A stretch of 56,722 nt of DNA from Armatimonadota bacterium (GTDB taxonomy: Bacteria; Armatimonadota; JAAZEB01), in NCBI GenBank assembly GCA_012512505.1, contig JAAZEB010000153.1:1-56722 (forward strand). Direction: 5' to 3'. A model generated the notes under the pieces. That model made no database searches. It was given only the letters and a program-made list of their open reading frames with translations, and had not been told where the DNA came from. The translations under genes were made by a program, and so were the position numbers. This document shows positions 1-56,722 of the stretch, piece after piece (the stretch's first letter is position 1; each line of letters begins with the position of its first letter).

Positions 1-60
1 CGGAGCGCCGCAGCAATGCGGCTTCCTAACGGTGTGAAGCCCGATGGCTCGGGCACTCCG
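1..60 (+). repeat. BIME-like paired palindromic element, copy 1
   Basis: Two REP-like units face each other. The left unit has a CGGAG head and the hairpin GCCGCA-GCAA-TGCGGC (7-22). The right unit is the hairpin GCCCGA-TGGC-TCGGGC (39-54) followed by CACTCCG, the complement of the head. Heads can pair, giving a stem that encloses two hairpins. The same architecture recurs at 18353, 20882, 20964, 39515, 39593 and 39673. The element may extend left of the window. Confidence 0.8.
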
Positions 61-100
61 GCCATTTCCTGGGAGAGGTAACATCCCTTCGGCGTCGGAG

Positions 101-142
101 GCCCCTCCTACCTCGGGCCGAGCACCCCTCCGTGGGCCGTTC
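101..142 (+). repeat. 42-bp dispersed motif, copy 1
   Basis: This stretch is about 86% identical by eye to 18230-18271. Both copies contain the core CCTCGGGCCGAGC followed by a C-rich run and GGGCCGTTC. Both lie upstream of a gene and within about 100 bp of a BIME-like element. Function is unknown; it could be part of the same mobile or regulatory unit. Confidence 0.5.
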
Positions 143-185
143 GCGGGTCTCCGGGCGGTGGCGGGTGGTAGGGGCGGATAGGTTC

Positions 186-214
186 TTTGCGTACCCCCGC
201 GGGTGTGGTATAAT
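186..214 (+). promoter_or_regulatory. Probable sigma70 promoter for the URO-D family gene
   Basis: A perfect -10 TATAAT lies at 209-214. The -35 is weak (TTTGCG, 186-191, 17-bp spacer). The expected start near 221 leaves a leader of about 75 nt before the ATG at 297. Confidence 0.5.
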
Positions 215-296
215 GGGCCGAACGCAACCGCTGGCCGGCACCGGAGGCGCCTGCCCTGGTGGCCCAACGCGGCATCTCTTCCTGGAGGGACCCCTG

Positions 297-1307
297 ATGA
301 CTCCCAGAGAGCGGGGACTGGCTGCCCTCGAACACCGGCAGCCGGACCAGACGCCGTTCAGCCTCGGGTTCACGGTGCCCGCCTACCAGAAGCTCGTCAC
401 CTACTACGGCAGTGAAGAGCCGCTTCGCGCCCTCGACAACTGCCTGGCCGCCACCGAGGCGAAGGTCCCCGGGGAGGCCTGGGTAGAGGTGAAGCCGGAC
501 TTCTGGCGTGATGAGTTCGGCGTGGTCTGGAACCGCACGATCGACAAGGATATCGGGAACGTGGAGTTCTACCAACTCCCGGAGCGCTCGCTGGCCGGCT
601 ACACCTTCCCGGATCCGCACGACCCGCGCCGCTTCGCCCACTTCCCGCAGTTCCTCCAGGACCATGCCGACCGGGTGACGGTGTGCAACATCGGCTTCTC
701 CCTTTTCGAGCGCGCCTGGACGCTGCGCGGCATGGAGAACCTCCTGATCGACATGGTGGAGGCGCCCGCCTTCGTTGACGAACTGCTGGACGCGATCACC
801 GAGTACAACCTCGGCATCATCGAGGAGGCACTCCGCTTCCCGATTGACGTTGTCATGTTCGGCGACGACTGGGGCAGCCAGCGCGGCCTGATCATGGGGC
901 CAGAGAAGTGGCGCCGCTTCCTCAAGCCGCGGCTGGAGCGCATGTACGGGGCGGTGAAGCAGGCCGGCCGCTACGTCTTCATCCACTCCTGCGGCGCCGT
1001 CGCCGAGCTGTTCCCCGAACTGATCGCCATCGGGCTGGACTGCTTCAACCCGTTCCAGCCGGAGGTGATGGATGTCTACGCCCTGAAGCGCGAGTTCGGG
1101 CGCGACCTCACTTTCTACGGCGGCGTGAGCACTCAGCGCACCCTTCCCTACGGCACGCCGGCGGAGGTAAAGCGCGAGGTACACCGCCTTTGCCGCGAGG
1201 TGGGGCACAACGGCGGCTACATCTGCGCGCCCGCCCACGCGGTGCCGGGAGACGTGCCGGTGGAGAACCTGCTGGCGCTGATCGACGCGGTGCAAAGCGC
1301 TCCCTGA
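297..1307 (+). CDS. Uroporphyrinogen decarboxylase-family protein (probably not HemE)
   Basis: A 336-residue cytoplasmic TIM-barrel protein of the URO-D superfamily. The start is set by GGAGGGA at 284-290, six bases before ATG 297; the frame is open further upstream to 132 but has no ribosome site there. The N-terminus TPRERGLAALEH is typical of the large, poorly characterised URO-D paralogue group and lacks the RQAGR-type motif of HemE. His230-x-Cys232 (HSCG) and Cys310 (ICAPAH) reproduce the His-x-Cys...Cys zinc site of MtaA/CmuA-type methyltransferases, so a corrinoid- or thiol-linked methyl transfer role is possible. The hemL gene lies 1.1 kb downstream, but this protein should not be annotated as HemE from that alone. 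Substrate is unknown. Confidence 0.85.
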   Translation: MTPRERGLAALEHRQPDQTPFSLGFTVPAYQKLVTYYGSEEPLRALDNCLAATEAKVPGEAWVEVKPDFWRDEFGVVWNRTIDKDIGNVEFYQLPERSLAGYTFPDPHDPRRFAHFPQFLQDHADRVTVCNIGFSLFERAWTLRGMENLLIDMVEAPAFVDELLDAITEYNLGIIEEALRFPIDVVMFGDDWGSQRGLIMGPEKWRRFLKPRLERMYGAVKQAGRYVFIHSCGAVAELFPELIAIGLDCFNPFQPEVMDVYALKREFGRDLTFYGGVSTQRTLPYGTPAEVKREVHRLCREVGHNGGYICAPAHAVPGDVPVENLLALIDAVQSAP

Positions 1308-1361
1308 TCGGCTCCGCGGGCAGCCGGGGCCGCCGGCCGGCAGACGCCGGGGGTGAAAGCC

Positions 1362-1838
1362 ATGACGCCAACCACGCGAGCAGTCGTTATCGGCGCGGCC
1401 TTGCTGCTGGGGCTCGCCACCCTGCCAGCGTTCGCGTCGCCGGGCACGCCAGACGCCCCCGCGCGGGCCACCGACCCGTGTGCACGGAACCTGCGCGACT
1501 GGAACGACCGCTTCCCCCCGGCAGCGCAGTGGCAGACGGCCCTGCAGCCCTACGTGAAGGGAGCGGACGCCTGGCACTGCCCGCGGCACCGCGCGCAGCA
1601 GGGCAGCACCTACGCCATGAACCGGCTCCTGGGCGGCCGGTCGATTCAGGATGAGACGCTGTGGGGGTGCGTTCTCCTCTTCGAGAGCCAGCGCGTGGGC
1701 AAGAACATTACCGACACGGGCGAGAGCCTCTGCACGCCGGGCCGCCACCAGGGGGGCCACTATTACCTCCTCGGCAACGGCCGCGTGGTCTGGAGCAAGA
1801 GGCGATTGCCCTTCCGGCCAACCCTACGGGCGGAGTGA
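1362..1838 (+). CDS. Secreted protein with H-x9-NG (DUF1559-like) C-terminus
   Basis: A 158-residue exported protein with a signal peptide (hydrophobic residues about 8-25, ending AFAS). The ending RHQGGHYYLLGNGRVVW matches the H-x9-DG motif at the end of DUF1559 prepilin-like proteins, with Asn replacing Asp. The preceding CPRHR and YAMNRLLGG segments also fit that fold. It lacks the N-terminal GFTLIE-type prepilin helix, so it is probably a free secreted relative rather than a pilin. A GTG at 1353 is an alternative start; ATG 1362 is placed better behind the G-rich ribosome site. Function unknown. Confidence 0.65.
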   Translation: MTPTTRAVVIGAALLLGLATLPAFASPGTPDAPARATDPCARNLRDWNDRFPPAAQWQTALQPYVKGADAWHCPRHRAQQGSTYAMNRLLGGRSIQDETLWGCVLLFESQRVGKNITDTGESLCTPGRHQGGHYYLLGNGRVVWSKRRLPFRPTLRAE

Positions 1839-1898
1839 GCGCGGCGGCCGACCGCGCGTTCAGTGAGCAGGCAACCCCGCGGTGACGGAGGTGCCGTG

Positions 1899-2381
1899 AT
1901 GGCAGGCGAGCTGTTCAAGGAAGAACAGTGGTTCCCTAACGCGGTGGGGGCGGTGATCGGGGCGATGCTGGCGGGCGCGGCACTGACGCTGGCGCTTGGT
2001 GGCCGGCGGGGCAGAGCCTGGGCCGGCACGCTGCTCAGCAGCTCCGGCGGCCTGCTGGCCGTTACCGCCGCCTTCGCGCCGATGCGCACCACGGTGACGC
2101 CCGAGGGGGTGCAGGTGAGCTTTGGGCTGCCGGGGTGGATCCGGTTCCGCGTCGACGCGGCTGGAATCCGTGGCGTGGAGGCGGTTACCTACCGGCCGCT
2201 GGCGGAGTTCGGCGGCTGGGGCATCCGGCTCTCGCTGGGTGGCACCCGGGCCTACACCGCGCGCGGCAATCAGGGGGTGCGCGTGCGGACTACTCGCGGA
2301 GAGTATTTGATCGGCAGCCAGCGGCCGGAGGAGCTGGCGGCGGCGCTGCGGCAAATCGCGCCCAGCGCGCAGGAGGAGTGA
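1899..2381 (+). CDS. Membrane protein with PH-like domain
   Basis: A 160-residue protein. ATG 1899 follows GGAGG at 1887-1891; a GTG at 1863 is open in frame but lacks a site. Two hydrophobic segments (about residues 10-32 and 42-62) form a hairpin anchor. The rest is a beta-rich domain with WGIR, an aromatic-Thr-Ala turn and [13 protein letters not shown], resembling bacterial PH-like domains (DUF6141-type). It ends 4 bp before hemL, so the two are likely co-transcribed. No catalytic motif is visible. Confidence 0.6.
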
Positions 2382-2385
2382 TAGC

Positions 2386-3675
2386 ATGGCCAGGCCGACG
2401 CAGCAGTCGCGGGAGTGGTTTGCCCGGGCACAGGCGGTGATCCCGGGCGGGGTGAACAGCCCGGTGCGCGCCTTCCGGTCAGTGGGAGGCGAGCCACGGT
2501 TCATCGAGCGGGGCGAAGGCGCCTACCTGGTGGACGTGGACGGCAACCGCTATCTCGACTACGTCTGCTCGTGGGGGCCGCTTCTTTTTGGGCACGCGCA
2601 CCCGGAGATCGTGGCGGCGGCGCGGGACGCGGTGACGCGCGGCACCAGCTACGGCGCGCCGACACCGCTGGAGGTGGAGTTCGCCGAGGCGGTGTGCGCC
2701 GCGATGCCGTCGGTAGAAATGATCCGCTTGGTGAACAGCGGCACCGAGGCGGTGATGTCGGCGATCCGGTTGGCGCGCGCCTTCACCGGGCGCGAGCGGA
2801 TCGTGAAGTTCGCCGGCGGCTACCATGGCCACTTCGATGCCCTGCTGGCCAAGGGCGGCTCCGGGATCGCTACCCTGGGGCTGCCGGACACGCCGGGCGT
2901 GCCAGCGGGCTTCGCGGCCCTGACGCACACCCTCCCCTATAACGATGCCGACGCGGTGGCGGCGCTGTTTGCCGAGCGCGGCGCCGAGATCGCCGCCGTG
3001 ATCGTCGAGCCGGTGGCCGGCAACATGGGGGTGGTCCCGCCGCAGCCCGGCTTCCTGGAGCGCCTGCGGGAGATCACCCGGCAACACGGGGCACTGCTGC
3101 TCTTCGACGAGGTAATCACCGGCTTCCGTGTGGCCCGTGGCGGCGCGCAGGAACGCTACGGAGTGCAGGCCGACTTGACCACGCTCGGCAAGATCATCGG
3201 CGGCGGCTTCCCGCTGGCGGCCTACGGCGGCCGGCGCGAGGTAATGGAGCAGATGGCCCCCAGCGGGCCGGTCTACCAGGCAGGCACCCTCTCGGGCAAC
3301 CCGGTGGCCGTGGCCGCCGGTCTGGCGATGCTGCGCCTCCTCTCCCGACCCGGGCTGTACGAGGAACTGGAGGAGAAAGCGGCCGCCCTTCAGGCCGGCC
3401 TGGAAGAGGCCGTCGCCCGCGCCGGAGTACCGGCCACCGTGAACCGCGTCGGGTCGATGCTGACGACTTTCTTCACCGCGGGTCCGGTGACCGACTACGA
3501 GAGCGCCCGGCAGTCAGACACGGCGCGCTATGCCGCCTACTTCCAGGAGATGCTGGCGCGCGGGTTCTACCTGGCCCCGTCGCAGTTTGAGGCGGCGTTT
3601 GTGTCTGATGTCCACACGCGCGAGCAGATCGACGCCACCGTTGCCGCCGCCCGCGAAGCGCTCGCCACCCTCTAA
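2386..3675 (+). CDS. hemL: Glutamate-1-semialdehyde 2,1-aminomutase
   Basis: A 429-residue, full-length, PLP-dependent class III aminotransferase-fold enzyme. It converts glutamate-1-semialdehyde to 5-aminolevulinate in the C5 tetrapyrrole pathway. Visible family features are the N-terminal [47 protein letters not shown], and the PLP lysine Lys269 in [12 protein letters not shown], followed by GTLSGNP. ATG 2386 follows an AGGAGG site within the end of the previous gene. The URO-D paralogue upstream is probably not a tetrapyrrole enzyme. Confidence 0.96.
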
Positions 3676-3739
3676 CCCCCGGACATCGCATCGCCGCGCC
3701 CGGGGGAAAGGGGCCGAAGGCTACAGCCGCGGCCGTGAT

Positions 3740-3760
3740 CACCCGATAGGGAATCGGGTG
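3740..3760. terminator. Hairpin downstream of hemL
   Basis: An 8-bp perfect stem, CACCCGAT / ATCGGGTG, with the loop AGGGA. There is no T-tract, so it may be a processing hairpin or a rho-assisted end. The rest of 3676-3920 is GC-rich with no further recognisable signal. Confidence 0.45.
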
Positions 3761-3920
3761 CCACGCCCCCGGTCCCACGGCCCATGGCTGAATGCCGGGC
3801 GCGCGAATCGCGCGGGGGGCGGTGCCGGCAGCAGCCACGGTCGCCAGCGATCACCACGCCCGAATCTGGGGGGAGCCGCAGGCCTGACCACCGATTCCTT
3901 AGATCTGGGAGGTGCCACTC

Positions 3921-4868
3921 GTGATTGTCCACAGCAAAGCGCCCGTACGCATCGACTTCGCCGGCGGCTGGACCGACGTCAGCATCTTCGCCTCCGGCGC
4001 CGGTGGCGCGGTTGTCAACGCCGCCATTGATAAGTACGTGCATGGCCGCATGCACGTCATCGACACCGAAGGACCGGTGAAGAAGCGCGTCAGCGGTCCC
4101 TCTGGCAAGTACACCGTCGAGGCGGCAGCCGACGAGGGGATCGAGGTAGCTTACCGCTCGGACCTGCCGGCCGGCTCCGGGCTGGGCACCTCGGCCACGC
4201 TGAACGTCGTCTGGCTCTCGCTGATCAAGTCGCGCGTCACCTCGGATGAGGACCGCAAGACGATTGCCGAGCTCTCCTACGACCTGGAGCGCATCCTTGG
4301 CATTCTGGGCGGCAAGCAGGACCAGTATGCCAGCGCCCTGGGCGGGATCAACTACTTCACCTTCAACGACCAGGTGACCGCCGAGCGCCTGGTGGTGCGG
4401 CCGGAGGTCGTCTCCGAGTTGGAGGAGCGGCTGGTGCTGTGCTACACTGGCAAGCCGCGCCTCTCCAGCAGCATCCACCACGACGTGTGGGGGAACTACC
4501 GCAGCGGCAACCCGGACACGGTGAACGCCCTCTACAACCTGCGCAACGTGGCGATCCGGATGCGCACGGTCCTGCTGGAGGGCGACCTGGCGGAGTTCGG
4601 TGACCTGCTGAACCAGAACTGGCGTCACCAGCGAGCGCTGCACCCCTCGATCACCAATGCCCAGATCGACTCGCTCTTCGAGTTTGCCCTGGCAAACGGG
4701 GCCGTGGCCGGCAAGGCGTGTGGCGCTGGCGGCGGCGGCTGCCTCCTCTTCCTCTCCCAGCCCGGGCGCAAGGCAGACCTGGAGATGGGCCTGCGCGACC
4801 AGGGCGTGCGCGTGATCCCGTTCAAGTTCGACTTCGGCGGCCTGCAAGTAACTATCGAGGAGGAGTAA
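3921..4868 (+). CDS. GHMP-family sugar kinase (HddA-like)
   Basis: A 315-residue kinase with all three GHMP motifs: KAPVRIDFAGGWTDV near the N-terminus, the ATP-binding LPAGSGLGTSATLNV near residue 90, and ACGAGGGGCLLF near residue 270. GKQDQYASALGGIN matches the heptose-7-phosphate kinase (HddA) and fucokinase branch, so the substrate is probably a heptose phosphate or deoxyhexose. GTG 3921 is preferred because GGGAGG at 3907-3912 lies 8 bases before it; the same site overlaps the alternative GTG at 3912. No partner heptose genes are in the window, so the substrate is unresolved. Fucokinase would be of interest given the deoxysugar-type BMC at 38-43 kb. Confidence 0.8.
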   Translation: MIVHSKAPVRIDFAGGWTDVSIFASGAGGAVVNAAIDKYVHGRMHVIDTEGPVKKRVSGPSGKYTVEAAADEGIEVAYRSDLPAGSGLGTSATLNVVWLSLIKSRVTSDEDRKTIAELSYDLERILGILGGKQDQYASALGGINYFTFNDQVTAERLVVRPEVVSELEERLVLCYTGKPRLSSSIHHDVWGNYRSGNPDTVNALYNLRNVAIRMRTVLLEGDLAEFGDLLNQNWRHQRALHPSITNAQIDSLFEFALANGAVAGKACGAGGGGCLLFLSQPGRKADLEMGLRDQGVRVIPFKFDFGGLQVTIEEE

Positions 4869-4909
4869 CTCCGCTCCCCCATTCGGCCGCGCGCGGCCCC
4901 CTCGCCAGG

Positions 4910-4964
4910 AAGGCACCGGGGGCGGCGGCACCCGCCCGGGAACCGCCGCTGCCCCCGGTGCCTT
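4910..4964. terminator. Strong hairpin after the GHMP kinase
   Basis: Fourteen paired bases, AAGGCACCGGGGGC against GCCCCCGGTGCCTT, with further pairing inside (GCGGC repeats). No downstream T-tract. It probably ends or stabilises the hemL-side transcript. Confidence 0.6.
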
Positions 4965-5234
4965 CGCCTCCGCCAGATCCATCCCCCACCCCCATCGCTC
5001 CTGCCGTCCGTTCGCCACCGTGCAGCTCGGGTAGCCTGGCCGCTGCCTGCGCCACCGCCGGGTTCCCTGTTTCCGACGCGCGGCAGGCGGGTACACTCCA
5101 AGGTGAGGAGTGGGGCGAGGACCACGACGATAGGGGTGGTCCAGACCTGGTTTGGCACCGTACCTGCAGGCGCGCTCGGCGCTGCCGCAGAAGGCGCCCG
5201 TGGCGCTGCCAACCGGGCACCAGGAGAACCGTGG
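4965..5234. other. Non-coding interval before the anti-sigma gene
   Basis: Together with the hairpin this is 366 bp without a convincing gene (4869-5234). An open frame from 5103 continues into the anti-sigma factor, but its first 44 codons look non-coding. A weak -10-like TACACT at 5092-5097 has no good -35. Confidence 0.4.
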
Positions 5235-5720
5235 ATGTTCACGCTCCATATGCGCCAAACGCCGTGGCGAACGCCGCGAATCCGCGTCCCTGAGTTCAAC
5301 CCGTACCGGCCGGTGCGGATTAGTATTCCCAGCCGCGAGCAGTACCTGGGCGAGGTGCGCGGGCTGATCGAGCGGATCAGCATCCCCACCTGCCTGACCG
5401 GCGAGGACGTGGCCGAGCTGAAGCTGGCCGCTACCGAGGCGTGCCTGAACGCCATCCGCCACGGCTCGCCCCAGGGGAACAGCAACCTGGTGGACGTGCA
5501 GGTGAAGCCGGAACTGGACCGCGTCGTGATCGAGGTGCGCGACGAGGGGCGCGGCTTTGACGTGCGCAAGGCCCGCCAAAGCCCGCTGCCGCTGGGCGAG
5601 AGCGGCCGGGGCCTGAAGCTGATCGAGAGCCTGGTCGACCGCGCGGAGTACTGCAACAGCCGCCGTGGACACCTGGTGCGGCTCACCAAGCGCTCGCGCC
5701 CTGCCACGAAAGTACACTGA
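5235..5720 (+). CDS. Anti-sigma regulatory factor / RsbW-like serine protein kinase
   Basis: A 161-residue HATPase_c protein of the GHKL family. The N-box is KLAATEACLNAIRHG (Glu and Asn for Mg-ATP), the G1 box is VRDEGRGFDV, and the G2 box is GESGRGLKLIESLVD. These are the hallmarks of RsbW/SpoIIAB-type kinases, which bind a sigma factor and phosphorylate an anti-anti-sigma protein. ATG 5235 follows AGGAG with 8-base spacing. The likely partner phosphatase class is present at 24331-25500, but no STAS-domain antagonist or sigma gene lies in the window. Confidence 0.85.
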   Translation: MFTLHMRQTPWRTPRIRVPEFNPYRPVRISIPSREQYLGEVRGLIERISIPTCLTGEDVAELKLAATEACLNAIRHGSPQGNSNLVDVQVKPELDRVVIEVRDEGRGFDVRKARQSPLPLGESGRGLKLIESLVDRAEYCNSRRGHLVRLTKRSRPATKVH

Positions 5721-5979
5721 GCCACCCGCTCACCCCAAGCCCGCCAAGGATCAAGGGCATGAAAAAGAAGCAGAGAAAGACGCGCGCGTGAGGTTTAGCC
5801 CCGGCATGCGCCGGGTATACTCCAGTAGACGCCTTCCAGTAGTCGCCTGAGCGGGCTCTCAAAGCAGGGATGGTCCAAGCCTTTTGCCAGGGTCCTCCCC
5901 TTCGGTCCGCCATTCCAGGGCGAAGCTATCGCGGAGGCTGCGCCAGACCACATCGGATCGATACCACTAGGAGGAGACG

Positions 5980-6192
5980 ATGGCAGAGGACAGGACCCTC
6001 ACCTGCAAGGAGTGCGGACGCGACTTTACGTTTACTGCCGGGGAGCAGGAGTTCTACGCCGAGAAGGGCTTCCAGAACGACCCGGCGCGGTGTCCGGCCT
6101 GCCGGCGCGCCCGCAAGGCGGCCCGCTATCAGATGTACAGCATGTCCGGTGCCCGCGGCGGCTTCACCATGTATCGCAGCCGCCGCGTGTAA
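5980..6192 (+). CDS. Small zinc-ribbon protein (zf-trcl type)
   Basis: A 70-residue protein built on a CxxC...CxxC zinc ribbon: CKECGRDFTFTAGEQEFYAEKG followed by RCPACRRARK is interrupted only by a short FQNDPA turn. This is the signature of the probable zinc-ribbon family PF13451. The tail is basic, ending YRSRRV, which suggests nucleic-acid or ribosome contact. The start is unambiguous, behind AGGAGGAG at 5969-5976. It is monocistronic, with a strong hairpin 55 bp downstream. Confidence 0.85.
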   Translation: MAEDRTLTCKECGRDFTFTAGEQEFYAEKGFQNDPARCPACRRARKAARYQMYSMSGARGGFTMYRSRRV

Positions 6193-6247
6193 CGCCCGCG
6201 GATCCAAGCTTGCCCGCCACCGCCACGGCGGAACGGGCAAGAGAACG

Positions 6248-6286
6248 CTCACCCCCCCGCCTGTGCGGGGCAGGTGGGGGGGTGAG
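6248..6286. terminator. Hairpin after the zinc-ribbon gene
   Basis: Sixteen-base arms, CTCACCCCCCCGCCTG against CAGGTGGGGGGGTGAG, with one G-T wobble and a 7-nt loop. No T-run follows. It separates the zinc-ribbon gene from the 74-residue gene at 6363. Confidence 0.65.
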
Positions 6287-6362
6287 TCGATTGCCGGAAA
6301 TCAGCCCGCCCTCCGCTGCCGCCATTACCTTCTACTCAGACTGGCAAGGGGAGGTCATACCA

Positions 6363-6587
6363 ATGTCTAGAAGACCCGCCGCGATTGGTCGGTTCGTCAT
6401 CGAGATTCTAGTGCCGGAAGAAGAAGTGCGCCCCACCTCGGGGGGAATGCTGGTTGCCCTGGAAGAGGGGCTGCGCCAGCGCGGCTACGAGGTGCGGGTG
6501 CGGTCCGTGACCCCGGTGCCGGGAGTGCAGGGCTGGCGGCCCACTCCTGAGGAACCGCCCAAGCTGGCCATTCGCGCCGCGGTGTAA
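6363..6587 (+). CDS. Small hypothetical protein (74 aa)
   Basis: ATG 6363 follows a strong ribosome site, AAGGGGAGGT (6346-6355). The protein has one predicted alpha/beta unit: a strand (GRFVIEILVPEEEV), a helix (GGMLVALEEGLRQRG), a strand (YEVRVRSVTPVPG) and a proline-rich end. There is no signal peptide, membrane segment or family I recognise. Codon use resembles its neighbours. The strong ribosome site and its position after a terminator-like hairpin support it being real. Confidence 0.6.
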   Translation: MSRRPAAIGRFVIEILVPEEEVRPTSGGMLVALEEGLRQRGYEVRVRSVTPVPGVQGWRPTPEEPPKLAIRAAV

Positions 6588-6860
6588 GGCCACCCACACC
6601 GCTTTCCACCCCCCTCCCACCCGGAGCGGCCCGCGCCGGCGTCTGGCCGGCATCGGATCGTGCTCCGTGCCCTCGTTCGTGCCTCCTTGCCCCGTTGCCT
6701 TCCTGACCGCCACGGCCCGTGTCTAGGATGCGGCATGCTTCTTGCCGCCCGATCACGCAACCATGCTTCGCTGCCGGCGCTGCCCCGCCCCGCGGTGGGG
6801 AAGCGCTAGTGCGGGATCAGGCAGGACGAACGCGCCGCCCTGCCGGCGCGCGGAGGCGGG

Positions 6861-8447
6861 ATGCTGCGAAACCGGCTGCGATCGCTGTATCAACGGCTGC
6901 CGCTTGGCCGGGCGGTGCCCCGGAACACCTCCGGGCACCACCCGACCGGCACCCCTACCCCCCCGGCGGGGGCGCCACCCAACGTCACCGTGGCCCACGG
7001 CGGCGGCTCCATCGCCCGGAACGCCGCCGCGATGATGGTGGCCCAGGTGATGACCTGGACGGCGACCTTCCTGCTCATCCTGCACCTGCCGCGCGCCCTC
7101 GGCGCCGAGACCTACGGGAAGCTGAACTTCTCCCTGGCCCTGATGGGCCTCTTTGCCAGCTTCGTCGACTTCGGCACCACCACCCTGGTAACCCGGGAAG
7201 TGGCCCGCGACCGCTCGCGCGCGGAAGCCTACCTGACCAACGTGCTGGTGTTGAAGTCGGTCACGGCAGTCCTTGCCTACCTGGGGCTGTTGGGCAGCAC
7301 GGTGCTGATCGGCCGCTCACCGGACATTGTCCACCTGGTGTTCATCTTCGGCATCGGGATGATGATCGACGCCATCGCCCGCCTGGCCGATAGCCTGCTG
7401 CAGGCCTACGAGTACGTTCACTACCAGGCCTGGGGTGAGGTGATGGACAAGGTGCTCCACACGGCGCTGGTCTTGTTCCTGCTGGCCCAGGGCTACGGCA
7501 TCGTGCCGATCGCCTGGGCGATGACGGCGATGAACGCGGTGCGCCTGCTGCGGAACGGCTACTGGGTGCTGCGCCTGGTGCGCCCGCGCCTTCACCTGCT
7601 GAACCTGGGCTTCATGCGGCAGGCGATGCTCGCGTCACTCCCGTTCTTCCTGTTCGCCGTGTTCGCCAAGGTGTACGACAAGGTCGATATCACCATGTTG
7701 GGGATGATGGCCAGCGACACCGTGGTCGGCTACTACGGCGCCGCCTACCGGCTCTTCACCTCGCTGTTCTTCGTGCCGCACATCCTCTACACGATCACCT
7801 TCCCGGTGCTCTCGCGTCTCTGGGCGGCCGACCAAGCCGCCTATCGCCAGGCGGTGCGGCGCAGCTTTGCCGCGCTGTCGGTGGCGGCGGTGGGGGTGTT
7901 GGTCTGCACCGTGGTCCTGGCAGAGCCGGTGGTGGATCTGCTCTACACGCGGGCGGAGTTCCCCGGCACGGCGCCGGCACTGCGCATCCTGGCGCTGGCG
8001 CTCGCCTGTCAGTACGTGAATACGGCGGCGGTGATGGTGCTGCAGACGACGGACCGCCAGACCCAGTGGGCCCGCGCCGGAGCGCTGGCGGCGCTGGTGA
8101 ACCCGGCGATCAACTACCTGCTCATTCCGCCGCTGGGCCATCTCGGCGCCGCTGCCACCACCGTGATCACCGAGGCGATGCTGCTGGTCCTGGCCGTGCG
8201 GGCCTGCCCGCCCGGATCCCTGCGGCTGGAGGACGCGCGCGCGCTGGTCCGCTCGCTGCTGGCAGGGGGTTTCCTGGCCGGCGCGCTGCTGCTGGGCCTG
8301 CGCTGGGGGCTGGCCGGCGCGCTGCTGCTGGGGCTGCCGGTCTATACCGCCGCCGTGATTCGTCTGGGCGCCGTCTCCAGGGAGGACCTGGCCCTGGCGA
8401 AGCTCACCGTGCGCTCGCACCTGCGCGCGGTGCGGAAGGCGGCATAA
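6861..8447 (+). CDS. Oligosaccharide flippase family protein (Wzx/MATE-like)
   Basis: A 528-residue polytopic membrane protein of the polysaccharide-biosynthesis (MOP) superfamily, with about 12-14 hydrophobic segments. The core begins near residue 50 (IARNAAAMMVAQVMTWTA) and includes YGKLNFSLALMGLFA and DFGTTTLVTREVARD, which are typical of Wzx flippases for undecaprenyl-linked glycans. The first 45 residues are proline-rich and polar. GGAGG lies 4 bases before ATG 6861; a later in-frame Met near residue 57 is possible but would cut the first helix. No glycosyltransferases are adjacent, so the exported glycan is unknown. Confidence 0.85.
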   Translation: MLRNRLRSLYQRLPLGRAVPRNTSGHHPTGTPTPPAGAPPNVTVAHGGGSIARNAAAMMVAQVMTWTATFLLILHLPRALGAETYGKLNFSLALMGLFASFVDFGTTTLVTREVARDRSRAEAYLTNVLVLKSVTAVLAYLGLLGSTVLIGRSPDIVHLVFIFGIGMMIDAIARLADSLLQAYEYVHYQAWGEVMDKVLHTALVLFLLAQGYGIVPIAWAMTAMNAVRLLRNGYWVLRLVRPRLHLLNLGFMRQAMLASLPFFLFAVFAKVYDKVDITMLGMMASDTVVGYYGAAYRLFTSLFFVPHILYTITFPVLSRLWAADQAAYRQAVRRSFAALSVAAVGVLVCTVVLAEPVVDLLYTRAEFPGTAPALRILALALACQYVNTAAVMVLQTTDRQTQWARAGALAALVNPAINYLLIPPLGHLGAAATTVITEAMLLVLAVRACPPGSLRLEDARALVRSLLAGGFLAGALLLGLRWGLAGALLLGLPVYTAAVIRLGAVSREDLALAKLTVRSHLRAVRKAA

Positions 8448-8456
8448 CCCGGCGCG

Positions 8457-9887
8457 TCAGGGCACGATTGCTTCGTTGTTGTCGGCCACGATGCCGTTGA
8501 GCATGTAGCGCTGCAGGGCGAACTCCCCCTCCGGCCCATGCACGTGCAGCAGGTCGGCGGCCAGGAGGTGGCCCGGGGTCTCGCGGGAGAAGTGCAGGAT
8601 GGCCGCCGAGTAGGGCACCCCCTCGCGGGCATGGAAGTAGCGAGCGCCGGCGCCCCCGGTGGTGCCGGCCCCAATGAACACCGTCTGCGGCGTGCGCCTC
8701 ACCGCGGGACGGTGGTCGTGGCCGTAGAGAATGACCGGGGCGAGCCCCTTGAGGCGCTGGGCCAGGCGATGATGGTGAACCAGCAGCACGTCAGGCGGCT
8801 TCTCCAGCGTGGCAAGCTTCTGGCGGATCACCGCTTCCAGGGCGTCGAGGTCGTCAGGCGCGGCATCGACGCGGCCGTAACCCTCGCGCTCTGAGACCGG
8901 ATCGCCCCAGCCGAGGAAGCGGATCCCCTCGGTTTCTACGATCTCGCCGTCCAGCACGCGCACGCCGGGGATGCGGCTCACCGCGCGCAGCGTCGAGCGC
9001 GAGTCGTGGTTGCCGGAGATGAAAAGCTGCGGCACCGGGAGCCCGCGCAGCGGCTCAAGGAGCGCCTCCTCCACCTCGGTGCCGTAGTCAGTCAGATCGC
9101 CGGTGTTGACGATCAGATCGACGCGGAAGCGGAGGGCCAGCTTTTCGATGAAGCCGACCGCCAGCGGGTTGTTGTGGAGGTCGCTGATGTGCAGCACCCG
9201 CACGTCGGTATCGCGCGGCAGGCGCGGCCCGGAGTCGCCCAGGGAGGCGTAGAAACGGGCCAGGCTGGCAGTGATGGTGTCCATGCGGCCACGCAGCCGG
9301 TTGAGGCGCGCCAACCCATCGCGCGCGAAGCGCACCGCCCCGGGGGCTTCAGCCAGTGGCCCGGTGTAGCGCGGGCTGGCAAAGGCCCCCCGGTCAAACG
9401 TCAGGGCGATCATCACGAAGAGAATGGCGACGGCGCCCAGGCCGGCCAGGCCGGAGACGGCATGTCGCAGCAGTGGCCCGCGCAGAAGCAGCGCACTGGC
9501 CAGCGGACCCCCGAGCAGCGCCAGCAGCAGGATCCGGGCCGCGTAACCGCGGGCACTCCGCCGGGCACAGCGCTCCAGGTCGGCCACCACGCTGTTGGCG
9601 TCTGGCAGTTCGCGGGCCATCGCCCGGATCACCGGGGTGTTCAGCCGCGCCAACTCCACCGTCAGCCGCACCGGGGCACGATGCGTCCGCGCGGTGATCT
9701 CGCCGACTGGAGTGAGCACGATGGTGGTGTCGCCGCGCCACGCCGGCGCCACGGAGACGCGCACCCGCGCTGGCCCCCACGAATAGACCGCGCGGCCGAA
9801 GATCCACACCGCCAGCAGCGCCCCCAAGACGCCAACCACCGCGTGCAGTCCCCACTCCATCCCTCGTCTCGCCTTCAGCTTGCGCAT
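8457..9887 (-). CDS. Membrane-anchored metallophosphoesterase
   Basis: A 476-residue protein. The N-terminal half has hydrophobic segments near residues 12-35 and 115-165, with an extracytoplasmic-looking beta segment between them. The C-terminal half is a calcineurin-like phosphoesterase with the metal motifs HISDLHNN, VNTGDLTDYG, ISGNHDSR, LLVHHHRL and YGHDHRP, so the dinuclear metal site looks complete. Related anchored enzymes act on phospholipid or undecaprenyl intermediates, but the substrate cannot be read here. It converges on the flippase gene with a 9-bp gap. Confidence 0.85.
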   Translation of the reverse strand: MRKLKARRGMEWGLHAVVGVLGALLAVWIFGRAVYSWGPARVRVSVAPAWRGDTTIVLTPVGEITARTHRAPVRLTVELARLNTPVIRAMARELPDANSVVADLERCARRSARGYAARILLLALLGGPLASALLLRGPLLRHAVSGLAGLGAVAILFVMIALTFDRGAFASPRYTGPLAEAPGAVRFARDGLARLNRLRGRMDTITASLARFYASLGDSGPRLPRDTDVRVLHISDLHNNPLAVGFIEKLALRFRVDLIVNTGDLTDYGTEVEEALLEPLRGLPVPQLFISGNHDSRSTLRAVSRIPGVRVLDGEIVETEGIRFLGWGDPVSEREGYGRVDAAPDDLDALEAVIRQKLATLEKPPDVLLVHHHRLAQRLKGLAPVILYGHDHRPAVRRTPQTVFIGAGTTGGAGARYFHAREGVPYSAAILHFSRETPGHLLAADLLHVHGPEGEFALQRYMLNGIVADNNEAIVP

Positions 9888-9899
9888 GGCCGCCCTGTT

Positions 9900-9952
9900 G
9901 GAGTGATGCCATGCGGCAGCGACAGCTTCGCGCAGGGCGAGAGCATCACTCC
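9900..9952. terminator. Inverted repeat downstream of the DUF6785-like gene
   Basis: A perfect 10-bp inverted repeat, GGAGTGATGC ... GCATCACTCC, encloses 33 nt. It lies between the DUF6785-like gene and the phosphoesterase, both on the minus strand. The GGAGTG head resembles that of the BIME-like elements, but the inner hairpins are absent, so I treat it as a separate hairpin. Confidence 0.45.
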
Positions 9953-9998
9953 CTCCCTACGCAGCACCATCACCCCGGCATCGATCCCCTCCTGTCGG

Positions 9999-11954
9999 TC
10001 AGTTGAGGAAGAACATATTGCCTCGTTGGCCCGTGGCCAGATCGATCAGGAGCCAGAGCATCGCGGCGGTATACTCGCCGAGAACCAGCCCCAAGAAGAA
10101 AGGACGCGCGCGAGCGAAGGTGCGTTGCCCTCCCCAGCGCAAAATCGACGCTTTCAGCATCCAGCCAACCAGAATCGAGAACCAAAGCTGGATCATCGGC
10201 CACGAAGGCCCCATCACGAACCCGATTGGGTGAAGCTGCCACCAGACGAAGTGCATCCGCAGCCAGTAGAGCGCGTAGGTGACGGCGGAACCGATCACCA
10301 CGTAGGGCCAGTAACCCAGTGTCGCCGGCCGGGGGTTGGTCATCGCCGCCGCCAACGCCTGGCCAGGCTGCTGCGGACTGGCGATGGCGAACCAGCCGGA
10401 CATCCGCACCGCGCCATACTGATAGCCGAGGGCGATCACCACCACGCAGGAAACAACCGCCGCGACGACCACCGCGGCGAGCAGCGCCGGCGTGAGGCGG
10501 CGGCGGTCCAGCGCGGCGGTATCAGAGAGGCGGTAGGTGTCCAGCACGCTCGGCATCAGGAAGCCGCGCAGGTCGAAGATGAAAACGCGCTCCACCATAG
10601 AGAGCACAGTGAGGTTGGCCGGCCCGATGGCGGCGGAGCCGAGCGCGGCGCCGATCAAGCTGGTGGGCTGAAACGGCGCCTGGATGAAGAGGAGCCCGCC
10701 CTCGGAGACGAACCGCGTCAGCACCAGGGCCACGACGTAGAGGATCGCGATGGCGACGATCGGCACCAAAAAGGTCATCCCGGCGAACCAGCACCAGGCG
10801 CACATCCCGAGCGTGGTGAGCCCGAGCCCGACCACCGCCGCGCGATAGGAGAGCGGCTCGCCCGCGTCTTTGCCGGCCTTGTCGCCGCGCAGGGTGGCGG
10901 TCCACACGTCGCGCAGGTGTGGCCGGGCCAGCCAGAGCATCATCGCGGCCAGCACCACGAAGCCGCCCAGCATCTCGAACGCCTGGAACGACTGCACCGG
11001 GTAGTTCGCCATGTACTCGATCTGCATGCCGTAGGAGGCCGCCAGGGCAGATTGCAGCTTCGAGAGGAGGAAGAAGAGCCACAGACTGAGCGAGAGATCC
11101 GCGGCGAGGAGGAAGGAGAAGCCGATCACGCTGAAGTGCGTCCAGATCTGGAAGATGCCGATCTGGTTCCAGGGCCACGTCACCAGGTAGCTGTTGAGGT
11201 TATGCCGCAGCGGCACCTGGGGGAAGGTGGGGAAGTACATGTGGATGCTATTGATCGAGTGGATGATCGCCGGGATCGCGAAGCCGAGCCACATCAGGCG
11301 GCTGCGGAAGAAGGCAGAGCCGAAGCTGGGCACTGGGTCCGACCGCACCATCTCCGCGGGAAGCTGCACCAGCGGGAACGCCAGGCGCTCCCGGTCCACC
11401 CATTGGCGGCGCAGGATGGTGCCGATGCAGAAGTAGGCAGCGAACAACAGCAAGGCGAAGATGAGCCAGGCCGCCACCGGCAAAATCCAGGCGGCCCAGG
11501 GGATCGCCTCGCCATGGAACAGCCCCTGGTAGTAGCCGCGGCTCACCGCCTGCTGTCCGGCAGGGTTGGCCGGGTCGAACGGCACCATCCACTTTGGGAG
11601 GTACTTGTAGAACAGCTCGCCCCAGCGGTTCTCCGGGGTGGAGAAGTAGTTGATCCCCGCCAGCGTCGGGATCAGGTAGGCGGCCAGGCCGAAGGAGGGG
11701 ATGCCGGCGCCGACCAGCATCATCCCGTAGATGGCAACCAGCTCGTGCCGCTTCAGGCCCAGCCGGGGGCTCAGCCGGCGCAGCGCCGTGTTGAGGCCGG
11801 CCACGAGAACCAGGAAGAGAACGAGGGCGCCAATCGGCAGGTGGCACGAGGCAAGCCAGGTGCTTTGGACCAGGAGATCCGCCAGCGGCGTCGCCACGCA
11901 CAGCAGGACAACGCACACCAGTCCAACGGCAAAGGCGCGCAGAGTGATGGGCAC
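9999..11954 (-). CDS. Large polytopic membrane protein (DUF6785/DUF6784-like)
   Basis: A 651-residue protein with about 14 hydrophobic helices. Its soluble loops are aromatic-rich (NYFSTPENRWGELFYKYLPKW; LRRQWVDRERLAFPLVQLP). This matches the DUF6785/DUF6784 family common in Planctomycetes and Armatimonadota, whose fold recalls oligopeptide transporters. Transport function is inference. GTG 11954 follows GGAG with 8-base spacing; the ATG at 11959 is out of frame. A near-consensus promoter at 11999-12028 gives a leader of about 38 nt. A 999-codon frame open on the opposite strand is a shadow of this gene. Confidence 0.75.
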   Translation of the reverse strand: MPITLRAFAVGLVCVVLLCVATPLADLLVQSTWLASCHLPIGALVLFLVLVAGLNTALRRLSPRLGLKRHELVAIYGMMLVGAGIPSFGLAAYLIPTLAGINYFSTPENRWGELFYKYLPKWMVPFDPANPAGQQAVSRGYYQGLFHGEAIPWAAWILPVAAWLIFALLLFAAYFCIGTILRRQWVDRERLAFPLVQLPAEMVRSDPVPSFGSAFFRSRLMWLGFAIPAIIHSINSIHMYFPTFPQVPLRHNLNSYLVTWPWNQIGIFQIWTHFSVIGFSFLLAADLSLSLWLFFLLSKLQSALAASYGMQIEYMANYPVQSFQAFEMLGGFVVLAAMMLWLARPHLRDVWTATLRGDKAGKDAGEPLSYRAAVVGLGLTTLGMCAWCWFAGMTFLVPIVAIAILYVVALVLTRFVSEGGLLFIQAPFQPTSLIGAALGSAAIGPANLTVLSMVERVFIFDLRGFLMPSVLDTYRLSDTAALDRRRLTPALLAAVVVAAVVSCVVVIALGYQYGAVRMSGWFAIASPQQPGQALAAAMTNPRPATLGYWPYVVIGSAVTYALYWLRMHFVWWQLHPIGFVMGPSWPMIQLWFSILVGWMLKASILRWGGQRTFARARPFFLGLVLGEYTAAMLWLLIDLATGQRGNMFFLN

Positions 11955-11998
11955 GGCATGTCTCCGGTGGGAAAGGCGAGGGGCGGTTGCCCCGCCCC

Positions 11999-12028
11999 AT
12001 TATAGCGGACCAGGCGCGTCGGGGTCAA
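11999..12028 (-). promoter_or_regulatory. Sigma70 promoter for the DUF6785-like gene
   Basis: On the minus strand, TTGACC (12023-12028) is 18 bp from a perfect TATAAT (11999-12004). It is back to back with the promoter at 12050-12079. Confidence 0.8.
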
Positions 12029-12049
12029 TCGAATGGTGTGGAACTTGCA

Positions 12050-12079
12050 TTGACACCTGCGCTGGAACCCCCGTATAAT
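12050..12079 (+). promoter_or_regulatory. Full-consensus sigma70 promoter
   Basis: TTGACA (12050-12055), an 18-bp spacer, then TATAAT (12074-12079): both hexamers are perfect. The expected start near 12086 leaves only about 18 nt before ATG 12104, so the leader is very short. Confidence 0.85.
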
Positions 12080-12103
12080 GCAGAGGAGAGGCTGGACAGC
12101 CAG

Positions 12104-12985
12104 ATGCGCGCGCGGTCGCTGAAGCTACTCGCCGGCTTGCTAGTGCTGGTGATCGGGGTGTGGGGAGTGAGCCGCATAGGCCGTGCCCGGCCGGAGACTG
12201 GGGGCACGGTGGCCTCGGCACGCCCGGACCCCGGGCAAACACTCACCATCACGCCCAACCGCGCTCCCGGCATGGTGGCGCCCCAACCGGTGACCTCCCC
12301 GGCGCGCCGGCCGCCACCGCCCGACCCGCTGAGCTATGATCCCTGGCTGAGCGCGGCACCCCCGGTGCAGACCACGCCACGCCAACCGCAGAGCCCGTCT
12401 GGCCGCCTCAGTGCCACCCCGCCGGCGCGGCCGTACTCCGGGATGCGCCTGCCTGCCTCTGCCGCCGCCACGCCGCGCCCGGCAAGCCCGGTGACGATCA
12501 CGCCCCAGCGGCCCGCGACGCCGGCCGCGCCCTTGGCCGCGACCCCACCGCCGGCGCGTCCAGCCGGTCGGGTGACGGCTGTTGGCCCGCTCGGCTTCCA
12601 GGAGGAGCCGAGTGACCAGCGCGCGCCGCTGCTGATCATGGAGAACGCCGAAAACGCGACGATGACGATCACCCTCACCGGGCCAAAGAGCTATCGCCGG
12701 CAACTGGCGCCCGGCAGCATCGTCCAACTGGAGATCGAGCCGGGCTACTACCAGGCCCAGGTGCGTTCCTCGGCGCTGGGCAGCGTGCCCAACCGGGGCG
12801 CCGGCGAGTTTCGGGCGTTCAACCGCTACTACGCGCGCTGGCAGGCGGTGCCCCTCGGCGAGAAGACACCGCTGCGCCTGGGTGAGCTAGCGAAGGAACG
12901 CCCGGCCGAGCTGCCCGCGGCGTCCCCTACCATCGAGGAAACTCCCGAGGAGCCGCTGGTCAAGCCGGTGCCCGAGACACCGTAG
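12104..12985 (+). CDS. Membrane-anchored proline-rich protein
   Basis: A 293-residue protein. One N-terminal hydrophobic helix (LKLLAGLLVLVIGVWGVS) acts as an uncleaved anchor or signal. Residues about 30-190 are a low-complexity Pro/Ala/Thr linker with recurring ITPxxP and TPRP units. A beta-rich domain follows (about 195-265: ENAENATMTITLTGPKSYRR ... GYYQAQVRSSA), then an acidic/proline tail. The domain order suggests a periplasm- or wall-spanning stalk. ATG 12104 is chosen because the upstream open frame to 11987 would cross the promoter. No family recognised. Confidence 0.65.
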   Translation: MRARSLKLLAGLLVLVIGVWGVSRIGRARPETGGTVASARPDPGQTLTITPNRAPGMVAPQPVTSPARRPPPPDPLSYDPWLSAAPPVQTTPRQPQSPSGRLSATPPARPYSGMRLPASAAATPRPASPVTITPQRPATPAAPLAATPPPARPAGRVTAVGPLGFQEEPSDQRAPLLIMENAENATMTITLTGPKSYRRQLAPGSIVQLEIEPGYYQAQVRSSALGSVPNRGAGEFRAFNRYYARWQAVPLGEKTPLRLGELAKERPAELPAASPTIEETPEEPLVKPVPETP

Positions 12986-13084
12986 CACACCCCCTGGCAG
13001 CCTACCTCAAGTTTGGCAAGTGCCCGCCGATAATACGTACGAGCGCTGTGCCCTACAGCGTCCTCTCGGGAGGGATATCCAGGC

Positions 13085-14146
13085 GTGCTCGTACTGCTTC
13101 TGGCGGCACTGCTGTCGCTTTCCCTGAGCCCTTTGGCGCGGGCGGCGGAGTTCGCACCGACGGCCTATTACAACGTGAACCCCTACGACGACACGGTGCT
13201 GGGCGCCGGCCTGTCGTGGCGGGGCCAGTGGAACCACACGGAGGTGGACCTGGGCTACTCGACCGCCCAAAGCGAGGCCCGCGGCCGTTTCCACTACTGG
13301 AACGACGTCGGCCTGGGCGCCCGCGGTGGCTTCGACCTCCAGGTGTTCCACGAAGTGCAGGCGCGCTCCGACCTCGTGCCGCTGATCCAGCACGGGTTCT
13401 ACGAGGGGCACACCGGCGGCATCATCACCGCTTACCGCCGCCTCGGCTACCATGAGGTGGGCATGGTCTCGCTGATCAGCGACCGGGTGTGGCCGCTGCC
13501 GGCGCGCGGCAACCTGATCGCCACCGAGCGCGACCGCGTCTACTCGCTGCGCCTGGCCTATCAGCGCGACACCCGCGAGGATCGCTTCAACCCACGCACC
13601 GGCGGGCGCACCGAGGTGGCAGCCACCCAGGCGGCGCGCGTCTTCGGCGGCACCCGCTCCTACCTGGTCTCCACGCTTCACTGGACGCGCTACCAGGCGC
13701 TGGGAGAGCGAGGCGCTTTGGCCTGGAGATTGCACACCGCGGCTACTGCCGGCGGGCTGCCGGAGCAGCGACGCCTGGGCCTGCCCGGCGCTGGCGTGCG
13801 CGGTTACGACTTCGTGACGGCGGAGGACCGGGTGAATGACCCCGGTACGTTCGTGACCGTGGCCAACGCCGAAGTGCGCCTGCCGGTGCTGCCCCGCGAG
13901 AACATCTCGCTGGGAATGCTCGGCACGCTGATGCACCTACAGGTGGCCGCCTTCGCCGACGTGGGAACCGCCAGGCAAGCCGGCTCCTCCTGGATTGTGC
14001 GCGGCGGCGTCGGCCTGGGGGTGCGGGCGCCACTGGTGGCGCTAGGGCGCGTGCCGATGATCGTGCGCCTGGATGTGGCCCAGGGCCTCACCCGGACGGG
14101 CCGGCTGAGCACCTACGTACTGCTCACCGCGCCGGAGCTGTTCTGA
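13085..14146 (+). CDS. Omp85/BamA-family outer-membrane barrel protein
   Basis: A 353-residue protein with a signal peptide (LVLLLAALLSLSLSPLARA). It contains only a beta-barrel of the bacterial surface antigen (PF01103) type; no POTRA domains are present. Supporting segments are YQRDTREDRFNPRTGGRTEV, LPGAGVRGYDF (the family's barrel motif) and the GGVGLGVRAPL / VRLDVAQGL strands near the C-terminus. It ends in Phe, as outer-membrane proteins commonly do. GTG 13085 follows GGGAGGG with about 10-base spacing. Lacking POTRA domains, it is unlikely to be BamA itself. It is direct evidence for an outer membrane. Confidence 0.8.
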   Translation: MLVLLLAALLSLSLSPLARAAEFAPTAYYNVNPYDDTVLGAGLSWRGQWNHTEVDLGYSTAQSEARGRFHYWNDVGLGARGGFDLQVFHEVQARSDLVPLIQHGFYEGHTGGIITAYRRLGYHEVGMVSLISDRVWPLPARGNLIATERDRVYSLRLAYQRDTREDRFNPRTGGRTEVAATQAARVFGGTRSYLVSTLHWTRYQALGERGALAWRLHTAATAGGLPEQRRLGLPGAGVRGYDFVTAEDRVNDPGTFVTVANAEVRLPVLPRENISLGMLGTLMHLQVAAFADVGTARQAGSSWIVRGGVGLGVRAPLVALGRVPMIVRLDVAQGLTRTGRLSTYVLLTAPELF

Positions 14147-14179
14147 GGCCGGCAGCGGCGCGGCAAGGCGTATGATTTG

Positions 14180-14221
14180 GGCCGCGCGAGGCTGAATGCC
14201 GGCCCAGCGCCTCGCGCGGCC
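14180..14221. terminator. Bidirectional terminator hairpin
   Basis: A perfect 13-bp stem, GGCCGCGCGAGGC / GCCTCGCGCGGCC, with a 16-nt loop. It sits between two convergent genes (barrel protein and GlsB-like), where it can end both transcripts. Confidence 0.75.
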
Positions 14222-14259
14222 GGACAAACCAACGGCGCCGGTGCTGGGTCACCACCCGT

Positions 14260-14523
14260 CTACGCGGTGGCGCGCCGGCCAAACACGGCGTGGTAGATGA
14301 ACAGCAGGATGACGGCGCCGATGACTGCCACCAGGATGCTCCATAGGTTCAGGCCCGTGGCCCCGGCAAACCCGAGCGCGGAGAAGATCCAGCCGCCGAC
14401 GATGGCCCCGAGGATGCCGACCAGCAGATCGGCCAGCAGCCCTCCAGGCTCATTCCCGGGGACGAGCGCGCGGGCGATCAGGCCGGCGATCAGGCCCACG
14501 ATGATCCATGCCAGAATAGACAT
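14260..14523 (-). CDS. GlsB/YeaQ/YmgE family stress-response membrane protein
   Basis: An 87-residue, three-helix, glycine-rich membrane protein. It begins MSILAWIIVGLIAGLIAR and has the family's VPGNEPGGLLADLLVGILGA glycine-zipper region, historically called transglycosylase-associated protein. The start ATG 14523 follows GGGGGAGGAAAG; the open frame 15 codons further upstream lacks a site. Members are often induced by acid or envelope stress; the biochemical function is unknown. Confidence 0.9.
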   Translation of the reverse strand: MSILAWIIVGLIAGLIARALVPGNEPGGLLADLLVGILGAIVGGWIFSALGFAGATGLNLWSILVAVIGAVILLFIYHAVFGRRATA

Positions 14524-14645
14524 CGCCTTTCCTCCCCCGCGACTCTTCCCGGCCGGCTGGCCGGTCAAACCAGCGGCGGGGAGGATCGGCAGGCCCGGCG
14601 GCCATCGAACGTGCAGGGCTTTGGCACCCGGGGCGGGGAGAAGCG

Positions 14646-15470
14646 ATGCAGGTTGAGTTTTGGGGCACCCGCGGGTCGGTCGCGGCGCCCGGTCCGTTCA
14701 CCGTCCGCTATGGCGGAAACACCTCTTGCGTTGCCGTCACGCTCACCGACGGCACGCTGCTGGTGCTAGACGCCGGCACCGGCATCCGCCGGCTCGGCCA
14801 CGCCCTGGCCGCCCGACCGCCGGTGACCGTTCACCTCTTCCTCAGCCACTGCCACTGGGATCACATCCAGGGCTTCCCCTTCTTCGCGCCGGCCTACTGC
14901 CCCAACGCCCACCTGTCCATCTACGGCTATCCCGCCGCCCGCCAAAAGATCCGCAAGACGATGACCGACCAGATGGAAGGCGCCTACTTCCCGGTGGACT
15001 TTTCCCAGTTGAGCGCCAAGATCGAGTTCATCGACTTGTGGCAGGACACGCTGCGACTGGGAACCTCGCGGATCACCCTGGTGGAGACGAACCACCCCGG
15101 CGGTGGGGTGGGGTTCCGCATCCAGGAGGGCGACCGCAGTCTGGTGTACCTCACCGACAACGAGCTGGGCACGGCCGGCAACGGGCGTTTCACCGGCTTC
15201 TGCCACGGCGCCACGCTGCTGATCCACGACGCGCACTACACCCCGGAGGAGATGGAGACGCACCGCGGCTGGGGACACTCCTCCTACCAGGAGGTACTGG
15301 CGCTGGCGCGCGCCGCCGAGGTGCAGCAGGTGGCGCTGTTCCACCACGATCCGGAGCGCACCGACGACGCCATCGATGCCATGGTGGCTGCCTGCCGGGC
15401 CGAGATGGCGCGGCGAGGGGATCGCTTCACCTGCTTTGCCGCCGCGGAAGGAGCGGTGCTCTCGCTGTGA
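14646..15470 (+). CDS. MBL-fold metallohydrolase (phosphodiesterase-like)
   Basis: A 274-residue metallo-beta-lactamase-fold enzyme. It opens with MQVEFWGTRGS and YGGNTSCV, carries the metal motif SHCHWDHIQG (HxHxDH), and has later ligands in TNHPGG, LTDNE and FHHDPERTDD. This matches the PhnP/RNase Z-like group that hydrolyses phosphodiesters, often signalling nucleotides or RNA. It overlaps the next gene by 4 bp (GTGA), implying translational coupling. Substrate unknown. Confidence 0.85.
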   Translation: MQVEFWGTRGSVAAPGPFTVRYGGNTSCVAVTLTDGTLLVLDAGTGIRRLGHALAARPPVTVHLFLSHCHWDHIQGFPFFAPAYCPNAHLSIYGYPAARQKIRKTMTDQMEGAYFPVDFSQLSAKIEFIDLWQDTLRLGTSRITLVETNHPGGGVGFRIQEGDRSLVYLTDNELGTAGNGRFTGFCHGATLLIHDAHYTPEEMETHRGWGHSSYQEVLALARAAEVQQVALFHHDPERTDDAIDAMVAACRAEMARRGDRFTCFAAAEGAVLSL

Positions 15471-16519
15471 GACGCGCCGCGTGGTGGCGCCCGACCGGGT
15501 GGGTCCTCGGCTGCCTGGCCCTGGCCGTGCAGCGCTGGGCACCACCGCAGTTCGCCGAGGAGTGGTACGCCCGCCGGCTCTATCCTCCGCTCGCCAGCGC
15601 GCTGGCCGCCCTCAACCGGCAGGTTCCCTTCTCCCTGGCGGAGGTGCTAGTCGTCCTGCTGGCGCTGTTGGGGTGGGTGCTGTGGCCGCGGCCGGGCCGG
15701 GCCCGTCGGGGGCTGGCGGCGCTGGCCGCGCTGACGGCGGGGATCGGCTGGGGCCTCTTCGCCTTCTCTGCCCTATGGGGAGTGAACTACCGCCGGCCGC
15801 CACTGGCACAGCGCCTCGGCATCCCGGTTGGCGGCACCCCCAACGACCTGGCGCGCACGGCGCGCTGGCTGGCGCGTGAGACGGTCCGGTTGGCGCCCTC
15901 CGGGCCGGCGGAGGCGCCCACCGCCCTGCCCTACTCGCTCTCGGAGCTGGATGCCCGCATTGAGGCGGCCTACGCCCGGGTGGAGGAGTTGGGCGCCCTG
16001 CCCCGCCGCCGCCTCGGCCCGGCCAAGCCGGTGCTGGCCTCGGGGCTGCTGTGCCGCCTCGGGCTGTCCGGGATCTACAGCCCGTTCACCGGCGAACCCA
16101 ACTACAACCGACTGCAGCCGGCCACCGACCTTCCCTTCGCCATCGCCCACGAGAAGGCGCATCAGCGCGGCATCGCCCCCGAGGATGAGGCGAACTTCGC
16201 CGCGTTCCTGGCCCTCCACACCTCGCCCGACCGCTATCTGCGCTACAGCGCCGCGCTGCACGCCGCCGGCTACGTCCTTGGCGCCCTGGCCCACGCCGAC
16301 CCGCAGGCCTATGCCCGCCTCCTCCCGCTGGTGGCCGGCCGGCCGGTGGCCGATTGGTCACGCTCGCAGGCGTTCTGGCAGCGCCACTGCGGCCCGGCAC
16401 AGCGCGTGTCGCAGCGGGTGAACGACCTCTACTTGCGGGCCAATCGCGTGCCCGGCGGCATCCAAAGCTACGGCGCCGTCACCGACCTCCTCGTCGGCTA
16501 CCACCGCGCCCGGCGCTGA
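15467..16519 (+). CDS. DUF3810 family membrane metallopeptidase-like protein
   Basis: A 350-residue protein. Two to three N-terminal hydrophobic segments (about residues 10-25, 55-75, 85-105) precede a soluble domain. That domain has YSPFTGEPNYN and the zinc-peptidase-like AIAHEKAHQRGIAPEDEANF (HExxH variant HEKAH plus a downstream acidic helix), characteristic of DUF3810. GTG 15467 overlaps the previous stop by 4 bp. Proteolytic activity is inferred from the motif only. Confidence 0.8.
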   Translation: MRRAAWWRPTGWVLGCLALAVQRWAPPQFAEEWYARRLYPPLASALAALNRQVPFSLAEVLVVLLALLGWVLWPRPGRARRGLAALAALTAGIGWGLFAFSALWGVNYRRPPLAQRLGIPVGGTPNDLARTARWLARETVRLAPSGPAEAPTALPYSLSELDARIEAAYARVEELGALPRRRLGPAKPVLASGLLCRLGLSGIYSPFTGEPNYNRLQPATDLPFAIAHEKAHQRGIAPEDEANFAAFLALHTSPDRYLRYSAALHAAGYVLGALAHADPQAYARLLPLVAGRPVADWSRSQAFWQRHCGPAQRVSQRVNDLYLRANRVPGGIQSYGAVTDLLVGYHRARR

Positions 16520-16540
16520 CGTGTTTGCGGCGCGGCGGCA

Positions 16541-16555
16541 CCGGGGATACCCCGG
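16541..16555. terminator. Short hairpin between DUF3810 and VOC genes
   Basis: A perfect 6-bp stem, CCGGGG-ATA-CCCCGG, with a tight 3-nt loop. It is short and has no T-tract, so a terminator role is weakly supported. Confidence 0.3.
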
Positions 16556-16578
16556 GTAGCGCATGAGGAGGCTCACCC

Positions 16579-17007
16579 ATGGCAGTGAAGGTGTTCGGCA
16601 TGAACCACGTCGCCCTGGAGGTCACCGACGTAGAGGCAGCGGTTCGCTTCTACCAGGAGGTGTTCGATCTCCCGCCGCCCGAGGAGGGTGAGGGGCAGGC
16701 GTTCTTCCGCATCGGCAAGCACCAGTTCCTGGCGATCTTCGTGGTGGACCAAATCGCGGAGACCAAGTGGCGTCACTTCGGGATCATCGTCACCGACGAC
16801 GACGAGATCGCCAAGGTGCGCGAGCGCGTGCAGGCCCGGGGCTGCCGGCTCAACCCCGGCTTCGCCTGCGACTTCTACGATCCCTGGGGCAACCGCATCC
16901 AGGTGGTAGACCTGTCGGTGGTTTCCCCCTACTGGCGCCTGGGCCGGGTGCGCATGGAGGAGGAAGAGCACGGCTGGTCTGCCGACCAGCCGCTCGGCAG
17001 GCGCTGA
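16579..17007 (+). CDS. VOC (glyoxalase/bleomycin-resistance) family protein
   Basis: A 142-residue protein with paired beta-alpha-beta-beta-beta units. It begins FGMNHVALEVTDVEAAVRFY (first metal His), and the second half includes WRHFGIIVTDDDEI and CDFYDPWGNRIQVVDLS, where DPWGNRIQ is the typical C-terminal motif. It probably binds a divalent metal, but the reaction (isomerase, dioxygenase or binding protein) cannot be told. GAGGAGG precedes the ATG. Confidence 0.85.
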   Translation: MAVKVFGMNHVALEVTDVEAAVRFYQEVFDLPPPEEGEGQAFFRIGKHQFLAIFVVDQIAETKWRHFGIIVTDDDEIAKVRERVQARGCRLNPGFACDFYDPWGNRIQVVDLSVVSPYWRLGRVRMEEEEHGWSADQPLGRR

Positions 17008-17052
17008 GGGGGCGCTCCCTGCCCGTTCGCTCGCCGCCGCGGCCGGCCTGGC

Positions 17053-18180
17053 TCACGGCGCGAGAACGGTGCCGGCGATGTGGCGGATGCCATCGCCCCC
17101 GTAGAAGTAGTAAGTGACCAGCACGCGCCCGTCCGGCAGCAGCGTGGACCAGGGATAACCCAGGTCGCCCCCCAGGCCATCCTCCCGGAGGATGATCTCG
17201 GGGCCGGCGAAGTCGGTGCACTCGTCGTCCAGCACGCGCGCCCGAATCCCGAACGGAGCGTGCCGGTAGCCGTAGACCAGCAGCACCCCGCCGTCGGGGA
17301 GCGGCAGCGGGTGGTAGGGATGCCCGATCACCGGGCGCTGCTGCCACGGCGACCAGGTGTGGCCGTTATCGTGCGACTCGGCGGTGACCAGGTGGTCCTC
17401 CAGGTTGGCGGTGCGGAGGAAGCAGACGATCTTGCCGCTGGGGCAGCGGTGCAGCGCCGGCTCGTGCATGTGGACGCGGTCATCCTGGGCGATGCAGGCG
17501 CGGAGGCGCCAACTCTCGCCGCCGTCGTCCGACACGTAGACGTAGGCGGCCGACGGCGCGCCAGGTCGTGGGCTGGCATAGACCGGCAGGAGGATCTCAC
17601 CGGCGCTCTCCACGGCGCGCCCGCGCACCGCACCACCATGGCGGGGGCAGTGGCCCGGTCCGGGCCCGGCGCCGGGAAGGGGCGGCAGGTAGCGGTGCTC
17701 GCCCCAGGTGCGACCGGCGTCGTCCGAGGCACGCACGAAACCGCCGTAAAAGGCGTAGTAGAGGCCATCGTTCTCCGGGCCGCCGTGCAGCTCCGGCACC
17801 TGCCGGCGAACCTCCGCCACGAAGGGCGGCGGGAACCCGTACCAGGCAAACGACCCCAGCAGCAGGCGCCCGCTGCTCAGCAGCAGCAGCGAGGGGTCTT
17901 GGTCAGCGGCCAGAGGGTTCATCGGCAGCGCCTCCGCCGCGGCCAGTGGCTGCAGTGTCTGCCCGTCGAGGCGCACCTGGGCGTGGTGCGAGCGCTCGTG
18001 AACGTGCGAAGCCCACCCCCGCAGGTTTTCCGGTGCGTCCGGCCCCAGCAGCCAGCGCGGGTCCGGCGCCCGCCGGAACACCAGTAGCACGCTGCCGTCC
18101 GGCAGCGTCACCGCCGAAGGAAACGCGGCGTAGAACGGCTCTTCCCGGTAAAGGACCCGATCCTCAACCTTGCGCAGCAT
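17053..18180 (-). CDS. Sialidase-superfamily (BNR/Asp-box) protein
   Basis: A 375-residue beta-propeller protein. Three Asp boxes are visible: ASDDAGRTWGEH, VSDDGGESWRLR and SHDNGHTWSPW. The N-terminal FPSAVTLPDGSVLLVFRR also fits exo-sialidase-like proteins. There is no signal peptide from ATG 18180, which follows a near-perfect AAAGGAGGT. Without signal peptide or a confirmed catalytic Tyr/Glu pair, true sialidase activity is uncertain; many relatives act on other glycans or are uncharacterised. Confidence 0.75.
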   Translation of the reverse strand: MLRKVEDRVLYREEPFYAAFPSAVTLPDGSVLLVFRRAPDPRWLLGPDAPENLRGWASHVHERSHHAQVRLDGQTLQPLAAAEALPMNPLAADQDPSLLLLSSGRLLLGSFAWYGFPPPFVAEVRRQVPELHGGPENDGLYYAFYGGFVRASDDAGRTWGEHRYLPPLPGAGPGPGHCPRHGGAVRGRAVESAGEILLPVYASPRPGAPSAAYVYVSDDGGESWRLRACIAQDDRVHMHEPALHRCPSGKIVCFLRTANLEDHLVTAESHDNGHTWSPWQQRPVIGHPYHPLPLPDGGVLLVYGYRHAPFGIRARVLDDECTDFAGPEIILREDGLGGDLGYPWSTLLPDGRVLVTYYFYGGDGIRHIAGTVLAP

Positions 18181-18229
18181 CACCGACCTCCTTTGCCCGA
18201 CCCTCGGCAGCAACTTCGGCACCCGGTCG

Positions 18230-18271
18230 GCACCTCCTTCCTCGGGCCGAGCGCCCCGCCGCGGGCCGTTC
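18230..18271 (+). repeat. 42-bp dispersed motif, copy 2
   Basis: This is the partner of 101-142, differing at about six positions. It lies 50-91 bp upstream of the sialidase-like gene, inside a 307-bp gap (18181-18487) that also holds a BIME-like element. Nothing else is recognised in that gap. Confidence 0.5.
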
Positions 18272-18352
18272 ATGGTCGTGGCACCTCAAACCGTTGCGGT
18301 GAGGTCCTCGCGGTCGGATCGCCGGCGTCCCGCCGGCCCCCGTGGGAAGCAT

Positions 18353-18408
18353 CGGAATGCCCGAGCCATCGGGCCTCTGCTAGACGGCCGCGTCGCCGCG
18401 GCACTCCG
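18353..18408 (-). repeat. BIME-like element, diverged copy
   Basis: This copy reads on the minus strand. One unit keeps the stem GCCCGA/TCGGGC. The other is GCCGCG-GCGA-CGCGGC, where the sixth pair has changed from A-T to G-C on both arms and the loop from GCAA to GCGA. The paired change keeps the stem intact. It lies between the inositol-phosphatase-family and sialidase-like genes. Confidence 0.7.
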
Positions 18409-18487
18409 CTGTACTACCCGGGGAAATGGTCTCTTGCCGCGCGGGCGATGCTCCTCTGCGGGCTGGCGCTGGCACTGGGCCTGCGCG

Positions 18488-19252
18488 TTATCCTGGTGGC
18501 AGGGTGAGCAGCGACAGCACCTCGGGGTGGATCTTCCCGTTGGTGGCCACCACGCTGCCCGCCTCAATCGAACGCGGCTCACCTGCCAGCGTGGTGATCG
18601 TGCCGCCGGCCTCGGTGAGAATGAGGTGACCGGCGGCAAAGTCCCAGGCCGACAGCCCCGGGTGAATGAACGCCTCCAGTTGGCCAGCCGCCACGCTGCA
18701 CAGGTCCAGCGCCGCCGAGCCAAAGGAACGCACCTTGCTGGCGGCAAAGAAGAGGCGCTCGGTGAGGGCGAAGGTATCGTGCCGGGAGTGCCGGCGCGTC
18801 CAGTCGAGAATGACAATGCTTTCCTCGACGCGATCCACCTGGGAGACGGAGAGCGGCTCGCCGTTGAGCGTGGCGCCACCCCCGCGCTCCGCGGCGAACA
18901 GCTCCCGAGTGAGCGGGCGGTAGACGACGCCGATCCGCACCTCGCCCCGATGCACGAGGCCGATGGAGACGGCGAAGTAGCTGTTGCCCCGCGCGAAGTT
19001 CACCGTGCCGTCCAGGGGGTCGACCACCCACTCCCACTCGGCTTCCCCCTCGCTGCTGCCGTACTCCTCGCCGGTCACGCGGTGCCCCGGGTAGTGCCGC
19101 CGCACCTCTTCGCGGATAAAGCGCTCCGCGGCCTCATCCGCCTCGGTGACGATATCAGTGCCGAACTTCACCCGCACAATGCGCGCGCCCAGGTGGCGCA
19201 CCAGAAGGTTGCCTGCCTCAACGGCAAGCCCGCTGACAAACTCTCGATTCAT
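18488..19252 (-). CDS. Inositol monophosphatase family protein
   Basis: A 254-residue Mg-dependent, Li-sensitive phosphatase-fold enzyme (IMPase/SuhB/FBPase superfamily). The metal-site motifs are GEEYG (Glu62/63), VVDPLDGTVNFARG (Asp78, Asp81) and SAWDFAAGHLILTEAGG near the C-terminus. Substrates in the family include inositol phosphates, histidinol phosphate and PAP; none can be chosen here. Start ATG 19252 has a weak AGGG site. A promoter at 19305-19333 directs it and is divergent from the PII promoter. Confidence 0.88.
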   Translation of the reverse strand: MNREFVSGLAVEAGNLLVRHLGARIVRVKFGTDIVTEADEAAERFIREEVRRHYPGHRVTGEEYGSSEGEAEWEWVVDPLDGTVNFARGNSYFAVSIGLVHRGEVRIGVVYRPLTRELFAAERGGGATLNGEPLSVSQVDRVEESIVILDWTRRHSRHDTFALTERLFFAASKVRSFGSAALDLCSVAAGQLEAFIHPGLSAWDFAAGHLILTEAGGTITTLAGEPRSIEAGSVVATNGKIHPEVLSLLTLPPG

Positions 19253-19304
19253 CGATAATCGCCCTGCTTCTTCCCAGGGGCATGAGCACCAGCGCCCCGC
19301 CCCC

Positions 19305-19333
19305 ATTATAGCCGTAGCCGCCCGCGCGGTCAA
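19305..19333 (-). promoter_or_regulatory. Sigma70 promoter for the inositol-phosphatase-family gene
   Basis: On the minus strand, TTGACC (19328-19333), a 17-bp spacer and a perfect TATAAT (19305-19310). The leader is about 45 nt. Confidence 0.8.
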
Positions 19334-19339
19334 ACGCGG

Positions 19340-19727
<388 letters not shown>

Positions 19728-19816
19728 CCCCACTGGCCAGCCCCATATCCCCCACCGCCGGGTCCTACCCGCGGACCACCAGGAGGGCACCCCTCGCCGC
19801 GTATCGGCACCGGACA

Positions 19817-20776
19817 TCAGGGGCCCTTGGCCGACCGGACCGAGCCTGGCCATGGACCTGACTTCACCAACTGGAACACCGTTGGCGGGATCCGGGCCTG
19901 CGCCACCGCCTTCGAGTTTGGCTTGGGGCACGGCGGCACCAGCGCCCGGAGCCGCGCCGCTACCTTCCCCTTGCCGGTGCCAGCAGCAACCGGAAGTACC
20001 CACACCAGGGCCAGCACGCCCGTGTGCGCGTTCACTCGCCCGCTGAAATGTGCGCACTTGTAAGGGCGCCTGGCATTCGAATCGCGGAGCGTGATCTCCC
20101 AAAAGAGCATCTGGGGGCCAGGCCAGTGCGGATGGTAGTCGACGACGGCCCGGGTCTCCTCGACGACCGGGTCTGTCACCTTCCAGTACCGCGCGAGGAT
20201 GGCCACCGCCTGGGCCACGGGGATGCACGGCTGCAGGGGAACGACGACCGGATCGTCGATCAGGGAGTAGCTGCGGAGCTCCCCGGTGTCCGCGTCCACC
20301 GCCACCTTGAGGCTGGCGGGCAGCCGGAACCCGCACACAACCTTCACCCACTCGAAGGCGTACTCGCGTCGGGCCAGGTAGCGCGCCGACACCAGCCGCC
20401 AGGGGGCCTCCAGCCGGATCGGAACGCGCTCTAGAAAGCCCCGGGCGCGCGCCAGCGCCTCCGCCGCCGTCAGTTTGGGGTCGCCGCGGAGCGGTTTGCC
20501 CGGGCGAGACACCCTCAGTTGCACGAGCAGGCCGGTTTCGGCATCGACGGCGGCCACCACTCGCTCACCGGCGCGCACGTTCACCGTGCGGGCACGGTGG
20601 CTGTCGGTCGCCCACCAGGCGTGGTCCCATGCCGGCCGGCACCCCAACACCTCGGAAGCCACGGTCTGCGCGGCACTCGCCAGGGCGCAGAGCCTGGGGC
20701 CGGGCGCGGCCGGCGCCGGCATGGGGAGCAATGCCAGACAGGTCGCGAGAAGCAAGGGAGTGACGATGGCACGCAT
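19817..20776 (-). CDS. Secreted PepSY/YcdB-like protein
   Basis: A 319-residue protein with a signal peptide (IVTPLLLATCLALLPMPAPAAP). Three similar segments end in a dipeptide-turn strand: VAAVDAETGLLVQLRV, KVAVDADTGELRSYS and GRVNAHTGVLALVW. Each is preceded by an amphipathic helix such as LTAAEALARARGFLERV, the pattern of PepSY/YcdB repeated domains, which are often protease inhibitors or modulators. ATG 20776 follows AAGGAGG. Six cysteines may form disulfides. The exact role is unknown. Confidence 0.6.
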   Translation of the reverse strand: MRAIVTPLLLATCLALLPMPAPAAPGPRLCALASAAQTVASEVLGCRPAWDHAWWATDSHRARTVNVRAGERVVAAVDAETGLLVQLRVSRPGKPLRGDPKLTAAEALARARGFLERVPIRLEAPWRLVSARYLARREYAFEWVKVVCGFRLPASLKVAVDADTGELRSYSLIDDPVVVPLQPCIPVAQAVAILARYWKVTDPVVEETRAVVDYHPHWPGPQMLFWEITLRDSNARRPYKCAHFSGRVNAHTGVLALVWVLPVAAGTGKGKVAARLRALVPPCPKPNSKAVAQARIPPTVFQLVKSGPWPGSVRSAKGP

Positions 20777-20836
20777 CGGCCTCGCCTCCTTCAGGTCACC
20801 GAACCGGTCGTCGGAGCACCCCCGCGATGCAGCCAG

Positions 20837-21022
20837 GATGCCCGATGGCTCGGGCACTCCGGCATTCGCCCGGGAAAGCAGCGGAGCGCCGCAGCAATGC
20901 GGCTTTCCAGACCGCCGATGCCCGATTGCTCGGGCACTCCGATAGTTGCCCGGGAGAGAGCAACGGAGTGCCGCAGCAATGCGGCTTCCCACAGTGCGAT
21001 GCCCGATGGCTCAGGCACTCCG
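20837..21022 (+). repeat. Cluster of BIME-like elements (2.5 copies)
   Basis: A right half-unit (20837-20861) is followed by two full elements (20882-20941 and 20964-21022), spaced about 80 bp apart. The spacers share ATAGTTGCCCGGGAGAG. The third copy has TCAGGC instead of TCGGGC, weakening one stem pair. The cluster lies within the 437-bp gap 20777-21213 and runs opposite to the flanking minus-strand genes. Confidence 0.8.
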
Positions 21023-21213
21023 ATAGTTGCCCGGGAGAGGTGCCGCCGACGCCGCCAAGCCCGCGCGGGGTAAACAAGCGCGCGGCGAATCCCCTGCCCT
21101 GGGTGAGCGCGCGTGAGGATAGGGTACCTGTGAGACAGCGCCTGCGGCGGGATTGTTCCCGGGGGAGGATGCGAACGAGGCAACCCCGGGGGAGCCAGCG
21201 CCACGCGGCGGCC
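21023..21213. other. Non-coding remainder downstream of glnE
   Basis: GC-rich sequence with short C/G runs (two CCCCGGGGG-like blocks near 21160-21190). No gene or clear terminator seen. Confidence 0.4.
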
Positions 21214-24200
21214 TCAGAAACGCGCCAGGAACACCTGCCGGATAGCCTGCCGGTGGTGGGAGAACGCTTCCAGCAGCTCGCCGGCGTTGTCCAGATCCAT
21301 CGCCCGCGCCAGCGCCCGCTGATCCTCATCCCCCTCGGGAAGCAACGCCGATTGCCGGCCGGAGCGCAGGGTCATCAGGTTGCGCAGGCGCGTCTGGAAG
21401 CAGTAACCCTCCCGCAGCACCGCGGCCTCCGCGGGCGGCAGCAGCCCCTCTCCCTCCAGCGCCGCCAGGGCGGCCAGCGTGTTCGTCTCGCGCAGTGCTG
21501 GCCGCGCGTGCCCATAGCAGAGCTGGTAGCGCTGCACCAGCCACTCCACGTCCGAAAGGCCGCCCGGCCCCAGCTTTAGGTCGCAGCCGCGAGTGGCCGG
21601 GTCGGCGCGCTCGTTCTCCACGCGCTGCTTCATCGCGCGCACCTCGTCGGCAAGCGCCGGCGAGGGGTCGGTCGGGTAGGCGAACGGGCCGATGATCGCC
21701 AGGAACGCCTCGCCAACGCGGGCGTCGCCGGCCAGGAGGCGCGCCTTGAGCATCGCCTGGCGCTCCCAGGTCTGGGCCCGTCCGGCATAGTAGCGCCGGC
21801 AGGCGTCCAGGGAGGGGATCAGGTCGCCCCCCTTCCCTTCCGGGCGCAGGCGCAGGTCAATCGGGTAGAGGTCGCCGTCCGGGAGCAGGCGGGTCATCGC
21901 CTCCTGGAACAGCTCCGCCAGGCGTTGGTAGGCTCGGTCGTACTGCTCGCGCGCGTCGCCTTCGGGGAGGTCGCACACCAGCACCAGGTCGAGATCCGAC
22001 GAGTAGAGCAGCTCGCGGCCGCCCACCTTGCCCAGCCCGATCACGGCGAACTGGGGCTCGCCGACCAGGTCTCCCCGCGCCTGGGCTTCAGCAATCGCCA
22101 GCTCCAGCGCCGCCCGCACGCAGGTCTCGGCGAGGAGCGTCAGTTGCTGGGCGAGGCGATCCCCTTCGTGGGCGGCCAGCACGTCGGCGGCGGCGATGCG
22201 CAGCATTTCGCGGCGCTTGAAGCGGCGCAGCGCGTTCAGGCGCGCCTCGTGCTCCGACAGGCCGGCCCACCGTGCCTCCAGGCGCGCGCGCAGCGCGGCG
22301 GCGTCCGCCGGCGTCACCACCGCCTCGGGTTCCAGGAGCATGTCGAGCAGCGCCGGCTCGCGGCGGACGGCGGCGGCCATCGTCGGCGCGGTGCCCCCCA
22401 GCCGGCAAAGAACCTCGCGCGCGAAAGGGCTCTCCCCCAATGCCGTGAGGAACCCCTCAGGGTCGCCTCCCTGCGCCAACTCGGCGACGAAGGAGAGCGC
22501 CGCGTCGGGATCGGGGGCGGCGGCCGCCACCGCCAGCAGCGGCGGTCCCACCCGCGCCAGCAGCGCCAGGCGCTCCAGCCGGGCAGGCTCGTGCCCGCCG
22601 AGGCCGGCCAGGCGCTCCACGTCGGCCAGGGCGCGGTCGGACGCGGAGAACCCCTGCGCCGCCAGGTACTGCCGCACGTGCTGGCGCGCCTCCTCCGTGT
22701 CGAGGGCCAACAGCGTCTCGCCCAGTGGCGAGCGGGGCAGGACGGCGGGTGTCTCCTCCGCGCCCGCGTCCTCCGGCCCAGCGGTGGAGCCGTGCCATTC
22801 GCCATAGAAGAGCCGGCGGTGGAAGGCGCGGACCACGCCAGCGCGGCGGCGGTGCTCGGCGATGAACTCCGCCGCGGGATCGTGCTGCCAGTGGCGGGGC
22901 AGGCGCCGGGCCAGCCGTTCCACGGCCAGCGGGTCGCGAGGCAGGCAGCGCACGGCGCGCTCGTCCAGGATCTGCAGGCGGTGCTCGACGGTGCGCAGGA
23001 ACTGGTAGGCCTCACCGATGGCGCGCTGTTCCTCGGGGGCGATCAGGCCGGCCGTTTCGAGGGCAGCGAGCGCTTCCAGGGTGTTGCCGGTCTGCAGCGC
23101 CGGACAGCGTGCCCCAAACAGGAGCTGCAAGAGCTGCACGGTAAACTCGACATCGCGGATGCCGCCGTAGCCATCCTTCACGTTGGTGTAGCGCTCGCCC
23201 GACAGCTCCACTCGCTTCTCCAGGCGCAGCTTGTTCAGGCGCAGCGCCTCCACCAGGCCGGGGGGCACGTCGGCGCTGAAGATGCGCGGGGGAAGCATCG
23301 CCATAAACTCCGCGCCCAACGCCGCCTCGCCGGCAATGAAGCGCGCTTTGAGGAGCGCCTGCCGTTCCCAATGCTCCAGGTGGTGGTCGTAGTAGTCGCG
23401 GTAGGCGTCGAGAGAGCGCACCAGCGGGCCAACCTTCCCCTCCGGGCGCAGGCGCATATCGACGCGGAAGACGTAGCCTTCCGCCGTTGGGCGCGCGAGC
23501 GCCTGGATCAGGCGCTCACCGATGCGTTGGGCGGCCTCGACGTGCTGCTGTCCTCCCCGGTAGACGAACATCAGGTCGATGTCGGAAGAGTAGTTCAGCT
23601 CGCGGCCGCCCAGCTTGCCCATGGCGATGACGGCGAACTCCAGCCCCTCGCAGGGGCCGTAACGCCGCTCCATCTCCGCGCGGGCCACTTGATAGGCCAC
23701 GCCGACGGCGGCCTCGGCGAAGGCGGAGAGGTCGGCCACCGTTTCCGTGAAGGAGGCGATCCCAAGCACGTCGCGCGCGCCGATACGGAGGATCTCGCGG
23801 CGTTTGACGCGCCGCAGCGCTTCGAGGCGGCCGTCGTAGGTGCGGAAGGGTGCGACGGCGCGCTCCACCTCCGTCCGGATCGCCTCCGGCGAGCGGGCCC
23901 GGGTGAGAGCGGGGAGGTCGGCCAGCAGCTCGTAGTAGTGGGGGTCGCGGCAGAGGATATCGGCAAAGTACTGGCTGGCGGCAAATAGCAGCAGCAGGTG
24001 GCGGAGGAGGTGCGCGTCTTCCACCAACAGCCGCTGAACGGAGAGGCTGAAGCCAAGCTGCGCCAGCCAGCGGTGGAGGTTGGCCAGGGCCAGGTCCGGG
24101 TCAGCACACTCCGGCAGGCAGGCCCGGAGCGCGTCGGCCAGGCGCGCGAACGCCGCGGCATCCGGCGCCGCCGCCAGCAGCGACGCGAGCATCTGCCGTG

Positions 24201-24270
24201 CCGCCGCCAGGTCGCGCACACCGCACCCGGCCACCTCCCGCACCAAGCTGTCGTGATCGCCCCGGTCCAT
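21214..24270 (-). CDS. glnE: Bifunctional glutamine synthetase adenylyltransferase/deadenylase
   Basis: An 1018-residue enzyme that attaches or removes AMP on glutamine synthetase in response to PII state. Two nucleotidyltransferase domains are visible. The N-terminal deadenylase domain has GGRELNYSSDIDLMFVYRGG near residue 226; the C-terminal adenylylase domain has GGRELLYSSDLDLVLVCD near residue 754. Both Asp-x-Asp pairs are intact, and a helical linker lies between them. ATG 24270 is chosen over ATG 24285 because the latter overlaps the -10 box; GGGGAG precedes 24270. Length is slightly above the E. coli enzyme. Confidence 0.95.
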   Translation of the reverse strand: MDRGDHDSLVREVAGCGVRDLAAARQMLASLLAAAPDAAAFARLADALRACLPECADPDLALANLHRWLAQLGFSLSVQRLLVEDAHLLRHLLLLFAASQYFADILCRDPHYYELLADLPALTRARSPEAIRTEVERAVAPFRTYDGRLEALRRVKRREILRIGARDVLGIASFTETVADLSAFAEAAVGVAYQVARAEMERRYGPCEGLEFAVIAMGKLGGRELNYSSDIDLMFVYRGGQQHVEAAQRIGERLIQALARPTAEGYVFRVDMRLRPEGKVGPLVRSLDAYRDYYDHHLEHWERQALLKARFIAGEAALGAEFMAMLPPRIFSADVPPGLVEALRLNKLRLEKRVELSGERYTNVKDGYGGIRDVEFTVQLLQLLFGARCPALQTGNTLEALAALETAGLIAPEEQRAIGEAYQFLRTVEHRLQILDERAVRCLPRDPLAVERLARRLPRHWQHDPAAEFIAEHRRRAGVVRAFHRRLFYGEWHGSTAGPEDAGAEETPAVLPRSPLGETLLALDTEEARQHVRQYLAAQGFSASDRALADVERLAGLGGHEPARLERLALLARVGPPLLAVAAAAPDPDAALSFVAELAQGGDPEGFLTALGESPFAREVLCRLGGTAPTMAAAVRREPALLDMLLEPEAVVTPADAAALRARLEARWAGLSEHEARLNALRRFKRREMLRIAAADVLAAHEGDRLAQQLTLLAETCVRAALELAIAEAQARGDLVGEPQFAVIGLGKVGGRELLYSSDLDLVLVCDLPEGDAREQYDRAYQRLAELFQEAMTRLLPDGDLYPIDLRLRPEGKGGDLIPSLDACRRYYAGRAQTWERQAMLKARLLAGDARVGEAFLAIIGPFAYPTDPSPALADEVRAMKQRVENERADPATRGCDLKLGPGGLSDVEWLVQRYQLCYGHARPALRETNTLAALAALEGEGLLPPAEAAVLREGYCFQTRLRNLMTLRSGRQSALLPEGDEDQRALARAMDLDNAGELLEAFSHHRQAIRQVFLARF

Positions 24271-24283
24271 GGTCTCCCCGGCC

Positions 24284-24313
24284 ATTATGCCAGAACGGGG
24301 GCAACGTTGGCAA
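24284..24313 (-). promoter_or_regulatory. Sigma70-type promoter for glnE
   Basis: On the minus strand, TTGCCA (24308-24313), an 18-bp spacer and CATAAT (24284-24289). The start of transcription would be only a few bases before the chosen ATG, so the mRNA is nearly leaderless or the promoter is slightly misplaced. Confidence 0.55.
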
Positions 24314-24330
24314 GCGGGCGGAAGCGCGGG

Positions 24331-25500
24331 TCAGTCGCCCCCTTCGATGCGCTTGATCACCATCAGCGACATGTCGTCGTTGGGGCTGCCGGAGAAATCG
24401 ATTGCCGTCTGCAGCACCTTATCGGCCAACGCGGTGGCGGTCAGGGCGGCATGGCGGCAGATCAGGTCGTGCAGGCGGTCCACCCCGAACATCTCGCGGC
24501 TGTGACCGGGGGCGCGGCCGCGGGCCTCGATGATGCCGTCGGAGCAGAAGAAGAGGATGTCGCCCGGCACGAACTTGAGGGTGACCTCGGAATAGCGCGA
24601 CTCCAGCAGCCCGAGCGCCGGCCCGGTAGGAGGAATGTTGGTGATCGTGTTGTCGTGGCACATGAAGACCGGGGCGTGGCCGGCATTGACCAACGTCAGC
24701 TCGCTGCTCTGCGGTCGCAGCCAGCCGTAGACCATGGTGACCATGATGTCGCTGGGCGTTTCCACCACCAGGACGTGGTTGGTGCGCTCCATCACCCAGG
24801 CGGCCGAGGGCGCACCCCGGTAGAAGCCGCCGGAGATGAACTTCACCGCGGCGACCAGAATGGCGGCGCCGATGCCGTGTCCGGTGACATCGGCCAGCTT
24901 GCAGGTGATCACGCCGTCGTCCGGGTAGTGCTTCACGCTCCAGTAGTCGCCGCCCACTTCCAGGGCAGGCACCAGCCGGCCAGCGATCTCCCACCCGGGC
25001 ACCTTGGGCACCACGCGCGGCGTGAGGCGCTCTTGAACGCGCTTGGCAACGCGCAGTTCGTTGCTGAATCGCTCGCGGTACTGGAGGCGGATCGTCTTGC
25101 GCAGGCGGTCGGCATGGGCGTGCCAGAACGCGTCGGTGATGGTGTTGAAGAAGGCAAGGAGGTGACCGGTGCGCTCGCCGTCGACGCTGGCGGTATACTC
25201 CACCACCGCCTCCTGGAGGGCGTTGCGGAAGACGTTGATCAGGGTGTGGTAATCCTCTTCCTCCAGGATCTGCTGGGCAATGCGGTAGGCCAGGTGGCGG
25301 GTGTCCTCCTCTACCTCTCCCCGTGCCCCGGCGAGGTACTCATACATCAGCAGCAGCAGATCCCGCACCGGCTCCGTGAGCGTGCCGGCCAGCTCGCTCG
25401 CCTCCGGGGGCATCAGGCTCAGCCAGGCCTCCAGGATCTTGTTCTCCTGCAGGATGATGTTCTCTCGCAGCTCGGTTAGCGGGGTCACCTCACGCGCCAT
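24331..25500 (-). CDS. PP2C-type serine phosphatase (RsbU/SpoIIE-like)
   Basis: A 389-residue protein. The first ~150 residues are a helical RsbRD-like sensor (TELRENIILQENKILEAWL). A linker helix (LQYRERFSNELRVAKRVQE) leads into the SpoIIE/PP2C phosphatase with metal aspartates in EVGGDYW, LADVTGHGIGAA, FFCSDGIIEA and PNDDMSLMV. It would dephosphorylate an anti-anti-sigma STAS protein, opposing an RsbW kinase such as the one at 5235-5720. Its ATG overlaps the upstream PRC-barrel gene's stop by 1 nt (TGATG), so the two are coupled. Confidence 0.9.
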   Translation of the reverse strand: MAREVTPLTELRENIILQENKILEAWLSLMPPEASELAGTLTEPVRDLLLLMYEYLAGARGEVEEDTRHLAYRIAQQILEEEDYHTLINVFRNALQEAVVEYTASVDGERTGHLLAFFNTITDAFWHAHADRLRKTIRLQYRERFSNELRVAKRVQERLTPRVVPKVPGWEIAGRLVPALEVGGDYWSVKHYPDDGVITCKLADVTGHGIGAAILVAAVKFISGGFYRGAPSAAWVMERTNHVLVVETPSDIMVTMVYGWLRPQSSELTLVNAGHAPVFMCHDNTITNIPPTGPALGLLESRYSEVTLKFVPGDILFFCSDGIIEARGRAPGHSREMFGVDRLHDLICRHAALTATALADKVLQTAIDFSGSPNDDMSLMVIKRIEGGD

Positions 25501-26165
25501 CAGTTGCTCCGGTATCGCGGCATCTGGTCCAACTCCTGGTGGTCACAACGCAGCTCCACGCGCTCCTCTGTCACCCGGTCCACTTGCGTGACCGGCACGA
25601 TTCGTTCTTCTGTACCCAGGACACCGCGGCGCACCACCAGGTGCGTTGCATGATCACCCTCCGGGTCCAGCAGAATTCGGTCGAGCTGCCCGACCACCTC
25701 GTGGCCGCACGTAACCTCCATTTCAGCCGCCAGGGTGATCGCGTCCGGGGGGATGTTGCGCACGCCCTCCACGTTCGGCTCCGGCACGACGCTGGGCGGC
25801 ACGAACGCTTCCACGGCGCGGCGCGGTGCCCAGAAGAGCACCACGTCCGGCGTATGCTCGGGCAGGCCCTCCCACCCCGCCTCCGGCTGGCGGAAGCGCA
25901 CTGCCTCGAACTCCGGCAGCGCGCGCACCTCCGCCGTTGTCAGATCCACCACTATGCCATCGGCGTCGGCGTGAACTACCCGCGTGGCCGGGACCACCAC
26001 CTCCCGGTCCGGACCGACGCGCGGCACGCTGACGATCAGGTCCACTACCTGCGCGTCATCCGGATCCACCACAATGCGTTCCAGCGTGCCGGCGATTCCG
26101 TCGCGCGCCATGACGCCCGCGCCGATGGCGTACTGCCGCGTGCTTGTCTTCCGTTGCGGTGGCAT
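25500..26165 (-). CDS. Tandem PRC-barrel domain protein
   Basis: A 221-residue protein with two PRC-barrel-like beta domains. The first is around IGAGVMARDGIAGTLERIVVDPDDAQ and DLIVSVPRV; the second around EVVGQLDRILLDPEGDHATHLVV and RIVPVTQVDRV. Such domains bind RNA, photosystem or ribosome-maturation partners, or act as sensory adaptors. GGGAGGG precedes ATG 26165. Translational coupling to the SpoIIE-type phosphatase suggests it feeds that signalling pathway. A PRC barrel also begins the MgtE-like protein at 33178. Confidence 0.7.
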   Translation of the reverse strand: MPPQRKTSTRQYAIGAGVMARDGIAGTLERIVVDPDDAQVVDLIVSVPRVGPDREVVVPATRVVHADADGIVVDLTTAEVRALPEFEAVRFRQPEAGWEGLPEHTPDVVLFWAPRRAVEAFVPPSVVPEPNVEGVRNIPPDAITLAAEMEVTCGHEVVGQLDRILLDPEGDHATHLVVRRGVLGTEERIVPVTQVDRVTEERVELRCDHQELDQMPRYRSN

Positions 26166-26276
26166 CGCCCGTTCCCTCCCGGGAGGCCCGGCGGCGCGCC
26201 GCTGCGTGGGGGCGCCGTCACCGGTTTCGTAGGCGGGCGCCCGCATCCCTGCCGCCGCCGCTGCCCGCAGCGGGGG

Positions 26277-26468
26277 TTAGCCCAACCGCTCCCAGTCGAT
26301 GTTGTGGGGCAGGCGCTCCTCGCCGCTTTGCTGGAAGCCGCCAAACGCCTCTTGCGCCGCGCGGGCGATGTCCTCCACCCGGTCGCTCTCCGCGTCAAAC
26401 TCGACGGTCTGGGCGTGCTCCTGCCCCCGGTCGTCCACGTACTCCACTTTGGCCCGATACCTCGGCAT
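26277..26468 (-). CDS. Small hypothetical protein (63 aa)
   Basis: ATG 26468 follows GGGAGGAGG. The protein is a beta hairpin (RYRAKVEYVDDRGQEHAQTVEFDA) followed by a helix (DRVEDIARAAQEAFGGF) and ends NIDWERLG. It is acidic, with no signal or membrane segment. No family recognised. The excellent ribosome site and ordinary codon use support it as a real gene in the kdsA-side minus-strand block. Confidence 0.65.
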   Translation of the reverse strand: MPRYRAKVEYVDDRGQEHAQTVEFDAESDRVEDIARAAQEAFGGFQQSGEERLPHNIDWERLG

Positions 26469-26549
26469 CGCCGGCCTCCTCCCTCTTTCCAACCGGAGTA
26501 CTTACCACGACGCCCGCCTGCCAAACCGCGTCGGAGGAACCCGGCGCAC

Positions 26550-27377
26550 TCACTTCCAGCGGCGGGCCACCGCGTCCAGGTCACGGGCCTCGGCAAGGAG
26601 GTCGGCCAGGAGGTGGAGGGGCCACATGTTGGGGCCATCGCTGAGGCCGTGGTCGGGATCAGGATGGACTTCGAGGAAGAGGCCGTCAACGCCGGCGGCC
26701 ACGGCGGCCCGCAGCAGTGTTGGCACGAACTCGCGCTTGCCGCCGGAGGCGCTGCCCAGCCCGCCCGGCTCTTGCACGCTGTGGGTGGCGTCGAAGATCA
26801 CCGGATAGCCGAAGGCACGCTGAATCGCCAGGCCGCGCATGTCCACGACGAGCGTGTTGTAGCCAAAGGAGGTGCCGCGCTCCGTCAGCAGGAGGCGATG
26901 GTTGCCGCCGGCGGTCACCTTGCCGACGACATTCTTCATGTCCCACGGGGCCAGGAACTGCCCCTTCTTCACGTTGACCCCGCGCCCGGTGCGCGCCGCG
27001 GCGACGAGAAGATCGGTCTGGCGACAAAGGAACGCTGGGATCTGCAGGACATCCACCACTTCGGCGGCGGGCGCCACCTGCTCCACCGAGTGAACGTCGG
27101 TGAGAAGCGGCACGCCCACCGCGCGGCGCACGTCATCCAGGATGCGCAGGCCCTCGTCGAGGCCCGGCCCGCGCGGCGAAGAGATCGACGAGCGGTTGGC
27201 CTTGTCGAACGAGGCCTTGAAGATGTACCCCAGGCCAAGGCGCTCGCAAATGGCGCGCGTCTCCTCGGCGATGCGCAGGCACAGGTCGCGCCCCTCGATC
27301 ACGCACGGCCCGGCGATGACCACCAGCGGCGCGTCTCCCCCGATGCGGACCCCCTCGATGCTGACTTCACGGACCAT
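26550..27377 (-). CDS. kdsA: 3-deoxy-8-phosphooctulonate synthase
   Basis: A 275-residue enzyme that condenses PEP with arabinose 5-phosphate to make Kdo-8-phosphate for lipopolysaccharide. The family motifs are [58 protein letters not shown] and [17 protein letters not shown]. Cys in AGPC and Glu/His/Asp near the C-terminus fit a metal-dependent form. The upstream oxidoreductase gene is 13 bp away. Together with the Omp85 protein it implies an LPS-bearing outer membrane. Confidence 0.96.
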
Positions 27378-27390
27378 TGGCGACTACCTC

Positions 27391-28419
27391 TCACACCTCG
27401 ATGACCACCCGCCGGCCCTGGCGGGCGCTCTCGATGGCCCCGAACACCATCGCCAGGCTCTTGATGTTGTCGGTACAGTTCGTCTCCGGCGTCTCGCCGC
27501 TCTGCACGCAGCGGATGAACTCGCGGAGGAGGCCGGCGTGCCCGCCCACCTTCTCGCCGGGGTCGTGCTCCGGGATCTCCACGGCCCGCCGCTCGCGCAG
27601 GAAGCCCTCCTGGCCGATGACCTCCTCCGCCTGGAACAGCTCTTGGCCGTCCCAGCGGACACTGCCGCGGGTGCCGATCACGCGCCAATCGCTCTCCCAG
27701 GAGGTGTTCAGCCCCTCGGCGCACCAGCTTCCCCGGTAGGAATAGACGATCCCCCCGGTCATCTCGAAAGTGGCGACGGCCGCGGCGTCGTGGTCGTACC
27801 AAGAGCCGGGCGGGTTCCACTCCACGCAGGTCACCGCCACCGGGTCGGCGCCGGTGAGGAAGCGGGCAGCATCGAAGGTGTGGATCGCCATGTCGAGCAG
27901 CAGCACGTGCTCCATGCGGTCGCGAAAGCCGCCGAAGTGGGCGCCGATGAAGAAGTCACTGGTGAACGTGGTCAACTGGCCCAGCCGGCCGGACTGCAGG
28001 AAGTGGCGCAGGCGCCGAATGCGCGCGTCGTAGCGCCGGTTCTGGATCACGGCGTAGATCCGCCCCGCCGCTTCAGCCGCCGCCACCATCGCGCGGGCGT
28101 TCTCCAGGCTGTCGGCCATCGGCTTCTCGCCAAGAACGTGGCACCCGTGCGCCAGCGCCTGGAGAGTCACCGGCGCGTGCGCCTCCGGCACCGTGCAGTC
28201 GAAGACCACATCCGGCGTCGCGCGCCGCAGCACTGCTTCCAGGTCGGTGTCGATCAGGGCATCGGCCAGCCCGAACTCCGCCGCCCGTCGCTGGGCGGCC
28301 TCCTCCTTCAGGTCCACCAGCCCAACGATCCGCAGGTTGGGGATCTCCCGGGCCGCGCTCAACCAGGCATGGCTCATGCCGCCGCAGCCCACCAGGATCG
28401 CTCGCACCTCCTGCTCCAT
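27391..28419 (-). CDS. Gfo/Idh/MocA family oxidoreductase
   Basis: A 342-residue NAD(P)-dependent sugar dehydrogenase-type protein. The Rossmann start is RAILVGCGGMSHAWLSAA, followed by VDLKEEAAQRRA and the family's GEKPMADSLENARAMV (EKP lysine). Residues 170-180 carry HTFDAARFLTG. The substrate is probably a sugar, inositol or nucleotide sugar. ATG 28419 follows GAGGAGAGG; a GTG at 28464 is an alternative. It sits between smc and kdsA in a minus-strand run. Confidence 0.88.
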   Translation of the reverse strand: MEQEVRAILVGCGGMSHAWLSAAREIPNLRIVGLVDLKEEAAQRRAAEFGLADALIDTDLEAVLRRATPDVVFDCTVPEAHAPVTLQALAHGCHVLGEKPMADSLENARAMVAAAEAAGRIYAVIQNRRYDARIRRLRHFLQSGRLGQLTTFTSDFFIGAHFGGFRDRMEHVLLLDMAIHTFDAARFLTGADPVAVTCVEWNPPGSWYDHDAAAVATFEMTGGIVYSYRGSWCAEGLNTSWESDWRVIGTRGSVRWDGQELFQAEEVIGQEGFLRERRAVEIPEHDPGEKVGGHAGLLREFIRCVQSGETPETNCTDNIKSLAMVFGAIESARQGRRVVIEV

Positions 28420-28477
28420 GGTCCTCTCCTCATCCGCGTGCCACGCGTCCGGTGTCGGGGTCACCGGCTACCTTCGG

Positions 28478-31400
28478 TCACGCTGCCTGGGGCACGTCCT
28501 CCAGGCGCACTGAGACGACGCGGGAAACGCCCTGCTCCGACATGGTAACGCCGTAGAGGACATCCGCAGCCTCCATGGTTGCCTTGTTGTGGGTGATGAC
28601 GATGAACTGGGAACTCCCGGCGAACTCGCGCAGGAGGGCCGAGAACCGCACCACGTTCAGTTCGTCCAGCGGGGCGTCCACCTCATCCAGCAGGACAAAG
28701 GGGCTCGGCTTGATCTTTAGCAAGGCGAAGAGGAAGGCGGCCGCCGTCAGCGCCCGCTCGCCCCCCGAGAGCTGGAGCAGGTTCTGCGGCTTCTTGCCCG
28801 GCGGCTGCACGATGATCTCCAGGCCGCTCTCCAGCACGTCCTCTTGATTGGTCAGCCGGATAGAGGTGGTGCCGCCGTTGAAGAGGCGGGTGAACACTTC
28901 GGCGAACGCCTCCCGCAGTTGCTCCAGGGTGCGCAGGAAGCGGTCGCGCGTTTCGGCATCGATCTCGGCGATGACGCGCAGCAGGCCTTCGCGGGCGTCC
29001 ATCAGGTCGGCGCGTTGGGTGGTCAGGAAGCCGAGGCGCTCTTCCAGGCGCTGCACTTCCTCGATGGCACCGAGGTTCACCTCGCCCATGGCGGCCATCT
29101 GGGCGCGGAGCTGGCGCAGCTCCTGGCTGGCCTGCTGGCGGTTGCGGATCTCCGGGAGCTGGTCCGGGGCCAGGCGGCTTACCTCCTCGGGGCTGAGGCC
29201 ATGCTGCTCGTAGAGTGCCGTCTGCGCGTGCTGAATATCCGCTTCCACGCCGGCCAGCTTCACCTCGGCGCGGTGCAGCTCGTGCTGGGCCGCCGCCAGG
29301 CGATCACGCGCTTCCTTGGCCTCCTGCTCCGCCTTGCCAGAGGCTTCCAGCAGGCGGCGGCGATCCTCGCGGCGGTCGTCCAGGTACTGCTGCGAGCGCT
29401 CCATCTCGGTGGTCAGCCGCCCCAGTTCCGCTTCCTGCGCGGCGATCTCCTCCTGCAAGGCGCGCACCCGCTGCGCCCGCGCCGCCATCTCGGCGCGCCG
29501 GCGCTCGCTGTCTCGCTGGATCCCCTGCTCTTGCTGGATTGCCCGCGCCAGGTTCTCGCGCTGGCTCTCCGCCTGCTGCCGCGCCCGTGCCGCCGCCACC
29601 TTCTGCTCGGAAACCGACTCCGCCAGGCGCTCGCGCTGCCGGCCCAGCTCCGCCACCTCCGCGCCCCGGCGCTCGCTGTCGGCATCGGCACCCGAATCGC
29701 GCGCCTGCAGCTCGGCAACGACGGCACGCAGCCGGGCCTCGCGCGCCCGCGCCTTCTCCACGTCGGCCGCCGTCTGCTCGATGCTGTGCTCCACCCGGCG
29801 CCGCTCGTCGGCCAGCCGGCGCGCCTCCTGGCCGGCATAGTCCAGATCCTTCTTCGCCGCCGCCAGGGCCGAGGTTGCCTTCGCAGCCTCGTCGCGCTGG
29901 CGGCGCACCTGGGCCTCCGCGGCGCGCAGCGCCGCCGTCTGCGCCTCGCCCTCCTTCACGAGTTGGGCAAACTCCTGCTCGAGGCGGCCCACCTCTTCCT
30001 GGAGCGCGGTCATCTCCCGCCGCCGCGCCAACAGGCTGCTGGCCCCCCCGTTGGTACGCCCACCGGTGAGGATCCCTCGCGGGTGGAGCAGGTCGCCCTC
30101 CAGGGTAACCGCCCGGAAGCGGGCGTGGTCCAGCGCGAGCACCGCGCGCGCCTCCTCCAGGTGGCGCACCACGACGGCGTTTCCAAGCAGAGCACGCACC
30201 ACGGCGTCGTGGCCCTCGGCGTAGCGCACGTGGTTTATGGCGCACCGGGCGCGCAGCTCCTCCACGACCGTCTCGGCCGGAGCAGGCACCGCCGCGTCGG
30301 CGACGATGAAGGTGGCGCGTCCACCCCCCTCGCGGCGGAGGAAGCGCACCGCCTCGCTGGCGTCTTCCAGGCTGCCGGCCACCAGCGCGTCCACGTCGTC
30401 GCCCAGCGCCGCGTGGATGGCCGCCTCAAACTCGGGCGCCACTTCCAGCACCTCGGCCACCGGCACGAAGCGCCCCTTCAGGCGCCCCTGCTTGACGGCG
30501 CGCAGCACGGAGCGGGCGCCGTCGCGGTAGCCCTCCAGCTTGCCCTCCAGCTCGCGCAGCGTGCGCAGGCGGGCGGCACGGGCAGTGATCTCGGTGCGCA
30601 GCTCTGTCAGGCGCTGGTTGCGCAGGTTGATCTCGCGCTGCAGCGTGGCGCGCTCCGCCTCGCGGTGCCGGACCTCCGCGGCAAGCTGCTCGCAGCGCGC
30701 CTCGGCGTCGGCCACTTTCGCGCGGAGGTTGTCGCCGCGGGCTTCTTGCGTCTCCGCGCGCGCCGCCAGCAACTCCAGGCGCTGGGCCGCGCGCGCCGCG
30801 GCCGCTTCCAGCTCTTCCACCTGCCGGGCGGCGGCACGCACGTCGGCCTCGGCGTTGGTCAAGGCGCGCGCCCGGGCCACGGCTTCACGGCGCTCCTCCT
30901 CGGCCGCCCGGGCGGCCTGCGCCAGGCGCTCGCTGAGGGCGGCCAGCTCCCCTTCGCGCCGTTGCAGCTCCTCCCGCGCCGCCTGCTCCGCTGCCTCCGC
31001 CGCCGCGATCCGCTCGGAGGCCTCCTCCTGCTGGCGTCGGCACGCCTCCAGCGTCCGCTCCAGCTCGGCGATCCGCCCCGCCTCGTCCGCCTCCCCTGCC
31101 TGCAGCGACGAGAGCCGCTCGCGCGACACGCCCAGGGCACCGCGCGCGCGCTCCACCCGCTGCGACGCGGCCGATGCCGCCGTGCGCGCCTCATCGAGGG
31201 CGGCATCGGCGCGGGTCACGGCAAAGCGCGCCCCCTCCGCCTCGCTCTCGATGCGCGCTAGCTCCGCCTGAATCGTCTCCACCCGCGTGGCGGCAACCAT
31301 GCGCGCCCGGCGCACCTCCTCCACCTGCTGCAAGGCGCGGCGGTGCTCCGTCAGCAGCAAAGCCCGCTCCAGGGCCTGAGCCTGGTCGCGCACGGTGCGG

Positions 31401-32044
31401 TAGCGGCGGGCCACCTCCGCCTGCTCGCGCAGCGGTGGAAGCTGCCCCTCAATCTCGCTGAGGATGTCCGCCACCCGCGTCAGGTTAGCCTGGGTCGCCT
31501 CCAGCTTGCGCGTGGCGTCGCGCTTGCGCACCCGGTACTTCTTGATCCCGGCCGCCTCCTCCACCAGCGCCCGGCGGTCCTCCGAGCGGATGGAGAGGAC
31601 GGCGTCGATCTCGCCCTGCCCGATGATCGAGTAGGCGTCACAGCCCACGCCGGTGTCCAGGAACAGCTCCGTAACGTCGCGCAGGCGGCAGGCTACCTTG
31701 TTGATCAGGTATTCGCTCTCGCCGGAGCGGAAGAGGCGCCGGGTGATGGTGACCTCATCGAAGTCGAGGCTGAGGGTACGCGATTCGTTATTAAAGGTGA
31801 GGGAGGCCTCAGCGAAGCCGAGCGGCTTGCGCCGGTGAGAGCCGAGGAAGATTACGTCTTGCGACGAGAGACTGCGCAGCGAGCGCATGCTCTGTTCGCC
31901 CAACACCCACTGGATCGCGTCGGCGATATTGCTCTTGCCGCTGCCATTGGGGCCAACAACAGCGGTGATGCCGGGGAGAAACTCCAGTTCGGTGCGGTCG
32001 GCAAACGTCTTGAAGCCGAACAGCTCTAGCCGCTTCAGGTGCAT
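28478..32044 (-). CDS. smc: Chromosome segregation protein SMC
   Basis: An 1188-residue, full-length SMC ATPase. The head has Walker A GPNGSGKSNIADA (residues 31-38 P-loop), the hinge lies near residues 500-660 (ALGDDVDALVAGS; LHPRGILTGG), and two long coiled coils rich in Glu/Arg/Ala flank it. The C-terminal head has the signature LSGGERALTAAAFLFA and Walker B PFVLLDEVDAPLDE. It would form the condensin ring with ScpA/ScpB, which are not in this window. ATG 32044 follows AAAGGTG. The long open frame on the opposite strand is a shadow of the biased codon use in the coiled coils. Confidence 0.97.
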   Translation of the reverse strand: MHLKRLELFGFKTFADRTELEFLPGITAVVGPNGSGKSNIADAIQWVLGEQSMRSLRSLSSQDVIFLGSHRRKPLGFAEASLTFNNESRTLSLDFDEVTITRRLFRSGESEYLINKVACRLRDVTELFLDTGVGCDAYSIIGQGEIDAVLSIRSEDRRALVEEAAGIKKYRVRKRDATRKLEATQANLTRVADILSEIEGQLPPLREQAEVARRYRTVRDQAQALERALLLTEHRRALQQVEEVRRARMVAATRVETIQAELARIESEAEGARFAVTRADAALDEARTAASAASQRVERARGALGVSRERLSSLQAGEADEAGRIAELERTLEACRRQQEEASERIAAAEAAEQAAREELQRREGELAALSERLAQAARAAEEERREAVARARALTNAEADVRAAARQVEELEAAAARAAQRLELLAARAETQEARGDNLRAKVADAEARCEQLAAEVRHREAERATLQREINLRNQRLTELRTEITARAARLRTLRELEGKLEGYRDGARSVLRAVKQGRLKGRFVPVAEVLEVAPEFEAAIHAALGDDVDALVAGSLEDASEAVRFLRREGGGRATFIVADAAVPAPAETVVEELRARCAINHVRYAEGHDAVVRALLGNAVVVRHLEEARAVLALDHARFRAVTLEGDLLHPRGILTGGRTNGGASSLLARRREMTALQEEVGRLEQEFAQLVKEGEAQTAALRAAEAQVRRQRDEAAKATSALAAAKKDLDYAGQEARRLADERRRVEHSIEQTAADVEKARAREARLRAVVAELQARDSGADADSERRGAEVAELGRQRERLAESVSEQKVAAARARQQAESQRENLARAIQQEQGIQRDSERRRAEMAARAQRVRALQEEIAAQEAELGRLTTEMERSQQYLDDRREDRRRLLEASGKAEQEAKEARDRLAAAQHELHRAEVKLAGVEADIQHAQTALYEQHGLSPEEVSRLAPDQLPEIRNRQQASQELRQLRAQMAAMGEVNLGAIEEVQRLEERLGFLTTQRADLMDAREGLLRVIAEIDAETRDRFLRTLEQLREAFAEVFTRLFNGGTTSIRLTNQEDVLESGLEIIVQPPGKKPQNLLQLSGGERALTAAAFLFALLKIKPSPFVLLDEVDAPLDELNVVRFSALLREFAGSSQFIVITHNKATMEAADVLYGVTMSEQGVSRVVSVRLEDVPQAA

Positions 32045-32237
32045 GGATCACCTTTCGCGCGGCCTGCCGGCGAACAGGAGAGGAGCGAAACGGCGGCAGG
32101 AACACGGAGGCATCCGGGCTGGGGGTGTGGATCCACGGCGCGCCGGGCCGGGCGTCCGAACTCCCCCCGGTCTCCAGCGCCCCTCTCTTCCGCTCCCCAA
32201 GCGCCTGCGCGCATGCCCCCGTGCCCCTTGCCGACTG

Positions 32238-32522
32238 CTACGCCTCTCCCTGGAGCCCGCGCGGCTCCAGGACGAATCGGATCCCGGTCTTGGTGCCGTC
32301 ATCCGTCTCGATCTTGAAGAAAGAAGGAACCGAGATGAGGTCAATACCATTGGGTGCGACATAGTCGCGCGCGATGGCGATCGCTTTCACGGCCTGGTTG
32401 ACGGCACCGGCACCCACGGCCTGGACGCTCACACCCCCGTCACGCCGCACCACCGACGCGATCGCTCCGGCCACCATCTTGGGCGACGACTGCCCCGAGA
32501 CTTTGAGGATCTCGCTATCCAT
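32238..32522 (-). CDS. spoVS: Stage V sporulation protein S (SpoVS)
   Basis: A 94-residue protein with the highly conserved SpoVS core: LKVSGQSSPKMVAGAIASVV, QAVGAGAVNQAVKAIAIARD and ISVPSFFKIETDDG. The fold is Alba-like and nucleic-acid binding is suspected. Despite the name it occurs in many non-sporulating bacteria. ATG 32522 follows AGGAGG. It is preceded by about 530 nt of non-coding sequence with its own promoter (33058-33086). Confidence 0.93.
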   Translation of the reverse strand: MDSEILKVSGQSSPKMVAGAIASVVRRDGGVSVQAVGAGAVNQAVKAIAIARDYVAPNGIDLISVPSFFKIETDDGTKTGIRFVLEPRGLQGEA

Positions 32523-33051
32523 ACACTCGCCTCCTGCTGTGCTTAGGGTCTCCAACCCGACGACCACTTCGCGCCCCGCCCCACGCCGCAGCGGCACCAG
32601 GCGCCAACCGGCACCGCCCTCCGGAGGCATACTGATCGGCCCCAGGGGCAGGGGGTACGCGTGCAAGGCAGTTCCAGCGAGGGCAGGCTGCACGGCGAAC
32701 TACACATCGATTACCCGCGCTGCACGGGAGTAGGGACGTGGATAAGCCGGCTGCGGTCGCCACAAAGAAGTAACCACACCCGTGCCTCCGGCGTAACGCT
32801 GACTGGCTGGACGACGGCGCGTAGGAACGTTACCCATCCCCCGTGGTTATCGTACGCATGACCTAAGGACGGTGGCCTGGCCCCGGATTGCACTCGCTGA
32901 GGGTCAGGGGGATCCGACCGCGCGGCGAGCGTCGTGGCGTGTTCCAGACGTCTTTTGGGTCTTGGCGACGAGAAGAACATCGATCCCGCGAACCAAAGGC
33001 CACTGTGGGGGAGCCGTGCGCTCCACCAGGCGGCAGCCTGGTTCCCGGTGC
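32523..33051 (-). ncRNA. Candidate structured RNA or long leader upstream of spoVS
   Basis: No protein family is visible in any frame over this 529-nt stretch, part of the 655-bp gap 32523-33177. A TTGCCA-17-TATAAT promoter points into it. Predicted structure includes ACCAGGC-TGCC-GCCTGGT near the 5' end. Nested long-range complementarity pairs 32997-33003 with 32872-32878 (7 bp) and 32982-32987 with 32909-32914 (6 bp). It matches no RNA class I could recognise (RNase P, tmRNA, SRP, common riboswitches). The 3' end is unknown; it may stop before spoVS or be a long 5' leader. Confidence 0.35.
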
Positions 33052-33057
33052 CGTTTT

Positions 33058-33086
33058 ATTATAGGGGAATGCGGCCGTTTTGGCAA
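33058..33086 (-). promoter_or_regulatory. Sigma70 promoter directed toward spoVS
   Basis: On the minus strand, TTGCCA (33081-33086), a 17-bp spacer and a perfect TATAAT (33058-33063). It lies downstream of the MgtE-like gene's stop, so it starts a new transcript about 530 nt before spoVS. Confidence 0.75.
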
Positions 33087-33177
33087 GCCTTTTCGTGCCT
33101 GTGTCGGTGGCAAGCGGTGGCACAACGGCCCGGCGCCCGGCGGCGCACGAACAAAGCGGTAACTTTCCGGGCCAGCG

Positions 33178-34959
33178 TCACCCAAGCAGCCGCAAGAAGC
33201 CGGCGTAGACCAGCGGGGCGGTGATGGCCAGGAGGCTGACCACCACCGGACGGAGGGCCTCGGCTGGGTCCAGCCGCACGGCCGCCCGCGCCAGCGGCAC
33301 CAGCATGCCTAGCCCGGTGCCGATGAGCGCCATCGCCGCCGCCGCTAGGCCAACGAGCAGGCCCCAGGCAGCGCCGCCCCAAACCGCGCCCGCCAAGCCA
33401 CCGGCCAGCCCCACCGCCAGCGCCACGGGCACCGTCGCCTTCAGCTCGCCCACCAGACGAGCCCACCAGTTGGCCCGGTCTACCGCGTGCAGTGCGATGC
33501 CGCGCGCGGTGACGGCGGCGGCCCGGGCGGCGGCCTGGTTGCCCACCAGCAGCAAGAGCGGGAGGAAGAGGATCGCGCGCGCGAGGGCCGGGCCGCCGAA
33601 GCGATGCAGCACGCTTGCGCCCAGCAGGCCGGCAGTGAGTGCCAGCAGCATCCAGGGCAGGCGGTGGAAGGCGATGGCGCGGGAACGCTGCAACTGCGCG
33701 ACAGTCTCCGTCGGCGTGCCGGCGATATGCGAGACGTCTTCCTTCGCCTCTTCATCCACCACGTCGATGGTGTCATCCACCGTGACGATGCCCAGCAACC
33801 GGTGCTGCTCGTCGATCACCGGCACTGCCAGGAGGCGGTACTTGGCGATGGTGGCCGCCACCTCTTCCTGATCCATTGTGGCCGGCACGGCGATCACGGC
33901 CGCTGTCATGCTGGCGGCGATCGGCTGCTCTGGCGGACTGGTCAGCAGGCGGAACAGCGACAGCACCCCCATCAGCCGGCCCTCGTCGTCCACGACGTAG
34001 AGGTAGTAGATCGTCTCGGCCTTGGGGGCGAGCTCGCGCACGCGGGTGATCGCCTCCTGCGCCGTCAGGTGCGCCGGCAGCGCGATGAACTCGGTGGTCA
34101 TCAAGCCGCCAGCGCTCTGTTCGTCGTAGCGCAGCAGCCGACTCAGTGCCGCGGCATCCTCGCTCCCCATCCGGGTCAGCAGCTCGGTCTGGCGCTCCTC
34201 TGGGAGGTCTTGCAGCAGGTCGGTCGCCTCGTCCGGCGCCATGTGCGCCAGGATGCTGGAGGCTCGCCGGTCATCTAGCTCCTCCAGGATTGCGCTCCGG
34301 GTAGCGGCATCCAGGCCACCCAGCGCCTCGGCGAGCGTCTCGTCGCTGAACTGCATCACCGCGGCGGCACGATCCTCGGCGGAGAGCTGGCCCAGGATGC
34401 GGCTGATGTCTGCCGGATGCAGGCGTTCCAGGCGGCTGGAGGGCACCGAGAGGCGCACATCGGCACCGCGACCGGGAATAGACTCCACGTAGTTCCAGGG
34501 GATGAGCGCCTCCGGGAGCGTGCGCCCGGCCAGCCGCTCTAGTCCCAACCGCCGCAGGATCCCCCGCCCGCTCACATCCACGCCCACCACCCGCAGCTCA
34601 CCGCGCGCGAAGACGAGCCGCAGGTCGTTCACCTTCACCACGCGGCGGTCGTGCGTGTCCACCAACTGCCGGTCCAGCACCTCCGCGCGCAGCAGGATCT
34701 CCCCCTCGCGGAGCGGCAGCGCCGCCGCCTCAGCGGCCGGGGTCCGCAGCCGCACCTGGCGCTCGCTGGCAGCGCCGACGCTGGACCAGGCAAGGCGCAG
34801 TGTGGGGGCGCCCGCACGGCGGACCACCAGGCCAACCACGGCGGGGAACAGCTCCCCCGGACGCACCACGGCATCCACCACCCAGCCGACTCGGCGGCCG
34901 TCGGCGTCCACCACGCGGGCATTGAGGAGTTGCGACAGGTAGAGCGAATCGACGGACAA
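33178..34959 (-). CDS. MgtE-family magnesium transporter with N-terminal PRC barrel
   Basis: About 593 residues. A PRC-barrel-like domain comes first (VVDADGRRVGWVVDAVV; HDRRVVKVNDLRLV). Next is the MgtE_N helical superhelix (LHPADISRILGQLSAEDRAA; DLLQDLPEERQTELL), then two CBS domains (YYLYVVDDEGRLMGVLS; VPVIDEQHRLLGIVTVDD), then about five membrane helices including FLPLLLLVGNQAAARA. This is the PRC-MgtE architecture; the PRC part is extra to the T. thermophilus protein. TTG 34959 is preferred because AGGGGA precedes it; ATG 34992 is in frame but overlaps the upstream gene without a site. Confidence 0.88.
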   Translation of the reverse strand: MSVDSLYLSQLLNARVVDADGRRVGWVVDAVVRPGELFPAVVGLVVRRAGAPTLRLAWSSVGAASERQVRLRTPAAEAAALPLREGEILLRAEVLDRQLVDTHDRRVVKVNDLRLVFARGELRVVGVDVSGRGILRRLGLERLAGRTLPEALIPWNYVESIPGRGADVRLSVPSSRLERLHPADISRILGQLSAEDRAAAVMQFSDETLAEALGGLDAATRSAILEELDDRRASSILAHMAPDEATDLLQDLPEERQTELLTRMGSEDAAALSRLLRYDEQSAGGLMTTEFIALPAHLTAQEAITRVRELAPKAETIYYLYVVDDEGRLMGVLSLFRLLTSPPEQPIAASMTAAVIAVPATMDQEEVAATIAKYRLLAVPVIDEQHRLLGIVTVDDTIDVVDEEAKEDVSHIAGTPTETVAQLQRSRAIAFHRLPWMLLALTAGLLGASVLHRFGGPALARAILFLPLLLLVGNQAAARAAAVTARGIALHAVDRANWWARLVGELKATVPVALAVGLAGGLAGAVWGGAAWGLLVGLAAAAMALIGTGLGMLVPLARAAVRLDPAEALRPVVVSLLAITAPLVYAGFLRLLG

Positions 34960-34972
34960 CGGCGTTCCCCTG

Positions 34973-35545
34973 TCAGCCGATGATGATATCATCGAGGCGG
35001 CGCTTGGGCACGTGATGCACGCCGTCGGCGTCGCGGTAGTACTTCACGTCGCCATCAGGGCCCAGCTCTTCGAGCACCACGCGCTCCTTGGGATGGCCCA
35101 GGGCAACGACGAGGAGGATTTCATACCGTTCGGGGATGGCCAAGTCGTCACGCAGGCGCTGGCGGTTGATGCTGCCGATCATGCAGCCGCCCAGCCCGCG
35201 CGACACGGCGCCCAGCAGGATGCTCTGCGCGGCGATGCCGTAGTCACAACCGAACTCCTTGGTGATCTCGGTATCGCCCAGGATCACGATGTAGGCTGAC
35301 GGGCGCTCCCCTTCCTCCGGCCCAGGCCACTCCTTCAGGTAGCCGGCCCACCCAAGGCTTTGGAAGATGCGGGCGTTGCGCCGGGGCTCGGCCGAGAGCA
35401 GGTACTTCAGCGGCTGCAGGTTGGCTCCCGAGGGAGAAAGCCGCGCCAGGTCGACCAACTCCCGCAGGGTGCCTTCATCGACCACCTTGTCTTGATGGAA
35501 GCGGCGGTAACTCCGGTTCGCGCGAATCAGATCCTCCATCATCAT
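34973..35545 (-). CDS. Nitroreductase family protein
   Basis: A 190-residue FMN-dependent oxidoreductase. It starts MMMEDLIRANRSYRRFHQD (FMN-binding Arg region), with ARLSPSGANLQPLKYLL, CDYGIAAQSILLGAVSRGLGGCMIG and LVVALGHPKERVVLEE in canonical order. Substrate is not predictable. Three tandem Met codons make the exact start uncertain; the first (35545) has AGGGGG 9 bases upstream. It ends just before, or overlaps, the MgtE-like start. Confidence 0.9.
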   Translation of the reverse strand: MMMEDLIRANRSYRRFHQDKVVDEGTLRELVDLARLSPSGANLQPLKYLLSAEPRRNARIFQSLGWAGYLKEWPGPEEGERPSAYIVILGDTEITKEFGCDYGIAAQSILLGAVSRGLGGCMIGSINRQRLRDDLAIPERYEILLVVALGHPKERVVLEELGPDGDVKYYRDADGVHHVPKRRLDDIIIG

Positions 35546-35782
35546 GGGAAGAATCCCCCTTCCTCCGAAGCGCAGTACGAATCGGGGCGATGCCGGCACC
35601 TGGCCGGCCATCCGGTCGCTGGTAGGTCATGCGCTATGGCTACGGCCGCGCGGCTGCGGGCAGGGCAAACTTCTGGTTTACCCCGCTTTGCCCCGATGCC
35701 GCAGCCGACCCGCCCACCTCAGTCGCAAGGCGCCGTCCCTTGGGGCGCCGAGTCTCGGCTGCCCAGTTCGCGGGATGCCTCG

Positions 35783-35815
35783 CCGGCGCGTGACGCCGGG
35801 TTGCCCGCACCGGGC
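35783..35815. terminator. Double hairpin after the slipin gene
   Basis: Two adjacent stems, CCGGCG-CGTGA-CGCCGG (35783-35799) and GCCCG-CAC-CGGGC (35803-35815), lie just past the slipin stop on the minus strand. No T-tract. The remainder of 35546-35822 shows nothing recognisable. Confidence 0.4.
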
Positions 35816-35822
35816 GCTTCGT

Positions 35823-36677
35823 CTACTCCGTCTGGCCAGAGGGGCCGGTCGGGGTGGCGGCCGGCGGCGGTGCCGTCGGCGCGGGGCTGCCGCCGGACTG
35901 GCGCTGGGCCAAGCCCTGGATGAACGGCGTGAAGAGGTCCACCGGCACCGGGAAGATGGTAGTGGAGTTGTGTTCGGTCGCCACCTCGGTGAGTGCCTGC
36001 AGGAAGCGCAGTTGCAGCGCGGCGGGCTGGCTGCTGATCACCTTGGCGGCCTGGGCGAGCCGCTCGGAGGCTTCGTACTCGCCCTGGGCATTGATCACCT
36101 TCGCCCGGCGCTCGCGCTCGGTCTCGGCCTGGCGAGCCATGGCGCGCTTCATCCCATCCGGCAGCACCACGTCGCGAATCTCGGTGGCGGTCACCTTCAC
36201 GCCCCACGGCCCGGTGTGCTCGTCGAGGATCCCCTGGATTCGCTGGTTCACCTCGTCGCGCTTGGAGAGGATCTCGTCCAGCTCCACCTGGCCGACGACA
36301 CTGCGCAGGGTGGTTTGGGCAAACATCGAGGTGGCCGCGGCGAAGTTCTCCACCTTGACCACCGCGTCACTCGGGTCCACCACCCGGAAGTAGACCACCG
36401 CGTCCACGGTGAGGGGCACGTTGTCGCGCGTCATGCACTCCTGCCGGGGCACGTTCATGGTGATGATGCGCAGGTCCATCTTGATCATCTTGTCGATGCC
36501 GGGGATGAGGAAGAAGATCCCGGGCCCCTTTGCGCCGTGCAGCCGCCCCAGGCGGAAGATGACGCCGCGCTCGTACTCGCGCACCACCTTGACCGCCGAG
36601 GGCACGATCATCGCCGCAAGCACGATCAGCGCGAATCCGAACGAACCAATAGCTCCGAGGAGCCCGCCGTCCCCCAT
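35823..36677 (-). CDS. Slipin (SPFH/Band 7 stomatin-like protein)
   Basis: A 284-residue protein. One N-terminal hydrophobic hairpin (about residues 8-30) precedes an SPFH domain (VVREYERGVIFRLGRLHGAKGPG; MNVPRQECMTRDNVPLTVDAVVYFRV; QTTLRSVVGQVELDEILSKRDEVN) and a coiled coil (ARQAETERERRAKVINAQGE). The C-terminal tail is proline-rich. It follows NfeD in the same operon with a 1-bp gap and AAGGAGAT before its ATG. This conserved pair organises membrane microdomains and its protease component cleaves stomatin-like partners. Confidence 0.93.
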   Translation of the reverse strand: MGDGGLLGAIGSFGFALIVLAAMIVPSAVKVVREYERGVIFRLGRLHGAKGPGIFFLIPGIDKMIKMDLRIITMNVPRQECMTRDNVPLTVDAVVYFRVVDPSDAVVKVENFAAATSMFAQTTLRSVVGQVELDEILSKRDEVNQRIQGILDEHTGPWGVKVTATEIRDVVLPDGMKRAMARQAETERERRAKVINAQGEYEASERLAQAAKVISSQPAALQLRFLQALTEVATEHNSTTIFPVPVDLFTPFIQGLAQRQSGGSPAPTAPPPAATPTGPSGQTE

Positions 36678-36678
36678 C

Positions 36679-38028
36679 TCAGATCTCCTTTCTCACCTTC
36701 AGGGTGAAGCCGTCGAACCCCACCACCACCGCGTGCGTTCCGGCTGGGATCGGCTCGTCGCCCGCGTTCTCCGCGTTCCAAAGTTCGCCCTCGGCCAACA
36801 CCTTGCCGCTGGAGAGGATGTCGGTCTTTACCAGGACCAACTGTCCGAGCATCCCCTCCATGCCCGTAACGACCCGCAGCCGTTGGGCACGGAGGCCGGC
36901 GCCGACCACAAAGGCGAAGAAGAGCGTGGTGACGGTGGTCGCGGCCAGGATGAGGCGGGTGGAGACGTGGAGGAAAGGATCGGGCGTGCGCACCAGCATG
37001 AACGACCCAATCGCGAAGGCGATCGCCCCGGCGCCGGTCAGGATGCCATGGCTCGGCACCTTGATGTCGGCGATCATCAGCCCGACGCCCAGCACGATCA
37101 ACAGCAGGCCAACCACGTTGATCGGCAGGACCGCCATCGAGTAGAGCGCCAGCAGCAGCGAAGTGGCCCCGATCACCCCGGGAAAGATCGCCCCCGGGTG
37201 CTGCAGCTCGGCGTAGATGCCGACCATGGCGAACAGCATCAGCAGGTAGGCCACGTTCGGGTGCAGGATCGTATGCAGGACGCGCTCGCGCACGTCCATC
37301 GGGATCTCCTCAATCGGCGCCCCGGCGGTGCGGAGCTGGTGCTCGCCCACCCGGCGCCCATTGAGCTGGCGCAGCAGGTCGGCCCGGTCCTGAGCGATCA
37401 GGTCCACCACGTTCTTGGCGCGCGCCTGCCGCTCGGTGATCGAGCGGCTCTCGCGCACGGCGAGGACGTACCACTCGGCGTTGCGGCCGCGCTTCTCCGC
37501 CGCCGTGCGGATGGCGGCCGAGGCATCGTTGGTGACCTTGTCGCCCACCGCCTCGCCGGTTGCCCCATCTACCGGGTGGGCCGCGCCGAGGTTGGTGCTG
37601 GGGGCCATCGCCGCGATGTGGGCCGCGGCGGTGATGAACGTTCCGGCGGAGCCAGCCCGAGCGCCCGAGGGCGAGATGTAGACCACCACCGGCACCCGGG
37701 CGTTCAGCAAGCGGCGCATGATCTGGTGCGTCGACTCCAGCAGGCCGCCGGGCGTGTCCATCTCCAAGATGACGGCGGTCGCCCCGGTCTGCTCCGCGTG
37801 GGTGATCACCCGGTCAATGTAGCTGGCCACGGTGGGGCCGATGACGCCGTCGACAGTCATCACCACCACGGGCGCGCGCGTTTGGGCCGACGCGGCCGGC
37901 ATCAGGGCCAGGAGCATGAGGAGCGGCATCAGCAGCCGCACGATCTGGACAGAACGGTAAGGAGCGGCAGGCAGTGAGGACTGCCGTGCCGGCAGCCGCT
38001 CCCTCCGCTGCGCCACTGCAGCTCTCAT
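36679..38028 (-). CDS. NfeD family membrane-bound serine protease
   Basis: A 449-residue, full-length NfeD. A signal peptide (about residues 30-48, LMPLLMLLALMPAASA) leads to a ClpP-like protease domain with EMDTPGGLLEST and YISPSGARAGSAGTFI (catalytic Ser) followed by a conserved Lys region. Four or five membrane helices come next, then a soluble OB-fold NfeD domain (GMEGMLGQLVLVKTDI; AVVVGFDGFTLKVRKEI). It precedes the slipin gene, its usual substrate and partner. A consensus-like promoter at 38052-38080 drives the pair; GGAGGT precedes ATG 38028. Confidence 0.93.
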   Translation of the reverse strand: MRAAVAQRRERLPARQSSLPAAPYRSVQIVRLLMPLLMLLALMPAASAQTRAPVVVMTVDGVIGPTVASYIDRVITHAEQTGATAVILEMDTPGGLLESTHQIMRRLLNARVPVVVYISPSGARAGSAGTFITAAAHIAAMAPSTNLGAAHPVDGATGEAVGDKVTNDASAAIRTAAEKRGRNAEWYVLAVRESRSITERQARAKNVVDLIAQDRADLLRQLNGRRVGEHQLRTAGAPIEEIPMDVRERVLHTILHPNVAYLLMLFAMVGIYAELQHPGAIFPGVIGATSLLLALYSMAVLPINVVGLLLIVLGVGLMIADIKVPSHGILTGAGAIAFAIGSFMLVRTPDPFLHVSTRLILAATTVTTLFFAFVVGAGLRAQRLRVVTGMEGMLGQLVLVKTDILSSGKVLAEGELWNAENAGDEPIPAGTHAVVVGFDGFTLKVRKEI

Positions 38029-38051
38029 CGCAACCCACCTCCCCTTGCCGT

Positions 38052-38080
38052 ACTATACCATAGGTGATCTTATCCGTCAA
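38052..38080 (-). promoter_or_regulatory. Sigma70 promoter for the nfeD-slipin operon
   Basis: On the minus strand, TTGACG (38075-38080), a 17-bp spacer and TATAGT (38052-38057). The -35 box lies inside the last codons of the upstream aldehyde dehydrogenase gene, so the BMC operon could read through into nfeD. Confidence 0.75.
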
Positions 38081-39473
38081 CGGCGGTATAGATGCGGCGC
38101 TGGCGGGTGTAGTTCCGCGGGCGGGTGAATCCTTCGCCGGTTGGGCCCGCCAGCGTCATCGCCAGGTAGCCGGACCCGGGCGGGCCGTTCCCCTCCACGC
38201 TGGGAGCGTTGACCACGGTGAGGGTGCAGGCCATGCGGTCGGTGAACGCCTGGATGCGCCCCAGCAGCCGCGAGTGGATGATCGCCGTGTGACGGAAGCC
38301 GTGCTCCAGCGTCGCGGCGAGCTCCAGCGCCTCGGAGAAGTCACGCGCCCGCAGCAGCGGCAGCACCGGCATGAGCTGCTCGTGGACCGCCAGCGGGTGG
38401 TCGCGCGGCGCCTCGAACACCGCCAGCCGCGGGTCGCCCGAGACGGACACCCCGGCGTCACGGAGGATAACGCTCGCGTCTTTGCCCACATACGCCTTGT
38501 TCAGGGCGTTGTCGCGCCACACCAGGTTGGTGACCGCCTCAATCTCACGGCCGGTCAGCTCGTAGGCGCCGGCCGCCTTCAGCTCGCGCATCAGGTCGCC
38601 CGCCACCGCATCGACGACGATGATCTCCTTCTCGCAGATGCAAGGCAGGTCGTTGTCGAAGGAGGCACCCCGGAGGATCGCCCGGGCCCCGCGCCGCAGG
38701 TCGGCCGTCTCATCCACGACAACCGGCGGGTTGCCCGGCCCGGCAGCGATTGCCTTCTTGCCAGACTCCAGGGCGGCGCGCACCACGCCCGGGCCGCCGG
38801 TGGCGTTCACCAGGCGCACCCGCGGATGCTTCATGATCGCGCCGGCCGAGCGGATGTCTGGCTCCGCCAGGCAGGTGAGGAGGTTGCGCGGCGCGCCGGC
38901 GGCCACCATGGCCTCGTTCAGCAGTGTCATCGCCTTCTGGCTGCACGCCCGGGCGCTGGGATGGGGGCAGAAGACCACCGCGTTCCCCGCCGACAAGATC
39001 AGGATCGCGTTGTTGATGATGGTGGAAGTGGGGTTCGTCACCGGGGCAATCGCCGCCACCACGCCGACCGGGTCATAGACCTGCACCACGCTGCCGCTCT
39101 CATTGCGGCCGTACTCGCTCGGCAAGTCCTCCACGCCGGGGGCGTAGCGCGCGTTGAAGCGGTTCTTGAGGACCTTGTCCTCGTAGCGGCCCATCCGGGT
39201 CTCGTCCACGGCTAGGCGCGCCAGCATCTCGGCGTGCTCGTCGCCACAACGCCGCACGGCCGCGATGATCTCCTTGCGCTTCTCCAGGCCGAGGGCGGCA
39301 AACGCCCGCTGCGCCTCGTCGGCTGCCCCTATGGCATCCTCCACCGTCCGGAACACGCCGTGGCCCTCCGGATCCGGGGCAAGCCCATGCGCGGTCGGCG
39401 CGCTCGCCGTCGGCTGCAGCGCGCGCATCACGTCCTCGACGATCTGGCGGATCTGGTTCTCGTCTATCTGCAT
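38070..39473 (-). CDS. CoA-acylating aldehyde dehydrogenase, BMC-associated (PduP/EutE-like)
   Basis: A 467-residue enzyme that oxidises an aldehyde to acyl-CoA with NAD+ inside the compartment. The N-terminal 20 residues (MQIDENQIRQIVEDVMRALQ) form an amphipathic helix followed by a Pro/Ala linker, matching an encapsulation peptide. The catalytic Cys is Cys278 in SFDNDLPCICEKE; the NAD motif PVTNPTSTIINNAI is present. It is last in the BMC operon, 337 nt after the vertex protein, that gap being filled by three BIME-like repeats. By analogy to PVM loci the substrate is lactaldehyde. ATG 39473 is preferred; the open frame upstream runs through the repeats. Confidence 0.93.
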   Translation of the reverse strand: MQIDENQIRQIVEDVMRALQPTASAPTAHGLAPDPEGHGVFRTVEDAIGAADEAQRAFAALGLEKRKEIIAAVRRCGDEHAEMLARLAVDETRMGRYEDKVLKNRFNARYAPGVEDLPSEYGRNESGSVVQVYDPVGVVAAIAPVTNPTSTIINNAILILSAGNAVVFCPHPSARACSQKAMTLLNEAMVAAGAPRNLLTCLAEPDIRSAGAIMKHPRVRLVNATGGPGVVRAALESGKKAIAAGPGNPPVVVDETADLRRGARAILRGASFDNDLPCICEKEIIVVDAVAGDLMRELKAAGAYELTGREIEAVTNLVWRDNALNKAYVGKDASVILRDAGVSVSGDPRLAVFEAPRDHPLAVHEQLMPVLPLLRARDFSEALELAATLEHGFRHTAIIHSRLLGRIQAFTDRMACTLTVVNAPSVEGNGPPGSGYLAMTLAGPTGEGFTRPRNYTRQRRIYTAVDG

Positions 39474-39514
39474 CGACCCGAACCCCTGTTCCCTACCCTC
39501 CCGGAAGCGGGCCA

Positions 39515-39730
39515 GCGTGCCCGAGCAATCGGGCATCGGCGGTTGGAATGCCGCATCGCTGCGGCACTCCGTTGCTCTCCCAGGCAACTGGCCGGAGTGC
39601 CCGAGCAATCGGGCCTCTGCGGTTGGAATGCCGCATCGCTGCGGCACTCCGCTGCTCTCCCAGGCAACTGGCCGGAGTGCCCGAGCAATCGGGCCTCTGC
39701 GGTTGAATGCCGCATCGCTGCGGCACTCCG
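39515..39730 (-). repeat. Three tandem BIME-like elements within the BMC operon
   Basis: Three copies with an 80-bp period: 39515-39571, 39593-39651 and 39673-39730. Copies 2 and 3 are almost identical apart from a 1-nt deletion. On the minus (transcribed) strand each shows the stem GCCGCA-GCGA-TGCGGC and the second stem GCCCGA-TTGC-TCGGGC. The spacers (GCCAGTTGCCTGGGAGAGC on the minus strand) match those at 20.9 kb. They occupy most of the 337-bp gap between the vertex-protein and aldehyde dehydrogenase genes. Confidence 0.85.
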
Positions 39731-39754
39731 CTGCTCTTTCCGGGCGCCGTTCGT

Positions 39755-39776
39755 GGGGCGCCGTAAACGACGCCCC
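39755..39776. terminator. Hairpin after the BMC-P gene
   Basis: Ten-base arms, GGGGCGCCGT / ACGACGCCCC, with one mismatch and almost no loop. Located 35 bp past the vertex-protein stop. It could be an intra-operon attenuator or an mRNA-stabilising end; no T-tract. Confidence 0.4.
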
Positions 39777-39810
39777 TGACCCGGCCGGTGTGGTTGCTCG
39801 CGAACGACGC

Positions 39811-40086
39811 CTAACCCGGCGCAACCTCCACCTGGTCGACGATCCCGATGATCGCCGCGTCGACAGGGGCGGGGGCTTCACCGCGCAGCGCCGCCCGCGC
39901 CTGCGAGCCAACGCTCACCAGCACCAGTTCGCTGACGCCCGCGCCGACCACGTCGGCGGCCACCATCGGGTTGCCGGTGGCAACGAGGGCGCGGTCCAGC
40001 GGCTGGACCAAAAGCAGCTTGTAGCCGTTCAGGCCCGCGTGCTTCTGCGTGGACACCACCGTGCCGACGACTCGCGCCAGTATCAT
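39811..40086 (-). CDS. BMC-P vertex (pentamer) protein, EutN/CcmL family
   Basis: A 91-residue pentameric shell protein that caps the polyhedral vertices. It begins MILARVVGTVVSTQKHAGLNGYKL and continues LLLVQPLD ... AADVVGAGVSELVLVSVGSQAR and AAIIGIVDQV, all family-typical. Only this one BMC-P gene is seen here, whereas PVM loci often carry two or three. It is 3 bp after the flavoprotein gene. Confidence 0.95.
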   Translation of the reverse strand: MILARVVGTVVSTQKHAGLNGYKLLLVQPLDRALVATGNPMVAADVVGAGVSELVLVSVGSQARAALRGEAPAPVDAAIIGIVDQVEVAPG

Positions 40087-40089
40087 CCT

Positions 40090-40886
40090 TCACCTCAGCT
40101 CGATCCGCACCCCAAGGCGCTCCGCCGTCTCCCGCGCCACGTGCGTCACCACGCTGCCAGCCGCCGCCAGCAGGCAGGACTGCCCCGCGGCCGCCGCCTG
40201 GCGCACGTCTTCCCCGGTAATCACCGTGCGCTCCAGCATCGGCGCCGCCGGGCCGGCGCCTTCGAGCGCCTGTCGCGCGGCCGCCGCCAACTCGCCGGCA
40301 TCCACCAGGCGCACCCCAAACTCTGCCAGGCGCGCCAGGTGGCCCTCCAGCACGCGGCGCATCGCCTCCGGACCGCGGCGGGTGGCCACAGCCGGCACGT
40401 CCGCGGCCGGGTCGGCGCCGTTGCGCGCGGCCACCACCGGCTTCGCCAGCATCAACGCCTGCCAGATCGCCTCCGCCGCCAGGATGTCGGCGAGGCCCAC
40501 CGCCAGGCCGGCCGCCGCGTGGCGTGTCAGTGCCGGCACCAGCACCAGCGCGTACGGCGCCAGCAGGGCCGCCACATCCGCCGCCGCGTCTGGCGCCAGC
40601 ACGACGCCCCCCGTCGCCGCGCGCACCCGCTCGGCACCGATAGCCGCCGTCGCGCCCGGCGCAAGGAGCGAGTCGATCTGAAAGCCAAGCCGGCGCAGCT
40701 CGGTGAGCTGCAGCAGCGCCGTCTCCAGCCCCGGCGCCGCCCCGGTGAAGAGGGCAAGCGCCCGCGGCCCGGACGGCTCCGGGGCGCTTGGGGCCGGCTC
40801 CGGCACGGGCTGACCCAGCGCTTCCCGCACTCGCTCGGCCACCAGCGCCGCGATGCGCGCAATCTCGGCTCGCTCTTGCTCGGGGG

Positions 40887-40890
<4 letters not shown>
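40090..40890 (-). CDS. Flavoprotein-family protein with N-terminal encapsulation-type helix
   Basis: A 266-residue protein. Residues 1-26 form an amphipathic helix (EQERAEIARIAALVAERV...), followed by a Pro-rich linker (PVPEPAPSAPEPSGP), the layout of a BMC cargo peptide. The core (ALALFTGAAPGLETALLQL, LVLVPALTRHAAAGLAVGL, AEAIWQALMLAKPVVAARNGAD) resembles the PF02441 flavoprotein family, which includes HFCD and DmrB folds. It is coupled by a 4-bp overlap to PduL. A redox or cofactor-recycling role inside the compartment is inference. Confidence 0.65.
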
Positions 40891-41528
<638 letters not shown>

Positions 41529-41534
41529 CAGGCG

Positions 41535-41813
41535 CTAGCTTCCGTCCGGCAGCACCTTGTCCACCTCGGCGTGTGGCCGGGCGATGATGTTGGTGGCGAC
41601 CAACTCGCCGAGCGAGCGCGCCGCCGCGGCGCCGGCCTCTACCGCCGCCTGCACCGCCGCCACCTCGCCCTCGACCACGGCCGACACCAGGCCCGAGCCG
41701 ATCTGCTCGTAGCCGACGAAGCGCACATCCGCCGCCTTCAACATCGCGTCGGCCGCCTCGATCAGGGCCACCAGACCTCGCGTCTCGACGAAACCGATTG
41801 CCTGACGCGCCAT
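41535..41813 (-). CDS. BMC-H shell protein
   Basis: A 92-residue hexameric shell protein. It has [53 protein letters not shown] and [16 protein letters not shown], the canonical single BMC domain. ATG 41813 is preferred to the upstream open frame because AAAGGG precedes it and it matches the family's N-terminus. Confidence 0.96.
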
Positions 41814-41917
41814 TGGCTGCCCACCCTTTCTGCCCACGCCGGGAGCCAACCGACCGATAGCATCACCCGGCCGGCGCTATCCCGGCACCGCTGCCGGTGT
41901 TGGCGGATTGCCGGGGG

Positions 41918-42202
41918 TTACTCCGTCGCCAACTGGAACCTGCTGAGCAGTGCTTCGAGGTCTTCGTGCGGCCGGGCGATGACATGGACCGAGATGATCT
42001 CGCCGACCTTTTTGGCCGAAGCAGCGCCGGCATCCACGGCGGCCCGCACCGCGCCCACGTCGCCGCGCACCATCACGGTCACCAACCCGGAGCCGATCTG
42101 CGCGTAGCCGACGAGGCGGACGGTCGCCGCCTTCACCATGGCGTCGGCGGCTTCCACCGCCCCCACCAAACCGCGGGTCTCCACCATACCGAGAGCTTCC
42201 AT
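41918..42202 (-). CDS. BMC-H shell protein
   Basis: A 94-residue single-domain hexamer: [46 protein letters not shown] and [14 protein letters not shown]. Close paralogue of the 41535 gene. It ends 104 bp before the next gene, a larger gap than others in the operon. Confidence 0.96.
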
Positions 42203-42223
42203 GACTCCTCCGTCTGTTCAGGC

Positions 42224-42598
42224 TCAGTCCATCTCGCCCCGGGCGCGTGGGCCCAGGCCAACCGTCTCTCGCGAGCGGATCAGCGGCGTCGTTTCGTCAT
42301 CCGGCCGGGCGATGACCTGGGTGGCCACCACCTGGTTGACGCGCCCGGCCCACTCCCTCGCCGCTTCCACCGCCACCTGCACCGCGGCGACGCTCCCCTC
42401 GATCTTCACGCACACCCAGCCCTTGCCCCGGGTCAGGTGGTATCCCAACACGGTGACGTCTGCGGCTTTGGCCGCGGCGTCGGCCGCCTGGATCGCCGCC
42501 GTGTAGCCGTACGTCTCCAGCAGGCCAAGCGCCCGCGGGGCCTCCGGGGCGGAGTCGGCCGCGCGCGACGGGCGGCGAGAGGAACGCTGTCTGGGCAT
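42224..42598 (-). CDS. Divergent BMC-H shell protein with terminal extensions
   Basis: A 124-residue protein with one BMC domain (LGLLETYGYTAAIQAADAAAKAADVTVLGY; KIEGSVAAVQVAVEAAREWAG; VATQVIARPDDE). About 23 basic/polar residues (PRQRSSRRPSRAADSAPEAP) precede the domain, and about 20 residues follow it. The pore-side strand reads HLTRGKGWVCVKI, replacing the usual QIGSG. The extensions may line the shell lumen or bind cargo or cofactor. ATG 42598 is preferred; GTG 42604 is possible. Confidence 0.85.
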   Translation of the reverse strand: MPRQRSSRRPSRAADSAPEAPRALGLLETYGYTAAIQAADAAAKAADVTVLGYHLTRGKGWVCVKIEGSVAAVQVAVEAAREWAGRVNQVVATQVIARPDDETTPLIRSRETVGLGPRARGEMD

Positions 42599-42626
42599 CG
42601 GCACAACACCCCTTCCGCGGGCAGGC

Positions 42627-43442
42627 CTACCGGCTCCTTAAGCTCTGCAGCACCTCGCGGGTGATCCGCTCGACCAGCTCACGGGTGTGCCCCTCGGCGG
42701 CGGCTGGGGACGGCTCACCAACCCCGCAGACGGGGCAGTCTTCCCCCATGCAGGTGGGCGAGCGCGGCACGCAGACGGGCGGGGCGGCGGGGTGCTTCAA
42801 GCCGAAGCGCTCGCGCAACCCGTACAGCTCCTGCACCCGCTCTGTCGGCAGCCCCTGCGCGCCGCCCAGCAAGCGCGCCGTCAGCAGGATCTTGGCGAAG
42901 TGCTCGATCGTCTCCATCTTGTAGTAGGCGGCAAAGAGGTCCGGGCCGATGGTGACCGCGCCGTGGTTCGCCAGCAGGAAGGCATCGTACTGGTGTAGGT
43001 AATCTTTCAGTGACTCCGGCAGCTCCGGGCTCCCCGGGAGCGCGTAGGGGCACAGCGGCACCCCCCCGAGGTTGACGATCACCTCGGGCAATACGCACTC
43101 CTGCAGCGAGAGGCCGGCGGCGGCGAAGCCGGTGGCCGTGGGCGGGTGGGCGTGGACCACGGCCTTCACGTCGGGGCGCTGGCGGTAGATCTCCAGGTGG
43201 ATCAGGATCTCGGAAGAGGGCCGGTAGGCGCCCTCGAGGGGGTTCGCCTCCATATCCACCTTGCAGATCATGTCGGGGGTGAGGAAGCCCTTGCTCATGC
43301 CGGTCGGGGTGGCCAGCACCTCGTTCTCGCTGATCCGCAGGCTGAAGTTGCCGTCGTTGGCTGCCACGTACTCGCGCAGCCAGATGCGCCGGCCGATCTC
43401 ACACAGCTCCTGCTTCCACTGGGTCTCGCTGGTCACGCTCAT
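42627..43442 (-). CDS. Class II aldolase, BMC-associated (FucA/RhaD-like)
   Basis: A 271-residue zinc aldolase, predicted to cleave L-fuculose or L-rhamnulose 1-phosphate to dihydroxyacetone phosphate and lactaldehyde. Zinc ligands are His97 and His99 (VVHAHPPTATG) and His160 (LLANHGAVT); the catalytic Glu is Glu78 (RPSSEILIH). An added C-terminal region has four cysteines (Cys224, Cys231, Cys236, Cys239; C-x6-C-x4-C-x2-C), a Pro/Ala linker and a terminal amphipathic helix (ELVERITREVLQSLRSR), an encapsulation-type peptide. It is first in the BMC operon; the leader before it is about 215 nt. The ribosome site is weak. Confidence 0.9.
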   Translation of the reverse strand: MSVTSETQWKQELCEIGRRIWLREYVAANDGNFSLRISENEVLATPTGMSKGFLTPDMICKVDMEANPLEGAYRPSSEILIHLEIYRQRPDVKAVVHAHPPTATGFAAAGLSLQECVLPEVIVNLGGVPLCPYALPGSPELPESLKDYLHQYDAFLLANHGAVTIGPDLFAAYYKMETIEHFAKILLTARLLGGAQGLPTERVQELYGLRERFGLKHPAAPPVCVPRSPTCMGEDCPVCGVGEPSPAAAEGHTRELVERITREVLQSLRSR

Positions 43443-43666
43443 GATAGGCCGATCTCACTGGAGAGAAGTGGCAGCGGCCGGCATCCCCCGTCGTAGGAGG
43501 CGCCTTCGCCATCAGGCGCGCCCCCTACCCGCTGCCCGCGGGGGCCGGCCCGCCGGCAGGTGGCAAGCGCCCACCGGGCGAATGCCCCGACCGAAAACAC
43601 CGCGGGTGATGCTCACCCGTGTGCCCCGCACACGGCGGACCTCCAGGCGCGCGGGCAACCTGGCCT
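43443..43666 (-). promoter_or_regulatory. Leader of the BMC operon
   Basis: The transcript from the promoter at 43667-43695 would carry about 215 nt before the aldolase ATG. A hairpin CGGGTGA-TGC-TCACCCG lies at 43603-43619. No known riboswitch motif was recognised, and the ribosome site before the aldolase is poor. The rest of the gap (43696-43816) before the DUF4838 gene shows nothing clear. Confidence 0.4.
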
Positions 43667-43695
43667 ATTGTAGCCTCTGGGCGGCCGGTTGTCAA
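43667..43695 (-). promoter_or_regulatory. Sigma70 promoter of the BMC operon
   Basis: On the minus strand, a perfect TTGACA (43690-43695), a 17-bp spacer and TACAAT (43667-43672). It is the only strong promoter seen for the operon, apart from possible internal starts. Confidence 0.8.
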
Positions 43696-43816
43696 CCAGC
43701 GCAAGGAGATCGGCGGCTCCGTGGCGTAGTTGAGACGTGCCGGTCTCCTGGCGCGCCATCTGGCGACGCCTTGCGCCCCGCCACGCGCTCAGGAACCGAC
43801 CGCGAAGGCAGCAACC

Positions 43817-46204
43817 ATGAGACCACACCAGACCCGAGCGACCCACTACCGCGTGCTTGTTACCCTGACGGGGTTCCTCTTGCTGACGGCCGCGCTCCCT
43901 GCCGGCGCCGCCGCCGATGCGTCGCTGCTGTTGGCCCGCCAGGGGAAAGCCATGGCGACGATCGTCCTGGCGGATGACGCTTCCGCCCCGGAGCGAACCG
44001 CCGCCCTGGAACTGGCCCACTACCTGGGGAAGGTCACCGGCGGCACCTTCCGCATCGTGCGCGAGGCCGCCGCCCCCAAGCAGGGCACCTGCCTCTACGT
44101 TGGGCCCACGCGCTTTGCCCGCCGCAACGGGCTGGATGCCGCCAAGCTCGGGCCGGAGGAGTGGGTTCATCACACCGCCGCGCCCCACTTGATCCTCACC
44201 GGCGGTCGGCCCCGGGGCACGCTTTACTCGGTCTACCGCTTCCTGGAGGACCGTATCGGCGTTCACTGGTGGACCCCCTTTGATGAGTCGGTGCCGCGCA
44301 AGCCTGATCTAAAGTTGGCCGCGCGCAACCGCCGGGGCCAGCCGGTATTCCGCTACCGCGACATCTACATGCTGTATGGCAACGACGGCGGACGCTTCGC
44401 CGCGCGCAACCGCCTCAACCGCGAGGGAGATGCCCGCATCGACGCCCGCTACGGCGGCTGCATGGACTACGGCCCGCCTTACCACGTCCACACGTTCTAC
44501 ATGTACCTGCCGCCGGAGCAGTACCTGGCGGAGCACCCGGACTGGTTCTCGCTAATCGACGGGAAGCGCGTTGGTGGACAGGCGCAGCTTTGCCTCACCA
44601 ACCAGGAGATGCGCGCCGTCTTCCTGCAGAAGCTGAAGCGCTACATTGAGGAGTCGCGAGCGGCGGCGAAGAAAGCGGGTGAGCCGGCGCCGCTCGTCTT
44701 CAGCGTTTCCCAGAACGACTGGGGCGGGCAGTGCCAGTGCGAGCCGTGCCAGGCGATCACCAAGGCCGAAGGCTCGGAGGCCGGCCCCCTGCTCGATTTC
44801 GTCAACTACCTGGCCGATGCCATCCGCGACGAATACCCCGAGGTTTCCCTCGATACCCTGGCCTACATGTATACCCAGCAGGCGCCGAAAACGATGCGCG
44901 TGCGCGACAACGTGATCATCCGCCTCTGTGACACCACCAGCAACTTCACCCGCACGATCACCGACCCGGAGAACCGGGCGTTCCGCGAGCACCTCCGAAG
45001 CTGGGCACGCATCGCCAAAAACCTGCGCGTGTGGGACTACGCCGTGACCTACGCGACGCCCTACGGCCTGCCGCTCGCCTCGCTGCATACCTATCCGGTG
45101 GACTACCGGTTCTACGCTGAGAACAACGTGGAGGGTGTCTTCACCGAGCACGAGTATCCCATCCTGGCCGACATGCGTGACCTGAAGGTCTGGATGATGA
45201 TGAAGCTGCTGGAGGACCCCTACCGCGACTACAACGCCCTCCTGCGCCAGTTCACCGACGGCTACTACGGGCCGGCCGCGCCGCAGATCCGCGAGTATCT
45301 GCGCCAACTGCAGACTGCCGCCGCCACCAAGATCAGCTACCTGAGCATGGGGGCCTCGCCACAAAGCCACCACTACCTCGATCTGCGCTTCGTGCGCGCC
45401 GCCCAGCGTATCTTCGACCGCGCCGAGGCCGCCGTTGCCGCCAAGCCGACACTGCTGCGGCGGGTGCGCTTTGCCCGTCTGCCGCTGGACCGAGCCACCC
45501 TGGTGCTCTACTCCAAGCTAGCGCAAGAGTGGGTAGCCGGGGGCAACCCGCCAGAGGCGATGCCGCTAGACCGCGATGCCGTGGCCCGGCGCTGCAAGGC
45601 CACCTGGTACGCGGAAGCCGAGCGCCGACTCCCCGAAGCAGAGCGCGCCAAGGAGCGTGCCGCCGCCGACAAGGAGATCACCCCCTTGCTGGCGCGGAAA
45701 GTCCTCGTTCCCCTGCCGGAGCGGTTCCGCGGGCTCCCGGCTGGCACCGTCGTAGATTTCCTCGCCGACACCACCCGCAACTGGAACGACATCGCCAAGG
45801 TGGTGCCCGACCCCGAGGCGGAGAGCGGGGTCACCAACCGCCTGGAGCTTTCGGCAGAGGACATGGAAAAGTATGCCCTGCCGATGCCGTGGGGCCTCTA
45901 CGATCAGCTTGGGGCGAAGGACGCCGGCAGCAGCAACATCACCGCCGACATGGTTCCTGGCCCTGGCTACCACTGGTATCGCCTGGGCAGCTTCATCCTC
46001 AAGCCCTCCTACTACCTCTACTTCTTCTGGAGCTGGATCATCCAGGTGGATGTGGACAGCGCCTGCGACCCGCAGCATCCCGACCAGCAGTGGGAGGTGT
46101 GGGCACGCATCAAGTTTGAGGGCCCCGGCTTCCCCCACGGCCGGTCAGATCAACAGAACGCTATCTGCGTCGAGCGCGTCATCCTGAAGAGGGTAAACCC
46201 CTGA
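43817..46204 (+). CDS. Secreted DUF4838 family protein (glycoside-hydrolase-like)
   Basis: A 795-residue exported protein. A signal peptide (VLVTLTGFLLLTAALPAGAAAD) is followed by an alpha/beta N-domain (ELAHYLGKVTGGTFRI) like those before GH20/GH67 barrels. The DUF4838 core then has RYRDIYMLYGNDG, FSVSQNDWGGQCQCEPC (a C-x-C-x2-C cluster), YMYTQQAPKTMRVRDNVIIRLCDT and the TEHEYP segment. It is probably a carbohydrate-active enzyme; the substrate is unknown. It diverges from the BMC operon across a 374-bp gap, which hints that it may supply deoxysugar. GAAGG precedes ATG 43817; the frame is open to 43730. Confidence 0.82.
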   Translation: MRPHQTRATHYRVLVTLTGFLLLTAALPAGAAADASLLLARQGKAMATIVLADDASAPERTAALELAHYLGKVTGGTFRIVREAAAPKQGTCLYVGPTRFARRNGLDAAKLGPEEWVHHTAAPHLILTGGRPRGTLYSVYRFLEDRIGVHWWTPFDESVPRKPDLKLAARNRRGQPVFRYRDIYMLYGNDGGRFAARNRLNREGDARIDARYGGCMDYGPPYHVHTFYMYLPPEQYLAEHPDWFSLIDGKRVGGQAQLCLTNQEMRAVFLQKLKRYIEESRAAAKKAGEPAPLVFSVSQNDWGGQCQCEPCQAITKAEGSEAGPLLDFVNYLADAIRDEYPEVSLDTLAYMYTQQAPKTMRVRDNVIIRLCDTTSNFTRTITDPENRAFREHLRSWARIAKNLRVWDYAVTYATPYGLPLASLHTYPVDYRFYAENNVEGVFTEHEYPILADMRDLKVWMMMKLLEDPYRDYNALLRQFTDGYYGPAAPQIREYLRQLQTAAATKISYLSMGASPQSHHYLDLRFVRAAQRIFDRAEAAVAAKPTLLRRVRFARLPLDRATLVLYSKLAQEWVAGGNPPEAMPLDRDAVARRCKATWYAEAERRLPEAERAKERAAADKEITPLLARKVLVPLPERFRGLPAGTVVDFLADTTRNWNDIAKVVPDPEAESGVTNRLELSAEDMEKYALPMPWGLYDQLGAKDAGSSNITADMVPGPGYHWYRLGSFILKPSYYLYFFWSWIIQVDVDSACDPQHPDQQWEVWARIKFEGPGFPHGRSDQQNAICVERVILKRVNP

Positions 46205-46219
46205 GCGAGGAGGAGAGGG

Positions 46220-47980
46220 ATGGCGAGCTACCAGCCTGAGCTTCCCCTGCGCCACATCGCGTCGCGCAGCAGCCGCACGATCAAGACCGGTTACCAGCGC
46301 TTCGAGCGCCCGGTTTATGACTACGATACGCGTTACGCGCCTTGCCGTGCTCACTGCCCGGCCGGCCACGACATCGCCTGGGCGATCCACCTCGCCAGCC
46401 GCGGCCGGTTCGATCTGGCCCGGGAAGCGTTCGCCGAGGAAAGCCCCTTCCCCGCCATCACCGGCCGCGTCTGCTACCACCCTTGCGAGGGCGCCTGCAA
46501 CCGTGCCGACTACGACCAGCCGATTGCCATCAACGCCCTGGAGCGTGCCTTTGCCGAGCACGGCGCCGCCGCCGTGCCCCACGCCGTGGCCAGCGTGTAT
46601 GAGGAGAGCATCGGCGTCGTCGGCGCCGGTCCGGCGGGGTTGACCTGCGCCTACCACCTGGTGCGTTTGGGCTATCCGGTCACCGTTTACGATGCCAACC
46701 CCACGCCGGGCGGGGTGCTGGCTCACGGGATTCCGGCCTACCGGCTGCCGCGCGCGGTGGTGGCGGCAGAGATCGCCGCCTTGCGCGCGCAAGGCATCGT
46801 CTTCCGCTGCGGCGTGCGGGTGGGAACAGACGTTTCGCTGGCGGAGCTGCGCGAGCGGCACGACGCGCTGTTTCTTGCGCCGGGCCTGGCCCGCCCGCGC
46901 TCCCTCTCGATCCCGGTGCCGGAGGATCCCCGCGTGGAGGCGGCCATTCGCTTCCTGCGCGCGGTAGCCGCCGGGAAGGAGCGTCGCTTCAGCGGCCAGG
47001 TGGTGGTGATCGGCGGCGGCGACGTGGCGATAGACGCGGCACGTTCCGCCGTGCGGCTGGGCGCCGCCAAGGTCATCCTCTGCTGCGCCGAGGCGCGCAC
47101 CAACATGCCCGCCCACCCGGAGGAGGTGGACGCCGCTCGCCAAGAAGGGATCGAGATCCTGGACCGGGTGGCACCCGAGAGCATCCAGGCAAGTGATGGC
47201 GGGCTGCACCTGTCGCTGGTGGCGGTGCAGCACCTGCGCCGGGGCGAAGACGGCAGCATCCTGTTCGACGTGGCGGCGGCCGAGCGGCGGGTGCTAAAGG
47301 CGGCACACGTCCTCTACGCCGTCGGGCAGGAGGCAGACCTCTCCTTCCTGCCCGCTCCCCACTCCCGCAAGCGCCGGCTGCGTGTGGATGCCTGGGGCCA
47401 GACCAGCGTGCCGGGCCTCTTCGCCGGGGGCGACATCACCGGCACCTACAGCGTGGTGAACGCCATCAGCGGCGGCAAGCGGGCGGCCATCGGCCTGGAC
47501 GCCTTCCTGCGCGGGCTGAACCTGGAGGATGCCGAGGAGCGGATCCGGGTGGGCCCACACGGCGTCGTATCGATGCGCGCCTACCTTGCCCTGCGGCGGG
47601 GCGAGCCGAACCCGCCGATCACCCGGCCGGTGCGCCTCCAGGCAATCAACCTCGACTACTTCCCACCGGCGGCACGCACGCCGGTGAGCGAACTGGGGCA
47701 CTCCACGCGCGCCGCCTCGTTCGCCGAAGTGAACCTGGCGCTGTCGCCGGAAGAAGCCGTGGCCGAGGCACAACGCTGCTTCCACTGCGGCACCTGCACG
47801 ATGTGCGGCAACTGCTTCCGCTACTGCCCCGATTCCTCCGTGATCCAACTGGAGGACTGGGGCTTCTCCATTGACCTCGACCACTGCAAGGGGTGCGGCG
47901 TGTGCGTTGAAGAGTGCCCGCGCGACGCGATGTCGATGGTGCCAGAAGGGGAGTTGGTGCGTGAAGGCAGCAGCCGCTAA
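46220..47980 (+). CDS. FAD/NAD(P)-binding oxidoreductase with C-terminal 2[4Fe-4S] ferredoxin
   Basis: A 586-residue fusion. The N-terminus has GltD-type Fe-S cysteines (APCRAHCPAGHDIAW; RVCYHPCEGACNR). The middle has two Rossmann sites: GVVGAGPAGLTCAYHL (FAD) and VVVIGGGDVAIDAARSA (NAD(P)). The last ~70 residues are a PorD-like ferredoxin: CFHCGTCTMCGNCFRYCP and CKGCGVCVEECP. It likely links NAD(P)H to the 2-oxoacid oxidoreductase subunits encoded next. GAGGAGAGGG precedes the ATG. The end overlaps the alpha-subunit gene by 20 nt. Confidence 0.9.
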   Translation: MASYQPELPLRHIASRSSRTIKTGYQRFERPVYDYDTRYAPCRAHCPAGHDIAWAIHLASRGRFDLAREAFAEESPFPAITGRVCYHPCEGACNRADYDQPIAINALERAFAEHGAAAVPHAVASVYEESIGVVGAGPAGLTCAYHLVRLGYPVTVYDANPTPGGVLAHGIPAYRLPRAVVAAEIAALRAQGIVFRCGVRVGTDVSLAELRERHDALFLAPGLARPRSLSIPVPEDPRVEAAIRFLRAVAAGKERRFSGQVVVIGGGDVAIDAARSAVRLGAAKVILCCAEARTNMPAHPEEVDAARQEGIEILDRVAPESIQASDGGLHLSLVAVQHLRRGEDGSILFDVAAAERRVLKAAHVLYAVGQEADLSFLPAPHSRKRRLRVDAWGQTSVPGLFAGGDITGTYSVVNAISGGKRAAIGLDAFLRGLNLEDAEERIRVGPHGVVSMRAYLALRRGEPNPPITRPVRLQAINLDYFPPAARTPVSELGHSTRAASFAEVNLALSPEEAVAEAQRCFHCGTCTMCGNCFRYCPDSSVIQLEDWGFSIDLDHCKGCGVCVEECPRDAMSMVPEGELVREGSSR

Positions 47981-49145
47981 CCGCCGCGGGCAAGTGGCCC
48001 GCATGATCAACGGCGCGGAGGCGATGGCCATCGGCTACGACCTGGCCGGGGTGCGCCTCTCCTATAGCTACCCGATCACCCCCCAGGTGGAGGTGATGGA
48101 GGCCTTCAGCCGCAACACCCGCATCACCGCCGTGCAGGCCGACAGCGAGTACAACGTTTTGGCCGGCGCCCAGGGAGTGGCGTGGGCGGGCGAGCGCTGT
48201 GCCGTCGCCACCTCCTCCCAGGGCCTGATCCTCATGTCCGAGGTGATGTGGGAGGTGGCCGGGAACCGGCTGCCCCTGGTGATGGGCGTGTTCAACCGGG
48301 CGCTGAAAGGCCCCGGCTGGTGCCTGGGCGCCCATCAGAACGATACCCTCTTCATGCGCGATACCGGGTGGCTGCAGTTCTACTGCGAGACGGCCCAGGA
48401 AGTGCTCGACCTGCTGCTGATCGCCTTCCGCGTGGCCGAGGAGGTCTCCCTCCCGGCGATGGTCGCCGGCGATGGGTTCTACCTGTCGCACGAGACCGAA
48501 GAGGTGCTGATCCCGGAGCGACGGGAGGCGCTGGCGTTCGTCGGCGAGCGGGTTCGGCACGGCCCGCCGATGACGGATGCCCATGCCAACTATGGCGGGC
48601 TGGTGCCCCCGGCCCGCTACTTCCGCTTCTACCAGCGGCTGCACCACGACGTAGCGCGCGCCGCCACCGTCTTCGAGGCAGCAGCCGCGGAGTTCGCCGA
48701 CCGTTTCGGGCGGCGTTATACGCTCGCCGCCCCGACTGCCACGCAAGATGCCGAGTGCGTGGTCGTGAGCGCCGGCACCATCTGCGGCACCGTGCGCGAC
48801 GTGGTGGAGCGCCGCCGGGCCGCGGGCGACCGCGTTGGCCTGGTGAAGTTGCACTCGTTCCGGCCGTTCCCGGGCGCCGCGCTGGTGCAGGCCGTCGGCA
48901 GCGCCTCGCGGGTGATCGTGCTGGACCGCAACCTGGCGCCCGGCCTGGGCGGCGTCTTTGCCGCCGAGGCGCGCCTTGCCTTCCGCCGCCACCAGCACCC
49001 GGCCACCATCTACTCGATGGTGACCGGCCTGGGCGGCAGCGACGTGACCCCGGAGACGGTCGAGCGCGCCCTGGAGTTTGTCGCCAGAAGCAAGGGCACT
49101 CCCCCGGAGACGCTGTTCCTCCACGAAGGCGGCATAGAGGAGTAG
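47961..49145 (+). CDS. 2-oxoacid:ferredoxin oxidoreductase, alpha subunit
   Basis: A 394-residue PorA/KorA-type subunit. Its N-domain has INGAEAMAIGYDLAGVRLSYSYPITP and the pyrimidine-domain segment AQGVAWAGERCAVATSSQG; domain II is near VVVSAGTICGTVRDVVE and VGLVKLHSFRPFPG. This fits pyruvate or 2-oxoacid synthase alpha subunits. GTG 47961 follows AGGGGAG; ATG 48003 is possible but lacks a site. Substrate (pyruvate versus others) is not certain. Confidence 0.93.
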   Translation: MKAAAANRRGQVARMINGAEAMAIGYDLAGVRLSYSYPITPQVEVMEAFSRNTRITAVQADSEYNVLAGAQGVAWAGERCAVATSSQGLILMSEVMWEVAGNRLPLVMGVFNRALKGPGWCLGAHQNDTLFMRDTGWLQFYCETAQEVLDLLLIAFRVAEEVSLPAMVAGDGFYLSHETEEVLIPERREALAFVGERVRHGPPMTDAHANYGGLVPPARYFRFYQRLHHDVARAATVFEAAAAEFADRFGRRYTLAAPTATQDAECVVVSAGTICGTVRDVVERRRAAGDRVGLVKLHSFRPFPGAALVQAVGSASRVIVLDRNLAPGLGGVFAAEARLAFRRHQHPATIYSMVTGLGGSDVTPETVERALEFVARSKGTPPETLFLHEGGIEE

Positions 49146-49245
49146 GAGACCGCAGGCGGCAGGAACGACAACCGGCCGCGCTTGGACGAACCCGCCTGGG
49201 AGGAACCGCCGCGCCAGACCCCGACGGTTTCCTCCAGGCTCTTCG

Positions 49246-49274
49246 GCCCGCCCGCAGGCTTTCCGCGGGCGGGC
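49246..49274. terminator. Strong hairpin between alpha and beta subunit genes
   Basis: A perfect 10-bp stem, GCCCGCCCGC / GCGGGCGGGC, with a 9-nt loop. The gap 49146-49406 is otherwise unremarkable. It could attenuate or stabilise the operon mRNA. Confidence 0.65.
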
Positions 49275-49406
49275 AGCAACCGGCGTCCTGCCCATCGGGA
49301 CGGAACATCCGCGCGGGAGCGCCGCTCTAAGGCGATGGGGGAGTGTGCGCCCCGGGCGCGGCCGGAGGAGGAGGCATCGCCTCCGGCGAGTAAGGCGGAC
49401 GATCGA

Positions 49407-50378
49407 ATGCAGAGACTGGCCAAGCAACTGGAACTGACCCCTTTCCGGGAGACTGCCTTTGCCCCCGGACACAACGCCTGCCCCGGCTGCGGCTCCACCA
49501 CGGCCCTGCGAATGGTGCTCAACGCGGTGGGCAACCGCGCCGTCTTCTTCGTGCCGGCAAGCTGTGCCAGCCTCTACTGCGCCCCTTCGGACACCAGCGC
49601 CACCGACGTGCCGGTGATCCACACGATCTTCGCCGGCGCCTTTGCCGAGGCGGAGGGGATGGCCCATGCCCTGCGGATCCAGGGGCGCGAGGAGAAGGTG
49701 GTCGTTTGGGCCGGTGATGGGTGTTGTTACGACATCGCCCTGGGCGGGCTTTCCGGCGCCGCGGCGCGCGGTGCCAACATCCTCGTGATCTGCAACGACA
49801 ACGAGGGCTACCAGAACACCGGCGGCCACGAGTCAACCGCCACGCCACCCGATGCCGCCACGCGCACCGGCCGGCGCACCGAGCGCAGCCACGGCATCCG
49901 GCGCCGCAAAGACCTGGTGGAGATCATCGCGGCGCACCACGTGCCGTACGTCGCGACGGCCTGCGCCGCCTTCCCGGAGGATCTGGAGGCCAAGGTGCGG
50001 AAGGCGGTCGCGCTCGAAGGCTTCCGCATGATCCTGCTCCTCACCCCGTGCGTGACCTGGGGCTACGACAGCCGCTTCTCCGTGAAGCTCGCCCGCCTGG
50101 CGGTGGAGACCGGTTACTTCCCCCTCTATGAGGTGGAGTGGGGCAGCCACTACCGGGTGACCCAGGAGCCGGCGATGGTGCCCCTGGAGAGGTTCACCCG
50201 CCTGCAGCGCCGCTTCAGCGGCAGCGACGTGGACCTGCTACGGGAGGAGATCGCGGCGAAGTGGGGAGATCTGCGCTTCCGCTGCAGCCGCGAGCAAGCC
50301 CCCCCACCCTCCCCGAACGCGGGAGGGCTCGGGAGTTCCTGCCTCGGCATCACGCGCCGACAGACGGGGGCATCCTGA
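49407..50378 (+). CDS. 2-oxoacid:ferredoxin oxidoreductase, beta (TPP-binding) subunit
   Basis: A 323-residue PorB-type subunit. The Fe-S cysteines near the N-terminus are in HNACPGCGSTTALRMV, and a further one lies in ASLYC. The thiamine motif runs from WAGDGCCYDIALGGLSGA to CNDNEGYQNTGG. A later Cys lies in LLLTPCVTWGYDS. The last ~30 residues are low-complexity and span a hairpin (50307-50327), and look like an extension. ATG 49407 has only a weak AAGGCGG site; the frame is open to 49182. It overlaps the next ATG by 1 nt. Confidence 0.93.
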   Translation: MQRLAKQLELTPFRETAFAPGHNACPGCGSTTALRMVLNAVGNRAVFFVPASCASLYCAPSDTSATDVPVIHTIFAGAFAEAEGMAHALRIQGREEKVVVWAGDGCCYDIALGGLSGAAARGANILVICNDNEGYQNTGGHESTATPPDAATRTGRRTERSHGIRRRKDLVEIIAAHHVPYVATACAAFPEDLEAKVRKAVALEGFRMILLLTPCVTWGYDSRFSVKLARLAVETGYFPLYEVEWGSHYRVTQEPAMVPLERFTRLQRRFSGSDVDLLREEIAAKWGDLRFRCSREQAPPPSPNAGGLGSSCLGITRRQTGAS

Positions 50379-50698
50379 TGGAAGCGCGCTGCACCCTCTC
50401 CCTGGTAGAGCCCCTGACCGGCTCGCTGGAGCCGGATCAGCCCCTCTACGAGGACTGCGACCTGCTGATCGACTATACCGACGCGCTGCTGGCCGACCTC
50501 GGGCCGGTGCTGATGATGCTCTACGCCTCGTGGGCCGGCCCGCCGATCACGCGCGACGCCCTGGGCGAGCTGGCAGAGCCGGTGGTGCGCGTGCATCTGG
50601 AGCGAGCCACGCGGGAGGAGCTACTGCAGCGCGTGCGCGACGAGTATCCGGCGGTGCTTGCCCGCGCCCGCGAGCGCGTCACGGCGCTCCGATCGTAG
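50378..50698 (+). CDS. Small hypothetical protein coupled to the oxidoreductase
   Basis: A 106-residue protein. Its ATG overlaps the beta-subunit stop (TGATG), so it is translationally coupled. Predicted mostly helical: ADLGPVLMMLYASWAGPP, LAEPVVRVHLERATREELLQRV. The N-terminal strand pair (ARCTLSLVEPL) and acidic DCDLLIDYTDA follow. No cysteine cluster, no membrane segment. No family recognised; it does not look like the missing gamma subunit. Confidence 0.65.
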   Translation: MEARCTLSLVEPLTGSLEPDQPLYEDCDLLIDYTDALLADLGPVLMMLYASWAGPPITRDALGELAEPVVRVHLERATREELLQRVRDEYPAVLARARERVTALRS

Positions 50699-50804
50699 GC
50701 CGGAACGACCCGCCGCCGACTAAGCGTCCCCGGTCCCACCATCGACCAGCATGGCGCGCCCTCGTTCGGAGACGCCCCGCTCGCCGGGGCAAGGAGGTTC
50801 GCCG

Positions 50805-53111
50805 CTACCGGCTCGCTCGCAACACCACCGTCTCAAGACCATCGATGTCGCCCCGGATGCGGCCGCCACGCACGCTGGGCGCGGGGCCATCCCGGAACAG
50901 CAGTTCGGCGCTCCTTGCCCGCAACGGGAGATCGAACGAGCGCTGCTTTGGGGCGGAGTTCACCACGACGACGAGACGCTCGCCCCGATGCGACCAGACA
51001 CCGGCATAGAGGCCGTCTCTTCCCTCGGAGAGCAGGGAGAAGCGGCCGTCCATCACCGCTGGCGCTATGCGGCGCATCTCGGGCACCAGCGCCTTCAGGG
51101 CATCCCACTGCTCGGGGTGCTCAGGCAGAACCCAGGTGCCGTCGGCATAGGTGTAATAGAGAATCCCCTTGGCTCCGGCCAACAGCGCCAGGTAGGTCAT
51201 CGCCCGGATCTCGGCGGGGGTGGGCGCGCGTGACTTTTCCCACGCGAATGCCTGCAGAATGCCCCATAGCGCCGTGCCCCAGCGGGATGCCTCCCGTCGC
51301 GCCCGCGACAAACTGTCGTAGACCATGCTGACCGGCGCGTTCGGGATCGGATAGGGGTCGGGCGCCAGGATGTCGGTGCCGCGCGCATAGGCCGCGTAGG
51401 CGACCGGGTTGGCGACAACAGTGTAAACGGGGTGGTCGGGATCAAGCTGCTTGAACTGGTCGTACGAGGCGGTCATCTTCGCGGGGCTGATGCCCCACAG
51501 GTCGGGCTCGTCGCCAGGATCCCAGCCCAGCACCGCCGGGTGAGAGCGGTAGCGCGCGATGACCTCCAGTGGGGGCGCGGTAAACTCAGTGACGACGTAC
51601 ACGCCGGCCTTCGCGCACTCGTCGAGGAACGAGCCGTACTCGTTCACCTCCATCGCCCGCGCATGCGCCGCATTGAAGCCGGCGGCCGCCAAGTCACGCA
51701 GCATTTCCAGCCGGTGGGGCAGCGGGCGTGACTGTGAGACGTGGTAGAACCCGAACGGGAAGAACGGCTTGCCCTCAACGAGGGTCACCCCGTCGCCGCG
51801 CAACGCCACGCGCGGCGAGTCATGCCTGAAGAAGCGCTCCGTCGCCGCCCCGACCTCACGGCCGCCGGCGCGCAGGCTCACCCGCAGCGTATGCTCGCCC
51901 CGCTGCAGCCGCCCCACCGGCAGGGAGAGAGGCAGCGCACGGCCGGACGCCGCGCACGAGCCAGCCCTGCGATCATCGATGCGGTACTCCAGGCGCAGGC
52001 CCTCCACCTCTGTGCCCAGATCGGGAAGCAGGCAGACCTCTACTTCAAGGCGCGATTGGCCAGGGTAGAGATGCCAACGCCTGAGGGTCACCCGCACCGG
52101 CGGGGGGATCTCCACCGGTGTCGGCCAGTCCAGAAGCGCCCGGCCGGACTCATCGGTTACCACGACACGGATAATCTGCTGGCCGCGCGCGGCCACCCGC
52201 AGCGGCAGCTCCAGCCGCGCCTCCTCGGCAGGGGTAACGCGCGCGGGCACGAGGGCGGGCATCTTTGCGGCGGCACCTGGCATCTCAGCTTGCACGCCGA
52301 CCTTGAGCTCGCGCGGGCCCTCGCCGACATGGCGGATGCCAAGCCTCACCTTCGTCTCACCAGGGGCCAGTTCGCCCAGATGCAGGCGGGTCACCTCCAG
52401 GTCATGCCGCGCGGCCTGGGCATACAGCGCCAGGTTCTCCAGCATGGCCCGCGCCAGTGCCTGGCCCTGGGGATCCTTCAGGGAGTAGTAGCTGGTAGCA
52501 ACGAGGAGCCCTCGCCCGACACGCCGGGTGAGCCAGAGGCTCTTGCCATCTCTGCAGGTGACGTGGGACTGCCAACCTTCGGGCCAGGAGTCCAGGTGAG
52601 CCCAGAGGTTCTCGCGAGCACGCAGCAGTGGGGCGAGGTCGTTGGGGACCGTCATTAGCGGGCCGCCGTCAACCGTGACAGCGCGGGCCTCGGGGTTCTG
52701 TTTGGACGCAGCAGCGCAGACGGCCGAAGCGAGCTGGTAGGCGTCCCCCAGTGTGTTCACCCACATGCTAAGGACGCTTGGGTAGCTGGCGTCAGTTACG
52801 AGGAGGACGCCACCGCCCTCGAGGTAAGCGAGCCACTGCGCGCGGAAGGCCGCCATGTCTTGCGGGCTCTCGTAGTTGCCCGTGGATGCAGAGATAACGA
52901 GGTCGAAGTCCTTCAGGCGAGCGGCAAGCTGTGCCGCCGCCGTGTTCTCGAAGCCCTCGTAGCGCCAGCCGAGGGCCGAGAGGGGAGCCTCGTACTCGCT
53001 GCGGAAGCTGTAGCCGCTGAAGGCGCTGTATACGACGGCAACCCGGGGCGTCGGCGTCGCCGGCGCGGTGGCTCCAAGCAGGGCAAGCAGCAAGGGTGTA
53101 GCGGTTTGCAT
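50805..53111 (-). CDS. Secreted multidomain glycosidase-like protein
   Basis: A 768-residue exported protein. After a signal peptide (TPLLLALLGATAPATP) comes a class I glutamine-amidotransferase/ThuA-like alpha-beta domain (residues about 22-230), then two Ig-like beta domains (about 235-440). The C-terminal region is a TIM-barrel-like hydrolase (FPFGFYHVSQSRP; GFNAAHARAMEV; LGWDPGDEPDL with a candidate acid Glu; YYTYADGTWVLPE). The architecture resembles GH2/GH42-type enzymes but no family can be named. GGGAGGA precedes ATG 53111. Confidence 0.7.
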   Translation of the reverse strand: MQTATPLLLALLGATAPATPTPRVAVVYSAFSGYSFRSEYEAPLSALGWRYEGFENTAAAQLAARLKDFDLVISASTGNYESPQDMAAFRAQWLAYLEGGGVLLVTDASYPSVLSMWVNTLGDAYQLASAVCAAASKQNPEARAVTVDGGPLMTVPNDLAPLLRARENLWAHLDSWPEGWQSHVTCRDGKSLWLTRRVGRGLLVATSYYSLKDPQGQALARAMLENLALYAQAARHDLEVTRLHLGELAPGETKVRLGIRHVGEGPRELKVGVQAEMPGAAAKMPALVPARVTPAEEARLELPLRVAARGQQIIRVVVTDESGRALLDWPTPVEIPPPVRVTLRRWHLYPGQSRLEVEVCLLPDLGTEVEGLRLEYRIDDRRAGSCAASGRALPLSLPVGRLQRGEHTLRVSLRAGGREVGAATERFFRHDSPRVALRGDGVTLVEGKPFFPFGFYHVSQSRPLPHRLEMLRDLAAAGFNAAHARAMEVNEYGSFLDECAKAGVYVVTEFTAPPLEVIARYRSHPAVLGWDPGDEPDLWGISPAKMTASYDQFKQLDPDHPVYTVVANPVAYAAYARGTDILAPDPYPIPNAPVSMVYDSLSRARREASRWGTALWGILQAFAWEKSRAPTPAEIRAMTYLALLAGAKGILYYTYADGTWVLPEHPEQWDALKALVPEMRRIAPAVMDGRFSLLSEGRDGLYAGVWSHRGERLVVVVNSAPKQRSFDLPLRARSAELLFRDGPAPSVRGGRIRGDIDGLETVVLRASR

Positions 53112-53357
53112 GCCGTCCTCCCGGCCCCCGGTTCACCGCGAGGAGCGGGATCTCCTTCGCCCGCAGCCCCGCGTGGAGCGCCGTGGCCGCCCGTGCCCTG
53201 CCATGGCGTCCGAGTGCTCGGCGGACTCCGTGCCGGCGCTGACAGGGGAGAAGTGCGAGGTCCGCGTGGGGAAGGCCAGAAGGGGTCAGCGTGCCGGGAT
53301 CCGCCAGGTAGGACTCCCACGCTCGCTGCCGAATGCAGGGTACCGGAGGAGGCCACC

Positions 53358-53891
53358 TTGCCGTACCTCGCGGTGCTGGCGGCGCTTGCTGGTCTTGCCG
53401 GCAGCCTTGCCCCGCGGCACTATCACGAACCGATCCTATGGAGCACCGAATCGCTGGCAGGCGCTGCCGTCGTCAACGACCTGCAGGCTGCCGCCTTGCG
53501 GGCCGCCGATGCGCTCCTCGGCGCCCCCTACCACTACGCCGGAGCCGGGCCGGGGCGCTGTCCCACCGGCGAGCATCCGGTGTGCACCGATTGCTCCGGG
53601 CTCGTGTCCTTTGCCTATGCGGCCGCCGGCGTGCCGCTGCCACACTCCTCGGCAGCGCTGGCGAACGTCGGCGAGGCGGTGCCGCGAGCGCAGTTGGCAC
53701 CCGGCGACATTCTACTCTTCCGCTCGGACGGCAGCGAGAGCGGCCCGATCAACCACAGCGGCATCTACGTGGGCAACGGCCTCTTCATCCACGCGGGCAA
53801 TCGAGGCGTTCGCCTCGATGACCTGGAGGGCCCTTACTGGGGCGACGCGCACCGCCCGCGCCTGCGCGCGATCCGCCGGATCTCGCGGTAG
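53358..53891 (+). CDS. NlpC/P60 family peptidoglycan peptidase
   Basis: A 177-residue cysteine peptidase with an N-terminal hydrophobic segment (LAVLAALAGLAGSLA). The catalytic Cys is in CTDCSGLVSFAYAAAGVP, the His in NHSGIYVGNG, and the third polar residue in IHAGNRGV. It would hydrolyse the D-Glu/meso-A2pm linkage in stem peptides. TTG 53358 is chosen because GGAGGAGG (53345-53352) precedes it by 5 bases; no better ATG or GTG exists. It is 116 bp before the NamZ fusion gene. Confidence 0.85.
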   Translation: MPYLAVLAALAGLAGSLAPRHYHEPILWSTESLAGAAVVNDLQAAALRAADALLGAPYHYAGAGPGRCPTGEHPVCTDCSGLVSFAYAAAGVPLPHSSAALANVGEAVPRAQLAPGDILLFRSDGSESGPINHSGIYVGNGLFIHAGNRGVRLDDLEGPYWGDAHRPRLRAIRRISR

Positions 53892-54007
53892 CCTGGGCTT
53901 CGCCGGTGGGGCTGGGAGATGCAGGCGCCGCTTCACCGCAAGCACGGCTGGTCGTGGGCACAACCGCCCGCGCCGCCGTTGGCGGACACCGGCACGAGGC
54001 AACGATC

Positions 54008-56281
54008 ATGGAGCTGAGTTGGGAGGCGCCGCAAAGCGGCGGCGACCTCGCTTGCGGGCACCTGGAGCGCCTGGCCGAGCTGCTGGAGCGCGCGGTACGC
54101 GATGGGGAGGTTCCCGGTGCCGTCGCGCTCGTGGCACGGCACGGACACGTCCTGTTCCACCAGGCATTTGGCTGGGCGCAGCAGGTACCAGAGCGGGAGC
54201 CGATGCGCCTGGAGACACGCTTCGATGTGGCGTCGCTCACCAAGGTGGTGGCAACGACGCCGGCGATCCTGCTCCTGGTGGAGGAGGGCGTCTTGCGCCT
54301 TCAGGACCGGGTGGTGCACCACCTCCCCGAGTTCGCCGCGGACGAGGCAGCCGGCGAGCGAGAGCGGGTGGAGCTGCGCCACCTCCTGACGCACTGCTCC
54401 GGGCTGCCGGCCTGGCGGCCCTTCTACACGGCGGGGGAGTCGCTGTCGGAGCGGATGGCGGCCCTCTACGCTACGCCCTTGGTACACCCGGTCGGGCGCC
54501 ACTTCGTCTACAGCGACGTCGGATTCCTGCTGCTGGGGGAGATCGTGCGCCGTGCTGCCGGCATGCCCCTGGACGAGTTCTGCCGCCGGCGGCTCTTTGA
54601 GCCGCTGGGAATGCACAACACCGGTTTCTGCCCACCGCCCGGAGATGCTGCCCGCTGCGCCGCCACTGAGATCTACGACGGCGTGGTCACCCGCGGCCGG
54701 GTCCACGACGAGAACGCGGCCGCGCTGGGCGGGGTGTGCGGGCATGCCGGCCTCTTCTCCACGGCGGCCGACCTGGCCCGTTACTGTCAGATGCTGCTGA
54801 ACGGCGGTGAGTACGGCGGAAAGCGCCTCCTCAGCCCCTTAAGCGTGCGCTTGATGCTGTCGCCGCAGTCGCCCTGCCTGGGCAGCGCGCGCGGGCTTGG
54901 CTTTGACCTCCACTCTGCCTATGCCTCCATCCGTGGTGACCTGCTGCCGACCGGTTCGGGCGGGCACAGTGGGTTTACCGGCACCTCGCTTTGGATTGAC
55001 CGCGACCTGGGGCTGTTCATCGTGCTGCTGACGAACGCGGTGCATCCCGACCGGGGCCGAACCGCCGTGCGCTTGCGCTCGCGGGTGAGCAACGTGGTGG
55101 CGGCGACGCTGGAACCGGCAGCGGCGGCCGTGCCGGACCGCGTGCGTGAGCCGATGCGGGTGGTGCCGGGCGCCGACGTGCTCCGTGAGGAGGCTTGCCG
55201 CCGGCTCCGCGGCCAGGCGGTCGGGTTGATCACCAACCACACCGGCCGCTGCGCGGATGGCACCCCAACGCTGGAGGTGCTGCGGCAGCATGGTATTGCG
55301 GTGCGGGCGCTCTTCAGCCCAGAGCATGGCCTGGCCGGCGTCCTGGACGAGGCGGTAGCCTCCGGGTATGATAAGCGCACCGGCCTGCCGATCCACAGCC
55401 TCTACGGCGAGACGAAAAGCCCACAGCCGGAGTGGCTTGCGGGCCTGGACACGCTCGTCTTCGACATCCAGGACATTGGCGCGCGCTTCTACACCTACAT
55501 CACCACGATGGGCCTCTGCATGGGGGCCGCCGCCGCCCACGGCCTGCGCTTCGTCGTGCTCGACCGCCCCAACCCGATCACCGGCGGCCACATCGAGGGG
55601 CCACGGCTGGATCTGCGCTTCCAGAACTTTGCCGGCTACTACCCGATCCCGGTGCGCCATGGGATGACCGTGGGCGAACTAGCCCAGTGGATCCGCCAGG
55701 AGCGCGGCATCGGCTGCGAGCTGGAGGTGGTGCCGGCCTACGGATGGCGGCGCTCGCTGTGGTGGGACGGAACGGGCCTGGAGTGGGTGAACCCCTCGCC
55801 GGCGATGCGGTCGCTCACCGCGGCGACACTCTATCCCGGGCTGTGCTGCCTGGAGAACAGCAACCTCTCGGTTGGCCGGGGCACCGGCACGCCGTTCGAG
55901 GTGATCGGCGCGCCCTGGCTGGACGCACGCCGGGTGGCCGCCGAGATGAACGCGAAGGAGCTACCGGGCATCCGCTTCGTGCCGATCCACTTCACCCCGG
56001 AGCTGCGCATCTACCAGGGCGAGCGCTGCGGCGGCCTGCACTGCCTGATCACCGACCGCGAGGCGCTGCGGCCGGTAGCCATGGCGATCCACCTGGCCGA
56101 GGTGCTCCGCCGCGTCCATACCACGGCGTTCACCTTCGACAAGATGGACACCCTCGTCGGCACCGACCGCGTCCGCCTCCTCCTGGAGCAGTTCGCGCCC
56201 GCCGAGGTAATCACCGCCGAGTGGGTCAAGGACGAGCAAGACTTCGCCGCGGAGCGCGCGGCCTATCTGCTGTACGACTGA
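54008..56281 (+). CDS. Serine hydrolase (beta-lactamase fold) fused to NamZ/DUF1343 exo-N-acetylmuramidase
   Basis: A 757-residue two-domain protein. Residues about 15-390 are a class C beta-lactamase-fold hydrolase: SLTK (Ser-x-x-Lys), YSDVGF (Tyr-x-x variant) and HSGFTGTS near the end. Residues about 400-757 are DUF1343 (NamZ-like): AVGLITNHTG, FSPEHGL, VFDIQDIGARFYTYI, VVLDRPNPI, PVRHGMT and NLSVGRGT. NamZ removes terminal MurNAc from peptidoglycan fragments. No signal peptide is evident from ATG 54008; a GTG at 53906 is open upstream. It pairs with NlpC/P60 in a wall-recycling setting. Confidence 0.9.
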   Translation: MELSWEAPQSGGDLACGHLERLAELLERAVRDGEVPGAVALVARHGHVLFHQAFGWAQQVPEREPMRLETRFDVASLTKVVATTPAILLLVEEGVLRLQDRVVHHLPEFAADEAAGERERVELRHLLTHCSGLPAWRPFYTAGESLSERMAALYATPLVHPVGRHFVYSDVGFLLLGEIVRRAAGMPLDEFCRRRLFEPLGMHNTGFCPPPGDAARCAATEIYDGVVTRGRVHDENAAALGGVCGHAGLFSTAADLARYCQMLLNGGEYGGKRLLSPLSVRLMLSPQSPCLGSARGLGFDLHSAYASIRGDLLPTGSGGHSGFTGTSLWIDRDLGLFIVLLTNAVHPDRGRTAVRLRSRVSNVVAATLEPAAAAVPDRVREPMRVVPGADVLREEACRRLRGQAVGLITNHTGRCADGTPTLEVLRQHGIAVRALFSPEHGLAGVLDEAVASGYDKRTGLPIHSLYGETKSPQPEWLAGLDTLVFDIQDIGARFYTYITTMGLCMGAAAAHGLRFVVLDRPNPITGGHIEGPRLDLRFQNFAGYYPIPVRHGMTVGELAQWIRQERGIGCELEVVPAYGWRRSLWWDGTGLEWVNPSPAMRSLTAATLYPGLCCLENSNLSVGRGTGTPFEVIGAPWLDARRVAAEMNAKELPGIRFVPIHFTPELRIYQGERCGGLHCLITDREALRPVAMAIHLAEVLRRVHTTAFTFDKMDTLVGTDRVRLLLEQFAPAEVITAEWVKDEQDFAAERAAYLLYD

Positions 56282-56300
56282 GCCGGCGGGCGAGGCCCCC

Positions 56301-56722
56301 TCACGCCGCGGCGAACACGTCCTCGAGGCGCTCGGCCGTCATCGCGCGCACACCCCACGCCACGAGCGTCTCGGGATCTGCCTCGGCCAGGCGCTGGCGT
56401 GTCGCCTCGTCCAATGGGCCAAACTTGGCCTCCAACTGCGCGGCGAGCAGCGCTACCCGGCCCTGCACCAGGCCTTCCTGCCGGCCCTTCGCTATCGCCC
56501 GTCTCTCGAAGCTGCTAACGTAAGGCACCGTTCCCTCCTTCGCTTCGCGCTCCAACTCCTCGTCAAAACTCAACTGCAGCTCCGCCGGGAGCGCGACCAA
56601 CCAGTCGACCAGCCGGAACAGCTCCTCACGCTGCTCCTGGCTCAGTCCCAGGTCGCGTAGCCGCCGCACCGCATATCGCTTCCCCGAAAGCCGCCGGTGG
56701 GGGTCTTTCGCCGTCTCCAGGA
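56301..56722 (-). CDS. Rpn/DUF4351-like recombination-promoting nuclease, C-terminal part
   Basis: The gene runs off the right edge, so its N-terminal nuclease domain is missing. The visible C-terminus (RDLGLSQEQREELFRLVDWL; ELQLSFDEELEREAKEG; YVSSFERRAIAKGRQEG) matches the tail of PD-(D/E)XK Rpn/transposase-like proteins common in bacteria. The helical end (LLAAQLEAKFGPLDEATRQRL) is also typical. GTG 56669 is an internal codon, not the start. Confidence 0.7.
   Translation of the reverse strand, partial: LETAKDPHRRLSGKRYAVRRLRDLGLSQEQREELFRLVDWLVALPAELQLSFDEELEREAKEGTVPYVSSFERRAIAKGRQEGLVQGRVALLAAQLEAKFGPLDEATRQRLAEADPETLVAWGVRAMTAERLEDVFAAA

Follow-up and report, generated by a model that had tools for sequence, protein, structure and literature searches.

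One of the questions raised by this locus is what lies in the long gap ahead of spoVS, and whether it gives rise to a functional RNA. SpoVS is a widespread protein, spoVS is a sporulation-type gene and smc is a chromosome-organising gene. In the stretch of DNA that was analyzed here (56,722 nucleotides, hereafter the window, which is contig C49 of the 5.66 Mb genome, in 396 contigs, of an uncultured Armatimonadota bacterium), 655 bp separate the mgtE stop (33178) from the spoVS ATG (32522). The first-pass annotation described the gap in this size, saw no credible protein in it and proposed that a minus-strand promoter is followed by a ~530-nt non-coding tract that may be an abundant ncRNA or a very long regulatory leader. 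The gap size was confirmed, and so was the lack of a protein: alignment across the three family genomes revealed no conserved ORF in the gap, the frames are broken by gaps and end differently in each genome, and a conserved protein between mgtE and spoVS was rejected on account of these broken frames. The accompanying suggestion that the region is locally less GC-biased is weak, with a GC content of 66.0% in the gap, 69.7% in the window and 63.8% in spoVS. On the far side of the gap, the MgtE-type transporter (33178-34992) shows a weak N-terminal PRC-barrel match followed by MgtE_N, CBS and MgtE domains, and further on (35823-38028) a Band_7 (SPFH) gene adjoins an NfeD gene.

Promoter, conserved element and spacer

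The following features were assigned between the promoter and smc:

33058..33086, minus strand: very probable sigma-A promoter, with -35 TTGCCA (33086-33081), a 17-bp spacer and -10 TATAAT (33063-33058)
33040..33051, minus strand: transcript start, predicted at 33051, with the 5' block GCACCGGGAACC, identical in 3/3 genomes
32812..33051, minus strand: conserved, predicted structured RNA of ~240 nt, from alignment, model search and folding across three family genomes
32830..32839, minus strand: conserved 3' block GGAUGGGUAA, from the alignment of three genomes
32523..32811, minus strand: unconserved spacer from the RNA to spoVS, ~290 nt here, 317 nt in G001 and 163 nt in G002
32530..32535, minus strand: spoVS RBS AGGAGG, from the sequence and the alignment of three family genomes
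32238..32522, minus strand: spoVS, 94 aa (Pfam SpoVS 6.5e-35; PDB 2eh1/2ek0 5e-23)
28478..32044, minus strand: smc, with spoVS-smc adjacency in 3/3 family members

The minus-strand TTGCCA-17-TATAAT pattern, already picked out from the sequence, is the sole sigma-70-type site between 31000 and 35000 (11/12 matches; 0.2 in shuffles). Throughout the genome 54 perfect TTGMCA-17-TATAAT sites were found, or 219 when one mismatch is allowed, and the reversed pattern gave none. In 8 of the 30 such loci examined a tRNA gene follows shortly downstream on the same strand. The 54 sites against none reversed, together with these tRNA genes, indicate that 33086-33058 is very probably a real housekeeping (sigma-A) promoter. 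Its position is kept in both relatives, with -35 sequences TTGCCA and TTGCGT and -10 TATAAT. Transcription from this site would start at 33051, a position placed 7 nt past the -10, and spoVS lies ~530 nt downstream of it.

Conservation runs from the predicted +1, that is from GCACCGGGAACC (in whose alignment a gap falls at the last base in one genome, the letters being nonetheless identical), through further blocks to GCGCGCC near 32812, and past that point nothing can be aligned among the three family genomes before the spoVS RBS. The best 25-nt windows of the RNA core are 68-76% invariant in the three genomes, whereas the neutral yardstick, the fourfold sites of smc, is 45-55% identical and 30% invariant across all three. 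The blocks of the element are conserved far above neutral sites, and the conservation in relatives that had been set beforehand as the test is found for the first ~240 nt. Thus only part of the proposed ~530-nt tract stands: 33051 to ~32812 is conserved, but 32811-32523 is not. In this unconserved spacer neither a second sigma-A promoter nor a convincing terminator was found. Each of the three available family genomes, which represent three genera, has one copy of the element, always before spoVS-smc, while the gene upstream of it differs (mgtE, a divergent LuxE-like gene or an epimerase).

Predicted fold of the element

When each of the three sequences is folded singly, the same two arms are predicted:

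32986..33048, minus strand: arm A, a long hairpin with imperfect pairing and GAA on one side of an internal loop, which folds alone in 3/3
32850..32971, minus strand: arm B, with UCGUCGC/GCG-U-ACGA, GACC/GGUC, GAC/GUC and GUCYGG/CCRGRC
32891..32931, minus strand: apical arm B, with helix B5 (32931-32925/32897-32891) around hairpin B6 (32919-32914/32907-32902)

Arm B is predicted as four short helices split by conserved internal loops, followed by a variable apical stem and hairpin. Compared with dinucleotide shuffles, the arms are predicted to be more stable (Stouffer z of -5.2 for arm A, -2.9 for arm B and -3.4 for apical arm B, with boundaries that were set after the folds were seen), the whole element is only slightly better (Stouffer z -1.5) and the whole 530-nt tract folds no better than shuffles (z +0.97). 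The consensus energy of the whole alignment is ordinary.

In a hand-made structural alignment of the three sequences 112 of 117 cells are paired and 9 pairs show double-sided changes, five of which fall in one helix; in B5, 5/7 pairs are altered on both sides. In the MAFFT alignment of the three sequences most core pairs do not vary and there is no significant covariation, and pairing drops from 90% to 26-40% when the partners are slid. The apical shape recurs in 3/3 genomes, with a shuffle product of ~4e-5 under a post hoc criterion. Taken together, the models point to an element that is likely to have a folded structure, and such folding would be expected in the cell as well. A more speculative pairing is that of the GGU of GGAUGGGUAA with the 5' ACC.

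This two-arm fold differs from the structure sketched in the first-pass annotation. The nested complementary segments on which that sketch was built do exist (32997-33003 GUGGCCU with 32872-32878 AGGCCAC, and 32982-32987 GGGAUC with 32909-32914 GAUCCC), but neither relative has them at the aligned positions, and as the fold of the element they were rejected for this lack of conservation.

Identity and distribution

The Rfam check that had been recommended was run, and no family matched any of the three copies of the element. The raiA/ModT model (RF03072) gave no match to the element even at E up to 10, and raiA identity was rejected; a raiA search in 41 genomes did not find it either, a result that is weak by itself since the control was silent. 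Three further RNAs were rejected as well, each having no match to the element and its own locus in this genome: RNase P RNA (RF00010; rnpB at C2:15196-15539), tmRNA (RF00023; C387:10504-10853) and 6S RNA (RF00013; C122:6239-6420). Below the cut-off, G001 (L140) and G000 (C383:3160-3351) each show an additional, weaker match of 6S type, which may be a second 6S RNA.

Only the three family genomes were recovered by a pattern search of 291 genomes of the phylum and by a covariance model run on 397 genomes; none of 288 other Armatimonadota genomes yielded a credible match. The covariance model matched the family members at E 1e-33 or lower, and the next best match, obtained with looser filters in 39 genomes, had an E of 0.2. 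Very diverged relatives could be missed, because the first look of these searches was limited. At the spoVS loci of 27 other Armatimonadota genomes, including those with the closest SpoVS sequences, nothing rose over noise, and the plasmids and phages searched held no copy. Two pattern matches with three mismatches in the phylum were put down to chance, and the pattern matches in IMG/VR lie in apparently one viral coding sequence reading GHAYDN; five IMG/VR contigs (L132-L136) share a TGHAYDNY reading and match the best-kept 18-mer at the DNA level, which we take as coincidence. In the open literature searched no description of the element was found, and among the matches listed none relevant joins spoVS with a leader or noncoding RNA.

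The adjacency of spoVS to smc was also compared. In this family spoVS stands directly before smc, which is not the case in the other Armatimonadota smc loci examined; L085 and L093, both Bacillota MAGs, likewise have spoVS near the smc start.

Possible roles and known systems

Of the two roles proposed from the sequence, abundant ncRNA and very long leader, both stand as alternatives, but the part that is conserved has about half of the proposed length. Our preferred reading, to which we give about an even chance, is that of a family-specific structured RNA of ~240 nt that opens the spoVS-smc transcript and acts mainly as a stable ncRNA like raiA/ModT. The strong sigma-A promoter would produce this RNA as the 5' end of the transcript, and the RNA, probably protein-bound, would be released from the spoVS-smc message or read through into it, much as with raiA/ModT. 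The promoter class shared with tRNAs, conservation that sets in at +1, the long distance from its end to spoVS and the lack of an RBS switch favour this ncRNA reading.

A somewhat less probable option, though still a serious one, is a cis leader of spoVS (and smc), in which the folded RNA would be bound by a protein, perhaps SpoVS, that tunes how its own message is translated, degraded or terminated through Rho. SpoVS is assigned to the Alba superfamily, a group of DNA- or RNA-binding proteins (PMC11621453). This placement, the lack of a second sigma-A promoter and of a terminator, and the spoVS adjacency that stays while the upstream genes change all fit a leader. The promoter is the only one of sigma-A type found upstream of spoVS in 3/3 genomes, and because no intervening one was found spoVS may depend on this transcript. 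The missing terminator itself says little, since by eye the flanks of this genome's tmRNA and 6S likewise lack an obvious U-run terminator. Yet the spacer of 160-320 nt holds no conserved sequence or switch by the RBS, nothing except the RBS is conserved near the spoVS start codon in the three genomes, a common RBS-sequestering pairing was sought in all three and not found, and the element is absent at 27 other Armatimonadota spoVS loci. We see the ncRNA reading slightly ahead of the cis leader.

The remaining explanations fare much worse. A conserved regulatory region at the DNA level (operator sites) is improbable: several blocks are invariant and offer no changes by which to judge pairing, which would suit it, but the conserved stretch reaches 240 bp downstream of the start, its spacing tracks the helices and B5 is altered on both sides. 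Functionless intergenic DNA, an idea that gains from the confinement of the element to one small family known from metagenome assemblies, is contradicted by conservation far exceeding that of neutral sites and is very improbable. Equally so is a short conserved peptide, in which the best-kept block reads as PPSxGHAYDN by eye with mostly third-position, synonymous changes (GGY, CAY, GAY), as this frame stops at once (TAA) in G001 and continues elsewhere with unrelated residues, and gaps upstream of the block disrupt it.

With this element the Armatimonadota gain a candidate lineage-specific structured RNA outside the Rfam families. The element also gives a concrete test of whether SpoVS binds RNA. 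A bolder and unlikely proposal is that the RNA represents a new class and assembles with SpoVS into a ribonucleoprotein, the RNA partner coming from the 5' end of the same transcript; if true, it would tie SpoVS to chromosome organisation through smc.

The closest known system in the way it may work is raiA/ModT, a stable ncRNA whose core has two pseudoknots and which is reported mostly from Bacillota and Actinomycetota; in the candidate no pseudoknot caught the eye. The raiA motif/ModT RNA is about 210-260 nt long, has multiple helices and is transcribed from its own sigma-A promoter (PMC11706538). The candidate resembles it in all three respects, but does not match RF03072 or any Rfam family. 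With 6S RNA it would share the character of a housekeeping-type structured RNA, whereas the element is predicted to be two-armed and 6S is one long bubble hairpin, encoded here on another contig. Like autoregulatory leaders of the ribosomal-protein type, to which an RNA-binding protein binds, it would place a structured RNA before the gene of a protein from a nucleic-acid-binding superfamily, but with a long unconserved spacer ahead of the start codon. Conserved internal loops within a 5' leader are found in riboswitch leaders too; unlike them, the element matches no riboswitch family and showed no expression platform (terminator or RBS switch).
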